From: Diabrotica undecimpunctata
Taxonomy: Eukaryota > Arthropoda > Insecta > Coleoptera > Chrysomelidae
DNA length: 64,000 nt
Direction: 5' to 3'
NCBI RefSeq assembly: GCF_040954645.1
Contig: NC_092806.1
Span: 133,578,476 to 133,642,475 of the forward strand
Made by a program: the position numbers and the translations under genes. The notes beneath the pieces are model-generated. The model was given only the letters and a program-made list of their open reading frames with translations. It was not told where the DNA came from and made no database searches. This document shows positions 1-64,000 of this stretch, piece after piece (positions within the stretch are counted from its first letter, which is position 1; each line of letters starts with the position of its first letter).

Positions 1-1240
1 GAACTCTATATATTAAACAATCTTTTACACAAAACTTATTAGATGTTAATGTGTCATATGAACAAATTGAAGTGACTTGTTTATTATTTTTCGGAGTTTT
101 TGAATGTTTTCTTTGTTTTAATCGCTTAGTTTATTTATCGGTCAGGTTGAGTGAATTTAGTGACTGATTTTTTTATTGTTCTGTTTACGTGAGTTTCTTT
201 TTGGTTTTTTGAATTGTTTTTGCCTTTTTTAATAAGGTACTGGATAAGGCTTATTACCACATATACAATGTTTTCCAAATCAATAAAAATAAAAATTTTA
301 AAACAGAAAAATATGTATTTTTGGTTTTAAAAATGATTTCGTCAATCTCAACGCTTTAAAATATACATAATTAACTTTTATTAGAGAATTAACTATTCCT
401 TTTACTGAAAGAGCTAATGATTTTTTTTTCTTTTTTCACTATGCCCAGCAATTTTTTTTAAATTTACCCTTTCTGCTCAAATTTTTATACAAGTTTTGTT
501 TTGTATCATCTTTACTGACTAGAATTATTAATTAATTTAACATATTTACATTTTTCCATTTTAATTTTATAGATAAATTTAACTTAATTTAATAAATATT
601 TATCTAAACTTTTTTTAATTCTTCTTCGACCATTTTTGTACGTTATTCGTTAATATTATTTCACATTATTGTTGTTTACTTAAGAATTTTTCATTGTATC
701 TAAACTTATTTTGACCAAAATTAATTTTCACCACGATTACCTGATATTTTTCCGACGATTCTGATAATTTTTACCACAAGTGTGGTAAAATATATGAAGT
801 GCAATATTTTCTCTCCACTAATATGCAAATAAAACAAAATCAAAAAAGATATTTGTAATATTTTAAATGAAAAACAAAATTTAAATTCATTTAATTGGAA
901 ATTGTAAAAAAATCTTAGGAAAAATGAAAAGTTATATTTTTGTTCTGCTTTGCATTTTTGATAAATTGTTAATTGAATAATATGAATTTTGCATTCAAAT
1001 ATGTTTAAAAACAGCTATTTTATGCAGAAAGAATTCTTTCGTTTTTATAAAATAGGTACATAAATAATTACCAGAAAATATTAAAAATCAAAATAATTTT
1101 TTAAAAGACTATTATGAAAATACCAAAAACATTTCCAAAAAAAAGGAAAATAATAAATTTAAATCTTAGTAGGAAATCACTGAAACATCGAATGTGTGGT
1201 GCATATATCAGACACAAATACATACTATATATTTATATAT
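1..1240. other. AT-rich stretch without a recognisable gene
   Basis: This stretch is strongly AT-rich with many homopolymer runs and stop codons in all frames. I see no conserved coding motif, RNA gene or clear repeat boundary in it. It is most simply read as ancient, decayed intergenic DNA. Confidence 0.6.
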
Positions 1241-2016
1241 ACAGGATGTGCCACGACGGGCCTACACTATCTCTATATCGGAAACTGTTTCGCGATATTT
1301 ATAAAAATTGGTTTATGGGGATAACAAGTTATGACAATCTTAACGAAAATATTTTTACAGATATGCCACTTCCGGTTATACCGGAAGTGAACACAAACTT
1401 TATTATTTTAAATAGAACATATTATTTTCTTATTATTAGTTTTTTTTTTTTCAAAAAATTTGACAGATAGAGACAAACTTTTTAAAATGTCTTGAAATTT
1501 TGTGCACACAAAGAGTACGTAACTTTTTTTCATGAGTTTACATCGAAATCGAATTTATAAATGACAATCTAAAAACATCATAGTGTTCACAATAGATAGG
1601 CCATTTCTTTTAAATTTAAACCCCCGTAAGTCAATAGTTTTAAATGAAATACCCTATATATTATAATTTGATTGAAACAATTAATAAATTGTCTTTCAAT
1701 ACTATTGAAGTTTCTGAACTACTGTTTATTCTCTTGAAGATAAACATAGATTTCAAAAGCGGAAGACAAAAGAATATTTTAAGAATTTCAAGACATTTTG
1801 ATTGTAGATGGATGAGATATTAACTCTGAAAAGTTTGTCTCTCTGTTTCAAAATTTTTTATGATTTAAAATAACAAAGTTGCTGTTCACTTCCGGCATAA
1901 CCGGAATATATATCAAAATATTTTCTTTAAGTTCGTCATAAGTTGCAATACCCATAAAACGATTTTCATGAATATCCTGTAAGTAGTTTTCGATATATAG
2001 ATCGTCGTGATACACC

Positions 2017-2020
<4 letters not shown>
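1241..2020. mobile_element. MITE-like element with long terminal inverted repeats
   Basis: The left end reads ACAGGATGTGCCACGACG and the reverse complement of the right end reads ACAGGGTGTATCACGACG. Similarity between the arms continues inward for roughly 220-250 bp; for example both contain a GATATTYATRAAAATYG block and the palindromic CCGGT/CCGGAAGTGAACA block. The unpaired middle is about 280 bp and has no transposase-like reading frame, so the element is probably non-autonomous. Both ends abut TATATA sequence, which fits a TA target-site duplication as used by Tc1/mariner-type elements, but the (TA)n context makes the exact edge uncertain. The 118-codon reading frame crossing the left arm shows no family motif and is probably incidental. 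Confidence 0.75.

Positions 2021-2098
<78 letters not shown>
2021..2098. repeat. (TA)n microsatellite
   Basis: About 78 bp of uninterrupted TA dinucleotides directly abut the right end of the preceding inverted-repeat element. The element either inserted into a pre-existing TA tract or the tract expanded afterwards. Confidence 0.95.
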
Positions 2099-2100
<2 letters not shown>

Positions 2101-2597
2101 AGGGATTTTTGCGCTGGATTTTGTTTTACAATTCTACTTATTTCGGTTTATGTTAGGGGTAATTTAATTTACAATCCGTGGATAAATCTAACTCTTTTTC
2201 TGGGAGTAAACCTCTTTTTCTTCTTCTTTCATCTATCAGCAACATTTTTTGCACATTTTTTTGAAAAGTTAAAGATACCAGTGAAATCTTTTTTTAAAGA
2301 TCTTTCTTCTTTCTGGTTTCTCATGTCAATCCTTGCTTTCGGCGATCATTCATCTTCTCCACTTTCCTTTCACCTTTACCCAACTTCTTCGAATTTATCT
2401 CTCAGTAAACTTCGTTGGTATATATATTCAAAGAATTTTCCTCTCTTTTATTAATTGTTCAAAATTCATCATTTGTCTTAATTTTGCTACCCACCCTCGA
2501 GATATACAACTACCTTTTTTTTGTTTCCTTTCCCTTTCTTTTCTTCTTTTTACGTCGTTTCCTGACGAGAAAAGAAGCTGTTAATAACAATAAATAA
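2099..2597. other. AT/pyrimidine-rich stretch without a recognisable gene
   Basis: The sequence is pyrimidine-rich on the plus strand (many TTTCTTC runs). The two overlapping reading frames here are hydrophobic by composition and have no domain I can name. No feature is called. Confidence 0.5.
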
Positions 2598-2840
2598 GCC
2601 AAAATCGAATTCCTCGGTCACATTATGACCAACGCCGAAAAAATATGGATTGCAGCAACTAATTTTATAAGGAAAAATAGAATGAAAGCAAAGACAGAAA
2701 GGCGAAGGATTTCCTGGCTGAATCTACGTACGTGAACACAATAACCACCAATCTCTTCAGAGCCGCAATGTGCGAAGTACAGATTGCCATGATGGCCAAC
2801 ATCCAAAACGTATGGGCACAAGAAGAAGAAGACCTCCTCT
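2598..2840 (+). pseudogene. RTE-type non-LTR retrotransposon, 3'-terminal fragment
   Basis: In translation the start reads like the post-RT tail of RTE/BovB-type elements: EFLGHIM, then an RRRISWL block, then an LFRAA...IAM-ANI block. It ends in a short GAA-rich tail. The same three blocks recur in better copies at 28.7 kb, 53.1 kb and 55.4 kb. Only the last ~80 codons are left, so this is a 5'-truncated copy, with internal frameshifts. The family assignment is by motif reading only. Confidence 0.7.
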
Positions 2841-3344
2841 TCCCCGTCGGTGACGTTAGTCCTCAAAAAAGTCACATTTGTTTACTTCTTGAATGCGGTT
2901 TTCCTTGCTTTCATTTGTTGTTTTTATTCTTTTTATTTCATTTTTGTGTTATTTCATTTTAATTATATCTCGTTTTAATGAACTTAATACTTTGTTCATT
3001 GATTAGTTTATATTGATTTCTTAGGTTTCTTTTCAAATGATTTAAAAACTCCCAGCTATTTATTTTATTGTGTCGTGTGATTAAAACTACTTCGTCAGCA
3101 CAAGCCAGACCCTGACTTCTGACATCATTTTGTTCTTGTATTAATTTTCCTGTATATAATTTCTTTTTACTAAAAAATTAACAACTATTCAAAATGGATT
3201 TATGTTACAATTTCTATTGCACTTCAAATTTTTCTGACAAGGCATATTCCATATTTTCTGTTTTCTGGTGTCATTTTTATTAGTTTAATAAACATTTCTG
3301 GTATTCCAATGATTGAGATAAAGATTACAGATTTATTGTAAAAT

Positions 3345-5047
3345 TTATAAATTATATTTTTTCTCAAACGTCGTCGTTAAAGGATAACTCTAAAAGTGCT
3401 TGCTTTATATCTTGATAGCATAAATTAATAGCTTTAAATGCATTTAATCGTCCTGACCATCGAGTCACATTAACTCTTTTTGGAACAAATGTTTCAAACA
3501 AATGTATTTTTACAATTTTCTCAATAGATCAGTGAGTCGTTTCTATCTGTACGTTGAAGCTGAGAAAAAAACATAAATTTCTTCAGCAACTAAAAAACAG
3601 AAGTACTTTCCATAGTGCATTCTGCTGCATGTTGCACAATCAAATTTAGGGAATGTGCTGCGCATGGTACGTATTTTGCAAACTATTCCTAGATTTTATT
3701 CGGGCTTGGAGACCGCTATAAACGCCAGATATGTTATTCGCATTGTCATGCGATTGTCCTCTGCAGTCATTAATATTTATATTGAGGTTGGACAAAATTT
3801 TTACAATACTGGCTTCCATATCTTCGGCTTTGTGGCCAGTGTTGTCTAAAAACTGTATGAATTTCTCGACAGGTGTTCCGATGTCCGAGCAATACCTAAT
3901 AATGAATGTCAGTTGATTTGTACATGTTATATCAGGCGTACAGTCAACACTGATTGAATAATATTTGCCACAATAAATTTGTTTTACAATTTCTTCTAAT
4001 ATGTGGTCTGAAAGCACTTAACAAAAATTCAAAACAAATCGATTTTAATAAATAAGATACTGAACCACAGCCTTTTGAAGCATAGTTTTCAATATGTTCT
4101 TTTAAAAGAGGATCATATTCCGTCAACAACTCTAGTAATCCAAGGTAGTTGCCATTGCTAGTAGAACCAAATTTTTCGTCGGTTCCCCTAAAAGGTATTT
4201 CCCTACTAGCTACCACTTTATTGACACTAACGACTCTCATGTTCAATCCTAACATGTTCAATCTGTTGTCGCAGAGAATCATCGATCTTTCTCATACTCA
4301 ATGAATTTCTTAAAACAAAATTTTTAAGATGTTCTAAATGAACGACTGACCTTTCATGACTGTCACATTTTTCTTTAGCCTTTCCCAGTCGTCAAATCCA
4401 GTAAAAAAGGAAAAAGTGCAATTTTCGCTTGGAAAAAGTCGACAATATAAGCCAAATAAAGAGCCTGTGCTTTTGGAATAAACTAACCAGTCACGCCGAA
4501 TTTGTTCACCATACTTTAAAACCTTATAGTGATTTAGTGCAGTATGTGTTTTGTTTTCTTATTTTTCTTTTTGAAGATTCGAAGTCTAAATAATTAAGAT
4601 CCTGTGTTTTGAATTCTCTCAGCACTTCATCTATATAATTTCTTGGCCAGAATTTTGGATCTTGTAAATCAACTCGAATAACACCATTTTCGACTAGAAT
4701 TTAACGTTCAGGAGAACACTTTTCAGGATGTAAGTCGATATCACCAAGTGGGTCTGATTTTGCTGTAGATGAATCCTCGACGTGATGAAGATCCTGCTGC
4801 AAATTTTATTTTATTAAAAACGTAACTAAAACAGTCCAATAAACCTACCTTCTAAAACATCTGAAACTGTTGCAATTGGATCGTCCTGAAAAGAAGTGCT
4901 CGTTGGTATACTATCTTGCCTGGATTTGGTAAAAAAGCTAAATCTTGGGGTTTTTTTAATACTGTATTTAATTGTTGCTGTTTTTCTAACTTTTGTCATT
5001 TCCAAAATGCACCTCCTTTCTTTCCGTTCATTTTTTAGAAACGTCAC
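3345..5047 (-). pseudogene. hAT-superfamily transposase pseudogene (ZMYM1-like, DUF4371 type)
   Basis: Read right to left, the blocks follow the order of ZMYM1-type hAT transposases. A lysine/serine-rich N-terminus (4826-5047) is followed by a TTF-type zinc-finger region around 4400-4700 (translated pieces RRDWLVYSKSTGSLF and YCRLFS). The DUF4371-like core follows (3646-4282: EHIENYASKG, ISVDCTPDITCTNQ, QFLDNTGHKAEDM, NDCRGQSHDNANN). Beyond the stop it continues with YVPCAAHSLNLIVQHAAE and, near 3400-3480, TRWSGRLNAFKAI. Frameshifts and stops break it into at least four pieces, so it cannot make a working enzyme. A hAT-like terminus lies just upstream (5343-5376). The other end of the element was not found. 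In the family the protein binds element ends and cuts and pastes DNA in the nucleus. Confidence 0.85.
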
Positions 5048-5342
5048 GAAAACACTTCACTAATCAATAAGTAAAATTTGAAACTAGTCTCGAAAACTGC
5101 GCTAACACGACTGACGACTGACAGACTTAGTGGCGCTGGCCGATTTTCCTGTCTGGCCGAAAAATTGGAACGTGTTTTTTTGCGACCTGCTACCGCAGGC
5201 ACGGATCTTATTGGTGACGAGACGAAGTTTTATTACCATGCTATTTCAGAAAATCAACCCCATAAATTTGAAATATCCACATATAGAATTAAATCGTGAT
5301 GGGAGCGACGTACCACCTCTCAAAATTTACCGCCGGGGGCTA

Positions 5343-5376
5343 ATATTCCTATAGCTCCCCCCTTAATCCGGCACTG
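5343..5376 (-). repeat. Probable hAT terminal inverted repeat (5' end of the element)
   Basis: On the minus strand the sequence starts CAGTGCCGGATTAAGG, the form typical of hAT ends. It sits about 300 bp upstream of the hAT-type N-terminus. The 8 bp just outside, CTAGTAGT (5377-5384), would be the target duplication, but I could not find a matching second end and TSD beyond 3345. Confidence 0.6.
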
Positions 5377-5384
5377 CTAGTAGT

Positions 5385-6400
5385 CACCAAGATATTCTAT
5401 TTGTTTATAAGCAAAAATTATTTATAATATTAAAACATTTCCAAGACCGTCCAGATAATTTGATTTCAATTCCATCAAGTATGTTTAAGTTAAAACAAGT
5501 CAAATTCTGACAATAAAAATAACTACAATTTCAATTTTAATTTATCTGCAGAACAGAAATTGCTTTTAGAACAGTTTAATTTATTTTGTCTAATTATAAT
5601 GAAATACTATTTATTTAATAATTATCTAAGTACCTTAGACAAATAGGTTTTCACCTAAAGCGTTAAAACTGCATTATAAAACCTTTTTTTATATCTTCAG
5701 GTGTACGAAGTTCACATACGAGTTTCATTAATACAAAAAACTGCGAAGGTGATCTTCTTAGTCACCGAAATCTGCCACCTTGAACTTCAGGACAATTTTT
5801 GCGCTTAATATATTGATTTACGAGTAGCGATTTCCGGTAGTGCGTTCTTAAATCCTCCAAAATGAAGGATTTCCTCACCATATGGCACAGTATATTGGGC
5901 ACTACTTACGATGCAGTTAGTACAAACCAAAACAGAAAGTCTTCCGGTAAAAAAAGGAAACCGTCTTCCAGATATAAAAGTAAGTTGGTAATGGGTTTTG
6001 GATGGTAGAGGTTTATGTATTGCAATTTATTATACTTAAAATGTTTAAAGTAAATTAACAGTGTGTCTGCAAACAAATACGCATTGATGATGATTTTCGT
6101 TGATAGTATATGGTGCGGAATGCTGCAATATAATGATGTGCAAAAATATTGAATGATGTAAATATTTTTTTAATAAACAACATATGTTTGGATGCCAATT
6201 GACATCCTTTTAATTAAATATATTTCATTATTAGTCATTATTTATACTCGTCTACTAAGGGCAACTAGAAATTAAATGAACCACAAAAACAAATGAATTC
6301 AATTTAAATAGAGTAATCAAAAGAATCATTTTTAAAAATATTAAACTCTATTTAAAAGTCTTATAATGTTTAAATGTATAATAACACTATCTGTCATGAC
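5385..6400. other. No recognisable feature
   Basis: AT-rich DNA with no long open frame, RNA gene or inverted repeat that I can support. Confidence 0.5.
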
Positions 6401-7300
6401 ATACGTTGTCCTGTCTTAGCCACACACATACATACACTCACACAGTGATCAACCCTGCCTCTAAGGAACATATGTATACCATTGTAAAGTAAGATTCACA
6501 AGTCCGAAGATTAAACCGGTCACACTTCGCTATTGAAGTGGTCCCTATCTGACCCCCAGGCTTTTCCTCCATCCCTCCTCAGCGTGTGACTTACGTGAGG
6601 AGGCTTATGATCTGAATGTTACTTTGGGTGCACTGGATAATGGAACACCCTCTGTTTTCTTGACTGTAGTTAAGCCACCTAACTGTAGGGGTAGCATACA
6701 CATCGGCTTTTCTCCCTATTTACTTTACTGACTCTATTAAAGGTAATCTAACTTGACATTGGGACTCAAGTCCCTAAAAAAGAAAAAGTGTGTGTTTCAA
6801 AACGGAGAGCCACCAACCTAAGTTGATGCCTCTCTGTTCGAAAATTGTGTGTGCTCGGCCACTTAGCCGCCGATTTGGCAAAATAAAGTTTGTTCTCCTC
6901 GCCAGCTGAGCATCTGAGTGAAGTCCGGCCACCGAGCCCATGTACGCCGCACATGACCTCGGTGCTTGGAGTTCACGAAAAGGTCTACATATATGATCTG
7001 CATGAGGGGTCTAGTCCTCGATTACGGTTGTTATAAAAGACCTGACGAATCTTTTATACGTGTATATATTTAATTTATTTAATTATATTCTAGCGATTTC
7101 GCAATGACTTGGACAGAAAGTATTTTTTGTTTTTTGTTTTTTCTTGGTTTTTGTTTTTTTTTACCCAAACTAACTAAAGCTAACTTAATAAGAGTGCGTG
7201 GGTTAGGGTGTGCATTACGTGTATAGTGTATTTAAATCTAGTCTAACCTATTGCGTTTTTTTGGTCGCTTTCTGTCTAACTTCACATTTGTTCTTAGGAC
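6401..7300 (-). other. GC-richer segment, possible 3' UTR of the adjacent jockey-type copy
   Basis: Base composition rises sharply here (for example CACGTGAGGAGG-like stretches and CCTCCATCCCTCC) compared with the AT-rich flanks. The segment lies directly downstream, on the minus strand, of the jockey reverse-transcriptase C-terminus. No coding motif is visible on either strand. A retrotransposon 3' untranslated region is the simplest reading, but a separate unidentified repeat is equally possible. Confidence 0.3.
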
Positions 7301-7325
7301 AGCTGTGTAGCTATCTCATTCTTCG

Positions 7326-8545
7326 TTACTCATTTTGGTTCTCCCTATATCCTGCTATTTGTTGTTTAGGTTCACTGTGTACCGCTCTTATGTTTTTATT
7401 GTAGTTTGTCAACTCTCTTAACATTCTGCTAGGATGATTTCTTAGTCCATTAAATATGTCTCTCAGTGGTTCATATCTAGGTAGTTTTAACGCGTCACTT
7501 ATAATTTGGTTTTGTGTGGTCTGGATTTTTTTCCTGTTGGTTTTGCAGATGTGTCCCCAAGCAGCGGAGACGTATGTTAGGACTATCAAGATTATGCTAT
7601 TCGCAACTCTAATTTTAGCTTTAAATCTTAGCTTGCTTCTTCTGCCTCTAAGTGTTGAGAGCTGACTTTTCAGTGCTTTAGCTTTGTATACCGATTGGTT
7701 GACGTACTCGGACAATGTAAGCTTTTTGTCGAGTATCACCCCGAGGTACTTTGCTTAATTAGTCCATTCTACGGGGGTGTTTCCTATCGTGGTTTCTCGA
7801 TTTGGTACACTTCTGCGATGTCTAAACATGATGGCCTGAGTTTTGTCGGGATTTAAGGCAATCTTACATTTTATACACCATCTCTGGAATTTATTCAGTG
7901 CTCTTTGCAGATTATTAGCTGCAAGGTTTGGATCTCTAAGGCTGACAGCCATTGCCGTGTAGTCAGCGTATAGACTTAACAGGGATACTGGCTCTGTTGG
8001 CGTGTCGGCCTTATATATGGTGTACAGGTACGGAGATAGCAGATCTCCCTGAGGCACACCCGCTTTTAGGACTCAGACTTCGGAACTCTGAACCTTCTGT
8101 TGGCAAAGTATGTCACAAGAAGACATGACATCGCCTCACTGTATCCAATGTCACTCATTTTGTAGAGTCCTTGGTACCAGACTCTGTCAAATGCTTTGCT
8201 GACGTTCAAAAATGCTGTTGCAGTATACATTTTTTCATTGTATCCTTTAGTTATAAATTCGATTAGTCTTAGTACCTGTAATTTGCAGGAGTGTTCGCTT
8301 CTGAATCCGAATTAAGCTTCGGGGATAGAGCATAAGGCCTGTGACTCTTTGTTGAGTCATTTTAGGATTACTCTTTCCGCTATTTTGCTTATTGACGATA
8401 ATAAGCTGATAAGTCTGTAGTTTTGTGAAAAGGTACTGTTTTTCCATGGTTTTGCTATCATGATAACATTAGCTTCCTTTCGCCTGTCTGGAAAATATCT
8501 TAGTTTGAGCGTACTGTTTATTATGTTGGTTATATATACAACAAC
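7326..8545 (-). pseudogene. Jockey-clade non-LTR retrotransposon, reverse-transcriptase pseudogene
   Basis: Translated right to left it gives the RT landmarks in order: LRYFPDRRKEANVIMI, SLLSSISKIAERVI, a decayed FGFRSEHS, SKAFDRVWYQGL, GDLLSPYLYTIY, YADYTAMAV in place of the catalytic FADDT/YADDT, then NPDKTQAIMF, GVILDKKLTLSEYVNQ and SKLRFKAKIRV plus LTYVSAAWGHICKTN. This matches the RT and thumb of jockey elements. In the family the enzyme copies the element's RNA into nicked chromosomal DNA. The second catalytic aspartate is replaced by Tyr and several frameshifts are present, so it is inactive. The endonuclease half is missing, consistent with 5' truncation. Confidence 0.85.
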
Positions 8546-9615
8546 TTCAATTCCTTGCCTATAGGATATTCTTTTAATTTTTTAATTCTCATTTAATGTC
8601 TGTATTTTTTATGCAGTTTTTAATGTTAACCTACTTAGAATAAATATATGATAACTAGAATTGAATTAATCGAGACTAGTGAATCGATGTGAAGAGCCGC
8701 TGTTTTGTGATGCTGTCCGTGATGCCTTCTCTTAGCGCTAGTTCCATGACGCTAGTCTTTCACTAGAAAGAAAAAAGTATTAAAACGCCAGTACAGAAGC
8801 TTCGCTTCAATAAAACATCTTAGCGCGTATTTTTCATTTCTTTAATTCATTCTCAAGAACTATCTAACATAATAATATTAAACATTAAATGACAAAGTGT
8901 CGGTTTCTATTGTTTAAAATCTTGAATTTGAAAACGAATTGCCCTACATGTAGTATACAGCATCTGAATCTCAATAAAAAAGAATATGGGATCTGAAGAC
9001 AAAGGCAAAGAAACATTAAGAAATGTTATTTCGATATCGTATTGGTGTTTATTGCGATGCATATGCCCTACGTTGAAGGTGTGGGACGGTACGTTTTCAA
9101 ATTATTGTGATTATTTTGACGTAAAATTGAATAAAAACGGATAGTTTAAAGCTGCATAATTTGTATCTTGGAAAACAAAGCATTTATGCAAATATACAAT
9201 ATTCAAAATGACTAAAAACTGACACTTTGAACTCTGTAACTCAGAAACAAGTGATTTCTAAGTCTTCTGATCTTTAAGAACTTCTGATCAGCATGACCAA
9301 AGCTACCTCTGCAAAGTTTCAGTGAATTTAACTGAAACATTTTTACATAAGAAAAGTGCCAGGGTCCTTTGTATTGGACCTTCTTAACTTTCTGTATGAA
9401 AGAAAATTAAAAACACAAAAACCTTTAATAAGCTCATTTTTTAAAAATAATTCTCTTTCTCTGTACCAGTCCCATCCACAAAAAGAAGAAGTAATGATAA
9501 AGTCTAGAATTTTCAAGATGTCATCAAAAGATCATAAAATGTCTAGTGAAGTTTTGTTTTTGTGAATAAAATATTTATCAGTTTGTTGTTGTGATCAGTG
9601 GTGTGATTTTTATAT
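8546..9615. other. No recognisable gene; short block resembling the 49.5 kb hairpin element
   Basis: Mostly AT-rich. Around 8730-8815 a block containing AGCGCTAGTTCCATGACGC and AAGCTTCGCTTCAATAAA resembles part of the hairpin element at 49.4-49.6 kb (AGCGCCAGCTCCATGACGC and a GCGAAGCG block). It may be a scrap of the same repeat family. Nothing else is supportable. Confidence 0.3.
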
Positions 9616-9620
9616 TTTAT

Positions 9621-11390
9621 TTAGTGATTATTTATTATGTTCATAAGTAATAGGATGTCCAAATCAGTGTGAAGTGTTTGGTTGGATGCATACGGAGTAT
9701 TTTGGATTGGAATGTTTGAAATATCTTCATATTTGATGGTATCTATTCCATATTCCCAAACTGGTATAAGTAAAGCTTCGCACAGGAGCAGTTTAATTTC
9801 AAGAGATAACTGAGACCTTTCGTTAAATAACCAGTTCATATTTTTTAGTTTAAGATCTAGTTATTTCCGTTTAATTGTAAAGTGCGTTGTCCATATAAGT
9901 TTTTCATTCATATGCAATCCCAAGTATTAGAAAACTGGTTTTATAGGAATGGGAGTATTATTAATATAAACTTGCGGACATGTAGATTTTCTTATCGTTG
10001 AAGTAATTTGTACTAATTTGTTAGCATTAACACTGATCTTCCATCGCTTAAGCCAGTTTTGTAATTGGACTAAATGATTTTGTACTTTTTTGTGATGCTA
10101 TGTGATGATTAGGACTGATATTCACTGCCAATATTCTCGTGTCATTGGCAAAAGTAGCTAAGAAGGTATAATTGCTGGTTGGAACGTCTGCTGTAAATAT
10201 CAGATACAAAAATGGGCCCAAAACGCTACCCTGAGGTACGCCAAATTGTATGATGTGGTAATTTGAGTAGCTGTCTTCAATTTTGACTTGGAAGTAACGT
10301 TCAGTAAGATATGGTTTAAGTATAAAGTATAGTTGGTCTGTTAGGTGTAATTTCAGTTTCTAGAGGAGACCTTTATGCCATACTCTCTCAAATGCTTGTT
10401 GTATATCTAGAAACACTCCAGCGCAAAACTTTTTCTCTTTGAGAGTTGTTTTAATTATATTTACTATTCTGTGATATTTTTGGATGGTTGAGTGTTCACG
10501 TCTAAATCTAAAATTAGTGTTGTGGTATAATTTCGTATATGGGACCAACTGCTCGATTTTATGTAATAGTAGCTTTTCTAATACTTTCGACATTACTGGG
10601 AGTAGGCTTATAGGGCGATATGAATGTGCTTGCGTTGTGGGCTTATCAGGTTTTGGAATCATTGTAACTCGAGCAAATTTCCATTGTATTGAAACGTATC
10701 GAAGACGTGTACGCTATTGTATATTATTGTTAATAACACCACTGCTTCATCACTTCAGGTAATTCTCCTGTTATCAAATCATAGCCAGTGGTTTTGTTAG
10801 GAATTAGCATTTTTATTTGTTGTCAAATCTCTGTCGGAGTCAATGTTGTCAAAGAAAGTGATAGTTGACATGAAGTTTCAAGTTACCTTCTTATATCATC
10901 ATCTTATATGGTGGAATACAGTTGTAAGATGCTCTACGAATACTGTTCTTTTTTATGCGTTTGTGCGGGCCAAGGTCATATCTGTTTTTCTTAAAGGTGA
11001 ATTTGTTATTGTCGGTCGTTTAAATTTTTTAGTAGCTTTCCATATAGAATGGTCTTCATGTGAGAGGTTCGAAACATAAAACTGAAAAGAGTCGTTTTTT
11101 TTCTTTATGCAATACTCTATCTAGTCTATTTGTACTAATTTGCTAGCAAATCCTGTTAACGTAAGTTTGATTTAGTGGATTTTGCCGATTTCGGTTTTTG
11201 CCGAATGCGTCCAGCTCTTCTTTTTTCTGCTACAAGTTCTCTTATATGAAGAAGGATATTATGGTTTTCTTGCACACTTCTTTGGCGCCGTGGTGTTGCT
11301 TCCTATCCTGTTTATAAAACTTTATCCTAATATCTAGTCCAATCTTTGTATTTATAGAATTTTTCTTTAGTTATAAGTTTGGATGGTGGT
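9621..11390 (-). pseudogene. Jockey-clade non-LTR retrotransposon pseudogene (linker plus reverse transcriptase)
   Basis: From 11.3 kb leftwards the translation shows the EN-RT linker of jockey elements (RELVAEKRRAGRIRQ, then HEDHSIWKATKKFKRP). The RT region follows at 10360-10662 (MIPKPDKPTTQAHSYRPISL, LPVMSKVLEKLLL, DIQQAFERVWHKGLL). After degraded palm sequence the thumb and C-terminus come at 9621-9839 (NWLFNERSQLSLEIKLL, ASNQTLHTDLDI). It is interrupted by many frameshifts and stops. It is a different jockey lineage from the neighbour at 7.3-8.5 kb, because the C-terminal NQTLHTDLDI block is absent there. Confidence 0.85.
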
Positions 11391-11419
11391 GTTCTTCATG
11401 TTATGTGTGTACTTAAAAT

Positions 11420-12170
11420 TATTATTATTGTTAAAGTTTATAGTTGTCATTAAGCATTAATTATTGTAATATTCTTGCTGTTCCAATAAAGAAGTGTAAC
11501 ATTGGTGACAGAGCTGGAATAAAGAAGATATTAGGAAATTATTAATGGTTAAGAGTAGATCTACTGAAATTAATAAAGAAATGGATACTTCCAGACTCTC
11601 GCATGGTTTTTAAAAATAACGACGAAGAGAAACGTAGGCAAGAAGAGAAAATGAAAAAAGTGAAAACTTACATAATTGAAGAAAAGCCTAGACAAAAAGG
11701 AAGAGAGCTGTATGAGAAGCAAAGACAAGAAGAAAAACTGAAGGAGAAGCCTAGACAAGAAGAGAAATAGATGAAGGAGAACCGTTGACAAGAAAACGAA
11801 GAGAGGCTTACTATTAAAATAGATAAATAAGAACAACAATGAAACGATATTAAAACCGATTTAGAAAATAAATTAATACAAAAACAAGGCAAATTAGAAA
11901 ATAAAATAACACAACAACAACACGATTTAAAAAAAAATAGGGATTTAGGAAATAAAATAGTCCAACATCAAAACGATTTAAAATTTGATTAAGAAAGACA
12001 AATAGTTGAATTAAAAAGAAACATTAATGCCCAAGCTTCATTATCTAATATTGTTTTAGTAACTAATGTCGAATCTAAACAAACTTTCAATAGAGTATTT
12101 TGAAGTTTATAATTTAATAAAGTATTGTAATGTTGCTCTTCCAATGTCATTTTAAAGAAATGTAACATCT
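11420..12170 (+). mobile_element. Collapsed LTR retrotransposon: two LTR tails flanking a decayed gag
   Basis: Two similar AT-rich blocks, at ~11425-11501 and ~12100-12166, both carry AAGTTTATA, TATTGTAAT, TTCCAAT and an AAAGAARTGTAACA-type end. They look like the 3' ends of a pair of LTRs. The first is followed directly by TTGGTGACAGAG, which has the form of a primer-binding site in insect Ty3/gypsy elements. The region between encodes a decayed coiled-coil protein. If right, nearly the whole pol gene has been deleted. The LTR 5' ends are not visible, so the class is uncertain. Confidence 0.55.
11545..12085 (+). pseudogene. Decayed gag-like coiled-coil protein of an LTR element
   Basis: In one frame the translation is dominated by Lys, Glu, Gln and Asn: KEKPRQEEK, QENEERLTIKID, TDLENKLIQKQGKLENKI, TQQQHDLKK and RQIVELKRNINAQASLSNI. 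This heptad-like charged pattern is typical of the N-terminal coiled coil of insect gypsy-type Gag proteins, which assemble the cytoplasmic particle. About six in-frame stops interrupt it. Open frames on the opposite strand are antisense reflections of this region. The low-complexity composition means homology is inferred from context as much as from sequence. Confidence 0.5.
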
Positions 12171-13319
12171 TAAAAAATCGTTCTATTAGTTGCTGTGGAT
12201 TTATTAAGTATTATTTTCAAAAGCATCCCTCTTATGCTTATTCGATTGACTTCTATGTTTTTTTTTGTTTGAAAACATTATTAATTATTGTTCAAATTTC
12301 ATGATTTAAAATTATCTTAACAATTAAGATACATGTACATTATATATTTTAGCATTTAAAACATAACAAAATATCAATACAAATTTTCTCTGACCTTTCT
12401 ACCTATAAAACTTTTCCTTGTGCTGAAAAACTAAAACATTTCATCCACTTTTGATGCAACTGCATTCGACATTCTTAAGAAATTGCATAAGATATATACT
12501 ACACTATTAATTGTTAAACCATTTATTATTCTGAACACTTCATTTCGCCGGCAGTTAGATAGCAAACACGTTGCATTTTTATAGGGAAATTACACTTGAC
12601 TAGATTTTGTTTTGTCATCAAGTTATTAACATGATTTTTGTTCGCAATATTTCTTTAGGTCACATTTTTGCGAAACGAAAGATGCAGCTAGTGAATTGAT
12701 AATATTAGCGTGTAATATATTTATTTTTTTATTTTGTGCTATCTTTCTCTTTATATCTTTTATTTTGGGACATTAGATCTGTAGATTGTTGGTTGTGAAT
12801 AAAGAAATCGTTTTGAATAGGCCTGATGTCAAGTTTCTTTTGATTTAAGGCCTTGATTTAACGTATATGCATAACATATATGCATATGCAAGGTAAAAGT
12901 TTGGTTATTCAATTTTATATATTTGACTCGCTAGAAATTTAAAATTTAATGTTTCTTGTTTAAAAAATAGCAATAATTGGAAAACCCAGTGGAAAAAATG
13001 GAGTTTTTTCTTCAAATTTTTTCGACCTTTTAATCATAACTTACAGCCTTTTGTCCTGCCTAGAAAAACTATATAATACGACTAAAATGGTGTGCTTAAT
13101 TTCGTTAGAATAGGTTTAATGGATCTTGCATAATAATTTTGCAATTCACTGTCCGCAAAAAAATTGCACATTTGCAAAATTATGCTGGGCCCAAAATAAG
13201 CTCATTAAATAGCCAAGATTTTTTTGCATATAAAGAAAGACTTAAGCTTTTAAAATCACATTGCAAAATTAAAATCTTTGAAAGACGGTTCTTTTAAAAA
13301 AATTGCTAAATATGTATAT
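12171..13319. other. No recognisable feature
   Basis: AT-rich DNA with frequent homopolymers. I see no coding motif, RNA gene or inverted-repeat pair. Confidence 0.5.
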
Positions 13320-13379
13320 TCCGAAAGAGAGTTGCGCGGTTAGTGCAGTTGAACCTATAACTAAGATTAATATTATTAC

Positions 13380-13673
13380 AAGAATTAATATTAAACTCAA
13401 CAGGCTTCCGGGTTGAACCAAAGCGATTACAATTGCGCCGAGCTTTCGACATCCTCTTCGATGTCGTCTTCACGGCTTCCATAATTTTGAAACCACCAGA
13501 ACCATAGCCCCCATCCGCTTCTATAAACCAAGAATTATACGAGCAGCCATAGAAATCGAAAAAAGAAAAATATTGTCTGCTTCACCCGCCAATCAACATC
13601 CTACTGTTAGAAATGTTCGCGCCAACCCCCGCACTAATTCCCGTGCCAATCCCCGCGCAATTATGCAATGAAC
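13380..13673 (+). pseudogene. Possible Penelope-like element terminus (C-terminal coding scrap plus ribozyme-like arm)
   Basis: At 13490-13670 the plus strand encodes a short segment containing YKPRIIRAAIEIEKR, which resembles the last conserved block of the Penelope GIY-YIG domain (consensus YxPRxIREAIEI). It then runs through an Asn/Pro/Arg-rich tail to a stop. Just left of it, on the opposite strand (13437-13478), TGAAGACGACATC is followed by a hairpin-forming GATGTC and GAAAGCTCGGC. This is the arrangement commonly seen at the 3' end of Penelope-like elements. The two signals point in opposite directions, so this is either an inverted junction of two copies or a coincidence. Confidence 0.4.
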
Positions 13674-13689
13674 ACCATGGTCTTTACTT

Positions 13690-14430
13690 ATTGCTATTTT
13701 TTAAATAACAAACATTAAATTTTTATTTTGTAGCCCATAAAATGTTATGCAAAATTAAAGAACGAATCTTATACCGAGTATGAATTTTTTGTAGGAGCAA
13801 TATCTCTCGAGTTATAGGCGAAAATAGAGGCACAAAAAGCAAAAATTTTTGATTATTTTCAGATTTTGTTGAATAAAAATTTAGCATAAAGTTTGTGACT
13901 GACGCATATCGTGATTATTGATACAAGGTACATTCTGAAGTGATTTCACAAAAAAAAATAGACGGAAAATGTCCAATTCAGAAGAGATCCCAGCTGGACT
14001 ATACCAACTTTTTTAAAATGACAAAATTATATGCCATTTTTGATTGATATTAATTATTTATGTGAAACTTATGACCAGTAGGAGTATAACTATGGTTATT
14101 ATTTGTTATTAACTCTGTCGTAACTATTTAATAAATTAAATAGTTAGTTCATAATAAATTTATATAATGCTTAAAATTATTATTTACAATTTCAAATAGT
14201 TATTGATTTAAAGGTTAGTCTCTTGGACGATTAGTGAAAAAATTATTGAAGTATTGAAGTTATTTGTCCTTATATATCCTTATACATCCTTAAGAAGTAG
14301 CATAACGGTAAGAGACTTACTGAGAGAAGAGTGCCTTAATATCATATCCTTTTTTAGGACTTTTATTGGGGAAAAAGTCTTATAGCTTCTATTTTAGGCT
14401 AAAAATATATTGTAGTAAGCAACAAAACAC
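13690..14430. other. No recognisable feature
   Basis: AT-rich non-coding DNA; nothing supportable. Confidence 0.5.
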
Positions 14431-14530
14431 CATCTATTATCATGGACATATTTCTGTTAGTTTCCGACTGTATTAAAAAATTAAAAAAACATCATTTTTT
14501 ATTTCAACTGGTATTATTAGGATACCTTAC

Positions 14531-15855
14531 TCAGTTAAACAGAAGTCGCATATGTAATTTATTTATTACTAGAATTAGCACATTCTTTGTATCCCCATTT
14601 GTAGCATTAGCAGCATCTTTTCCATTTTTCACCTTTTTATCGTCCGAAGTATAGTCCGAAACAAAATATACAATGTTATTTGCAGCATTAATTTCCCATA
14701 TCAAAGTCATCATCTACTCCGTATTTTTTTGCTTTTTCTTCAAAAAAATAATTATGTGAAATATTTACGCTTTCAATTCCATTTTATTACGATCACTGTC
14801 GCCCTTTTTTCTTCTTATGATGCCCTATCCAATTAGTGGATGTTGGCGACAATTCTGGCATACTCCTCTCGGTTTTGTGTGGCTCTAAAGAGTGCATGGG
14901 CATCGAGGTTAGTCCAATCCCTTATGTCCTCTTCTTTAATTCATTATTTCTCTTATTTTTCAGTGGTAGATATTTTTTTTGGGTAGATTTGTCGGCTTCT
15001 AGAGATACTTTCTTTTTGCAGCTTTCTTTTTATTTATTATTGCCACACTCTTTTTAAATCATTCTATAAATCGTATAAATATAACCAACATCGAACACAA
15101 GAATAAATACCTCTTTTTCTGGAGCTATTAGCAGATACCTCAGTAATAGCAGTATAGTAAACAGAAACAACTGTGCCTGCACTGTTTTTAAGCCAAGTCC
15201 AATTTCTTGAGAGTAGTTCATTTTCCGTGGACCCACAAACGTCAAATCTAGTTGCTGCATTTTATGTGTCGAGTAAAGAGAAAGATTTATTGTAGCGAGT
15301 TCGATGAGGTTTAAGTTGGTTATATAGGAGGCAGTAAGAACCACCAAGAATCAGTATAACTGAGTCGTTAGCAGATGGCTTCGTATGTTTGATTAAGTGG
15401 TTCAATAAATTAGTGAATTATTGCTGCTGAATCCATTTTGATAGATAAGTAGCTCTGGTTTCATATTATTTCTAATAAATACCAAAATCAGTGGAACGAA
15501 CCTACTAACAGCATTTATGCAAGTTACCATCGTCACTAAAGAATTTTCTGTTATAATATTTTCTTGGATATAACCTTTTACCCCTGCAGAAGAAGTAGCC
15601 TGTGGCTTTCTAAATGTTATATTGGGATGTCCTAACAACATATTTGAAGACATTCCTTTCTTTTCTGAGTGAAAATGAATGGGACGAATTATTACTTAAA
15701 GCGAGCTGAAATGTGATTCTTTTGTATATCTGAGGACGTCAAACCGTAGAAACGCTCATTTATTTCTGAAAAATAGTTAACTAATTATATTTTTATTCCT
15801 TCTGATAATGTCATTTTTCTATCCAATTTCACATTAATAATATCCCTATTTATGA
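14531..15855 (-). pseudogene. pogo/Jerky-like DNA transposase pseudogene, copy A
   Basis: Read right to left: the end of a helix-turn-helix region (NVKLDRKMTLSEGI), the CENP-B/pogo-type block INERFYGLTSSDIQKN, FRKPQATSSAGVKGYIQENI, the DDE-core block VTMVTCINAVSRFVPLILVF, then LNLIELA and STHKMQQLDLTFVGPRKMNY, which is the 'H-KLQPLD--F' region of pogo enzymes. A polar tail follows (14531-14713, containing SDDKKVKNGKDAAN). In the family the enzyme cuts and pastes DNA at TA dinucleotides. A second copy, interrupted by an RTE, lies at 25.4-29.4 kb on the plus strand and shares these blocks at DNA level. Stops and frameshifts abound. An RTE scrap interrupts the tail at ~14808-14930. The element abuts a piggyBac fragment at ~15855. 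Confidence 0.85.
14808..14930 (-). mobile_element. RTE-type 3'-end scrap inserted in the pogo-like copy
   Basis: The minus strand reads like the last ~35 codons of an RTE element (DAHALFRATQNREEYARIVANIH) followed by a GAAGAA-rich tail. Comparison with the uninterrupted pogo-like copy at ~29.4 kb (GAAGTAAAAAAAGGCGAC) shows that this ~120 bp is extra sequence. It is therefore a severely 5'-truncated insertion. Confidence 0.6.
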
Positions 15856-17735
15856 GGTTTTGCTGGAAGATATTGCTACTTATGGTGGCTTTGGTGTCAC
15901 ACAGCTGTTCATCAACAAATAAATATTTTTGGAAAAAAACTGACTGAAAGTTTCTGTTAAGTGCATCAACAATGGGCCAAAGCTTATGTAAACGACCATG
16001 ATTAGGATTATCTCTTGGTACCATCAATTTATTGTCATTAAAATGTAAATATTGGCGAATTTTTTCAAATAATTTTTGGGTCATAATTTCTTTTATCTGG
16101 GAAAGTCCTAAAGCATTAGACCAGTAACTTTTAAGTTTTGGCATTTCTACTAACTACATGTATATAAAGATGCCAACATATTGTTGTGTATTATTAGTAG
16201 TAAGTATCACAGTTGCTAAATGTTGCTGAATGCTTATTGATTAGTTGCTACATTCAGCAACTAATAAAATAAAGATAAAAAAGGGGAGTCAGGCAAGGTG
16301 ATACCATGTCACCAAAGCTGTTTATTACCGTTCTTGAGTATGCATTTAAAAGACTAACATGGCAACAGAAAGGAATATCCATCGATGGAGAGAGATTAAA
16401 CCATCTTCGTTTTGCGGACGATATCGTGCTTCTGTCAGATAATCTGAGAGAGATCAAATAAATGCTCCAAGAACTGAATGACATACTGCAAGAAACTAGG
16501 GTGGAGATAAATTTCGAGAAAACCAAAATGATGACCAATATGGTTCCCAGCGAAGAGATACAGATCAATAACAACAAGGTAGAATTAATCGATAAATACA
16601 CATACTTGGGTCATGAAATTAGAATAACCAGAGCTAAATAGACGAATCACGTTGGGATGGGCGGCATATAGAAGGATGAGAGACATTTTTAAAACAAATA
16701 CCCCAATTCACCTGAAAAGGAAGGCATTTAACCAATGCATCTTACCAGTCTTGACCTACGGAGCAGAGACCCTAACTTTAACGAAAGCTACTGCCGAAAA
16801 ACTGAGGGTAACACAAAGGCGAATGGAGAGATCAATGCTGGGCCTGACCTTGAAAGATCGCGTGAGAAATGAGAAGATACGCCGACGAACTGGCGTAGAC
16901 GATATTATACTGCGAATCAATAAACAAAAGTCAGGTGGGCTGGACATGTTGCTAGAATGGAAGACGGAAGATGGACGAAGAGATTATTGGAGTGGAGACC
17001 AAGAGCCGACAAGCGAAGTCGAGGCAGACCACCCATTTGATGGACCGACGACCTAAGGAGAATAGAAACAAACTGGATTGCAGCAGCTAGAGATAGAGAG
17101 AACTGGAGACATTTGAAGGAGGCCTATATCCAACAATGGATGTGAAAATGGGGCTGGATGATGATGATGATGAAGCATCGTAGATTAACTAGGATTAGTT
17201 TGTGTTGAATACAAATTAGATTCCGTGGTGATTTTTTCAAAAAGACTCTTATCAAAGAAATACTTGAAGAAGCTATAAGATGCTAGGAGGTTAAGAATAT
17301 TTTCAGGAAGCTCGCATTTTCCCCTGAAAACTAAAAAGTCTTTGTTTGAAATTAATTTTTTTTACGCCATATTATTTTAGAATACTTTTTTTCTAATTTC
17401 TGTGCTTCCTTTTTGGTATCTCGCAATGACACAGAGACAGACATAGGATCATCAGTATTATTCACGGAATTAATTTCACTATCTGAATACTCACTAATGG
17501 TTAATTCTTCTGGTTCTATTACAACTCTATCTTCTAGTTCTACTGGCATATGCGATACATCTAGGTAATCACCATCATCCATTAGTTCATTCAATTCACC
17601 ATCGAACTGGTCCTCACTATCCGACAAATTGAGGATTGCTTCCTTAAGTTTTTTTTTTGGAGAAAGAGGTCTGAAGCAATGACACATGGCTAAAAACCTG
17701 CAAAGAAGATATATTTTGTTCAAGCGCAAGCAATT
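15856..17735 (-). pseudogene. piggyBac-type transposase pseudogene, split by an RTE insertion
   Basis: The N-terminal part (17352-17735) is acidic and serine-rich (LSDSEDQFDGELNELMDDGD), as in piggyBac transposases. It continues left as FRGKCELPENILNLL and KYFFDKSLFEKI and NLYSTQTNPS (17180-17350). After a ~0.9 kb RTE insertion it resumes as QQYVGIFIYM, MPKLKSYWSNALGLSQI, KIRQYLHFNDN, RLHKLWPIVDALNRNF and KYLFVDEQL. These follow the order of the piggyBac dimerisation/DDBD and first catalytic region (the D in VDEQ). The copy stops at ~15856, where pogo-like sequence begins, so the catalytic remainder is missing. piggyBac enzymes excise DNA precisely at TTAA; this one is dead. Confidence 0.85.
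16262..17173 (+). pseudogene. RTE-type non-LTR retrotransposon, 5'-truncated, inserted in piggyBac
   Basis: The copy begins inside RT motif B (GVRQGDTMSPKLF) and continues LEYAFKRLTW, LRFADDIVLLSD (intact FADD catalytic motif), INFEKTKMMTN, KYTYLGHEI, LPVLTYGAETLTLTKA, TGVDDIILRI, a frameshifted AGHVARMEDGRWTKRL, and GRPPIRWTDDLRRIE. It ends in a GATGATGATGATGAAG tail typical of RTE elements. One in-frame stop precedes MLQELN. The insert splits the piggyBac coding region in antisense. It belongs to a different RTE lineage from the copies at 26-29, 53 and 55 kb, judged by its TGVDDI and WTDDLRRI blocks. Confidence 0.85.
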
Positions 17736-17995
17736 CAAAAATAACACACAAACATTTCAAATGGTTACTCTCATGCACAATGAGAGATATGTAACAACCT
17801 ATTTCAATTTCGTTCTCAGCGGAAATCTGACTAATATTTCTTTTAAAAATGATAAATTGAAAGAAAACGTACCTACCAAACATATACAAAATACATAAAA
17901 TTGCAACACAATAACTGATAAATAAAACCCACAAAACTAAATTAGTTGTACAAGCTTCTGTCAATATATGTGAATTTTTACAAAAGTTATAACCA
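17736..17995. other. AT-rich flank of the piggyBac fragment
   Basis: No motif is recognised. It may contain the piggyBac 5' untranslated region, but I could not find a piggyBac-type terminal repeat with TTAA. Confidence 0.4.
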
Positions 17996-18905
17996 ATTAA
18001 CGATTTTACTCTATTTTGCTGCTTTTAGAGCAACAAATTAATCTAAAAATTTTAGAATACCCTGTTTTAAAGGTTTTTCTATTTCTTAATAGCTAAAATG
18101 TATTTATTTAAGTATAAACAAATCCTGTTGCCAAATCTATTAACCTTTTTCCGTCATTGTTTGTATTTTCATGTAGGCTTTTCTTCTGTAGGTTGGTATT
18201 GTGTTTCTTTGTCTAATTTAGATTTTGCTCCTAATATTATGTTTATATTATTAGGATTCTTCCTTGGAATTGTTATCAGCATCCTTTGTCAAGGTACATA
18301 AAAAATGATCAGGTAAGAAATATTATAAACTAGAATGTACAAAACTAGAGTCTAAAGCTACTCAGACAGTTATGATTAGTTAATAAAAAATTGACAAAAG
18401 ATTGGTTCCATAATTTTTCTATTAATATTACTATAACACTATTGTTTTACTGCATTTCATTAACAATCTGCTGACAAATCTAAAACAGTTACAAATGACG
18501 TTGACAGTTAAATTCCACACCAGACTTACATCTTAATAAGTGCTTAAAAACTAATTTCAATGACAGAAGAATGAACCCAATAAACACAAATCGGTCGAAC
18601 AAACATTGTAATTTCAACACCTTAAAAGATTTCCACCAAAAAATCCACCAAATTGATTATTTTTAAGGCAATTAAATTACTATATATGTTATATAATTTT
18701 CCTATTATCTAAAATCAATTTTAATAAATGTTCATACTTTCCGATGTTTACGATATTTCTGATTACATATTTTAATAATAAACTGAGACATCTACAGACA
18801 AATTAGAGCTATTTTGGTAGTGAAAAATAATATACCTGTTAAAAAGTAATTTGGTTCTTAGTAAAATAAATTTCAAAATATTAAGTGTTGCTTAAGAACC
18901 AAGAT
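17996..18905 (+). repeat. Inverted-repeat arm A (~0.9 kb)
   Basis: This block matches, in inverse orientation, 24010-24897 over nearly its whole length, from ATTAACGATTT at the outer edge to TTTCAAAATATTAA...TTAAGA at the inner edge. It includes a short hydrophobic open frame (18098-18301, beginning MYLFKYKQILLPNLLTFF) that is also open in arm B. The two frames differ by several replacement changes (for example H/Y, V/G, S/A, S/P, I/T), so selection for a protein is doubtful. The repeat family is unknown to me. Confidence 0.8.
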
Positions 18906-19016
18906 AGTAGAATTATGCATCCTGATTTTTCTTTTGCTTCTTATGACAGGCGAATCATTAGGTGTCTCTGGCAATTATTCGTGGTGTACCCAATCTTTTT
19001 TTCTTATACCTTATAC

Positions 19017-19622
19017 TACTACTACTATCGGTTCACAGCGTTCTCCGACGCCTTCCGACTCCTAACCGCTATTCTTCTCTATTTAACCATAGGCCTGGAG
19101 GGATTTCTCTTTTTTCTAGTTCTTTTTTAATTCCCTCTCTCCAGCTGCTTCTTGGCCTTCCTCTTTTTCTTCTTCTTTGTGGTGTCCACGTCAAAATCTG
19201 TTTCGGAATCCTGTCATCTGGCATTCTCTGTACATGGCCGTACCATATTAACTGTTTTGTTTTTATGTCATCAACTATTGTATGCTTGACTCCTATCATT
19301 TCTCGTATTCTCTCATTTGGTATCCGATCTCTTCTTGATTTGCCTGCTGCTCTTCTCCAGAAGTCCATTTCTGTTGCTAGTAACAGTTTCTCTGTTATTT
19401 GTTTCATTGGCCAAACTTCACTGCCATATGTGATTACACTTTTAAGTATGGTGTTGTATATGAGTTGTTTGTTCACTTTAGATATTGTTTGGTCCCACAG
19501 AATGCCGTTCATCATGGATATGGCTTTTCTACCCTGTATGTTTCTGTCTTTTATAGCAGCATCGAGTATTCCATCTTGAGTTATCTTCATACCCAGGTAC
19601 TTGTATTCATCACAGTGTCTAA
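19017..19622 (-). pseudogene. RTE-like non-LTR retrotransposon 3' fragment with 17-bp target duplication
   Basis: The translation runs CDEYKYLGMKITQDG, KQLIYNTILKSVITYGSEVW, IPNERIREMIGVKHTIVDDI, KQLIWYGHVQRMPDDRIPKQ, RRKRGRPRSSWREGIKKELE and EWRLGVGRRR. This is the thumb and C-terminal tail of an RTE-like RT. It is nearly open for 173 codons. The insertion is bounded by a perfect duplication, TTTCTTATACCTTATAC at 19000-19016 and again at 19623-19639, and ends in a (TAC/TAG)n tail on the 3' side. It is the same lineage as the long copy at 39.6-41.1 kb. Only the last ~600 bp was copied, a typical abortive 5'-truncated insertion. Confidence 0.9.
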
Positions 19623-20403
19623 TTTCTTATACCTTATACCCTAAAAATTTCGGGTAATGTCTCAAACTTTCGGCTAATACCTCGGCTGGAGGCACTTCAC
19701 TGTCATCCGTAAGGTAGTTATAGTTTTGTGATTTATATATCTTCGTCGATATTGCTAAAAGAATTTCCATGAAACAACTATGGAGTTTTTTTAGTGCAGA
19801 TTTGAAAAAGTATTTAGAATATACTAAAGATAGATTCTAATAAACGATGTTAACAACATACTTAACCAACCATTCTTGCGCTAAATCAAATCGGCTGTTA
19901 AAAAAAAACGGGTATGGCAGTCTAGTGGGACTGCCGGTAGAAGTTACACTTCTATACACTCATTCACCGTTACAAATTTATTTGGGAGTCAATCTGCACA
20001 ATCATTACATATGTAATGCTATAGGTAAGACATAGCAGAAGGAGAAACATAATTAATAACAACTTACTAACAATTAATAAACAACATTTGACCTGTAATA
20101 GGAGTATAGTAAATGAAGGTTTGAATAAATATTTTGATGAAAATGTATTTTTTTATTTTCATATATGTATGAAAGGAGTTGAATGCAAAAATTTTTTTAC
20201 ACATACTCTGCAGTAAAATTCATTGTTTATTTTGTTATTAATATAAAAATACAATACAATACACTGCAACATAATTCAATATAATAATACAATACAAATT
20301 AAAATGCAATATTCATAAGTATTTAAAATTGACAATAATATACATAACTTTTCTACTTACGCAGATGTTTATTTTACCATGTAATAATATTAATAAAAAA
20401 GTC

Positions 20404-20475
20404 CTCCCCGACTGGGAATCGAACCCCGGTCTTCTGCGTGATAGGCGGGGATACTGACTACTATACTACCGAGTA
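20404..20475 (-). tRNA. tRNA-Asp-like pseudogene (anticodon position reads ATC)
   Basis: The 72-nt minus-strand sequence follows tRNA-Asp closely: D-arm GTATAGTAGTCAGTATC, anticodon-loop region CCGCCTATCACGC and T-arm GGGGTTCGATTCCC. The anticodon triplet reads ATC instead of the usual GTC. Pairing is damaged: one mismatch in the acceptor stem (second pair), two in the anticodon stem and one in the T stem. It therefore looks like a decayed tRNA gene or a tRNA-derived repeat rather than a working tRNA. The A and B boxes of the internal promoter are still recognisable. Confidence 0.75.
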
Positions 20476-20559
20476 CATGACACAAATGTATTTCAAAATT
20501 GACAGTTCTGGGTCATACAGTGATTTATTGAGATTATTATTTTGAAATACAAAAGACTA

Positions 20560-20745
20560 ACATAATTATGAACATTTAATAAATAATACAAAACATATCA
20601 CATAAATAATAATATTAATAAATATTTTATTATATATATAATATTATATTTATATATAATATATATAATATTAAATATATACAAAAGGAACATTTTTATA
20701 TTCGAGAAAGGAAGAGAGAGAAAATATATCTTCTGTCTCTCTCTT
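20560..20745. repeat. AT-rich low-complexity tract
   Basis: The tract consists of TATATAATATTATA-type sequence followed by a GAGAGAG/CTCTCTC short palindromic patch. It lies inside the inverted-repeat element. Confidence 0.8.
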
Positions 20746-21379
20746 ACTCATTATCTTACATATGTAATGATTTCACAGATTCACTCCCATACAAATTTCT
20801 AACGTGGAGCGCGCGTATAGAAGTATAACTTCAAAAACATTCTTCACAAAGAAGTGATTACAATTTCCTGACATTATTTTATGCTGATTTCATGTACGTC
20901 AACTTACTTAAGTCAACTTATTTAAAAATATTTTTAATATAATTATAGCTCTTTCAGGAGTTGCTATAAAAGTAATAAATAATAAAGAAAGAAATTGGAT
21001 AAAAAAAAACTTAAATGTGGACACACGGGAGGAAAGTTGTGATATGCCCTTGCAAAAATGGCTTCAAGTATGTTTATATATTTTGTTTTTTTTCTTATTT
21101 ATTTTTAATTCATACTCTCTAAATTTTTTTTCTAATCTATTAAATACTTTTTTTGATTCAGCAGGTCTTTATTGTGATTAAGACATGCAGATTAAGATTA
21201 AGATCATCAGTATGTATTATATATTGAAATCCGTGATAATTTATTAAACCTTTACAGACCAGGGCGGATCTGTTTTGAGGTGGATGTGAGAGGGGGCATT
21301 CGGATTTTTACAGAGATAGTTAGGTGGTAACTTCAGTAATAATAATTGACTCTTCCTTCCCCTCAAATAGATCGAGAAC

Positions 21380-21790
21380 ATTAATTAAAAAATGGTATGT
21401 TTTAATGTTTTTGTGTTTAATGGTAGAAACCGTTTAGGATTTTCAAAGATTGCTATTTTTGCATATCCGTATTTACAACTTGTTATTTGGTTTTTCTCCG
21501 TACAAGCATTAAAATCTCCCAACAGTACAATTCCTTTGCGGCTTATTATATTTTAAATAAGTTCTGATAAGAATTCCTAGAATATTTGTTTATCTGTTTT
21601 TGATGTACTTTCTGATGGTGCATATATTCCAATGATCTCAAAATCGTGCCCTGTCTACGTAATAGATACTGAAATAATTTTCTCATTAATTTGTTCCCAG
21701 CCTTTCTTGTTTTCTTTTAAGTTTTTTTTTATCAATACTGATACCCCTGCTTGTTATCTGTCTTATCTTTCTCTACTCCCCTATAAATAT
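21380..21790 (-). pseudogene. APE-type endonuclease fragment of a non-LTR retrotransposon
   Basis: The minus-strand translation shows ISVLIKKNLKENKKGWEQIN, IIGIYAPSESTSKTDKQIF, a LSELI block and KGIVLLGDFNA. The last is the GDFN catalytic signature of apurinic-like endonucleases, and IYAPSES matches the IYAP block preceding it. In the family this domain nicks target DNA for reverse transcription. Several stops are present. No reverse transcriptase in the matching position follows, so this is an isolated internal fragment. Confidence 0.7.
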
Positions 21791-21839
21791 GTATAAACCA
21801 TCCTAAGTCTTCGCAAATTTAATAAAACATTTTGATAAA

Positions 21840-22139
21840 TGTTTTAATACAGCAACCGTTAAGATCATTATTATGTTATTTTTTCTATTGCGAGGTCAAT
21901 GACTCATTGAAAAGATTAGTATTTATGTAAAAAATTGCGTCACTTAGATAAATCATATTAATGATGTTAGTTTCCCACTTCATCACATTAAAAGCAACGA
22001 ATGTACTGACTATAGTTGATATTATTTTAAAAATATCTTTTGACTGAATTTTAATTATTATTGATTGCAGATTCATAGTCAAAATTTTCTTGTTATCAGT
22101 TATCATTGTTAGTACTACTACATATACCTAATTTTTATG
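21840..22139. other. No recognisable feature
   Basis: AT-rich DNA; the minus-strand 73-codon frame lacks family motifs. Confidence 0.4.
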
Positions 22140-22392
22140 GATACATAAATTTTGTTTTGATATATTTTTATTTTGTTTGTTTATTCTTTTATTATCTTCT
22201 TGTTTTTTTATCGTTTTGTTTTCTTTTTTTATTTTGTTGCATTTTTTTGTTTTTTGCTTTTTTTGTTTTTTTTTGTATTTATTTTTTTGTTTTTTGTTTT
22301 ATTTCTATTTTCTTAATTCTTTTATGTTTTTTTTATTAATTTGTGGTATAATAACTTCCTTTTTTTGTTTTTTTTTTGTTTTTATTTTTCAA
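22140..22392. repeat. Poly(T)/TTTTTG low-complexity tract
   Basis: About 250 bp of nearly pure T with spaced G, C or A (TTTTTTGTTTT units). The hydrophobic open frames here come from TTT/TTC codons and are not genes. Confidence 0.95.
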
Positions 22393-22569
22393 ACCATATT
22401 AACAGATTATGCCTATATACTATTTACAATTTATATTTACACACTTTAATATGTTTGTAAATGCATTGAAGAATTTCCATATTATTTCAAAATATTAAAA
22501 GATTAAGGTTTATTGGAAAACGACACTTAGAATTTATGAATTTCTTATAAAGTTCGTTTATATTATTAA

Positions 22570-23905
22570 ATTGTAAATCACATTCTAATAATATGTGTTA
22601 GATCGCCTATTTTACCACAAGTACAATTGGGAGTATTTGATAAGCCGATTCCATGCATGTAAGATGGCGTAAGAGCATGATTTTCTCGCAGCCGATTAAA
22701 GGTCTTTATAAAATGTCGATTAGATTCTGTGTAGAACGATCTTCTTGAGGGTATCCTAGTGTTACAATGATACAAGTTTACGCTAGTCTTACATTCTCTG
22801 TAATGTAAATGCCAATTATTTTTAAGTTTTTGTCTACTAACGGTGTCAATATCTGTCGCTGGAATTAAATTTCTGTTTACTTTTTCTCCAAGCATAGACG
22901 CTGATTTAGCCAAATTGTCAACGACGTCATTGCCTTTTATTCCTGAATGGCCCTTGATCCATGTAATTATTAAATTTAATCCTAATTGTATAGTTTCATA
23001 AAAAAATTTAAGAATTTTCAGTTCAATGTGGTTTATGTGTTTGACTGTTTGAATGTTGTTAATTCTGTCGACCACGCTTTTACTGTCAGTAAATATAACA
23101 CAGTTGCTAGTCGGATTCAGTACTACATATTGAAGAGCAAACATTATTGCCATCATTTTTGCTGTGTATAATGAGCATTTACTGAGTAAGCTATACTGGT
23201 GATGGTAATTTTTATTTTCATGGAACATTGCACAGCCCGTTCCATTTTCATCTTTTGACCTATCAGTAAAAATGTACTAATAATTTGTCCATTTTTCTTT
23301 AATAATTATATCAAACATATTTGGGAGTAAATATGAGTTTAAGTAACATATCATAACCTTTCTAGAAAATAGTGTTTTTGCCATTTCACCATAGTAGGGC
23401 GAAATTTGGCTTTTATAGAGAATGTCGTTATATTTCACCGTACTTAAAAAGCTTTCTACCAAAGGTATAGATATTTTAGTTCTCCAGTACGTATAGGTGA
23501 GGTCTAAAACTGATAGTTCATTAAGATCTTGAAGGTATTTACAATTTTTGGACATAATTCGGACTGTAAATTTGTCGCCAAGGAATTGGCGGCATAAATG
23601 CAATGGAGGTTCTACCACTTCATTTTCCATTATTTGAACTGGAGTGGATTTTAAATAACCTAGGCATAACCTCAGGTATATATTTTTTTGAACTTCAAGT
23701 TTGTTTAGATGTGTATTGGCCGCTGATCCAAATAAATGACAGTTATAGTCGAAAATCGGCCTGATCATGTTGCGGTAAAACATCAAAGCAATATTTGGGT
23801 CTGCTTCCAAATTTGTTTTACAGAAAGCTTATAAAATGTTTATTGAGTTTTCTGATTTTTTAACAATTTGATGAATGTGATCTTTCCATAACAATTTCCT
23901 GTCTG
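22570..23905 (-). pseudogene. Non-LTR retrotransposon C-terminal half with RNase H domain
   Basis: From the right: RKLLWKDHIHQI, NIALMFYRNMIRPIFDYNCH and VQKNIYLRLCLGYLKSTP (RT thumb/connection, 23277-23900). An RNase H domain follows at 22578-23228, with FTDRSKDENG just before it (first acidic residue), CSLYTAKMMAIMFAL (the position normally EL), VIFTDSKSVVDRI (Asp) and WIKGHSGIKGNDVVDNLAKSA (His and Asp). The tail has a Cys-rich CTCGKIGDLTHI. In the family RNase H removes the RNA template strand. The two open frames are long (177 and 216 codons) and separated by one in-frame stop at ~23278, so this copy is comparatively young. The catalytic RT palm is absent. Confidence 0.85.
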
Positions 23906-24009
23906 AAGTGTTGCCCGTCTTCTACCGCATGGAGGTGCAGATTGGGGTTTCCCTTCATTGAGATCAAGACCACAAAGGTATTTCTTGATACTCTCCAGTA
24001 CTTTTCGAA

Positions 24010-24897
24010 CATATCTTGGCTCTTAAGCAGCAATTAATATTTTGAAATTTATTTTACTAAGAACCAAACTACTTTTTAACAGCTATATTATTTTTCACTA
24101 CCAAAATAGCTCAAATTTGTCTGTAAATGTCTCATTTTATTATTATATGTAATCGGAAATATCTTAAACATCGGAAACTATGAACGTTTATTAAAATCTA
24201 TTTTAGACAATAGGAAAATTATATAACATATTTTGTAATTAAATTGCCTTGAAAAGAATTAATTAAGTTTCAGTGGAAATCTTTCAAGGTGTTGAAAAAC
24301 AATGTTTGTTAGACCGATTGCTGTTTATTGGGTTCAATTTTCTGTCATTGAAATTAGTTTTTAAGCACTTATTATAGTGTAAGTCTGGTGTGGAATTTAA
24401 CTATCAACGTCATTTGTAACTGTTTTAGATTTGTCAGCAGATTGTTAATAAAATGCATTAAAACAATAGTATTATAGTAATATTAATAGAAAAATTATGG
24501 AAAAAATCTTTTGTCAATTTTTTATTAACCAATCATAACTGTCTGAGTAGCTTTAGACTCTAATTTCGTGCATATCTATTTTATAATATTTATTACCTGA
24601 TCATTTTTCATTATGTGTTTTTCCAAGAAAGAATCCTAATAATATAAACATAGTATTAGGAGCAAAATCTAAATTAGGCAAAGAAACACAATACCAACCT
24701 ACAGCAGAAAAGCCTCCATGAAAATACAAACAATAACGGAAAAAAGTTAATAGATTTGGCAACAGGATTTGTTTATACTTAAATAAATACATTTTATCTG
24801 TTATTAAATCAAAAAACCTTTAAAGCAGGGCATTCTAAATTTTTTAAAATTAATTTGTTGCTCTAAAAGCAGCAATATAATCCAAATCGTTAATTCT
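24010..24897 (-). repeat. Inverted-repeat arm B (~0.9 kb)
   Basis: This is the reverse-complement counterpart of 17996-18905, including the hydrophobic short frame (24601-24792 on the minus strand). Differences are scattered substitutions and small indels. The 5.1 kb between the arms holds several unrelated insertions. Immediately left of this arm (23905-24010) is a short GC-richer stretch of unknown origin that is not shared with arm A. Confidence 0.8.
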
Positions 24898-25055
24898 TTA
24901 TAATTTTTTTAAATATATACTTGTACATGTGACTGCTCTTAAAGAGGGGACTTAATAAACTCTCAAAATCTCAACTTGATTCATTAAGTAATTTAAATTG
25001 TTTATCGTCATATTGTCATATGCTAAACCAACCCAATGCAGCGATAGTTCGTGGA

Positions 25056-25395
25056 GAATTAAAATGAACCACGAGCTGGATGAACTAACGCAGAGCGCAG
25101 ATATTGTCAGATTTGTAAAATCACAAAGACTAAACTGGCTTGGTGACCTAGAAAGAATGCCGAGAAGATAATCGAGCTGTAAAAGTAGGTCAGAGATGGA
25201 AGCCCCAAGGAAACAGAACAAGAGGAAGGCCCCGTAAAAGATGGATAGACGACGTAGAGAGGGATCTTAAAACCATGAACATCAGGCAGTGGCGAAGTAA
25301 AGTATCCGACAGGTCAGAATGGAAGAACATTGTTACGCAGGCCAAGACTCACAAAGGGTTGTAGCGCCATTAGAAGAAGAAGAAGAAGATGCTAA
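25056..25395 (+). pseudogene. RTE-type non-LTR retrotransposon 3'-end fragment
   Basis: Translated in two frames because of one frameshift: NHELDELTQSADIVRFVKSQ, RLNWLGDLERMP, then RAVKVGQRWKPQGN, RTRGRPRKRWIDDVERDLK and WKNIVTQAKTHKGL. This is the C-terminal tail typical of one insect RTE lineage. It ends with a (GAA)n tail just before the pogo-like sequence. It resembles the lineage at 63.4-64 kb rather than the one at 26-29 kb. Confidence 0.8.
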
Positions 25396-26157
25396 AAGAA
25401 CATTACGAGTTTATATAAGAAATATTATCAAAAATGCAGAAGAATTAGTTAATGTGAAATTGGATTGAAAAACGATATTATCAGAAGAAATAATAACATA
25501 ATTAGTTACCTATTTTTTATAAATAAAGAAGCGTTTCTACGGTTTGACTTTCTCAGATATACAAAGAATCACATTTCAGCTCGCTCTAAGTAATAATTTG
25601 TCCCATTCATTATCACCTAGAAGAGAAATGAATGGCTTCGACTATGTTACTAGGACATCCCAATATAAGATACTTTTCTGTAAGGGTAAAAGGATATACC
25701 CAAGAAAATATTAAGTTTTTTTATATTTTGCTTGAGCCTGCTTTACAGAAAATTTAGTGACGATGGTAACTTGTACCAATGCCGCTGGTAGGTTCGTTCT
25801 ACCAATGTCGGTGTTTCTTATAAATAATATGAACCCAGAGCTACTTATTTATCAGGATAGATTCAGCAGCATTAATTAACCAATTGATTGAACGATTTAA
25901 TTAAACATTCGAAGCCTTTTGGTGACGACCCAGTTGTTCGACTTGATGGTTCTTACTCTCTCCTATATAAGCAACTAAAACCTCATCGAACTCGCTACAA
26001 TGAATCTTCCTCTTTACTCGATACATAAAATGCAGCAACTAGATTTGACGTTTATGGGTCCACGGAAAATGTACTACTCTCAACAAATTGGAACTTGGTT
26101 TAAAATTTGCGTATCCACAGTTGTTTCTGTTTACTATATTGCCATTACTGAGGTATC
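25396..26157 (+). pseudogene. pogo/Jerky-like DNA transposase pseudogene, copy B, left part
   Basis: The copy carries the same DNA-level blocks as copy A at 14.5-15.9 kb: GTGAAATTGGATTG, GCGTTTCTACGGTTTGACTT, ACATCCCAATATAAGA, GTGACGATGGTAACTTGTAC and CATAAAATGCAGCAACTAG. It additionally keeps the FYILLEPALQKF and FGDDPVVRLDGSYS region (first DDE aspartate block) that copy A has lost. It breaks at the duplicated 8-mer GAGGTATC (26150-26157), where an RTE element has inserted; the remainder resumes at 29009. Frameshifts and stops make it inactive. Confidence 0.85.
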
Positions 26158-27601
26158 AGGTACCAACCTATAGATTATATAGCAGTACCAACAAGATAAA
26201 AAAACATGATAAGATCATCAAAAACGTACCCAGGTGCCGATGTTCCTACGGACCACAATCTGTTGGTATGCAGAATGGTCATGAGAGTAAAACGGCTCGA
26301 GAAAAGATCTAATTTAAACACAATTGATATTAAGAAACTCACTAACCCAAAAACCGAAATAAAAGTACGAGAACAACTAGGAAAGAAAATAAACGACATT
26401 AACGAGAACACGTCGGACATAATAGAGAGATGGGATAAATCGAGGAAAGCAATCCAAACAACATGCGCGACTCTATTAAAGCGTGACAGACGGAAGAAGA
26501 AAGAATGGATGTCTGATGAGATAATGGATATGATTGATGAAAGACGTAAATTCAAGAATAAAAATGAAAAAAAATACCAGCAGATCCACAAAATCATAAG
26601 AACGAAAATTCGAGAAGCCAAAGAAAAATGGTTTTCCAACGAATGCAGGGAAATAGAACAATACGAACGAAAATACGACAGTTACAATATGCACAAGTAA
26701 ATAAAATCAATGACAAACAAGAGGAAATTCAATAAGTCACCCAACAGCATAAAAGATGGCGATGGAAATCTTATCTCGGAGCCATCAACGATCTTAAAAA
26801 CATGGAAATCATACATAGAAAAATTATTTGCATCTGACAGGACTGATGATCACCTATATGGAGAAGGAGAAACAGGACCTTCAATCCTTAAATCGGAGAT
26901 AGAAGATGCCATTGCAGCACTAAAAAACAATAAGTCAGCAGGTCCGGACAATGTACCCTGCGAAATATTAAAGATCCTATGTAAATCAGACAAACAGTTC
27001 CTTGATAATCTAGTTGAACTTTTTAACAACATATATAATAGCGGCAAAATCCCGGAGAACTGGCTGCAGTCAACATTTATTACAATCCCGAAGAAACCAA
27101 ATGCCCAGATCTGTGATGACTACCGGCTTATAAGCTTGATTAATCATGTCACTAAAGCGTTCACTAAGATCATTCATAGAAGAATATATGATAAATGTGA
27201 GTCAAATATTGATAGATCGCAGTTTGGCTTTCGGAAAGCACTTGGAACTAGAGAAGCAAGTTTCGCTCTCCAGGTGCTTATACAGCGGTGTAGAGACGTT
27301 GATAAGGACGTGTATTTGTGCTTTGTGGATTTTAGAAAAGCATTTGACAATGTCAATCATGAACAATTGATAGATTCTCTGCGAAAGACCGGTATTGACT
27401 ACAAGGACATTCGAATTGTGGCAAACCTATACTAGGGTCAAACAGCAAGAGCAAAAATTGGCAACGAACTCACTAAAAGTGTGCAGATCAAAAGAGGTGT
27501 CTGTCAGGATTGTATATTATCCCCACTCCTATTCAATATTTATTCCGAAGAAATATTTAATAAATGTATGGAAAATGCAAATGAGGGCATAAAAATAAAC
27601 G

Positions 27602-28182
27602 AACTTTGATCAGATAAAAGGCATATAACGAGCACAGTTTAATTAAATCTTGCCCAAGTACTTTCGATCCCTAGATCATCTTCAGGGGCATCTGAAATAA
27701 GCCAAGAAACGTTTTTTTATAACCAAAGAAATTGATTAACTTCGATAAAAACTCGAAGTTTATGGTTGAAAAAAGGTTTTTTATGTGATTAACGTTTATA
27801 GACTTACTTCGTCAATTGTGGCCTATCCGGCAAGAACAAGATGTCATAAACATATAAATGTACATTACACTACACTACAAAGTAATGTACATTTATATGT
27901 TTATGACATCTTGTTCTTGCCGGATAGGCCACAATTGACGAAGTAAGTCTATAAACGTTAATCACATAAAAAACCTTTTTTTCAACCATAAACTTCGAGT
28001 TTTTATCGAAGTTAATCAATTTCTTTGGTTATAAAAAAACGTTTCTTGGCTTATTTCAGATGCCCCTGAAGATGATCTAGGGATCGAAAGTACTTGGGCA
28101 AGATTTAATTAAACTGTGCTCGATATATGCCTTTTATCTGATCAAAGTTCATTTATTCGAGCATTCAACCTTATATTTATTT
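27602..28182. mobile_element. 581-bp palindromic element inside the RTE copy
   Basis: The left arm (27602-27868) and right arm (27882-28149) are reverse complements with only one substitution and one A-tract length difference over ~267 nt, separated by a 13-nt loop. A 33-nt tail (28150-28182) lies outside the palindrome on the right. The whole insert is flanked by a perfect 13-bp duplication, ATAAAAATAAACG (27589-27601 and 28183-28195), and interrupts the RTE reading frame exactly there. Each arm contains TGCCC, CTGAAGA, a GATC/GATC hairpin, GAAA and GGGCA in that order. This resembles a minimal hammerhead and the 3' ends of Penelope-like elements. No protein is encoded. Confidence 0.85.
28061..28100 (+). 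ncRNA. Hammerhead-like motif in the palindrome's right arm (mirrored in the left arm)
   Basis: The order is TGCCC, CTGAAGA (fits the CUGANGA core), bulged T, GATC-TAGG-GATC hairpin, GAAA, GTAC, TT, GGGCA. TGCCC and GGGCA could form stem I, and cleavage would fall after CUU. The bulge next to the core and the two-base-pair-or-less stem III make activity doubtful. Minimal stem III hammerheads are, however, described for Penelope-like elements. Confidence 0.35.
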
Positions 28183-29008
28183 ATAAAAATAAACGGCGAG
28201 TTAACGAACAATATAAGATATGCCGACGACACGGTGATCCTTGCCAGTACCATAGACGAATTACAGCAGGTAATGGAAAGATTTTATTCAGTTAGTGAGG
28301 AATACGGCCTGAGCCTCAACTTCAAGAAGACAAAGTGGATGCTGATAAGCAGGAAGCAACAGCCTGCTCGACAGTTACGGATAAGTAACATACTAATTGA
28401 CCATGTAGAATCTTATGTGTACCTTGGCACCAACGTAAATGCAAAATGGGAACAGGCCACAGAAATTAAGGCGAGAATAGAACGAGCTAGAGCAGCATTT
28501 AGCAATATGAAAAAGCTCCTCATAAGCAGGGATTTGTCTCTTCCCCTAAAACTACGTCTAGTTAAATGCTACATTTTTCCGATCTTGCTGTATTTTGTGG
28601 AGGCCTGGATGCTGACGGAGACGCTCACGAGAAAACTAGACGCATTCGAAATGTGGGTGTACCGACGCATTCTTCGTATATCCTGGACCGAACATGTCAC
28701 CAACACAGAGGTAATCCAAAGAATCGGAAAGGAGAAAGAAATCGTAAATACAATTAAACAAAGAAAGCTTGAATATCTAGGCCACATATTGAGACACGAT
28801 AAGTACCGTCTACTGCAATTGATTGTCCAGGGAAAAATAGACAGTAAGCGAGGGGCAGGCAGGAGAAGACACTCGTGGCTCCAAAATCTGAGGAAGTGGT
28901 TCGGGCTCACATCGGTCGAACTATTCAGAAGCGCCGCAAATAAGATCAGAATTGCCATGTTAATAGCCAACGTTGGCAACGGACAGGGCACTTGAAGAAG
29001 AAGAAGAA

Positions 29009-29460
29009 GAGGTATCTGCTAAAAACTTCAGAAAAGGCAGTATTCATTCTTACATACGATGTTGCTTGATTTATACGATTTTGATATTCACAGACAATGG
29101 GAACGATCACCTCCAACTGAGAACAAGGAGAATTGTTAACTTAAGGAAGATACACTACCTCCTAATGCCAGTCCACGCAAAATCTTTTCGGATACTTATG
29201 TAGGTCCAGTGGACATAACGCCGTTTCCATCTTGTACTTGAATACAAAAAATTTTTATAACAACAAAAAAAACATGATTCCATATAAGGATGATTTAAAA
29301 AGAGTGTGGAAATAATAAAAAAATAAAGCTGTAAAAAGAATTATCTCTAGGAGCTGACAAACAGCAAAAAAATAAATATCTATCACTGAAAAATAAGAGA
29401 AATGATGAAGTAAAAAAAGGCGACAGTGTACGTGATCGTAAGAAAAGGAATTAAAAACGA
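29009..29460 (+). pseudogene. pogo-like transposon copy B, right part beyond the RTE insertion
   Basis: The sequence resumes as GAGGTATCTGCTAAAAAC and matches the region just past the RTE breakpoint in copy A, including CGATGTTG, GATTTAAAAAGAGTGTGG, TATCTCTAG and CACTGAAAAATAAGAGAAAT. It lacks the RTE scrap that interrupts copy A at ~14.8 kb, so copy B preserves the older arrangement there. Only degraded coding sequence and probable 3' untranslated sequence is present. Its right end is not sharply defined. Confidence 0.75.
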
Positions 29461-30639
29461 AAATATTTCATAATAATATTTTCATGAAAATATTTCACTT
29501 ATATTCATTCATAAAATACTGTAAGATAAAGCACCCAGTATAATTTCACATCATTGGAGAAAGCAACCAACATATGATATGCCTTTAACCTTCTAACGTG
29601 AACTTAACCTAAAAGTGACTCGATATATCAATATATCGGATAAATTTTATACAAATTACAAATATGCATACAGTTTATTTTTAGTTACATAACTTTTTCT
29701 TCGATTATATTCGTTATCTGTAAAGCTGGTTATTAGTTGCAAGGCAAATATAGTCTTGATTAATTTCGTAAAAAAATTCAAAGTTAGTTAATGATCTATT
29801 GGCCTAGATAAAAAATTTAATAAATGCGGTGAGAATGAGACATACAAAAGCATAAGAATAGTCTATTATATAAGATTTTCTTCAAATGGACTTTTAAATT
29901 TTAATTTTTTTTATTATTATGAAAAATATTTATGGTTCTTTATATTGAAACGGTTAGTCATTTCTCTATCCTGCAAACTTTCTTAACATCATTTACCAAA
30001 AACCGTTGCATACTTTAATTAAGTCCTAAAATTCAAGTGATTTTTTTTATTCTTTTCTAGCCGTTGTGTTTATGATTGGGTGTTCTCGTTTGTCTATCAG
30101 TATTATACGATGTAGGTAAAAGTTTATGGTCGGTGTAGTAGAATTTAACAGGATGTCTAACACATATATAAAATCATATTTTCAGCGAATAGTCAAAGAT
30201 AACAATCATATTTCCCCTTGGTCTTCCCTCCACATTCCTCACGCACGCCTATTAGTGAACGCCAGAGAATTATTTCCGATCCAGCTTATACACAAGAAAA
30301 AGCGGCAGGGTTGCCTTATTACATATTTGAATTAAAATATTGAATTTATTAAAAAAATTGGCGATCAGTGGCGCGGTTATATTGCCATTCAAAAATGGAT
30401 GATGAATGATGATATTAAAAATGAAACACTAATTGATATAAATAATGATATAAAATTTCTGAAATCCATGAGAAATTTACAGATTCGCTATTGACGAAAT
30501 TGTAACCTAATTTCCAATAAAACAAGATAATTTTGGCAACATCGCCATTCGTCCGTTCTCTTCAATGGTAAACTGCATATGAGACAGACCGAACGCTATG
30601 CTATGTATTTCTTTTTAAAGGTAAATCTGATATGCCGAC
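29461..30639. other. No recognisable gene
   Basis: AT-rich DNA. A 69-codon open frame at 30126-30335 has no motif that I know. The segment 30540-30640 may belong to the flank of the next mariner-like element but shows no clear inverted partner. Confidence 0.4.
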
Positions 30640-31709
30640 TGTTTATACAATAGAATACAAATAATAAAATGGTACATTAAGGGAAATTCAGTACAAGAAA
30701 CTATTAATTTATTTATTATGGCTTGTGAAAATAGGTCAATACCTATAGAAAAAACTGTATTTATCATTATTCATCAATTTGTGGCTGTACCAATGGCAGA
30801 TGTAAAAAATGGTGCCGATCAGATCAATTAGAGAAATTCAAGTTTGTGCATTGGCTGAAGCGACGCCGTGTTCAAGTAAACAAATTGCCGATGAAGTTGA
30901 TTTGAATGCAAAAACAACTACCATTTACCATTTACCAACCAACCAAATACCATTTACCAACAACTTTAAAACAACTGCCATTGTTATAAAGTAAACAACT
31001 TAAGAAATATTTCCTGATGATCATTTAAAACGGATGCAATTTTGTGAAATTGTTATGGAGAGATGCCATGCTAATAATAACTTTTTGAAAAATATTTTGT
31101 TTACAGATCAGTCCTCCTTAACTATTTACAAGAAACATAATCCATCCGTTGTACGTTATTGGTCTCAGGAGAATAAGCATTTGAGTGTGTCTGTGAGTAT
31201 GCAGTATCGACAAAAGTTGAATGTTTGGACTAGAATTTTGGTAGACCATATTATTGGTCTTTTTTTCATTGAAGGCAATTTAAATGCACTCAAATATCTC
31301 CAATTACTTCAAAATCAAATTATTTCTGCACTTCAACGTTTTCAAATTAAGTTCAACGAAATTTGGTTTCAACAAGACGGCTGTCCTGCACATATTGCAA
31401 AAGCCGTTAGAGACTATTTAGCAGTAATTTTTGCTGAACTTGTTATTCGTACAAACGTTACAATAAAATGACCCCCTCGGTCCCCGACTTAGCTCCTTTA
31501 GATTTTTATTTTTGGGGATAATAAAAACGAAATTGTACAGGCAAGAGTTCGAGCGAGAAACCAACTTGGAGAAACTGAAGGAAAAGATAATCCAACTTAG
31601 CCTAAACATATCGCCAGATGAACTCAACGCCATGAGAAATGCGCTGTATAATAGATTTGGTTACTGTTCGTTACAATTTGATTGTCTGTTTGAACATTTA
31701 ATTACCTAA
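30640..31709 (+). pseudogene. mariner-like (IS630-Tc1-mariner) transposase pseudogene
   Basis: N-terminal helix-turn-helix remnants (REIQVCALAEATPCSSKQIA) are followed by a catalytic core: RMQFCEIVMER, NNFLKNILFTDQSSL (first Asp), LSVSVSMQYRQKLNVWTR, GLFFIEGNLNALKYLQLLQN, WFQQDGCPAHIAKA (second Asp), then WPPRSPDLAPLDFYFWG with the initial Trp codon replaced by TGA (third Asp in PLDF). The C-terminus is EKIIQLSLNISPDELNAMRN...LFEHLIT. The product of an intact copy would cut and paste DNA at TA sites. Two frameshifts and several stops disable it. The closest relative in the window is the copy at 47.7-48.8 kb. Confidence 0.85.
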
Positions 31710-32869
31710 GAATTTTTTTGGTTTAGAATTTCTAATTGTTTGGAATTATTTTTAGTATAAACAGTAGTGTTGAAATTATTTTTTATTTGATTTCATTTTT
31801 ATAGAATTAATGAATGAAATTTTATACTTTTATACTAATTTTACCTTTTTTTGTTTAATTTCATTTTCACACCTACTGCCTCCAAAAAATCTAAACGAAA
31901 ATATGGTTTCAAAGATATTATTTGGAAAATACCAAGTAATATCGAAATTTTTACCGTCGAACTAATACAAGGCTATATTTAGAATTGATTTCGCGCGCGT
32001 AACTAACATTCAAAATTGCCGGTCGCTTCAAACGCTGTTTTTGAGAGAACGGTTTATTCTAGAGAAAAAGTGCAAATAACATTTGTGTTTAAAATTATCT
32101 GAGCTACATCTTTTATTTAAAACATTTTTTCTACGGCGTACAGATTCTTATTAAATCGATATTTTAAGTTTTTTCCCACTCTACGATGGCAGTTTTAGGG
32201 GAAAGCCGGTAGAAGAAAATTGATATCATCAATTGATAAACTTGATAAACTTATTTTCCTATAAATAATTCCTTATGTTACTTGCGCTTGGAATATTAAT
32301 ATTTTAAATATCCGTTATATAAGGAAATAATCGGAGCAACATTGAAATTATTCAAACATTTAAATATTACGAAATATATATTGAGAAATATTTTCAAAAT
32401 AAAACATTGTATTTAACTATTACCAAGAAGGAATAATGTTCTTGAAATTATTTTTATGATTATTTTATTTTTGGGTCATTGTGATAGAAATATTTAGAAT
32501 AACCATCAAATTTTATATTATAATTATAAATATTATAGCGGTTATAAGAAGCCGCCTATTACACATTAGAATAGTCGTTTACGTTAATCACAAAACCGAA
32601 AATTCAATATTATAACGAATAAGAGAATAACTAATGAATTAGTTAATTAATTACTAGTTAAAGAGAAACATATCTTTTCTGGAAGCCGTTTGTTATAACT
32701 TCACATCTTCAATTTATTTATGATAGCTTGTATAGGTGTATTGAATAGGTATCATATATTTTTGGAATCACTTGGTGGTCTTCAAAACATTTTTTCAACT
32801 GCTATCGACATAATACTACGCAGTCATTTAAAATACAGTTAACTGTTTTAAATCCTCCTTCAGGTTCTT
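31710..32869. other. No recognisable feature
   Basis: AT-rich DNA without motifs. It may include the 3' end of the mariner-like element, but no inverted repeat could be paired. Confidence 0.4.
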
Positions 32870-33300
32870 TATATTAAGTCCACATAAAACATTCCCATTA
32901 TATGAAGGAGAAGTAAAAAATAAAAATGAAGAAGCCTGGTAGCAAATTAAATCTGCCATAGAAGCTAGCGAGAAAATAGTTAAGGACGACTCCAAGCGAA
33001 TTAAAAACAAAGATTGGTTTGACCGAGAGTGTCAAACGGTAGCAAAGAAAAAGAAGAAGACCAGACCACAATTATTAATATATAATAGAGATTGTAAAAA
33101 CAAGAATAAAGAATAATTCGAGTGAAATTTAAAGCTTCGTGTGGAAAGAAGAAAAAATATTAAAATAAATTAAAATAAAAAAAAAAAAATAACAGAGAAG
33201 TTCAAAAACACAGAGGTGAGGTCGTTCTATCAAAAAAAGATGGGGTTAAAAAGATTGGAAATAGGCCAGGTAAATGAGCAAAAAAGGTACCTGTTTGTGT
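32870..33300 (+). pseudogene. RTE-type linker fragment between endonuclease and reverse transcriptase
   Basis: The plus-strand translation gives LYEGEVKNKNEEAW, QIKSAIEASEKIVKDDSKR, KNKDWFDRECQTVAKKKKK, LIYNRDCKNKNKE and TEVRSFYQKKMGLKRLEIG. These match the charged EN-RT linker of RTE elements (the DWFD-EC and FY-K-- blocks). No RT or endonuclease is attached. Frameshifts and a run of A separate the two halves. Confidence 0.6.
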
Positions 33301-35840
33301 CACTTAACCCCCCAAGCAAACGACGGTTGTTTTGAGTAGTATGGACCTCTAACAAAAACCTGTATATTTCCTAAAGTCCATTTTTTGGACTTAATTAGTT
33401 ATTAACAAATTAATTTCAAAAAACGGAAATTTTTTTCTTTTTTCGTCTGCAAAAAGTGCTGCATTTGAAACAAATTTGAGAGTAATAAACTTATAAGTGA
33501 TATAAAAGCCTTCAAAATAGCATTTTTTTTAAATGTCTTATTTGCTGCTAGAAAGTTGCAAAATAGGTCATAAAAGGTAGATTCTAAAATAAAAAAAATA
33601 TTAAAATAAAAGCATTTAGAAAAGATGAAGAAAAACAATTTTAAATATTGCAAAATAATTTTGCTAAAACATGTCGATTTTTGGCTTATAAACAACAAGA
33701 ATAACTTTTTAACCATTGACTACAAGAAAATTATTTTTTTATATTTTAAAACCTGCATTTTTTCACAAATTAAAAAAAATTGTCCTACGACAATTTGGGA
33801 TAAATATGTTTTATTTTTATTATTTTTTATTTTTTTTTAAATTGATAGATTTGCTTATAATAATTAAGAGATCTTATTAGCATCATTTGAAAGAACATGC
33901 TTTAAAATTTTAATGTTTAAAAATCGAAAAACATTGTATTTTAATAAAATAGTTTACAAAGCGTCAAAATCTGGTCTTTAAAACCGGCGAGACTCGCGGA
34001 AGTAGTGGAGGGGGAAGAAGCTGATATTTGGATCTATGGTTCTTGTTTATGGATTTCGACGTTTCTTTTTTTAATTGGTTTGTAATTTTTGCGTATATTA
34101 CAAATATGTATTATTTAAAAAAAATAATTGTTAAATTAACCATCTAATTTGTTTAAAAATTTTTTTTTTCAGTTTTTATTTGTTTTTTTTTAGCATTTGA
34201 GGTAATTTTTACTATAAGACATAATTATTTCTGATTAATATATTTTTTAATAAACTTTTTTTATAGTAACTTATTTTTTAATTATCAATACTTATTTAAC
34301 AATTTTTAAGAAATTATAAAAAAATGTTTTTTGCTTTAAAATTACTTTTTTTTGTTAATTTGAGACAAAATATTCTAAGACAAAAGTTATTCTTGTGTTT
34401 TTTGCCTAGAATACTTACTTTAAACGTAAAATGCAAATTAAAAACTAAAAATGCAGAAAAAAGTCGATTTTAAGGTTTTTCTAGGCAATTTTTTAAAGTA
34501 CATCAAATTAAAAAAAAAAATTAAAAAGAGATAAGAGCTTGAATCAAGTAATGTAAAAATGCGCAATCCTATTGTAATTTTATATTGCAAAAGTCAGTTT
34601 AAAATATCCATACAACACATATACAATGGTTTCGGTATGAATATAGACTTGACAAATGCCTAAACTTTAACGTTCGAAACATATTGTTTATTTCGTACCC
34701 ACAAGCTGGGTTCTATTTTAATCAAAAAAATATGATTTTAAAATTTGCAGTAAAAGGTTTACCCAAAGTTTATCACCTTAACCTGATTGTTATAAACAAT
34801 GGAGTAAATTAGTTTTAAATAAAATATTTTTTTATTTGCTAAGAAATAAATAAATAAATAAACTGTTATATAAATAAATAATTAAAACAGAAAAATAACT
34901 TACAAAATACAGACATTAAATGAAACGTAAAAAGTTAAAAGTATATCTGCTAATAAAAGATAGTAAAACAAACATAAAAGATCGATGCTAAAATTCGATT
35001 TGTAACAATTCTCGAACTTCCATATTCATCATAAATGTCAAAAGTCATAAATGTCATCCCATCCAATTATTAACAATATAAAATCGTCTGTTTAGTAACG
35101 TCCGATATCATAATTAATTTAAATGTGAACATTAAATAAATTAAAAGTCCACTTAAAGTGTAAATTTCAGTTTTCTTCAAGTTCGAATTAATTGAAATAT
35201 GAAATTATATGTGTACGCCAAGTTTACAGAGAAAGAATTACAGAGCACATATTAAATTTGGCTTTTTACGAACTTTATGGCTTTTTTGACAAGTAATGAT
35301 CGTTATACAACATGTTAACTTTATCAATTTTATTAAAATCTATAAAAATAGTAAATAACTAATAAAATTAGTTTATTCAATTTTAAACATATTATTTAAA
35401 TAAAAAAAAAAGAAAACATCATATGAAGCTTCGCGATAGACTACAATACCGCCTACTTTACCACTTTTTTCTATGATTTTTTTAGTATCTTGATAAAATA
35501 TTTTTCGCTATTATAACCTGGTCAAAAAATCTCTAATTCTATTTGCATTTTTATTAATGTTTTACTGTTTATTGCGTGATGGTTTATTTGATAGTTAACT
35601 ATTCATAAAATTTTTAAATATTTTGAAGGAGACATTAAGTCTTTACATGCGGGTGGCCAACTCCCTAGGATCGGCCCGGATCATGAAAGTAGATTATGTG
35701 GACTGTCAATGTATATAAAAAAGAAAACACTATCAGAATTTAACCGTGACAGATACAAAGATTATTGTTACGTAGTATAAACAAGAGTAAGCACATAATA
35801 TAATTCATTTAGTATTTATTAACATTAAATCTTTGTATAT
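33301..35840. other. AT-rich non-coding region with weak inverted similarity
   Basis: Very AT-rich. Around 33640-33760 and, inverted, 34380-34500 there are similar blocks (TCGATTTTTGGC / AAAGTCGATTTTAAGG and AACAAGAATAACTTTT / AAAAGTTATTCTTGTG). A GC-richer island lies between them near 33985-34015. This could be an old inverted-repeat element of ~1.1 kb but the match is too weak to call firmly. An (AAAT)n patch lies at ~34845-34865. No gene is seen. Confidence 0.3.
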
Positions 35841-36160
35841 ACAGTGTGTCCTTAAAGTATGGAATAAATTCGATATTTCCTAAATGAAAAGCCTTTTTAA
35901 AAAAATTTAAAACACGTCGATTTTTAAATTTAATGTTCTACATTTTACAATAAAATTTCATTATACAAGGTGATACACATTACAGAGATGACGTCATCGG
36001 CCCTTTTTTTAAATGTAACACCCTGTATTTAGGACAATTTTAGATCGATACAAATGAGCCGATTCCAAAAAAGTATGATACTGGGGGTCTAACGGATATA
36101 ATTTGAAGGATATGCGCTTAGAAAATTAATTTTTATTGATTTATAATATAATTCTATAAT

Positions 36161-36797
36161 AATCTTGACTGTCTTTAATTTTATTTTTATTCGGATCTAC
36201 TCTGTATGAGTACAAGAAACCAATTCGCTAACGATTTCTGCTTAGCTGAGGAGACATGTCGTGGAATGTAAATTTTAGATTCCCCATGTCTCTATTAACA
36301 TCTTTATCAGCGTCTGTTATACCTTGCATTTATAGAAGGTTCAGATTAAGGCAGTTATCTGAATTGTGTTTCGAAAGTATTTTACGGATTTAATATTAGA
36401 TGTCGCTATTGCGTCCGTTTCGAAGCCATTTTATCGTCGCTTCACAAAGACAGGAAAAGATTAATTTTCACGTTGAGAAAGCCTATGAATAACTGTTCTG
36501 ATGAGCTTTATTAAAGCGAAATACGTATCAACAGATACATAGACTATTTTTGCGTGAAAGGAAATCTTGACTGTCTTTAATTTTATTTTTATTCGGATCT
36601 ACTCTGTATGAGTACAAGAAACCAATTCGCTAACGATTTCTGCTTAGCTGAGGAGACATGTCGTGGAATGCAAATTTTAGATTCCCCATGTCTCTATTAA
36701 CATCTTTATCAGCGTCTGTTATACCTTGCATTTATAGAAGGTTCAGATTAAGGCAGTTATCTGAATTGTGTTTCGAAAGTATTTTACGGATTTAATA
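36161..36797 (+). mobile_element. Retrozyme-like direct repeat with hammerhead ribozyme (~1.6 units of 402 bp)
   Basis: A 235-bp block at 36161-36395 recurs at 36563-36797 with a single substitution seen by eye. The 167-bp spacer between them contains a complete type I hammerhead core, so the structure is one 402-bp monomer followed by a partial second one. There is no open frame of note. Tandem copies of a few hundred base pairs with type I hammerheads are the hallmark of retrozymes and of the terminal repeats of Penelope-like elements. The near identity suggests recent insertion into the surrounding inverted-repeat element. The target duplication is ambiguous because both edges are ATAATA-like. 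Confidence 0.8.
36493..36534 (+). ncRNA. Type I hammerhead ribozyme (minimal stem III)
   Basis: Stem I strands CTGTT (36493-36497) and AACAG (36530-36534) pair perfectly. The core CTGATGA (36498-36504) is followed by stem II GCTTT-ATT-AAAGC (36505-36517) and GAAA (36518-36521). Stem III is the self-complementary TACGTA (36522-36527), and TC follows, giving cleavage after C36529. All conserved core positions are present. Stem III would be only two pairs as a monomer, but could be longer in a dimer. Self-cleavage in cis is strongly predicted by form but not tested. Confidence 0.85.
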
Positions 36798-37096
36798 ATA
36801 AATAATTTATTTTTTAAGCACATATCTTTCAAATTATATCCATTAAAACCGGGTATTATACTTTTTTGAAATCAGCTCATTTTTATCGATATTAAAATGT
36901 CCTAAAATACAGGGTGTTACATTAAAAAAAAAAGGCCCGATGGCGTCATCACTGTAATGTGTATTACCTTGTATAATGAAATTTTATTGTGAAATGTAGA
37001 ACATTAAATTTAAAAATCGACGTGTTTTAGATTTTTTTAAAAAGGCTTTTCATTTAGGAAATATCGAATTTATTCCATACTTTACGGACACACTGT

Positions 37097-38089
37097 ATTT
37101 ACTTAATCTTTGCCAAGCAGGAACTTATTTTTATGAGCCAATCTTCTTATAAAATTGTGTAATTAATCTGACAACCTTAAAATTGTCAATGTCGGTCGTG
37201 TACGTACTGGTTCTTGTAATAACTTTTTTAGTAGTCGTACTAAAATATAAAAGGTGTCATTAATGATCAATTTTCTGTTATAAAAATCATGCTATAAAAT
37301 ATTGTTCAAGATCTGCGGCCGGCGTTTCATTATCCGGTTCTTTAACCAGTTTGGCTAATCATTGTTTTAAATTTTCGAATGCAGAAATGGAATTGTTCTG
37401 GTTAATTACTCTTCCAGGGTCGTAAAAGACTAGATATTTAAGAATATGTTCTTTATAATATATACAAACAAAAGTATTTTCTGTCTTAATTTTTATTTAA
37501 CAATCCGCTGGACGTATAGTTTTACTTAGTACAAAATTTATGTTCGTTTATTACCCAGACGCTTTTCTACGACATCCTACACCAGTTTATTTGAAATAAA
37601 AGAACCTGCTCAGTATATTCTTTGCTTCGCTATGTTTAGCCAATGCCTTGTTTCACATTGGTGGGGATAGTCTGTGATATTCCTCATCCCTGAACGGATG
37701 TTTGATATAACATTTGATTTGATAAGCATACTACATCTCTGAATTTAGCCTACAAATAGACTAAAAGTTAATAGGTTTGATTACATAAGAAAACATAGAA
37801 GCTAGGAGAGAACTGTCAGCAGAAAAGAGATGCCTGAAAACCATTTGACATTACAGCAAAAGAAGAAAATATAATTCTCTAACTCTAGCCAGAAAATACG
37901 TCGGTTTTCTAGACCTCCCTTATCTATTACTAATTCCTCATAAGATGTTCCCAATTTTCGTTTTTTTCAACTTAACATTCTGTACAGAACTTCAGAATTC
38001 ACCACTCGATTAATCTATGAGATGCGCAGTATTGATCTGTACCATCCCATACCTCGTAAAATCGAGATTGTGTAGCTGATATTTTGTTG
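37097..38089. other. No recognisable gene
   Basis: Moderately AT-rich DNA. Parts may be the decayed continuation of the hAT-like pseudogene to the right, but I could not align them to known blocks with confidence. Confidence 0.35.
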
Positions 38090-38565
38090 TAGAATTAAGA
38101 TCTACAGTCTAGATCTCACAAAAATAGACATTTGTTCGTCGTCAACAATATTACATGATTCATCAAGTCCTATGGCGTAGCAAGGCGCCTTTTGTAGAAG
38201 TTCGAGCAAACCCCTTTTATTGTCTGCAGCCAATATTTAGGTTCTTACTATATCTCTTTTTGTCGACAATAGAATACCTTCAATTGCGGCAACAGCATTA
38301 TTCTTATCTTCGAAAAGGTGGAACTAAAGTAGTATGGACGTGCTTTTTTTTTGTAAGGAACTAGATAAGTCTTGGCTTTTTTTGGCGATCTTCACTTCCC
38401 AGAGGAACCTTTAGCTGAAACTGTTGATGGGTCGTTTCATAATCTCTCTTTAAATTAATACTTTTAATAGGAGCGAGAGTTTTATGGCATATTAGGCAAA
38501 CTGGAACAGCGCCGGGTTTATCACAAGTCCAAAAGTTAAGTGAAGGATAAGTAGAAACCTGAATC
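38090..38565 (-). pseudogene. hAT-type transposase fragment (GTF2IRD2/ZBED5-like)
   Basis: The right part encodes a zinc-finger-like module: TCDKPGAVPVCLICHKTLAP followed by INLKRDYETTHQQF, with the C-x2-C and H-spaced residues of the BED-type finger seen in GTF2IRD2/EPM2AIP1-like hAT proteins. Further left it continues STKRDIVRT, and YAIGLDESCNIVDDEQMSIF, matching the LDES-D--D--Q-- motif that carries the first catalytic Asp. The intervening and downstream regions are degraded. This is a second hAT subgroup in the window, distinct from the ZMYM1-like copy at 3.3-5.0 kb. Confidence 0.7.
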
Positions 38566-38599
38566 TAAATTTTCAGGTAATTTAATGGTGACAGGGAAA

Positions 38600-39630
38600 A
38601 TTACAGGGTTTTTAACCTTCATTTACTAGCCTAAAAGTGTATACATTATGTTAGTGTTTTAATCACTATACACACATATACATACATATACATATACAAT
38701 ATTATTTCTCAAGGGATCCTTACGGAATATTATGTCATTGTTACCTACGCCTATGATAAATTTATAATGAAAATACACTTTTAAATCTACCCAAAGGTAG
38801 TGGTAGTTCGTATAAACCAACTAAAGGTATTTTTCCATAAACCTTGAAAATTTAATGCGTTTCTTAAAAAGACAACTTAACTGTCACTGAAAAATTCCGG
38901 TAATGACAATGTTTTTAGTTCTATGGTAATAAGATCATTCAGATAATTTTAAACAAGTTGGGTACAAAGAGATGTGTGTGCAGGCATTCATTAATCTTCT
39001 TATGGTATGCTGTTTGTAAATTGCTCGTAATTGCAGAATGCATACATGTAAATTTTTTAAATTGTCCAGTTTCTTGAGTATTCTAAAAAATGTTTACAAA
39101 ACCAAAAATAAAACTGCTTTGGTTTTCATATAAAACGTTAATGGATTTTCTTTTTATTTTATCGCCTACGTTTTTATTATAACTACTTGAATCTTAAATC
39201 ACAGAAATAATTATTGTACATTACAGGTAACTAGAGTTATTTAATAGTCTAAATCTAATTTTGACAAAAACAGGTTATCTCTGCTAAATTTCTTCGCTCA
39301 CAAAAGCGCTTTAAACACATGTTTTTGGATGTATGTTGGAGATCAACAAAAACATTCTTCATGGGGTCATATAATTTTGAGTGTAGGCCGCTTCTGTTGT
39401 AAACTATCCCATAAATTGTTGTTTGCATGCATGCCTAACGTAGGTCTGGTGACCAAATCTTCTTTGTTCAAGGACAAACAGATTAGTTTTTGTTTAACCC
39501 AATCTGCAATTTCCATATTTTACTTTGATCTTGCCGTTTGACGGTTATAATATCAATCGGAATGAAAATTAATGAGTTCAATTTTTATAAAGAATACTAA
39601 TTGGGAACACAATTATAAAACTTATATATA
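38600..39630. other. No recognisable gene
   Basis: AT-rich DNA; the 70-codon frame at 39329-39541 has no family motif on either strand that I can name. Confidence 0.4.
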
Positions 39631-39639
39631 ATATAATAA

Positions 39640-41098
39640 CGGATTTATTACGGCTGTCGCCGCTTCTCCGCCCCCAATTTCCATCTTTTTCTGTCATATG
39701 CAGTTGCCTCTTCTAAGTCTCTTGCCGCCATTGCTTCATCAATATCGTTGCGCCAACTTCTCCGTGGTCGTCCTCTCTTTCTTCTTTCAGGAGGGATCCA
39801 ATCCAGTACTCTCCTAGGCCATCTGTACTCTGGCATTCTTTTAACATGTCCGAACCAGATTAATTGTTTTCTTTCTATGTCATCATTGATATTTCTCTCC
39901 ATTTTCATTTCGTTTCTTATTTGTTCGTTTCTAACTCTCTCCAGTTTCGATCTACCGCAGCTTCGTCTCAGATAATCCATTTCTGTCGTCATAAGTTTGT
40001 TTCTATTAGCTTTGGTGACGTTCCATACTTCCGAACCGTAAAGTGTAATACTTTGGACTATACTACCGTAAATGTGTTTTTTGGTTTCTCGTCGAATTGT
40101 TTTTTGCCAAAGAAGAGAGTTTAAGGCACGGGTCGCTGCTCTGCCCTTGTTTATTCTTTCCCTGGTTTCATCTGCGCTATTTCCCTTCTTGTTGAAAATG
40201 ACCCCCAAATATTTGCAGGATTGCACGCCTTTGATTTTGTCGTCTTCCAAGACTAGGTCACATATTTGATCTGTTCCCACTGAGAGATATTCACATTTTG
40301 TCATATTCATGTTTAGACCTGCCACCTCATATTCATCTTGCAGTTTTCTTACCATATAGCTAAGAGTGTAGCTGTCTTCGGCAATTACTACCTGATCATC
40401 CGCAAAGAAAAGTGTATATAGCTTGTTTTCTTCCACCGCTATTCCCATGTTTCTACATTTTTTTACCCATTTCACTAAGGATCTGTCCAAATAGATTTTA
40501 AATAAGGTGGGTGACAGACAGCAGCCTTGTCTTAGTCCTTTTGTTGTTTGAAAAGGAGAGGTGATTTCTTGTCCCATTTTAATTCTTGCAAAGTTTTGTT
40601 CGTAATATTTTTGAGTGGCGTTAATAAGAATTGGGTTTATTTTCAAGTTACCCATTTCTATCCATAGTTGGGAGATCGGTACACTGTCATATGCTTTTTC
40701 CAAATCTATTAAAGCTATATGAGTTTCTCTATTTCTCTGCACTCATTTTTCCATTGCAATTTTTAATATGAAGATATTATCCATAGTGGAGCGTCCGGCC
40801 CTAAATCCCGCTTGTTCTTCGGGTTGTTTGTCTTTAATATCATTTTCTATCAGGTTTCGTAGTACTTTTGAGTATAGTCGGCCTATAGTAGCAATCACTG
40901 CGATCCCTCTATAGTTTTTAGGATCCATCTTTGTGTCTTTCTTGTGTATTGGAGAGATATACGATTGTCTCCATTCTTCTGGAACTTCTTCTCCGTTTAA
41001 GCATCTTTCGAATAATTTTCGGATCATCTCAAACAGTTTTGATGATCCATACCTAATCAACTCTGTATGTATTCCGCCTGGGCCTGGAGATTTTTTTA
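39640..41098 (-). pseudogene. RTE-like non-LTR retrotransposon, nearly open reverse-transcriptase region
   Basis: The copy starts 5'-truncated at the GPGGIHTELIR block (41.09 kb), then WRQSYISPIHKKDTKMDPKN, YRGIAVIATIGRLYSKVL and EEQAGFRAGRSTMDNIF (41060-40743). After one in-frame TGA come IALIDLEKAYDSVP, GLRQGCCLSPTLFKIYL, LYTLFFADDQVVIAEDSY (intact catalytic FADD), YLGVIFNKKGN, YGSEVW, IWFGHVKRMPEYRWPRR, RRKRGRPRRSWRNDIDEA and KRWKLGAEKRRQ (40742-39648). Apart from the single stop the ~470-codon region is open, so this is the best-preserved RT in the window. It is the same lineage as the 19.0 kb copy. The endonuclease is missing. A low-complexity TTAATTTAATT tract directly adjoins the 5' break. 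Confidence 0.9.
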
Positions 41099-41185
41099 AT
41101 TTCTAATTTAATTTAATTAATTTAATTAATCTAATTAATAATCTATTAATCTAATAAATAATCTAATTTAATTTCTAATTATGAA
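41099..41185. repeat. TAATTTAATTAATC-type low-complexity tract
   Basis: Imperfect tandem TTAATTTAATTAATC and AATCTAATAAATAATC units adjoin the 5' break of the RTE-like copy. Confidence 0.8.
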
Positions 41186-41314
41186 ACTTAAAGAATTCAA
41201 ATATTTCTGAAACCCGAAATTATCTTTTAGAGCATAAATATCCTTATGAAATCTTCTGTTGTCTTCCTTTCTCTTTCTCTTTTTTTTTTATTAATTGTTA
41301 TTAATTTCTCTTAA

Positions 41315-41565
41315 ATATCGCTTTCTCCCCTATATTAGTTATTCTTTCTCCTATTAGCACATATTCTCTATCATGTTTCTCTAAACGAAGATTAGTTCGT
41401 ACATTTTTCACAATTTGACTCAATTTGTTATGTTCGTCAGTTTCGTCAGTATTGATATCTGCTAAAAGTTTGGCTAAAATAGGTTTCTTATTTTGAAAAT
41501 AAAATAAATGGACCTTTCTTTTAATTGTTTCTTTTACAATATCATGTATTTGCTGCAGTTTTCTT
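41315..41565 (-). pseudogene. Possible DDE_3-type transposase N-terminal fragment
   Basis: An ~80-codon open stretch on the minus strand reads KLQQIHDIVKETIKRKVHLF, YFQNKKPILAKLLADIN, then RTNLRLEKHDREYVLIGERI. The order resembles the pre-catalytic region (FY-----PT--KLL--, then --F-Y-KR-R---LIER-DI) of a Tc1-related insect transposase family. No catalytic block follows. The identity is tentative, and it could also be an unrelated charged protein remnant. Confidence 0.35.
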
Positions 41566-43142
41566 TATGTTGTTTTTGGTGCTTCTGTAAGAGTTTCTTG
41601 CTTACGTTGTTTCAAAAGTATAAAATGTTTACTTCTTTAATTTCGGTTACGGTTGAATAATTAAAAACAGTATATATTAATTATTATTCCACTTCGGTAT
41701 TCTTTAAGTGAAACTATGCATAGAGGTTAACCTTCTTTAAAAAACAAAAACATGGGTATTTACCAAATGTCAAAAAAAAGCTAGCTGTCAGATGTCAACA
41801 CTAAATTTTAAAATTGAGAACAATTAATAGACAGCTAAGCTACACCCTAAGATCTACAATTTTAATTATTACAATTTCTTAACTTGTATGAAAGCAATTA
41901 TTAATAAAAAAATGTCTATTTTTACTTTAAAAGTTCAAACAAAAAAGTTACCTACGTTTCACTATATGTTATTTTTACTCTAAATTTCTGAGGTTGGAAC
42001 TGGACTTCACTGGAGATTTACTGCCATGCAAAAAACTGCATCTTACACTGCGAATCAGCCTAGAATGACTTTAGACTGTTTAGACAGACAAAATGAGGAT
42101 AGAAACTGTTCACTGGGACGCTAATTTTAGACTCGGCTTCTTAAAAAACTGGAACAGGTACAACTGGACACAATGGCTACATGTGGTCATCTTACAAAGT
42201 TGTTTTAGCCGGCACAAATCTCTTAGATATTTAAAAACATAGAAACAGTAATTATTCTTTCAAAACTGACACATTACATTGAGTATAATTCACTATTTTC
42301 AACAAATTTGCACCCACAGCGTGTTCTCTTTTTAAATTCTCTTCCAATCCTTATTAACTGCACATAAAACTTTACACCGCTACACATTTTCCCATAAAAA
42401 AAGTCGAAAAACGAAAATCCAATACGAATTTGAAGCTAAATTCGGACTACAACGAAACCACCTGCTCTTGACAGCGGCTTTACGGAGAGTAATGTAATTA
42501 TCTTTAAAATTCATTCGCCCAACTTGGTATAAACAAAACATATAAACAGAAATATTTATTTAACGCGCAATATTAGGCGGCTTAACGATCAAAGAATAAC
42601 AAGGAAATATGCATCTGTGATATATAAACAAACTTTAAAAATGTGTTTATTATCAACTCGTCGACGCAAAAAGGGTTGAAAGAATATTTCGGTGTTTTAA
42701 TACGTACGATAGAAAACAGCAATACATTGAAAATATTCTTCGGTGTTTTAACATATACTAGGGGATTTCAATACATATCAAAGAATTTAAAAATGCTACA
42801 TACTTACTATGTCATTATAATAATATGAGGTTTTTTCGCCTGGTTTTTTCCTCATGATTTACTAGGGAATCACTAACAGGAGAGTTTTACCGTCATCATT
42901 GCATGTGGTTGCCTTTTTAATGACAAATCACATACTATGATTTTTCTAACGGATATTAAGTTAAAGCTGATTTCATATAACCAAATGAACTATCTTACAA
43001 TAAAGTCATCCCAGGAACGCAACTCAACAACATTGGCAATATCGTTTGAAAGACGTCTACTTTAAAATGTATAATGTATGTCTGAATTGTCAATATAAAT
43101 GAATCAGATAAAATTAAATTATTAGGAGAAATTTTCACTAAG
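41566..43142. other. No recognisable gene
   Basis: AT-rich DNA. A somewhat GC-richer stretch at ~41995-42560 has no coding motif. It might be a solo LTR or an unknown repeat, but I found no matching partner in the window. Confidence 0.35.
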
Positions 43143-43155
43143 TAACAAAAAATAA

Positions 43156-43462
43156 GGCTGCTAAAAATAATGGGCCTGCGTAGCGCAAGCGGTAGGATGC
43201 TTGCCTCGCAAGCCGGTGGTCCGGAGTTCGAATCCTACCGCCGGCAAGAACATCTAGACATTTTAAAAATGTCTATAGGCCCCAGGTCGACTCAGCCTGA
43301 ATAAAAATGAGTACCTTGGGTAAAACCAGGGGTAATAATAGACGGTTGAAGCGTAGCACTGGCCATGTTACCTTCCTTGTATACCGTAGGCCCTAGATAT
43401 AGCAGACTACCCTGCTATACTCCCAAAGCCGCGACAGCGGTATAAAACGAGAGACTATTATA
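43156..43462 (+). mobile_element. tRNA-derived SINE, apparently full length
   Basis: The element is flanked by a perfect 13-bp duplication, TAACAAAAAATAA (43143-43155 and 43463-43475). Its head is tRNA-like, with an A box TAGCGCAAGCGG and B box GAGTTCGAATCC for RNA polymerase III. The ~200-bp body is GC-richer than the surroundings and contains GAGTACCTTGGGTAAAACCA, GTAGCACTGGCCATGTTACC and CGACAGCGGTAT. It ends in a short ATTATATA tail. SINEs encode no protein and depend on a LINE for mobilisation; which LINE cannot be told here. Confidence 0.9.
43166..43243 (+). tRNA. tRNA-like head of the SINE (not a working tRNA)
   Basis: The pol III A and B boxes and a pairable T arm (CCGGAGTTCGAATCCTACCGCCGG region) are present. 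The anticodon arm cannot form a canonical 7-nt loop with U33, so no tRNA identity is assigned. Confidence 0.6.
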
Positions 43463-43475
43463 TAACAAAAAATAA

Positions 43476-44087
43476 AATTTGTTTAATTTATGAATGTTTT
43501 TCATTTTGAGAATGATTTCTGAAGTGTAAATCGAAACATCAAAATTAGACTTATTTTAAACTTAAATTGTGGGATATTTCAAATAAAAATAATAATTAAT
43601 TAAGATACGCCAAGAAAATAGCTTCAGAAAAATTGATCCTTTTAGTTGGATTTTCTTTTTTTTGGGACCGCAATGTTGGGTTTTTTGTATTTTGTTTTAC
43701 TTATATTAAATTATTTTAATTCTTCTTGTATATATGTATGCCAATTCTCGCCTCTGTTAGAAATAAATAAACAACCAGATAGTATATTGGCAACAATTAT
43801 CTTCGGGGAAGATTGTAGTTATTAGTTCATAAAACTTAAACGGTGATAACAAGTAATGTAACATAAGCGTAACCTTAATATTAATAATTTATCACAGTAT
43901 GTTTCTGTTGAAAGTATTAGCCATTACTAGAAGTAAGTTTTATTTATTTTTTATTTCATATTTGTGCGTTTGTCAACAGTTTTGTTTTTGGGACTTGGTT
44001 CCGGGATTGGATTATTAGTGTAGTATATTAAGGTTTTTAACTTGGAATTCCATCACCATGCATCGATTTTCTTCAAATTGTAACAGT
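43476..44087. other. No recognisable feature
   Basis: AT-rich DNA between the SINE and the hairpin; nothing supportable. Confidence 0.4.
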
Positions 44088-44234
44088 AACGTAATGAAAA
44101 GAGGTGGAATCCTTTTCACACTGTAACTCTTGAAGATCTCGGTCAGGTAAGTAAGAGCTATCAGTAATAATTTAGCTGACTGCGATTTTTAAGAGTAAGA
44201 CTGTAAAAGGGATTCCACCCTTTTCCGTTATTTT
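44088..44234. repeat. Short hairpin repeat, ~60-bp arms
   Basis: The left arm carries GTAATGAAAAGAGGTGGAAT, TCCTTTTCACACTGTAACTC and GGTCAG. The reverse complement of the right arm carries AACGGAAAAGGGTGGAATCC, CTTTTACAGTCTTACTC and AGTCAG. The loop is ~28 nt. It could be a very small foldback element. It ends only ~16 bp from the mariner-like element. Confidence 0.65.
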
Positions 44235-44756
44235 ATCACTGCTTATATATAGGGTGTTTCAAAAAGGTATGCCATAAATTAAATCACGCATTCCGGGGAT
44301 AAAAATAAATTGATTGAATCCAACTTACCTTAGTACAAAAGTGTACACAAAAAAAGTTAAAAAATAAAAATTATTTTTTGCATTGTCTCCTAAACTACTT
44401 AACATTTTGTAATAAAAATGATTACGTTACTTTCTTGTTCTGAAAGCATTTTTCATGCAAAGGAAACAACAAAATCTAAGCGCACAAAAAAATTTTAAGA
44501 GGGGTGTGCAGCCTTAAATCCCCCCCAAACTTTTGAGTACGTTCAAATCAAATGAATTTTGTGGCATCGTTAGTTTAATACATTATTTTTAAAAATTTTT
44601 TGCCTTTTATCACTTTTTTCAAAAAAACAGTTTTTATTGAGTTACGACCCTTTTCATTAACCTTTAAAAAATGACGTGCAACTAACTAAATGGCTTAAAT
44701 GAATTAACAAGTACAAAAAATGTCTATAACCTCTATAGATATGATATTACAATAAA

Positions 44757-46218
44757 TGTTCAAAATGATCCCCATTTTCTTCAATACACATTCGGTATCG
44801 TTTTAAAAAGGAAAACCGAATGCGCTGAAAAATCATATTTTTCTGACGAAATTGATTTGCAGCTTAAACCTTCAATTGTTGTTCGTCCTCTATGACTTTC
44901 TCTTTCATAAACCCCCAAAAGCAAAAGTCCATGGGGTTAAAACCTGGACTTCTGGGTGGCCAAGAAATAGGTGTATCACGACCCCTTCCAATCTACCGAC
45001 CAGGATACTGCTTGCAAAGGTATTCCTGGACTTCATTACTGTAATGCGGTGGAGCGCCATCTTGTAGAAACCACATATTTCACATTCACTTCTTCCAAAT
45101 ACTCTTGTAAATCGTTTGCCAAGAACTGCAAATAATTATCACCATTTAAATTGTTGGGAAGAAATACTGGGCCTATTAGATTGTTATCCACAATTCCTGC
45201 CCAAAGATTAACTTTGAAAGTTCTTTGGTGATGAGTCGTTTTTTGGCGTAAGGATTTTCGTCGGCCCAAATGTGCTCGTTATGATGGTTTGTTATTCCAT
45301 CTCTACTGAAGGTAGTGAACTGCGTTTATTAATCTAATTTATTGACTTTATTTATTATAAAAATGTTCTAACACTTAGTTTATTAAAGTCTTTATTTATA
45401 CAATATTACACTTATTTATTTTACACTATAATTATATAATTTATTTACAACATTTATTACAATTAATATTCCCGACAATACGCGCGTTACATTTTAAAAC
45501 TCGACTCGATATTAATTTTTAGACTGACTTCAAAATGAAAAGGTTATCTATATATATCAAATAGCCGTTATTCTGGAATCCCCCCGGCGACCTCTGTTGA
45601 CCCTTCACGAATACCGTGGAACCCAGACAGGTTTTACCGTAGTAGAACCTACTAGAAAAATACTTCATAATAAACATGTATACTGTTTAGACATGAGTCA
45701 TATTTATCGTAACAGTAGCCTCGTCGGTAAATAATAGTGTTTTCCATTAACAACCAATCGCAAAATCCAATCCTTTTAGGATAATCTTCAACCAATAACT
45801 CGTGAACCGTTGATAAGTGATAGGGTTTAAGCAGCTGATCCTTCAAACGCCTCCAAACCCTTATGTGAGGAACATTTAGTTGAGCAGCTATTACCCTTGT
45901 ATTTGTTCCAGGGACTTTTTCAATGATTTTTAAAATGTCTTCATCAGTTGCATCCATTATTGGACGACCACTATTGCCAGCCACTTGCGGTTGGAATGTA
46001 CCCGTTTCCAGTAAACGGCGATCAATGGTCAGAAATAATCGTCTATCGGGTGTATTTCGATTGGGGTATTTTACTGCATAACGCCTTGCAGCTGCTGCAC
46101 TATTTCCTCGACGTTCACCTACGATATTCCCGATAGTTTATTGAAATTATAATTTAATCTGATCCAACTTACCCAAAGTTAAATGCATATCTGCCATTTC
46201 CTGAAATGTGTAGGCCAT
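44757..46218 (-). pseudogene. mariner-like (IS630-Tc1-mariner) transposase pseudogene
   Basis: From the right: MAYTFQEMADMHLTLGKL, ARRYAVKYPNRNTPDRRLFL, the helix-turn-helix TNTRVIAAQLNVPHIRVWRR, LSTVHELLVEDYPKRIGFCD and LTDEATVTI (first Asp). Beyond a foreign insertion it reads FSRDGITNHHNEHIWADENP, KVNLWAGIVDNNLIGPVFLP, FLQDGAPPHYSNEVQEYL (second Asp, frameshifted), WPPRSPGFNPMDFCFWGFM (third Asp) and the family-typical C-terminus ENGDHFEHLL. All three catalytic acidic positions are still visible. Frameshifts, a few stops and the insertion abolish function. Confidence 0.9.
45310..45690 (-). mobile_element. AT-rich insertion in the mariner-like transposase, possibly a solo LTR
   Basis: This stretch separates two parts of one transposase domain and has no coding content. 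On the minus strand it runs from a GC-richer start (GTTCTACTACGG, GGTCGCCGGGGGGATTCC) to an AATAAATAAAGTC-rich end with several AATAAA signals, as LTRs do. The exact edges and target duplication could not be fixed. Confidence 0.45.
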
Positions 46219-46738
46219 TGTAATATTAAAATTTTTAAAATTAATCTTATTTACACAATAAATGATAGCTTCAAATTATTGACTATTATTGATGGAACTG
46301 TTTATAATTATTATTGTATCCGTGGAAACTAATTTTAATTTTATGGCCAACGAGGAAAAAACTAGTTTTTCGAAAAAGTGATAAGAGGCAAAAAAGTTTT
46401 AAAAATAATGTGTTAAACTAATGATGCCACAAAATTTATTTGATTTGAACGTACTCAAAAGTTTGGGGGATTTAGGGCTGCACACCCCCCTTAAAATTTT
46501 TCTGTGCGCTTAGAATGAAAAATGCTTTCAGAACAAGAAAGTAACGTGTCCATTTTTATTACAAAATGTCAAGTAGTTTAGGAGACAATGCAAAAAAACC
46601 ATTTTTGTTTTGTCACTTCAAAAGGCTGTAACTTTTTTTGTGTACACTTTTGTATTAAGGTGAGTTGGAGTTAATCAGTTTATTTTTGTCCCCGGAATGC
46701 CTGATTTAATTTATGACATACCTTTTTGAAACACCCTG

Positions 46739-47712
46739 TATATACGCTTCCACGTAACTGGTGGTCTCATGTTTCTCGCTAATCTCTTCTCTTAATTCTT
46801 AGGTGATTTGTCTACACATATGTATACAAAAAATTAAGAAAAACGATGAGGACGTCTTAAGACTTTTGTAACCTTGTTACTATAAAACCATTTCAGGAAT
46901 AGAGATTTTGATTTTATCTAAATTTATTTGATTGTGCTTTAATCTGTATATGTATAAAATATTTAAATTTTTCATTTGCAACAGAAATAGTTAATAATAA
47001 AAGTTTTTAGTGCGTTATTTTATTATTCAAAATGAAATATTGACCTTAAGTCTCAAGATCTGTATACCGAAAATTAAAATAACTAATTATTTAACTTTGT
47101 TTTCATATTAACTAGCCATTACATATAAATATAATTTAATTCGGTTTGTGACTAAGATAACAGCTGACCCAATATTTTTCATAAAAATATCCGTTTTCAC
47201 TGTCATTAGGATAAGACTTGGAATTTCTTAAACTTGTTTATATATTTTCAACGTGCTTCAACGCATGAATAGTGTAGTCAATATTATATTCAAAAAAAGA
47301 TAAAAGAAAATATTTTTAAGGATACAGATAACAACATTGTTTTGTTGACCATAGGAATTAAGCTTTATTGCAATCCCATCTCTAGAGTATATTTTTATTA
47401 TAATGCTCTAAAACTAATATTTGGGTTATTTTTAACCTTAATAGCAATACAAATAAATAAGTAAGTAAATAAATAATATGCTTTATTGTCACTGAAAATT
47501 GTACAAATTTTATGGACAAAACTTATAACTAGAGGACAAGAAATAAGAAAAAACATCAGAATAAAAATCGTTTGTATTTTTAAATAAAAAAAAAACAATA
47601 AAATTCTTCCAAACTTAAACATAAAAATATTACGTAATTAAGAACCTACAAACTTCGTAAAATGTACCTAATAAAAAATCAAAATTAGGAAAGCAAATTT
47701 ATGAATCAAGGG
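46739..47712. other. No recognisable feature
   Basis: AT-rich DNA with no motif. The 74-codon minus frame at 47398-47622 is Phe/Ile-rich by composition only. Confidence 0.4.
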
Positions 47713-48775
47713 CTCAAATATTCCATCTCCGTGCTAAACAGTAACCAAAGCTGTCATACAGATTTCTCCTCATATTTTGGAGTAGGGCTGGTGTAATGCT
47801 TGCAGAGAAATGAAGTATTTTTGCCCTTAATTCGACTAGGTTTGTGGCATTTTCAAACTGATGCCTATAAATGTTTTCTTTGAGAAAACCCCAAAAAAGG
47901 AAATCGTTAGGCGCTAAGTCACAAGATCTAGCGGGTCATTTAATTGTACCACGTGTACTTTTCGATCGATCAGGAAACGTTTGATTGAGGAAGTCAATAG
48001 TTGCTCTAGAGTTGTGAGCCGAACACCCATCCGGTTGAAAATAAACCTCCTGAAAATTAACAAGAAGGCGTCGAACTGCCGGAATGATCTCATTCTGTAA
48101 AAGTTGTAAATATTTGGGCGCGTTTAGGTTTCTATCGATAAAAAATGGACCGACAATATGGTCGCCTAACATCCCAGTCCAAACAGTTAACTTTTGCGGA
48201 TGCTGCGTTCGCACTGCAACACTGAGGTGCTTATTTTTCCGAGAATAATACCCTGCAATGGATGAATTGTGTTTTTTATGTAATGAAAATGAAGATTCGT
48301 CAGAAAATAAAATATTTTTTAAAAAGTGTACGTTTTCATTCTGCTTATCTAACATAAATTCACAAAACTTCATCCGCTTAAAGTTATCTTCCGGAAACAG
48401 TTCTTGTGTTGGTTGTATCTTAAAACAGTGATACCCATTCCTTTTGAGAACTCGCAGGACAGTTCGAGCATTCACGTTAACTACTCTAGCAATTTATACA
48501 CTATTGCAGAGTTCACTAGCTTCCACAAAAGCACAAATATCAATATCCCTGTTTTGACGCTCCTCATCGACAGGTCGAACACGTGGTTCATTACCTTGAT
48601 CCTTTTTACAACTGTTTACACATTCCGAAGTTTGAAAATGTTTAATGGTATGTCTTACTGTTGTAACACTTGGTGAGGGTCTATTTTCGAAGGCAACAAT
48701 AAATAAATCAATTACTTTGCGTATCGACTGACCATGTTGCACTTTTTCTTGGACGGTATATAACGTAATAGGCAT
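47713..48775 (-). pseudogene. mariner-like transposase pseudogene, almost full length
   Basis: From the right: the start MPITLYTVQEKVQHGQSIRK, a first helix-turn-helix, VRHTIKHFQTSECVNSCKK, RDIDICAFVEASELCNSV, one stop, then IARVVNVNARTVLRVLKRNG and QELFPEDNFKRMKFCEFMLD. The catalytic blocks follow: NVHFLKNILFSDESSF (first Asp), LTVWTGMLGDHIVGPFFIDR, VYFQPDGCSAHNSRATI (second Asp), then a TGA where Trp is expected before PARSCDLAPNDFLFWGFL (third acidic position replaced: PND keeps the Asp). It ends LRAKILHFSASITPALLQN and YCLARRWNI. Only two in-frame stops interrupt ~350 codons. No convincing terminal inverted repeats were found. Confidence 0.85.
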
Positions 48776-48779
48776 TTTA

Positions 48780-49220
48780 TTAATTATTTATTTATTGTTT
48801 CAGAACTTCGTTTGAAATTTTTAATGTCAATGTGACAATTACGACAATTTGTACCTACTTAAAATGACTATAGAGGTGGAAACGTGTAACATGTCACAGC
48901 GATTGACATTGTGTTGTATGGTCAATAAAATAATGTCGTGATCTGTGTAATAAAAAAAAACTGAAAAGGCAATGCGAGATTTATTTATTAATAACTTTTT
49001 GTATAATACATGGTACAAGCTTTTCATGGTTTATCGGCCGTGATATGGAAATATTTCTTAATGAAGTTTTATCCACAAGTGCGTTAAAAATTATCAAAGG
49101 CCATCTAACAATAGTTATAATATTTTTACGCTCACTGATGACTCTTTGCAGTTCCAAGCTGTTACGAACTCCCAAGTTGTGGACTTCAAAGTCTTGACTT
49201 GGCAGTAGGAGTATTTCCAA
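48780..49220. other. No recognisable feature
   Basis: AT-rich flank between the mariner-like pseudogene and the hairpin element. Confidence 0.4.
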
Positions 49221-49224
49221 GAGC

Positions 49225-49597
<373 letters not shown>

Positions 49598-49667
49598 TAA
49601 TCAGATGCAAAAATGTAACAAAAAATTTTGGTCATATTCAAAGTACTTGAGTTTTTTAATTTTTAGT

Positions 49668-51184
49668 CCTATTTTGATGATTTTCTTAGCACACTGTATA
49701 TAAATTTATAAATTTTAATTTAGTATAGTCAGTTTTTTGATAAAATTTTATATTTGACTTAATGTACAAGGTTAATTTAAACGTGGTTTTATTATCCTAA
49801 CTTTGAAACATCCTGTGGAATAATTTCGTTTGCGAATTTATGTAAAACCCTATTTTTAGGTTGAAACCATGTCTTCTTAGCATTGTGTTTTTTGTTTCAT
49901 GTCAAAATATGTCTTGGTTCATTTTTTAAAGCCAAATGAATTTGTCACCCTCAAACTAGGAGTTTTCACATCATGACTACTTTGGAGTTTTTTGTAATAC
50001 GACTACGTGACTTTGGTGATTGTTATCATTATGTCATATTCGAGAGGTTCGAAGAAATAATGTAAATGTATTTACAGTTCGTCGAAGATTACATGAATTT
50101 GGTTTGCAAAGTTGCAGACCAGCCACTGGACCCAAATTACTTCCACAGAGTGGCTAGACTACAATTTTCCAGGGAACATTTACACTGGAATTTAGGACAA
50201 TGCAGGAATGTTCTTTTTATGGATGAGTCGACATACTGTCTTCACTCATCAGATGGGAGAGAACGAGTATGACGTCGAACTGGAGAGAGATTTGTGGAGT
50301 GCGCTTTTAGTTACAGCGTAAGCTATGGAGGGGGCGATGATTTTCTATTAATGCAGGATAATGCACGACCCCACTCTGCAATGTGTGTCACGCAATATTT
50401 AAAGGAAATTGGCAATAATAAAATGAACTTGCCAGCGTGTTCACTAGATCTGAACCCAATAGAGCACGTTTGGGAAATACTTGGTAAAAATATTAGAGGT
50501 CGCTCAGTCGCACCAGCCTTAATTAACGAAATTCGCTTGGCTCTAGAAGAGGAATGGCAAAACATCCAGCAAGATGATATTCGCAACCCCATAGACAGCA
50601 TGAGCCGACGTGTACAGGCAGTTATAGAGGCTAGGAGAGACAATACAAAGTATTAAGTTATTTTTTAGTAGTTTTTCTTAATTATTTGCGTACTTAGGTT
50701 AAGTTACATTTAAGTTGTTTTTTATGTTTTGTTATTGTTATCATTGTTCATTAAAACCAAGATCATGTCGTTGCTTTTAATCATTATTTAAATATAGTGC
50801 TTCTGGGATGTCGATATGATATTCCTTCGATATCAGTCACCAATCATAGTCGTATTACAAATTAATACAAAAGATAATGGTAATAATATTAAAAGTCCTA
50901 ACTTGTGGGTGGCAAAGTCATTTCGCTCCTAAAAATCCATATTTTGACATAAAACAAAAAAAAACATAATACTAAGAAAACATGGTTGCAATCGAAAAAC
51001 AAGGTTTTACAAAAATCCGCTAACGAAATTATTCCACAGGATGGTTTTAAGTTAGGATAAAAAACCACCTTTCGATTAACCCCGTATAATAAGTCAAATA
51101 CAAAATTTTATTAAAAAACTCACTATACTAAATTAAAATGTATAAATTTTTACACAGTGTGATAAAAAAATCATCAAAATAGGC
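49668..51184 (+). mobile_element. Tc1-like DNA transposon with ~260-bp terminal inverted repeats
   Basis: The left block (from CCTATTTTGATGATTTTCTT) and the reverse complement of the right block (CCTATTTTGATGATTTTTTT) align inward for ~260 bp. Shared pieces are CACACTGT, ATTTTAATTTAGTATAGT, TTATCCTAACTT, CATCCTGTGGAATAATTTCG and ATGTCAAAATATG. A Tc1-type transposase remnant lies between on the plus strand. The outermost bases and TA duplication are not certain. Arm divergence indicates an old copy. Confidence 0.85.
50066..50656 (+). pseudogene. Tc1-like transposase pseudogene with internal deletion
   Basis: Translation: ARLQFSREHLHWNLGQCRNV, LFMDESTYCLHSSDGRERV (first Asp), TGA in place of Trp, RRTGERFVECAF. 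The expected GGGSVMVWGGI region is then cut short and joins directly to FLLMQDNARPHSAMCVTQYL (second Asp), SLDLNPIEHVWEILGKNIRG (catalytic Glu, DD34E pattern) and LALEEEWQNIQQDDIRNPID plus MSRRVQAVIEAR. About 50 residues between the first and second catalytic blocks are missing, and the DNA-binding N-terminus is not recognisable. It lies centrally between the long inverted repeats. Confidence 0.9.
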
Positions 51185-51189
51185 CCGCT

Positions 51190-52252
51190 TGGCTGTCTGA
51201 CCAAATTATTCATCTATTAATCATTTATCTAATAATATTCGTCGACTATTTATTTATTTTAATACTCAACATAAACACGATATTTGTGGTAACTCCCAAA
51301 AATCATCAGGAATGATACAGAAGAGTATCGAAAAAACCCAGAGTGAACAAATTTCTCTTAACCTGCTGAATAATACTAATTGTAATATCGAGCATGTATT
51401 TTGGTAGAGTCTATACCTTTTGACCTTAAAATTTGATGCACCATGTTTATGTACTTATATCCTGAAGGAACTGAAAACCAAGTTTTAAGACTGTTTCATT
51501 TCTATATGAAGTTATTTAGAACTTTGGTAATCTTCACCTTATTTATCTTAAATTTAACATCATATCTCTTAAAAAATCCTTCATTTTTCCTTCAGCAGTT
51601 ATCGCACAAAGAGAAAAATAATAACACAATTTTAAAAAGAACCCATTGCATCTTCATAATATGGACAAACTTGAATAATTAAGAATGCTAATAACAGTTA
51701 TTGGTTCAACCTACTTAAATCTGTAAATATTGTAACAATATTTCAACGGAGTTATATAAATCTTCTTAATTTATATTTACGTTATATAACTTCTACCGAT
51801 AATTGTTAAAACAGCCTGTAATACCATGAATAGCATGTTTCTTTACGGAATTATAATAACAGCGTTCTAAAGAGTGAATTATATAATCCGTGAGTTCATC
51901 AATTCCTAATTACCTCGTCTTAATTTATGCATATTATTATAGCCAAAAATATGTAAAGAAGATTGAACATTTATAAATCAGGTATCATTAGCGTGATAAT
52001 GAATTTTATATAAAACTGTGAGACATAAGTTAGAGATATAGCTAAAAATTAAATAAACAATAATACAATAAAATTGTGTCCCCCAGCATAAACCATTTAA
52101 CTTATCTCCATCAACAATTAATACTAGTTTTTTGATTTAAGCTTTTTTTTATTCAAAGAAATAATTAAGATAAAGTATTAACGAATTGTTTAGAATGTTT
52201 TAATTTTATTGCAATAAACTAAGCTCCAAGTAATTTACTTATTAGTAACAAT
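51190..52252. other. No recognisable gene
   Basis: AT-rich DNA; the 79-codon frame at 51443-51682 has no motif. Confidence 0.4.
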
Positions 52253-53016
52253 ATGCCCCGTCTTAACCTAAAATACAATGAAACCAACCGAGCTGTGCGG
52301 ATATTTCAAAATAGTGCCCTAAAAGTCGAAGATGCCAATAAATTCAATGCTTCGAAGTGTTATTTTTGTAGACTTGAGTCTACATTTCGGAACATCAAAA
52401 ATATTGCTAAACAACAACGAAGAGGTCGGCGAAGAATTACTACGGCTCGACCGATATATTACATACACTAACTGTGCGAAGGGAGCCGTTTTTACTGCGA
52501 CAAACACTGTTACAGCGCCTTCAAGATGCCACTGGTACTTTTGTTTCCACTCGATTTATTCGAAGACATTTAAAAACATTTGGTGTGATATCTAGGCGTC
52601 CTTTGAGACGTATACCATTGATTTGCTCATAAATTAAATTAAATTGGAGAGACAAATGTGATACAGTATTGTTCCAATTGGCCGATTTTCAGATAGCCGT
52701 CAAGTACATGTATGGATAAGAGCAAGGGTACCAAGAAATCAAAGACAGAGTCAGATGGTTTTTCCATTTGGAGATGGTGGTGTTATGGTTGGGCTGGAAT
52801 CTGTTTTGACGAAAGAATAGATTTCTACCTTTGCCAGGGCACTATGAATGGGGAGATGTACAGACAGGATATTATTAATATTATTGTTAATATTTATGAG
52901 TACCAGATTTTTTTTCTCGACGATAATACTCGACCACATAGTCCGCAGTGGAATTAGAAAGTCGGGATTTGCATACAATTCCTCATTTGACATTACCCCC
53001 GTACTTTCCAGATCTC
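52253..53016 (+). pseudogene. Tc1-like transposase pseudogene, N-terminal and central part
   Basis: The frame opens at 52253 (MPRLNLKYNETNRAVRIFQN) as a degraded DNA-binding region. QQRRGRRRITTARP, ATGTFVSTRFIRRH-type and LKTFGVISRRPLRRIPLI blocks follow in shifting frames. The catalytic part reads MVWAGI-like (CYGWAGICFDERIDFYLCQG), TMNGEMYRQDIINII and FFLDDNTRPHS (second Asp). At 53010-53016 the sequence hits AGATCTC, where an RTE copy is inserted; the remainder continues at 54611. Several frameshifts are present. Confidence 0.8.
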
Positions 53017-54610
53017 TTCTTTCTTATTCAGTACCTTCTCCGGTCCGGATGTTGGCGATCATCAAGGCTATCATGGTTTTGTTGACTGCTCTGCGAAACA
53101 GCTCCGCGGAGGTCATCCCAAACCATTGTCGGAGGTTTTTTAACCACAGAGATACGACAGCGTCCCTGTCCCCTCCTGCCAAATAATTTACCCTGCATAA
53201 CGAGTTGAAGAATTTTATATTTTTCTTCATTCGGCATCACGTGCCCGAGATACTCAAGGTAGAACCTCAACATTGGTAACATGGTCCACATACGATATTT
53301 TTCGTATCGTCCTGTAGATCCATATCTCGAGGGCTGCAATCCGCTTTTCTGTGGCTTGTATCAGTATTCAGGCTTCAACTCCATATAGTAACACTGGAAT
53401 AATGTCACTATCCGCATCTTTATTCCCAAACTGATATCACTGCAGCACAGCAAGAATCTTAACTTGATAAATGTAGACCGTGCCATTTCAATTCTGGATC
53501 AAATCTCTTGAGCGTAGTCCCATTGTAATTGAGGGTAGTTCCGAGGCAAGTGAATCTGTCGACTCTCTGTATCTATACGCTACCTGCCATTAGGGCCCCG
53601 GGATCTAAATTTTGCACGGCTGGTAACCATGAATTTAGTTTTCTTAATATTAAGGTCTAGTCCGTATGTTACGCTCACAGTTCTCACTCAGTCTAGTAAG
53701 GCTTGTAGATTATTTAGGCTGGTTGCTAATAACACAGTGTCATCGGCGTAGCGGATATTATTGATGTATTCACCGTTCACTCGGAGTCCCATCTCAAGGT
53801 TTGTGAGTTCTTCAGTAAAAATTTCCTCAGAGTATATATTGGAAAGAGTCGGCGAGAGCACACAGCCTTGCCTTACTCCTCGCATGATCTTCACTTGGTC
53901 GGACAGCTGGTCTTCGACCTTGAATTGAGCACGCTGGTTCCAGTATAAATTCATGATGATCCGAATATCCTTCTCATTCAATCCTACTCTTTGTAGGACG
54001 GCCAACATCTTCTGGTGCTGACAACCGTCAAATGCCTTGGCGTAGTCAATACAACAAATATAGACATCATAACTGACATCGCGGCATCTCTGAAGTAGGA
54101 TTTGTAAGGTGAAAATTGCTTCACGTGTACCCATGGAATTGCGGAATACAAATTGCATTTCACCGATATTTTCTTCGCATTTCTTGTAAATTCTGATATG
54201 TATGATTTTAAGAAAAATCTTAAGTGCATGACTCATAAGGCTGATAGTTCGGAAATCTTCGCACGTTTTCGCAGATCGTTTTTTTCGTAGTGTTTGAATC
54301 GTATATGGCGTTACACAGTTTAGTTAACTTCTTTGTGCTCACTTCACTCATCATCTTAATAAGTTCAACGGGTATTTTATCCGGACCCGTGACCTTACCA
54401 TTCTTAGACTGTTTTACAGCTGTTTTCACCTCGGTTTATAGTATTGACGGCCTGTCATGTAATTTACTTCTGGAAGTTCGATGTACATTTTCCAGGTCAC
54501 CAACTTCTCTTTAACTGTCGTCGCCAGGGTTCCGTCTTTGTTTATGAAAGGTGTGTGTTTCTCCTCTTGTATTGACCAGTGGCTTCTCGAATCATTCTCT
54601 GGATATTTCA
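53017..54610 (-). mobile_element. RTE-type non-LTR retrotransposon inserted in the Tc1-like copy
   Basis: The insert is bounded by the 7-bp duplication AGATCTC (53010-53016 and 54611-54617). From the right it encodes the linker/finger region (KVTGPDKIPVELIKMMSEV), then FRNSMGTREAIFTLQILLQR, ICCIDYAKAFDGCQHQKML, MRGVRQGCVLSPTLSNIYSE, INNIRYADDTVLLATS (intact YADD), YLEYLGHVMPNEEKYKILQL and the C-terminal FRRAVNKTMIALMIANI. It is 5'-truncated and has several frameshifts, chiefly in 53340-53690. It is the same lineage as the copies at 26-29 kb and 55.2-55.9 kb. Confidence 0.9.
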
Positions 54611-54835
54611 AGATCTCAATATCATAAAACATGCTTGAGGCATACTACAAAGAAGGCTTACAGATCACGTACGCCCTTTGCAGCCCCTTCAGCAACTTCA
54701 AGAACTGTTATCATTGTTATGAAGAAAAATTGCTCAGGAATTTCTTGATAATTTAATAGATAGTGTGCTAGGTAGAAGTTAAGCAATAATTGATGACAAT
54801 GCTGGATATGCGTTTTAGTGTAGCGTGTTTGGACA
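54611..54835 (+). pseudogene. Tc1-like transposase pseudogene, C-terminal part beyond the RTE
   Basis: The translation resumes DLNIIKHA (catalytic Glu replaced by Lys in DLNxIE), GILQRRLTDHVRPLQPLQQL, QELLSLL and AQEFLDNLIDSVLGRS. These match the end of Tc1-type enzymes and join logically to the part left of the RTE insertion. Confidence 0.8.
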
Positions 54836-54974
54836 CAATCTCTAATAATGCAAAATTTACTTTTTATTTTTTCTGAATAATTATTCCATTTTATATATGT
54901 TTTTTGGAGGGAATCATAGTTTTTGTAAATAATTATAAAATATGTTTAATTTAAAAAATAATAATAATTAAATT

Positions 54975-56673
54975 TACTCAAGAAACAAAACCCAATTTTC
55001 AATGCCATCATCAGACCAGACTACTTTCCGAGTCAATGGAAAATTTCACCGATTATCCTGACACCAAAACCTAGAAAAAAACCAAAAGATCCAAAATCTT
55101 ATAAACCTATAAGTTTGCTGCCGATTCTATCAAAGGTATTTGAAAAGCTTCTATTGATAAGATTTATTCAAATCTTAGAAAAAACTTAACTTATTCTTGA
55201 CCACCAATTCGGCTTCAGGTTAAAGCATGGGTCAATGCAAGGCCTACTTTATAAGATGAAAAAATAATTGCCATATCCTTTCTTTCCGCTTTTAAAATCC
55301 TACCTATCAGATGGACACTTCCCCGTAAAGCAGCACGATGAATACACTCAGCTTCTTCTTTAAGTTCCATCTTCTTTCGAAGGTTGGAAGTCATCATGGC
55401 TATGCGGACTCTGTTGACTGCCGCTCTAAAATGTTCTGCACTACTGCATTCAAACCATTCCCTCAAGTTCTCAAGCCACGATATTTTGCCTCTTCCCACA
55501 TTTCGCTTTCCTTGGATTTTGCCTTGCATAATAAGTTGTAATAATCCGTATTTTTGCCCTCTCATCACATGTCCTAAGTACTCAAGTTTTCGTCTTTTGA
55601 TAGTTAATATTATTTCCGCCTCATTTCCTATCCTTCTAGTTACTTCCACGTTTGACATTCTTTGAATCCATGATATTCGTAGGATTCTTCTGTAACACCA
55701 AAATTCAAAGGCGGCCAACTTATTCAGATGGACTTGTTTTAGTGTCCATGCTTCCAAGCCATAAAGAAGAGTGGATAACACGTAACATCGAAGCATTCTC
55801 AGGCGTAGTTCTAACCTTATATCCCGACAACAAAGAAACTTTTTAAGTTTAATGAATGGTGCACGTGCTATTTCAGCTGGTGGAGTACTCAGCTCCACCC
55901 TATCAAAGCAGGTGTTTTACAAGAACGTGTACTAGGACCTATTTTATTTTTGATGTTAACTGCAAAACTCTCATACAGCAGTAACACAGAAGTTGCTACT
56001 ATTGCAGACGACATTGCAATCCTGACATTGGATTCTAGTCCCACAAACGCATCAGAAAATTTACAAAAAACCTAAATAAAATACAAACTTGGCTAAGAAA
56101 TGGCGAATTAGATTGACTTAGACTTAATTAAGATTAACTCAACACATGTAATCTTCACAATGAAACGAGGTGAATGCAATTCAGTTACACTTAATGTAAG
56201 TATCCATCTTGACAAACGTCTAACGTAGCAGAAGCACATCTTTAACAAAAGAAAACAACTGACCATTGAATTTAGGCATATGTACTCAAAACTCTAAATT
56301 AACATGCTTACATTAACATTGTATAGCTGAACTGCTTATATACAAGCTGATTCTCAAGCCCATACAGACATATAATTTAGCTATAGGGCACCACTAGCAG
56401 TTCTAATCTTGTAATTTTTCAACGTTTCCAAAACAAAGTGTTAACGTCTATAGGATATGCTTCATGCTATGTTACATCCTTCTCTATAAAAAAGATTTGG
56501 AAATGCGTTCGGTAAAAGAAGTTGTAACAAGTTACAGTGTTAAATATAGTGAACGGATAAAAGTGCATCCCAATGCACTCACGAAGCGATTATTGGATGA
56601 CAATAATGAAGTGCGTAGGCTGAAACATTTTAAACAAAATAATCTATCAAACAGATTTAATGTTCAACTATAA
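54975..56673 (+). pseudogene. Jockey-clade reverse-transcriptase pseudogene interrupted by an RTE copy
   Basis: The left part (54975-55235): FNAIIRPDYFPSQWKISPII, LTPKPRKKPKDPKSYKPISL, LPILSKVFEKLLLIRF and DHQFGFRLKHGSMQ. The right part (55895-56673): HPIKAGVLQERVLGPILFLM, TEVATIADDIAILTLD (ADD catalytic motif), HVIFTMKRGECNSVTLN, a decayed thumb, and the C-terminus KDLEMRSVKEVVTSYSVKYS, RIKVHPNALTKRLLDDNNEV and RLKHFKQNNLSNRF, open for 69 codons. About 110 residues of the palm before the VLQ block are missing at the RTE junction, so a deletion accompanied or followed that insertion. Confidence 0.85.
55240..55895 (-). pseudogene. RTE-type non-LTR retrotransposon 3' fragment
   Basis: An open frame of 227 codons contains the thumb and tail: IKLKKFLCCRDIRLELRLRM, CYVLSTLLYGLEAWTL, FEFWCYRRILRISWIQRMSN, RRKLEYLGHVMRGQKYGLLQ, RGKISWLENLREWFECSSAE and FRAAVNRVRIAMMTSNLRKK. 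It is one of the better-preserved RTE tails, in antisense to the surrounding jockey copy. The copy begins just after the RT catalytic region, so it is 5'-truncated. Confidence 0.9.
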
Positions 56674-56889
56674 CCAATGTATTTTAAATTATACTTTAAT
56701 TATGTGATTTGTAGTTGGGGTTGTGTTTTATTATTTTATCGCTTTATAAACTATTCATAATAAATTAGTAACATTTACAGTTGCCAAATAAAGAAAAGGA
56801 ACTCTCCACTGGAACAGGCTTCTATACTCTATATAAACAAACAAGTTACTTATTATTCTTTATTTTGGGATATATTGTAATTTTAATTG

Positions 56890-57335
56890 GAGTTAATAAA
56901 CAAGAGAAACAATACCCCTTTTCTATTCTGCTTTTTCATCTTGTCAAATTTGTGGAGCCATGTCATCATAATGTCTGCTGTCCTCTATGGCTTTTTATTG
57001 GAAACCCATTCAAGAGGGAACTTAAAACATCGAGTAGTTTTGCTTTTGCCTACGATAGGTGTTTCCTCTTTTTTGCCTTCCATATTTTCATAGACCAAAA
57101 TTGTATTTTGTTGTTTTGAAGTTTTTATTTCAGAATACTTTTTTAATACGTATTACAGATATTAGATATTAGAAATCCATTTTGTCTGCACTACAAACAT
57201 TTTCCGGGGCATAATCATTTAAAATAGCAAACAGATTTTCTTTCTAATATTTCAGATTTTCGACATTAACATCAGCTATTTCGTCACGTATTTTCTTGAA
57301 AGTACTGGTTTCTAACCAATAATTTGATTCCTTTA
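56890..57335 (-). pseudogene. Tigger/pogo-like transposase fragment
   Basis: Right to left: SNYWLETSTFKKIRDEIADV, APENVCSADKMDF (the N-ADE-G block with first catalytic position), then TPIVGKSKTTRCFKFPLEWV, SNKKPxRTADIMMTWLHKFD and KMKKQNRK, which match the IGKS--PRCFK / NKKAWMT / KMR-QNRKI blocks of Tigger enzymes. It stops right before the second catalytic region (LFLDNC). It is a different subgroup from the Jerky-like pogo copies at 15 and 25 kb. Confidence 0.75.
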
Positions 57336-57339
57336 AGTC

Positions 57340-57665
57340 TTCTTCTTCTTATGGTGCCTATCCGCTACGGATGTTGGCTACTAGCATGACAATTCTAACT
57401 TTGTTGACCGCAGCTCAAAATAGTCCTGAAGTGGTCAAGGAAAACCATTTTCGTAAGTTCTAGAACCAAGATATTCTTCTTCTTCCAGGTCCCCTCTTTC
57501 CGTAGACCTCTCCCTGTAATATAAGTTGCAGCAGGTTATATCTATGATTGTGTCGCATTATATGTCCAAGATATTCTACCTTGCGTTGTTTCACTGTGGA
57601 TAAAATTTCACATGTTTTATCCATCTGACGTAAAACCTCCGATGTTTGTTATTCGGTCCACCCAG
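57340..57665 (-). pseudogene. RTE-type 3'-end fragment
   Basis: The minus strand shows an LGHIMRHN-like block, ITGRGLRKEGTW, KKNILVLEL and the end ILSCGQQS*NCHASSQHP, followed by GAAGAAGAAG. The layout and tail match the other RTE 3' ends. It is heavily frameshifted. Confidence 0.6.
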
Positions 57666-58735
57666 GAGATCCTCAGTTATCCTTATACCTTTAAGTCACT
57701 ATATTCTTTTTATGCTTAAATGTGGAAAATTATTTCCCAGTATAGTATTTGTACTGTACTATAATGATGAGGCAATCAAGGTACTGGTTGATCCTCACAT
57801 CCACAGACTCTTTCTAGACCAAACTCATATATTGGATTAGTTCGTCCGCTTGTGGTGGCTTGATGGTGCTACGAATGACTTTAACTACAATAAAAAATCA
57901 CTTTATATAGGAAATAATGTTTTTTAAATTGTTTTCCGTATGAAAAAGCAAATATATTTATTAAAAATCTCTAGGTACTAATGTAGAAACAATGTGTAAA
58001 AGAGTATGGCAACATAATAGGGATAATTAACTGAATAAATAATGTAATATTGTAAAAAAAAATAATTAGCCGCATCGCAAATTAATTGCAACTTTTAGCT
58101 ATTGGCTAGGATAATGTTAGCTTTTATTTAAGTGATAGTTTAATTATTGTTTTGATAGTTTTTGCTAGTGTTTTCAATTGAAATTTGTAGCATCATTAAA
58201 CACGCGCGAGATCATACAGAGTGATTTAAGTAATTAATCTAAATTTAAACGAAGTCAAACGGAGAATCACTGGAAAAATAAGAAGACCACTCGAAGACAC
58301 TTTGTAACAACAAGAAAGTGTGAGTGGCACCCTAAAAGAGCACCACTGTAAAAAAAATAGAAACTGTGAATGTAATGGAATAAGCAATGTAATAAAAATG
58401 TGTCAATGTAACAAAATAGGAATATAGAAATATAACAAAATTAAAGATTGGCTAGAAGGCTATGCTCGAGAATGACCAGTTTACACTCAAAAGGAAGGAT
58501 TCGGTTAATTTGCATGCCCCTCAGATAGTTAAATAAGAATAAATATGGGAAGTAGATAAAAATGGATAAATTGATAAATATGAGTAATGAAAGTATCAAA
58601 GTATCAACGATTACTTATTACTTACGATAGTTTAGAAGCATCCCTTGTCTACAGCTGTAAGGAGAAGATATAATGTGACACAGGACATGAAGCCAGGGAA
58701 TCGGAGTATTTTTTATACATTCGCTGAAGATCCTC
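57666..58735. other. No recognisable gene
   Basis: AT-rich DNA; no motif on either strand. Confidence 0.4.
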
Positions 58736-60260
58736 TTGATTTTATGGCGTTTGGTACTTACTTACTCTCCGTGTTCGGAACACCAATGCTTTAAATTTTG
58801 TGTTTCCAATGGTTGGCCACATAGATGACCCTGTCATTCGCTAAGAATAGGTCTTCTTTTGTGCAGGTCTCTCTCATCTCTGTGCATGATAGTAGATGGT
58901 GACTATTCTAAACCGTGCCCCAGTCGCAGGTATCGTCCTCCTGGTATCCCCATTTCTTCAGGTTACTAGCACAACGTGAAACGCTAGTTCTTAATCTGTT
59001 TAGCGCTTTCCATGTGGGATACGGCAAATTGTGTCCAGCGGCCATTTCCTCTAAGGGAGCAAAAGGTGTTCTAGCTGACGCTTGCCATAGGTGTATTCGG
59101 CGCGTCTTTGGCTCTTTGAGAAGGGATCGTGATTTTTTCAGAAAGCTTTTCCGAGATCTTAATCTACTTGACTTAACTTGGTGGTCATACAAGGGGTGTC
59201 TTCGGTCTGTCCCCTGCTTCTTTTGTTCTATCTGTGACGTTACCTGTCTTCTGATAGCAGGTGGAGCGATTCCAAACTATAGGGTAGACCTCTTCGATAG
59301 GTGCCGGTTTCAGGCAAGCAGATATTATACGAGCCGTTTCATTTAACGCAACATCGACGTTTTTAGCGTGAGCAGAGTTTTCCCACACTGGTGCTCCAAA
59401 CTCCAAACTGGTGTGTGGTTGTGCTAAGTAAGTAAGCAAGAAAGTAAGTAAGTAAAGTAAGAGCTTAGTTCTCAGGCTAATACCAGTTGCTCCACAAAAT
59501 ATTCTGCATAATTTATGTATATTATTTTTGGTGTAAGTATTTTCTAGATGGTTTTTGAACGACAGCATTCTAAGCATGATTATGCTTATATCGGTTATGT
59601 GTCTTGAGCCTTTTCTTGTATAATAGGGGGTGGCTGCTGCTAGGTTATCAGCACATGCACGTTTTTTGATAGATTGAAGAGGATTGGGAAAAGTACCAAT
59701 GTTTAAGGATGTCCATTTAAAATTTCCGTACCGTGCTTCTACTGGATATTATTTGGATCGATTAGTTGTAGTACAGCATATTGGTTAGAAAGGTATTAAT
59801 TCGGCTGTCATGGTATATTCTTGAGAAATTTGAAGATAACTCTATCCCTGTGTATGGTGCTTTACGCACTAGTTAGAACAATGTAGGTACTGAAGTTTTT
59901 AAAAATCCTTGGAAGCTAGCTTCTATGTATATGGTGAGACTAGTAGTTGGTCTGTACAGCTGCGATAAAAACAGAAGCTAACCTGTTCTATTACGAGTTT
60001 CCTTAGGATTGCTGAGCTGTTCGAGAATTAACGATAGCTTTGCACCACGTTTTTATGTTCGCTTTTTTTAAATCTTCTGGCAGACAGCTCGTTGTAAGGA
60101 TGTTATAGTAGAATTTACTTCTCCAAATTTTTTACGCCTTTTCCACAATATTTTAGAAATTCTTAAAAGATTCCGTTAAATTCTGGTGGTTGGACTGTTT
60201 TGATATCGTTTAACACCTTATTCACCTTTTCCATTCTAAAGACTCAGAAGAATTCAAGGT
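58736..60260 (-). pseudogene. Jockey-superfamily non-LTR reverse-transcriptase pseudogene
   Basis: From the right: MEKVNKVLNDIKTVQPPEFN, GIFxEFLKYCG, LPEDLKKANI-like, RSCTDQLLVSPYTIEASFQG, GLPQG-less VLFPILFNLS, CADNLAAAT (degraded catalytic ADD), SFKNHLENTYTKNN, SLEFGAPVWENSAHAKNVDV, ALNETARIISACLKPAPIEE, LPYPTWKALNRLRTSVSRCA, SNLKKWGYQEDDTCDWGTV and the end EDLFLANDRVIYVANHW. These are the palm, thumb and C-terminal Cys/His tail of one insect LINE lineage. An (AAGT)n repeat has expanded in the thumb region. Confidence 0.8.
59424..59462. repeat. (AAGT)n microsatellite within the reverse-transcriptase pseudogene
   Basis: AAGTAAGTAAGCAAGAAAGT-type units interrupt the pseudogene and produce a Leu/Thr-rich insertion on the minus strand. 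Confidence 0.8.
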
Positions 60261-60889
60261 GATTTCCGATTGTTTAAGGAAAATTCCGTTTTAATTATAT
60301 TGTAATATTCTGGAACTTTTGGGGATTTACAGAAATTTACCACTGGCTTAGGTATCTGGTTTATTGTAACTTATTGTATTTACTGTAACTTGTTATGATT
60401 ACTGGCGATTTGTACGCCGAAGTTATTGCATAGTAAGACGGCACTTAGTACTTAAAAAATATGCTTCGGGAACGAAAAACGTGAGGGAAGAGATGCTCGC
60501 CAATTATCATAATAGTCAAAACATATATTGTAATAATGCATTATAAAAATATGTCTCTCAGAAAAATATTCATTTAGATAAATTTATAAATTTTTTTGTA
60601 GTACTTTATATCTTTCACAGTAATTCATGATACTTCTAAATTATTTCACCTAAAGTTGCTTAATTGTTTTGATTAATTATTGCTGTCAACATTTTATTCA
60701 ACTTATTTACTAGAACCAAGATTTTAATATAATTTAATTTTTTTTATGAATCCCATTACCTTTTAGTTTGTATCTATTTATACGTTCTTTTTTTCTCTTT
60801 GCAATGGGGCTAAAGCTTAAATCAAGCCTTGGTCCGCTTTAAACTATACCTTCAACTTTGTCCTTAACTTTATTTCCCCAAGTTCTTAC
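60261..60889. other. No recognisable gene
   Basis: AT-rich DNA with no supportable feature. Confidence 0.4.
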
Positions 60890-61495
60890 GCCCAGCAAAC
60901 TTAGTGTATCCGCTGGAATTTCATCCTCCTATATTTTCGTTTTGGTATTCCTCTTTGCATTTTACTATCTAGAACTCTTTTCGGTAATTTTTTGGCTTTC
61001 ATTTTCACTACATTAAGAGCACATCGAAGTTTAATTCGAACATCTGCGAATTCCAAAATCGGTGCCTCTTTGAACAGTTGGTAGTTCATGGTTGTACCTT
61101 GATCTCCATACTGCATGGATATTTGAGTGATTTGAGTCATAAAGGATCCTAGAGGCAATATTGGTTGCCGATACTCATACTATGATCGAATTACGATTGA
61201 TGTGCACTCTTTCTAACCCAAGAGTCGGGGGTTTTATAAATAAAACTCAAATTTTGCCTTCAGATCCTTCTTGCACATCCCTAAAGGCTTTTGTCGGAAA
61301 ATCACTGGGTTTATGGCGTACAAAGGATGTGCATTATGGAGTAGACAAAAGGAGATGAAAGTCGAGTTTCTGCAGCCTGAAAACTGGAACAATATCGGCT
61401 AAGGGAACAAACCCTGACAAAAAATGTTGGTCCTTCAGGTTAGGGGTTGGGCAATGGAACGATAATTCGATACCGTAAAAAGTACAAAACCACGA
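60890..61495. other. Retrotransposon-like scraps (uncertain)
   Basis: An 85-codon minus frame (60901-61158) contains ILEFADVRIKLRCALNV and a Lys/Arg-rich end that loosely resemble the region after the GADV-DH endonuclease block of RTE elements. To the right, on the plus strand, AGGTTAGGGGTTGGGCAATG and TTCTGCAGCCTGAAAACTGG are reminiscent of RTE 5' untranslated regions. Neither is strong enough to name a copy. Confidence 0.25.
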
Positions 61496-61919
61496 AACAT
61501 TTAAATTTATATGTTCTTCTTTTGAAAAATGCTTCTCAAATTTTTAGTTATATAATTTAGTTAAACACTCTGTATATTCGATGAAATATATATTAACGCA
61601 TTATTTTTTGAGCACTACATGCAAATACAGCTAATTATATTTTACATAAAACATTACATGTCACTGATAATAACAAAAAACATACTTAATTTATTTTTGT
61701 AGAATTAGCGAAAATATACACAATACATACTATAATTAAATAATGAATTATTTATTGACATAATACCGGTAATGGAAAATATACTGATTAATCAGATACG
61801 AAAAATGAAATGGACAAGATAGCAATATTGCAAAATACAAGACGAAAAATTGACGTTGAAAATATATTTAAAGGATAATAAAAATTGGTATTGAGGAACA
61901 CAAAAGAAATAAACAAGAC

Positions 61920-62665
61920 TTTTTTTTATTTATTTAACATCCCAATATATTTACAATTTGTCATATAATTACAATAAGTAAATTGTCTGACAATATTTAA
62001 CAATTGTAAGATGATGGGATATGAACTTTGGGAAATGAACTGTTGTTTTAATTTGAAAATGTAATAATTAACAAAATGAGTACATACTTAAATAAAAATA
62101 CATAGTTAGAAACAAAAGTCGACTAAGCGGTAACAATAAAACACAATAATTCATTTCATCGCCATGACCACACTATTCCAGTCTTCATTTTATAAACGTT
62201 AACTGTCGAACTGTCACTTGCTAGTTGAAGGTATGTTCACATATATTCGTCTTGTTATATACTCCCCCTTTGGATCACAAAACCGACCTGGTTGTGATAC
62301 AATAAAACAAGCAAGAAGAATTTATAGGTCCAAAAAGTGGCGTTTTGGACGGGACACTCGCAAATAACGACGCAGCCAGTAGTTTGGCAAAGTAAATCAT
62401 TAGTTGGCACTGAGTTCAGATCCTTGACTGTGGATGGAATCTGTCTCGGACGTCCGCGACGTCGAATGGAACGGTCAGCTCTTGGAAAAGGCGCATCAGG
62501 ATCAGTGGCACTGTATCTGGTTAGAGCAGACACATGGTAAATACCTAAGGGCACAGATGGAGTATTGCCGGGATCACACTATTCTCGTCTTTTTTTTTTA
62601 CGTTAACTGTCGAACTGTCACTTGATAGTTTAAGGTGTGTTCACATATGTTCTTCTTGTTACACA
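61920..62665 (-). mobile_element. LTR retrotransposon remnant (copia-like) with polypurine tract
   Basis: Two direct ~100-bp blocks, 62163-62270 and 62565-62665, share CGTTAACTGTCGAACTGTCA, CTTG-TAGTT-AAGGT-TGTTC and CTTCTTGTTA-type ends. On the minus strand the left one is preceded by AAAGGGGGAG, the form of a copia-type polypurine tract abutting a 3' LTR. The left LTR would extend down to ~61.92 kb. The interior (62270-62560) is only ~300 bp and encodes a short Pro/Arg-rich frame (RRRGRPRQIPSTVKDLN) of unknown origin. Nearly all of gag-pol is missing, and the right LTR is truncated. Confidence 0.5.
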
Positions 62666-62879
62666 ATACAAATAATATTAAAGGAAAAATGTCTGTAGAA
62701 AATTTCCCATTGAAAATTTCTTGTGTATCCTTCGCACTGGAATAGTGTCCCTTAGGGCTTCTACTTCTAGATTATATTAGGCTTCTGGGACTAGTTTATA
62801 GTTAACAGATCGACTGAAGTCTTTCATTTAAGCCTTTGTTCAATTAAATGTTGTGTTATTAAATTTTGGGCTAGATTAT

Positions 62880-63392
62880 TGGGGTGGTCAGTTAGTCTCT
62901 GATCATATTGTTGGCAGTTGATGACTGCTTAGTTTGATGTCAAACGTTGTCATTTTGACGTCTCGTGCGGTTGTCTTGTTTGGAATGTACCATGGGGCAT
63001 TAGCTATCATTCGGAGGTCTTTCGATTGGTATCTTTTAAGAATGTCAATACCGGATCTAGCTGCTGTTTCCTACAGCTGAATTCCATAGCTCCAAATGGT
63101 TTTTAAAATAACTTTAATTATGTTGTCGATTTCCATTTTTGACTTCCGGCTTATTAACCAACATAGTTTGCTGAATTTGAGACCCAGCTGTTTTTGCTTG
63201 GTAAATATGTGTTATCTTTATGTGAGCCTGCGATCCAAATGCAGACCCGTTGACCGTTTAACTATACTGGAGGCCAGTTTCCCTTTCGGTTTGTAAATAT
63301 TACCTGCGCAGATTTGGTGTCGTTGGCTCGTAGACGCCACATTTTTAGCTAAGTTTGTATTGCACTTAGGTTAGCCTGTACTCCGTGTAATG
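62880..63392 (-). pseudogene. Jockey-clade reverse-transcriptase thumb fragment
   Basis: Right to left, in shifting frames: LQANLSAIQT, LKMWRLRANDTKSAQVIFTN, RKGNWPPV, HLDRRLT-like, KQLGLKFSKLCWLISRKSKM and WSYGIQL, then GIDILKRYQSKDLRMIANAP, WYIPNKTTARDVKMTTFDIK. These match the region after the catalytic motif of jockey RTs, as in the copies at 9.6 kb and 56 kb. It abuts the RTE copy that follows. Confidence 0.8.
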
Positions 63393-64000
63393 CTACGGCT
63401 AGGTCTAAATCAAAATAAAATCAAATTTATGCTGACTTTTACAAATAATAGAGCTGAAAATGTTGAAGCAGATATCAAAGTTAATGACAAAAACTTTGAA
63501 GTGATCAAAGATTTTATATATCTAAGGACATCAGTTAACCCCAATAATAACACGCCAGAGGGAATAAAAAGACGCATCGTAGTTGAAAATAGATAACTAA
63601 CAAACGTCTGTCTTAAAAGACTTATATAAGACAGTATAAAACACTGATGGTCCTCGTTCTTATTCACTTATCAGAGACTTGGACCCTAACCAAAACCGAC
63701 GAATTCTGTCTATCGATTTTTCAAAGAAAATACTACGTAAGATATTCGGAGGTATCTGTAAAAATGTAATATGGAGGCGTTGATATACCTTTGAACGGCA
63801 GAATATCTAAAAGCATAAGTTTGGTAGAAAAGATACCACTATAATCAAGCGAAAACGTCTGCAATGGGCAGGATATACAGCTGTGGCTATTCAGGGCCGT
63901 GAAAGCATAACGCTGGTCAATAAATGTTACTAAGACAGGTGGATTCGAAACTAAGCAGAAAAATTAAAGGGGCCACCTATAAAACATTATAGTTACAACA
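63393..64000 (+). pseudogene. RTE-type non-LTR retrotransposon fragment, cut by the window end
   Basis: The translation gives LNQNKIKFMLTF, NFEVIKDFIYLRTSVNPNNN, EGIKRRIVVENR, then (frameshifted) KTYIRQYKTLMVLVLIHL with SETWTLTKTDE, RKYYVRYSE and RLQWAGYTAVAIQG-like tail blocks. It covers the post-palm, thumb and start of the tail of an RTE reverse transcriptase. The 3' end lies beyond the window. Multiple frameshifts and stops are present. Confidence 0.8.

Follow-up and report, generated by a model that had tools for sequence, protein, structure and literature searches.

Two-armed retrozyme insertions with two start sites in the genome of Diabrotica undecimpunctata

What is the 402-bp direct repeat that lies inside a long-TIR element of the beetle Diabrotica undecimpunctata, and how did it get there? 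The earlier note on this window (the whole 64,000-nt stretch of DNA that was analysed) had proposed a non-autonomous, retrozyme-like insertion, recently active, that had landed in a DNA transposon. We find that positions 36161-36797 are a metazoan retrozyme, recently amplified in D. undecimpunctata. The retrozyme type, the recent activity and the DNA-transposon landing site of that reading are all supported here; what it missed is the anatomy of the insertions, since the two-armed form, the two fixed ends, the 12-bp duplications and a second family can be seen only with other loci at hand.

The window copy, its ribozyme and its host

The features of the window copy are as follows.

36161-36797, plus strand: retrozyme insertion, 1.6 units of the 402-bp repeat, one-armed and B-ended
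36161-36562, plus strand: repeat unit 1 (period 402)
36563-36797, plus strand: partial repeat unit 2
36181-36188, plus strand: A start region (unit positions 21-28), the arm's outer end in other loci and internal in the window copy
36483-36542, plus strand: type I hammerhead ribozyme with all conserved positions, predicted cut after 36529
36784-36797, plus strand: B end of the window copy, where the match stops at unit position 235 (B in 19 other loci, 222-233)
35835-37102: host long-TIR element, with outer arms of 176 nt that are 95% complementary, and additional inner arms
35835-36160, plus strand: left arm of the host long-TIR derivative, putatively Tc1/mariner-like
36798-37102, plus strand: right arm of the host transposon derivative

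The 402-bp period is confirmed by copies that start at 36161 and 36563. Over 235 bp they carry the single difference already noticed, at position 109; when the comparison is stretched to 241 bp, positions 236 and 239 differ as well. The complete type I hammerhead core claimed for this repeat is also there, with every conserved position found. Stem I pairs CTGTT with AACAG and, distally, CTATG with CATAG; stem II pairs GCTTT with AAAGC; and stem III consists of 3 bp within TACGTA. Because the distal part of stem I comes after an internal loop, we extended the ribozyme to 36483-36542. The exact 37-nt core occurs 744 times genome-wide (371 copies on the plus strand and 373 on the minus strand), against none for the reversed pattern used as a control, which excludes a chance origin. 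The same 744 cores support the reading as a retrozyme-like, non-autonomous element and rule out a simple local duplication.

Comparison of the window hammerhead with two other hammerheads from the genome revealed changes on both sides in 10 of the 14 pairs of stems I and II, with a non-standard pair in 1 of 42 cells of the alignment, in which one gap had been shifted by hand. In the covariance-model check suggested in the earlier note, the window ribozyme gave no gathering hit in Rfam, Hammerhead_1 (RF00163) included. Its only match was a weak one to Hammerhead_3 (17.8 bits, E 1.4), presumably owing to the shortness of its stem III (three pairs). A ribozyme from the second family, described below, scored above the Hammerhead_1 cut-off (42 bits versus 34). 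Judging from its sequence, the window hammerhead is probably an active ribozyme. The window copy should not by itself yield a unit-length circle, since it is one-armed and has a single ribozyme.

The 402-bp family is young. Among 184 full units in the fetched loci, a count that takes in loci set aside below and includes a few units twice, 67 are identical to the consensus and 175 have the exact ribozyme core; mean identity to the consensus is 99.7%, in line with the recent activity proposed earlier.

Like the metazoan non-LTR retrozymes, as described in the available text of Cervera and de la Pena 2020 (PMC7229834), the element has a type I hammerhead in tandem repeats of 150-450 bp and a low GC content (34.6% in the window's 402-bp repeat, below the 50% bound), and it is non-coding, no ORF of at least 130 aa among the window's ORFs overlapping 36161-36797. 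Target duplications longer than 4 bp, another trait of these retrozymes, are found at other loci and not at the window copy. Plant LTR retrozymes, as far as the available text of PMC7761336 describes them, are likewise non-autonomous and form hammerhead RNA circles, the circle being an assumption for the beetle family; they differ in their type III ribozyme, 4-bp duplications, LTR, PBS and PPT, against a type I core and 12-bp duplications here.

The long-TIR element around the repeat is confirmed, at 35835-37102. Its left arm gave 40 matches; four were fetched, and all show a TIR of ~315-330 bp followed by a common inner sequence. That the retrozyme landed in a DNA transposon is supported by relatives with transposase-like sequence beside the TIR, with a weak Pfam score: one translated relative reads like a decayed transposase, and DDE_3 was matched below threshold (E 0.0088) in L050. 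In a host-element relative we read by eye WPARSPDLNPLDYFMW, which we take to be linked to a Tc1/mariner-like DDE transposase. The host of the window copy is thus putatively Tc1/mariner-like, an assignment that rests mainly on motifs read by eye. Elsewhere in the window, LINE-like reverse transcriptase/RNase H fragments were read by eye at 22578-23810, 26710-28995, 39648-40742 and 53688-55898.

Anatomy of the insertions in two families

For the 402-bp family, 39 pieces (L009-L047) were fetched; they were picked from the 150 matches listed for the window's piece by how well they matched it, and are not a random sample. We set aside L031 and L046 (one composite locus), L034 and L035 (a tandemly duplicated cluster) and L047 (which overlaps L020), and analysed the remaining 34 together with the window. 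In 24 of these 35 loci the insertion has two arms, a minus-strand array followed by a plus-strand array, so oriented that the RNA 3' direction faces outward at both ends. The outer ends fall at two places in the unit, A at about position 29 and B at about position 235 in the BLAST matches. The first copied base, located in 19 loci (L023, L028, L037, L040 and L042 left out), lies at unit 21-28 for A (median 26) and at 222-233 for B (median 230).

Of the two-armed loci, 23 of 24 have one A and one B end, none has AA or BB, and the exception (L037) ends at unit 63 and at A; the 23 include L042, a weak case whose short match, ending at unit 217 and lacking a duplication, was scored as B. The 11 one-armed loci are divided into 8 that are A-ended and 3, including the window copy, that are B-ended.

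The one-A-one-B rule is repeated in an older, diverged second family. A 386-bp repeat at C8:112368899, used as the query, gave at least 144 matches, and only two-armed loci were counted. Among the matches listed, 14 such loci were found, of which 12 combine an A' end with a B' end (~168 and ~371); the other 2 have one outer end elsewhere (46 and 111), and same-class pairs were again absent. The monomers of the two families differ in length and over much of their sequence, and the A-B spacing is 203 nt in the second family and 204 nt in the 402-bp family. Taking the 23 and the 12 together, 35 of 35 opposite ends give p = 3e-11 under an independent, equal-odds choice, a value that assumes independence of loci that are not strictly independent. 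In locus L054, a third, sequence-distinct type I hammerhead (1820-1884 on the plus strand, with a second copy on the minus strand) flanks a second-family retrozyme ribozyme on both sides in inverted orientation, as if the retrozyme had inserted within another hammerhead element.

The two-armed insertions are bounded by target duplications. Exact duplications of 12-14 bp occur in 21 of the 24 two-armed loci of the 402-bp family (that of L023 being doubtful) versus 8 of 1190 mismatched left-right pairs. The strict search found a 12-bp duplication in 2 of 11 one-armed loci; when up to 30 nt of filler was allowed, exact shared 12-mers were present in 5 of 11 one-armed loci, 21 of 24 two-armed loci and 10 of 1190 controls. 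The window copy has no clear duplication, its best candidate with filler allowed having 2 mismatches. In the second family, ends were fetched for 10 of the 14 two-armed loci, and every one of these 10 has a 12-bp duplication when a single mismatch is tolerated, versus 1 of 90 mismatched pairs; if the match must be exact and the filler shorter, 12 bp is reached in 4 of 10.

The targets have a common context as well. In the 10 loci of the 402-bp family with exactly 12 bp, oriented with B on the left and A on the right, it reads AAS-N12-NTT: A at -2 in 10 of 10, A at -3 in 9, G or C at -1 in 10, and T at both +2 and +3 in 10. Second-family loci have AA before the duplication in 9 of 10 and NTT after it in 8 of 10. 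This suggests that each strand is cut just ahead of an NTT trinucleotide. Of the two start sites, A may be the primary one, because it is the commoner end of one-armed copies and because, in the 402-bp family, the context is stricter on the A-priming strand; this strictness is not repeated in the second family, where G or C stands at -1 in 4 of 10.

Some loci have changed further by segmental amplification (L031, L034 and L035). In L034 and L035 (G000:C11:13008500-13038000), two-armed insertions recur with the same inner junction (unit 276/34) as a higher-order array, and the composite locus of L031 and L046 (G000:C5:112050500-112066000) has retrozyme blocks alternating with ~267-bp spacers.

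Template and priming

The arrays, ends, duplications and target context observed in both families are probably the outcome of two-sided target-primed reverse transcription on a circular RNA template by the enzyme of a Penelope-like element (PLE). In such a mechanism, arrays would be transcribed and the hammerhead would free 402-nt units that become circular, as published work shows for retrozymes from other animals. The duplications, together with the AAS-N12-NTT context, suggest that an endonuclease would nick the two strands at N|NTT with a stagger of 12 bp and so leave 3' overhangs. Each 3' end would then start a cDNA on the RNA, and each of two dedicated start sites would serve one strand: A, which lies ~60 nt 3' of the ribozyme cut, and B, ~204 nt further on. 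The enzyme, most likely that of a PLE present in the genome, would circle the RNA several times from each side, and end joining of the two cDNAs at random points would give the divergent arrays. Failure of one primer would leave a one-armed copy, as in the window.

The inner ends of the arms are what such copying would be expected to leave. In the junction analysis, which covered all two-armed loci except L015 and L036 (22 of 24), they are uniform along the unit (KS p 0.87), and the 22 junctions comprise 11 overlaps of 1-16 bp, 1 abutting pair and 10 fillers of 1-119 bp. The junctions fit a model in which two cDNAs, still being extended along an endless template, are linked by end joining. Nor do the inner ends cluster at the ribozyme cut, 2 of 44 lying within 5 nt of it versus 1.2 expected.

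Rare variants speak to the template itself. Locus-wide variants are found in both arms of L010 (278C), L019 (398G) and L023 (225T); the single array of L009, which exceeds 15 units, has 278C throughout; and no locus has arms fixed for different variants where both arms cover the position. This shows a single template sequence per insertion, which a circle and a linear multimer from a homogeneous array fit equally. Other variants occupy only 2-4 units of some arrays (e.g., L018, L022 and L031), pointing to changes during or after insertion, so that not every unit is an unchanged first copy.

Two-sided priming on an uncut, linear multimeric transcript would account for the uniform variants just as a circle does, and the PLE protein of Anolis works with unprocessed RNA in vitro (PMC11167929, available text). 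We nevertheless regard this template as unlikely: an excess of inner ends at the ribozyme cut is lacking, and the array of L009 would require that all of its ribozymes stayed uncut, yet nearly all full units (175/184) retain the exact core. The arrays are also tandem and homogeneous, and the segmental amplification of L031, L034 and L035 is of the kind that a DNA-level process would produce, be it unequal exchange in a satellite, re-insertion of circular DNA or a foldback DNA transposon. We disfavor such processes as highly improbable in view of the 12-bp target duplications, the outer ends at two sites with a scatter of 8-12 nt, the inner ends at random positions, and the rare variants that the two inverted arms share.

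Reverse transcription by a LINE, with the two-armed form as ordinary L1-type twin priming, must be weighed as well. L1 twin priming resembles the two-armed retrozyme in having two primers, an inverted 5' arm and the same arm orientation; it differs in using variable internal sites for its second priming and a linear poly(A) template, and is a minority outcome. LINE-like reverse transcriptase fragments are frequent in the window, as read by eye. Against this, the second site is fixed here: across both families, 35 of the 38 two-armed loci combine opposite classes and none combines two ends of one class. The context of the nicks is symmetric, too. A LINE origin is therefore rather improbable.

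For the preferred reading, priming on a circle by a PLE enzyme, a more specific form can be imagined, and we consider the case for it evenly balanced: a dedicated two-primer, rolling-circle reverse transcription in which a dimeric PLE RNP sits on one circle, gives each nicked strand its own start site, the two being ~204 nt apart, and copies that circle from both sides. That A and B might sit in one RNA junction is a suggestion that folding models only partly support. In the 402-bp family, the two sites did not share a junction at 25, 30 or 37°C; positions 6-15 nt away passed the same-loop test, which shuffles passed in 1 of 150 and 0 of 150 cases. In the second family, A and B shared a loop at 37°C and not at 25 and 30°C.

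Two further ideas on the start sites and the RNA were dropped. One was that A and B represent a single sequence, present in each half-unit of an ancestral dimer; local alignments between the halves, and between the regions around A and B, were no better than shuffles. Separate folds of the two families have 11 pairs in common, against a mean of 0.4 and a maximum of 7 in shuffles (n = 100), and none of the 11 is changed on both sides. RNAalifold on both families returned 62 forced pairs, 18 of them changed on both sides, from an alignment that we do not trust. An RNA structure common to both families was therefore not carried further.

Penelope-like elements and what the insertions record

PLEs are at home in this genome, with at least 73 GIY-YIG matches and one locus that has both domains in one frame (RVT_1 just below the cut-off, GIY-YIG above it). 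The 402-bp element itself has no ORF with RT and GIY-YIG, its 402-nt unit being devoid of any ORF of at least 130 aa, and is therefore not a PLE. The PLE copies L055, L056 and L058 end in (TA)n with or without a ~30-nt tail: L056 has one tailed and one untailed end, the copy covered by L055 and L057 is tailed at both ends, and L058 has an untailed end. In another copy, L080, hammerhead-like sequence lies in both head-to-head inverted ends (~759-821 and ~998-1060) and leaves the standard core after CTGAGGA.

The parallels with PLEs described elsewhere are close. According to the available text of PMC11167929, the PLE protein of Anolis (Poseidon) cuts and extends both strands in vitro and favors AT-rich DNA with ATT, its cDNA begins at two internal sites that bear no relation to the target, and the PLE's hammerhead is dispensable for insertion in vitro. 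The Penelope of Adineta has inverted, head-to-head pLTRs, 8-10 bp duplications and an optional 31-bp tail (PMC3846280, available text). The retrozyme resembles these elements in its head-to-head inverted ends, two start sites, short target duplications and AT-rich target; like the Anolis PLE it has a hammerhead, and it may share both-strand cutting and extension. It differs from them in its lack of an ORF, in start sites 204 nt apart instead of 30-40 nt, and in arms that are multi-unit arrays. Against a PLE helper, the best-seen PLE family of this genome terminates in (TA)n instead of showing the target context of the retrozyme, and its copy L055/L057, tailed at both ends, lacks the pairing of one tailed with one untailed end. 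Comparison of the fetched PLEs with the retrozyme gave short, mostly AT-rich matches only (best E 0.002), and one of these matches looked unrelated on inspection. PLEs as the helper are thus a strong analogy, not proof.

Retrozymes, and the proposal that Penelope elements mobilize them, are already published; what is new is the anatomy of the insertions. PLEs were put forward as the helper of metazoan non-LTR retrozymes by Cervera and de la Pena (PMC7229834), a proposal repeated in PMC8969392 and PMC11722881, as their available texts indicate; that of the Drosophila virilis paper (PMC12910113) adds nothing further. The same partial sources leave the mode of animal retrozyme movement open, and a 2020 review (PMC7761336) states that the animal repeats have no conserved motif from which the helper element could be deduced. 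Beyond what is described for metazoan retrozymes in the available text of PMC7229834, in whose main text the word "inverted" is absent, the beetle families have divergent two-armed arrays, two fixed start sites, 12-bp duplications and a target context. Within the parts of the open-licence PubMed Central literature available to us, we found no description of two-armed retrozyme arrays or of two fixed start sites. Our claim to novelty is about this anatomy. It may be narrowed by Craig et al., who in 2021 reportedly described short hammerhead-bearing relatives of PLEs that are non-autonomous.

In both families, the insertions preserve a pair of start sites, a 12-bp stagger, a target context and the rule of one A and one B end, which makes a direct biochemical test possible. 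This signature also supplies a model for the head-to-head arrangement seen in Penelope elements. If the dedicated two-primer, rolling-circle form of the mechanism is true, RNA circles would serve PLEs as natural substrates in trans, and the mechanism would account for the head-to-head termini of PLEs themselves.
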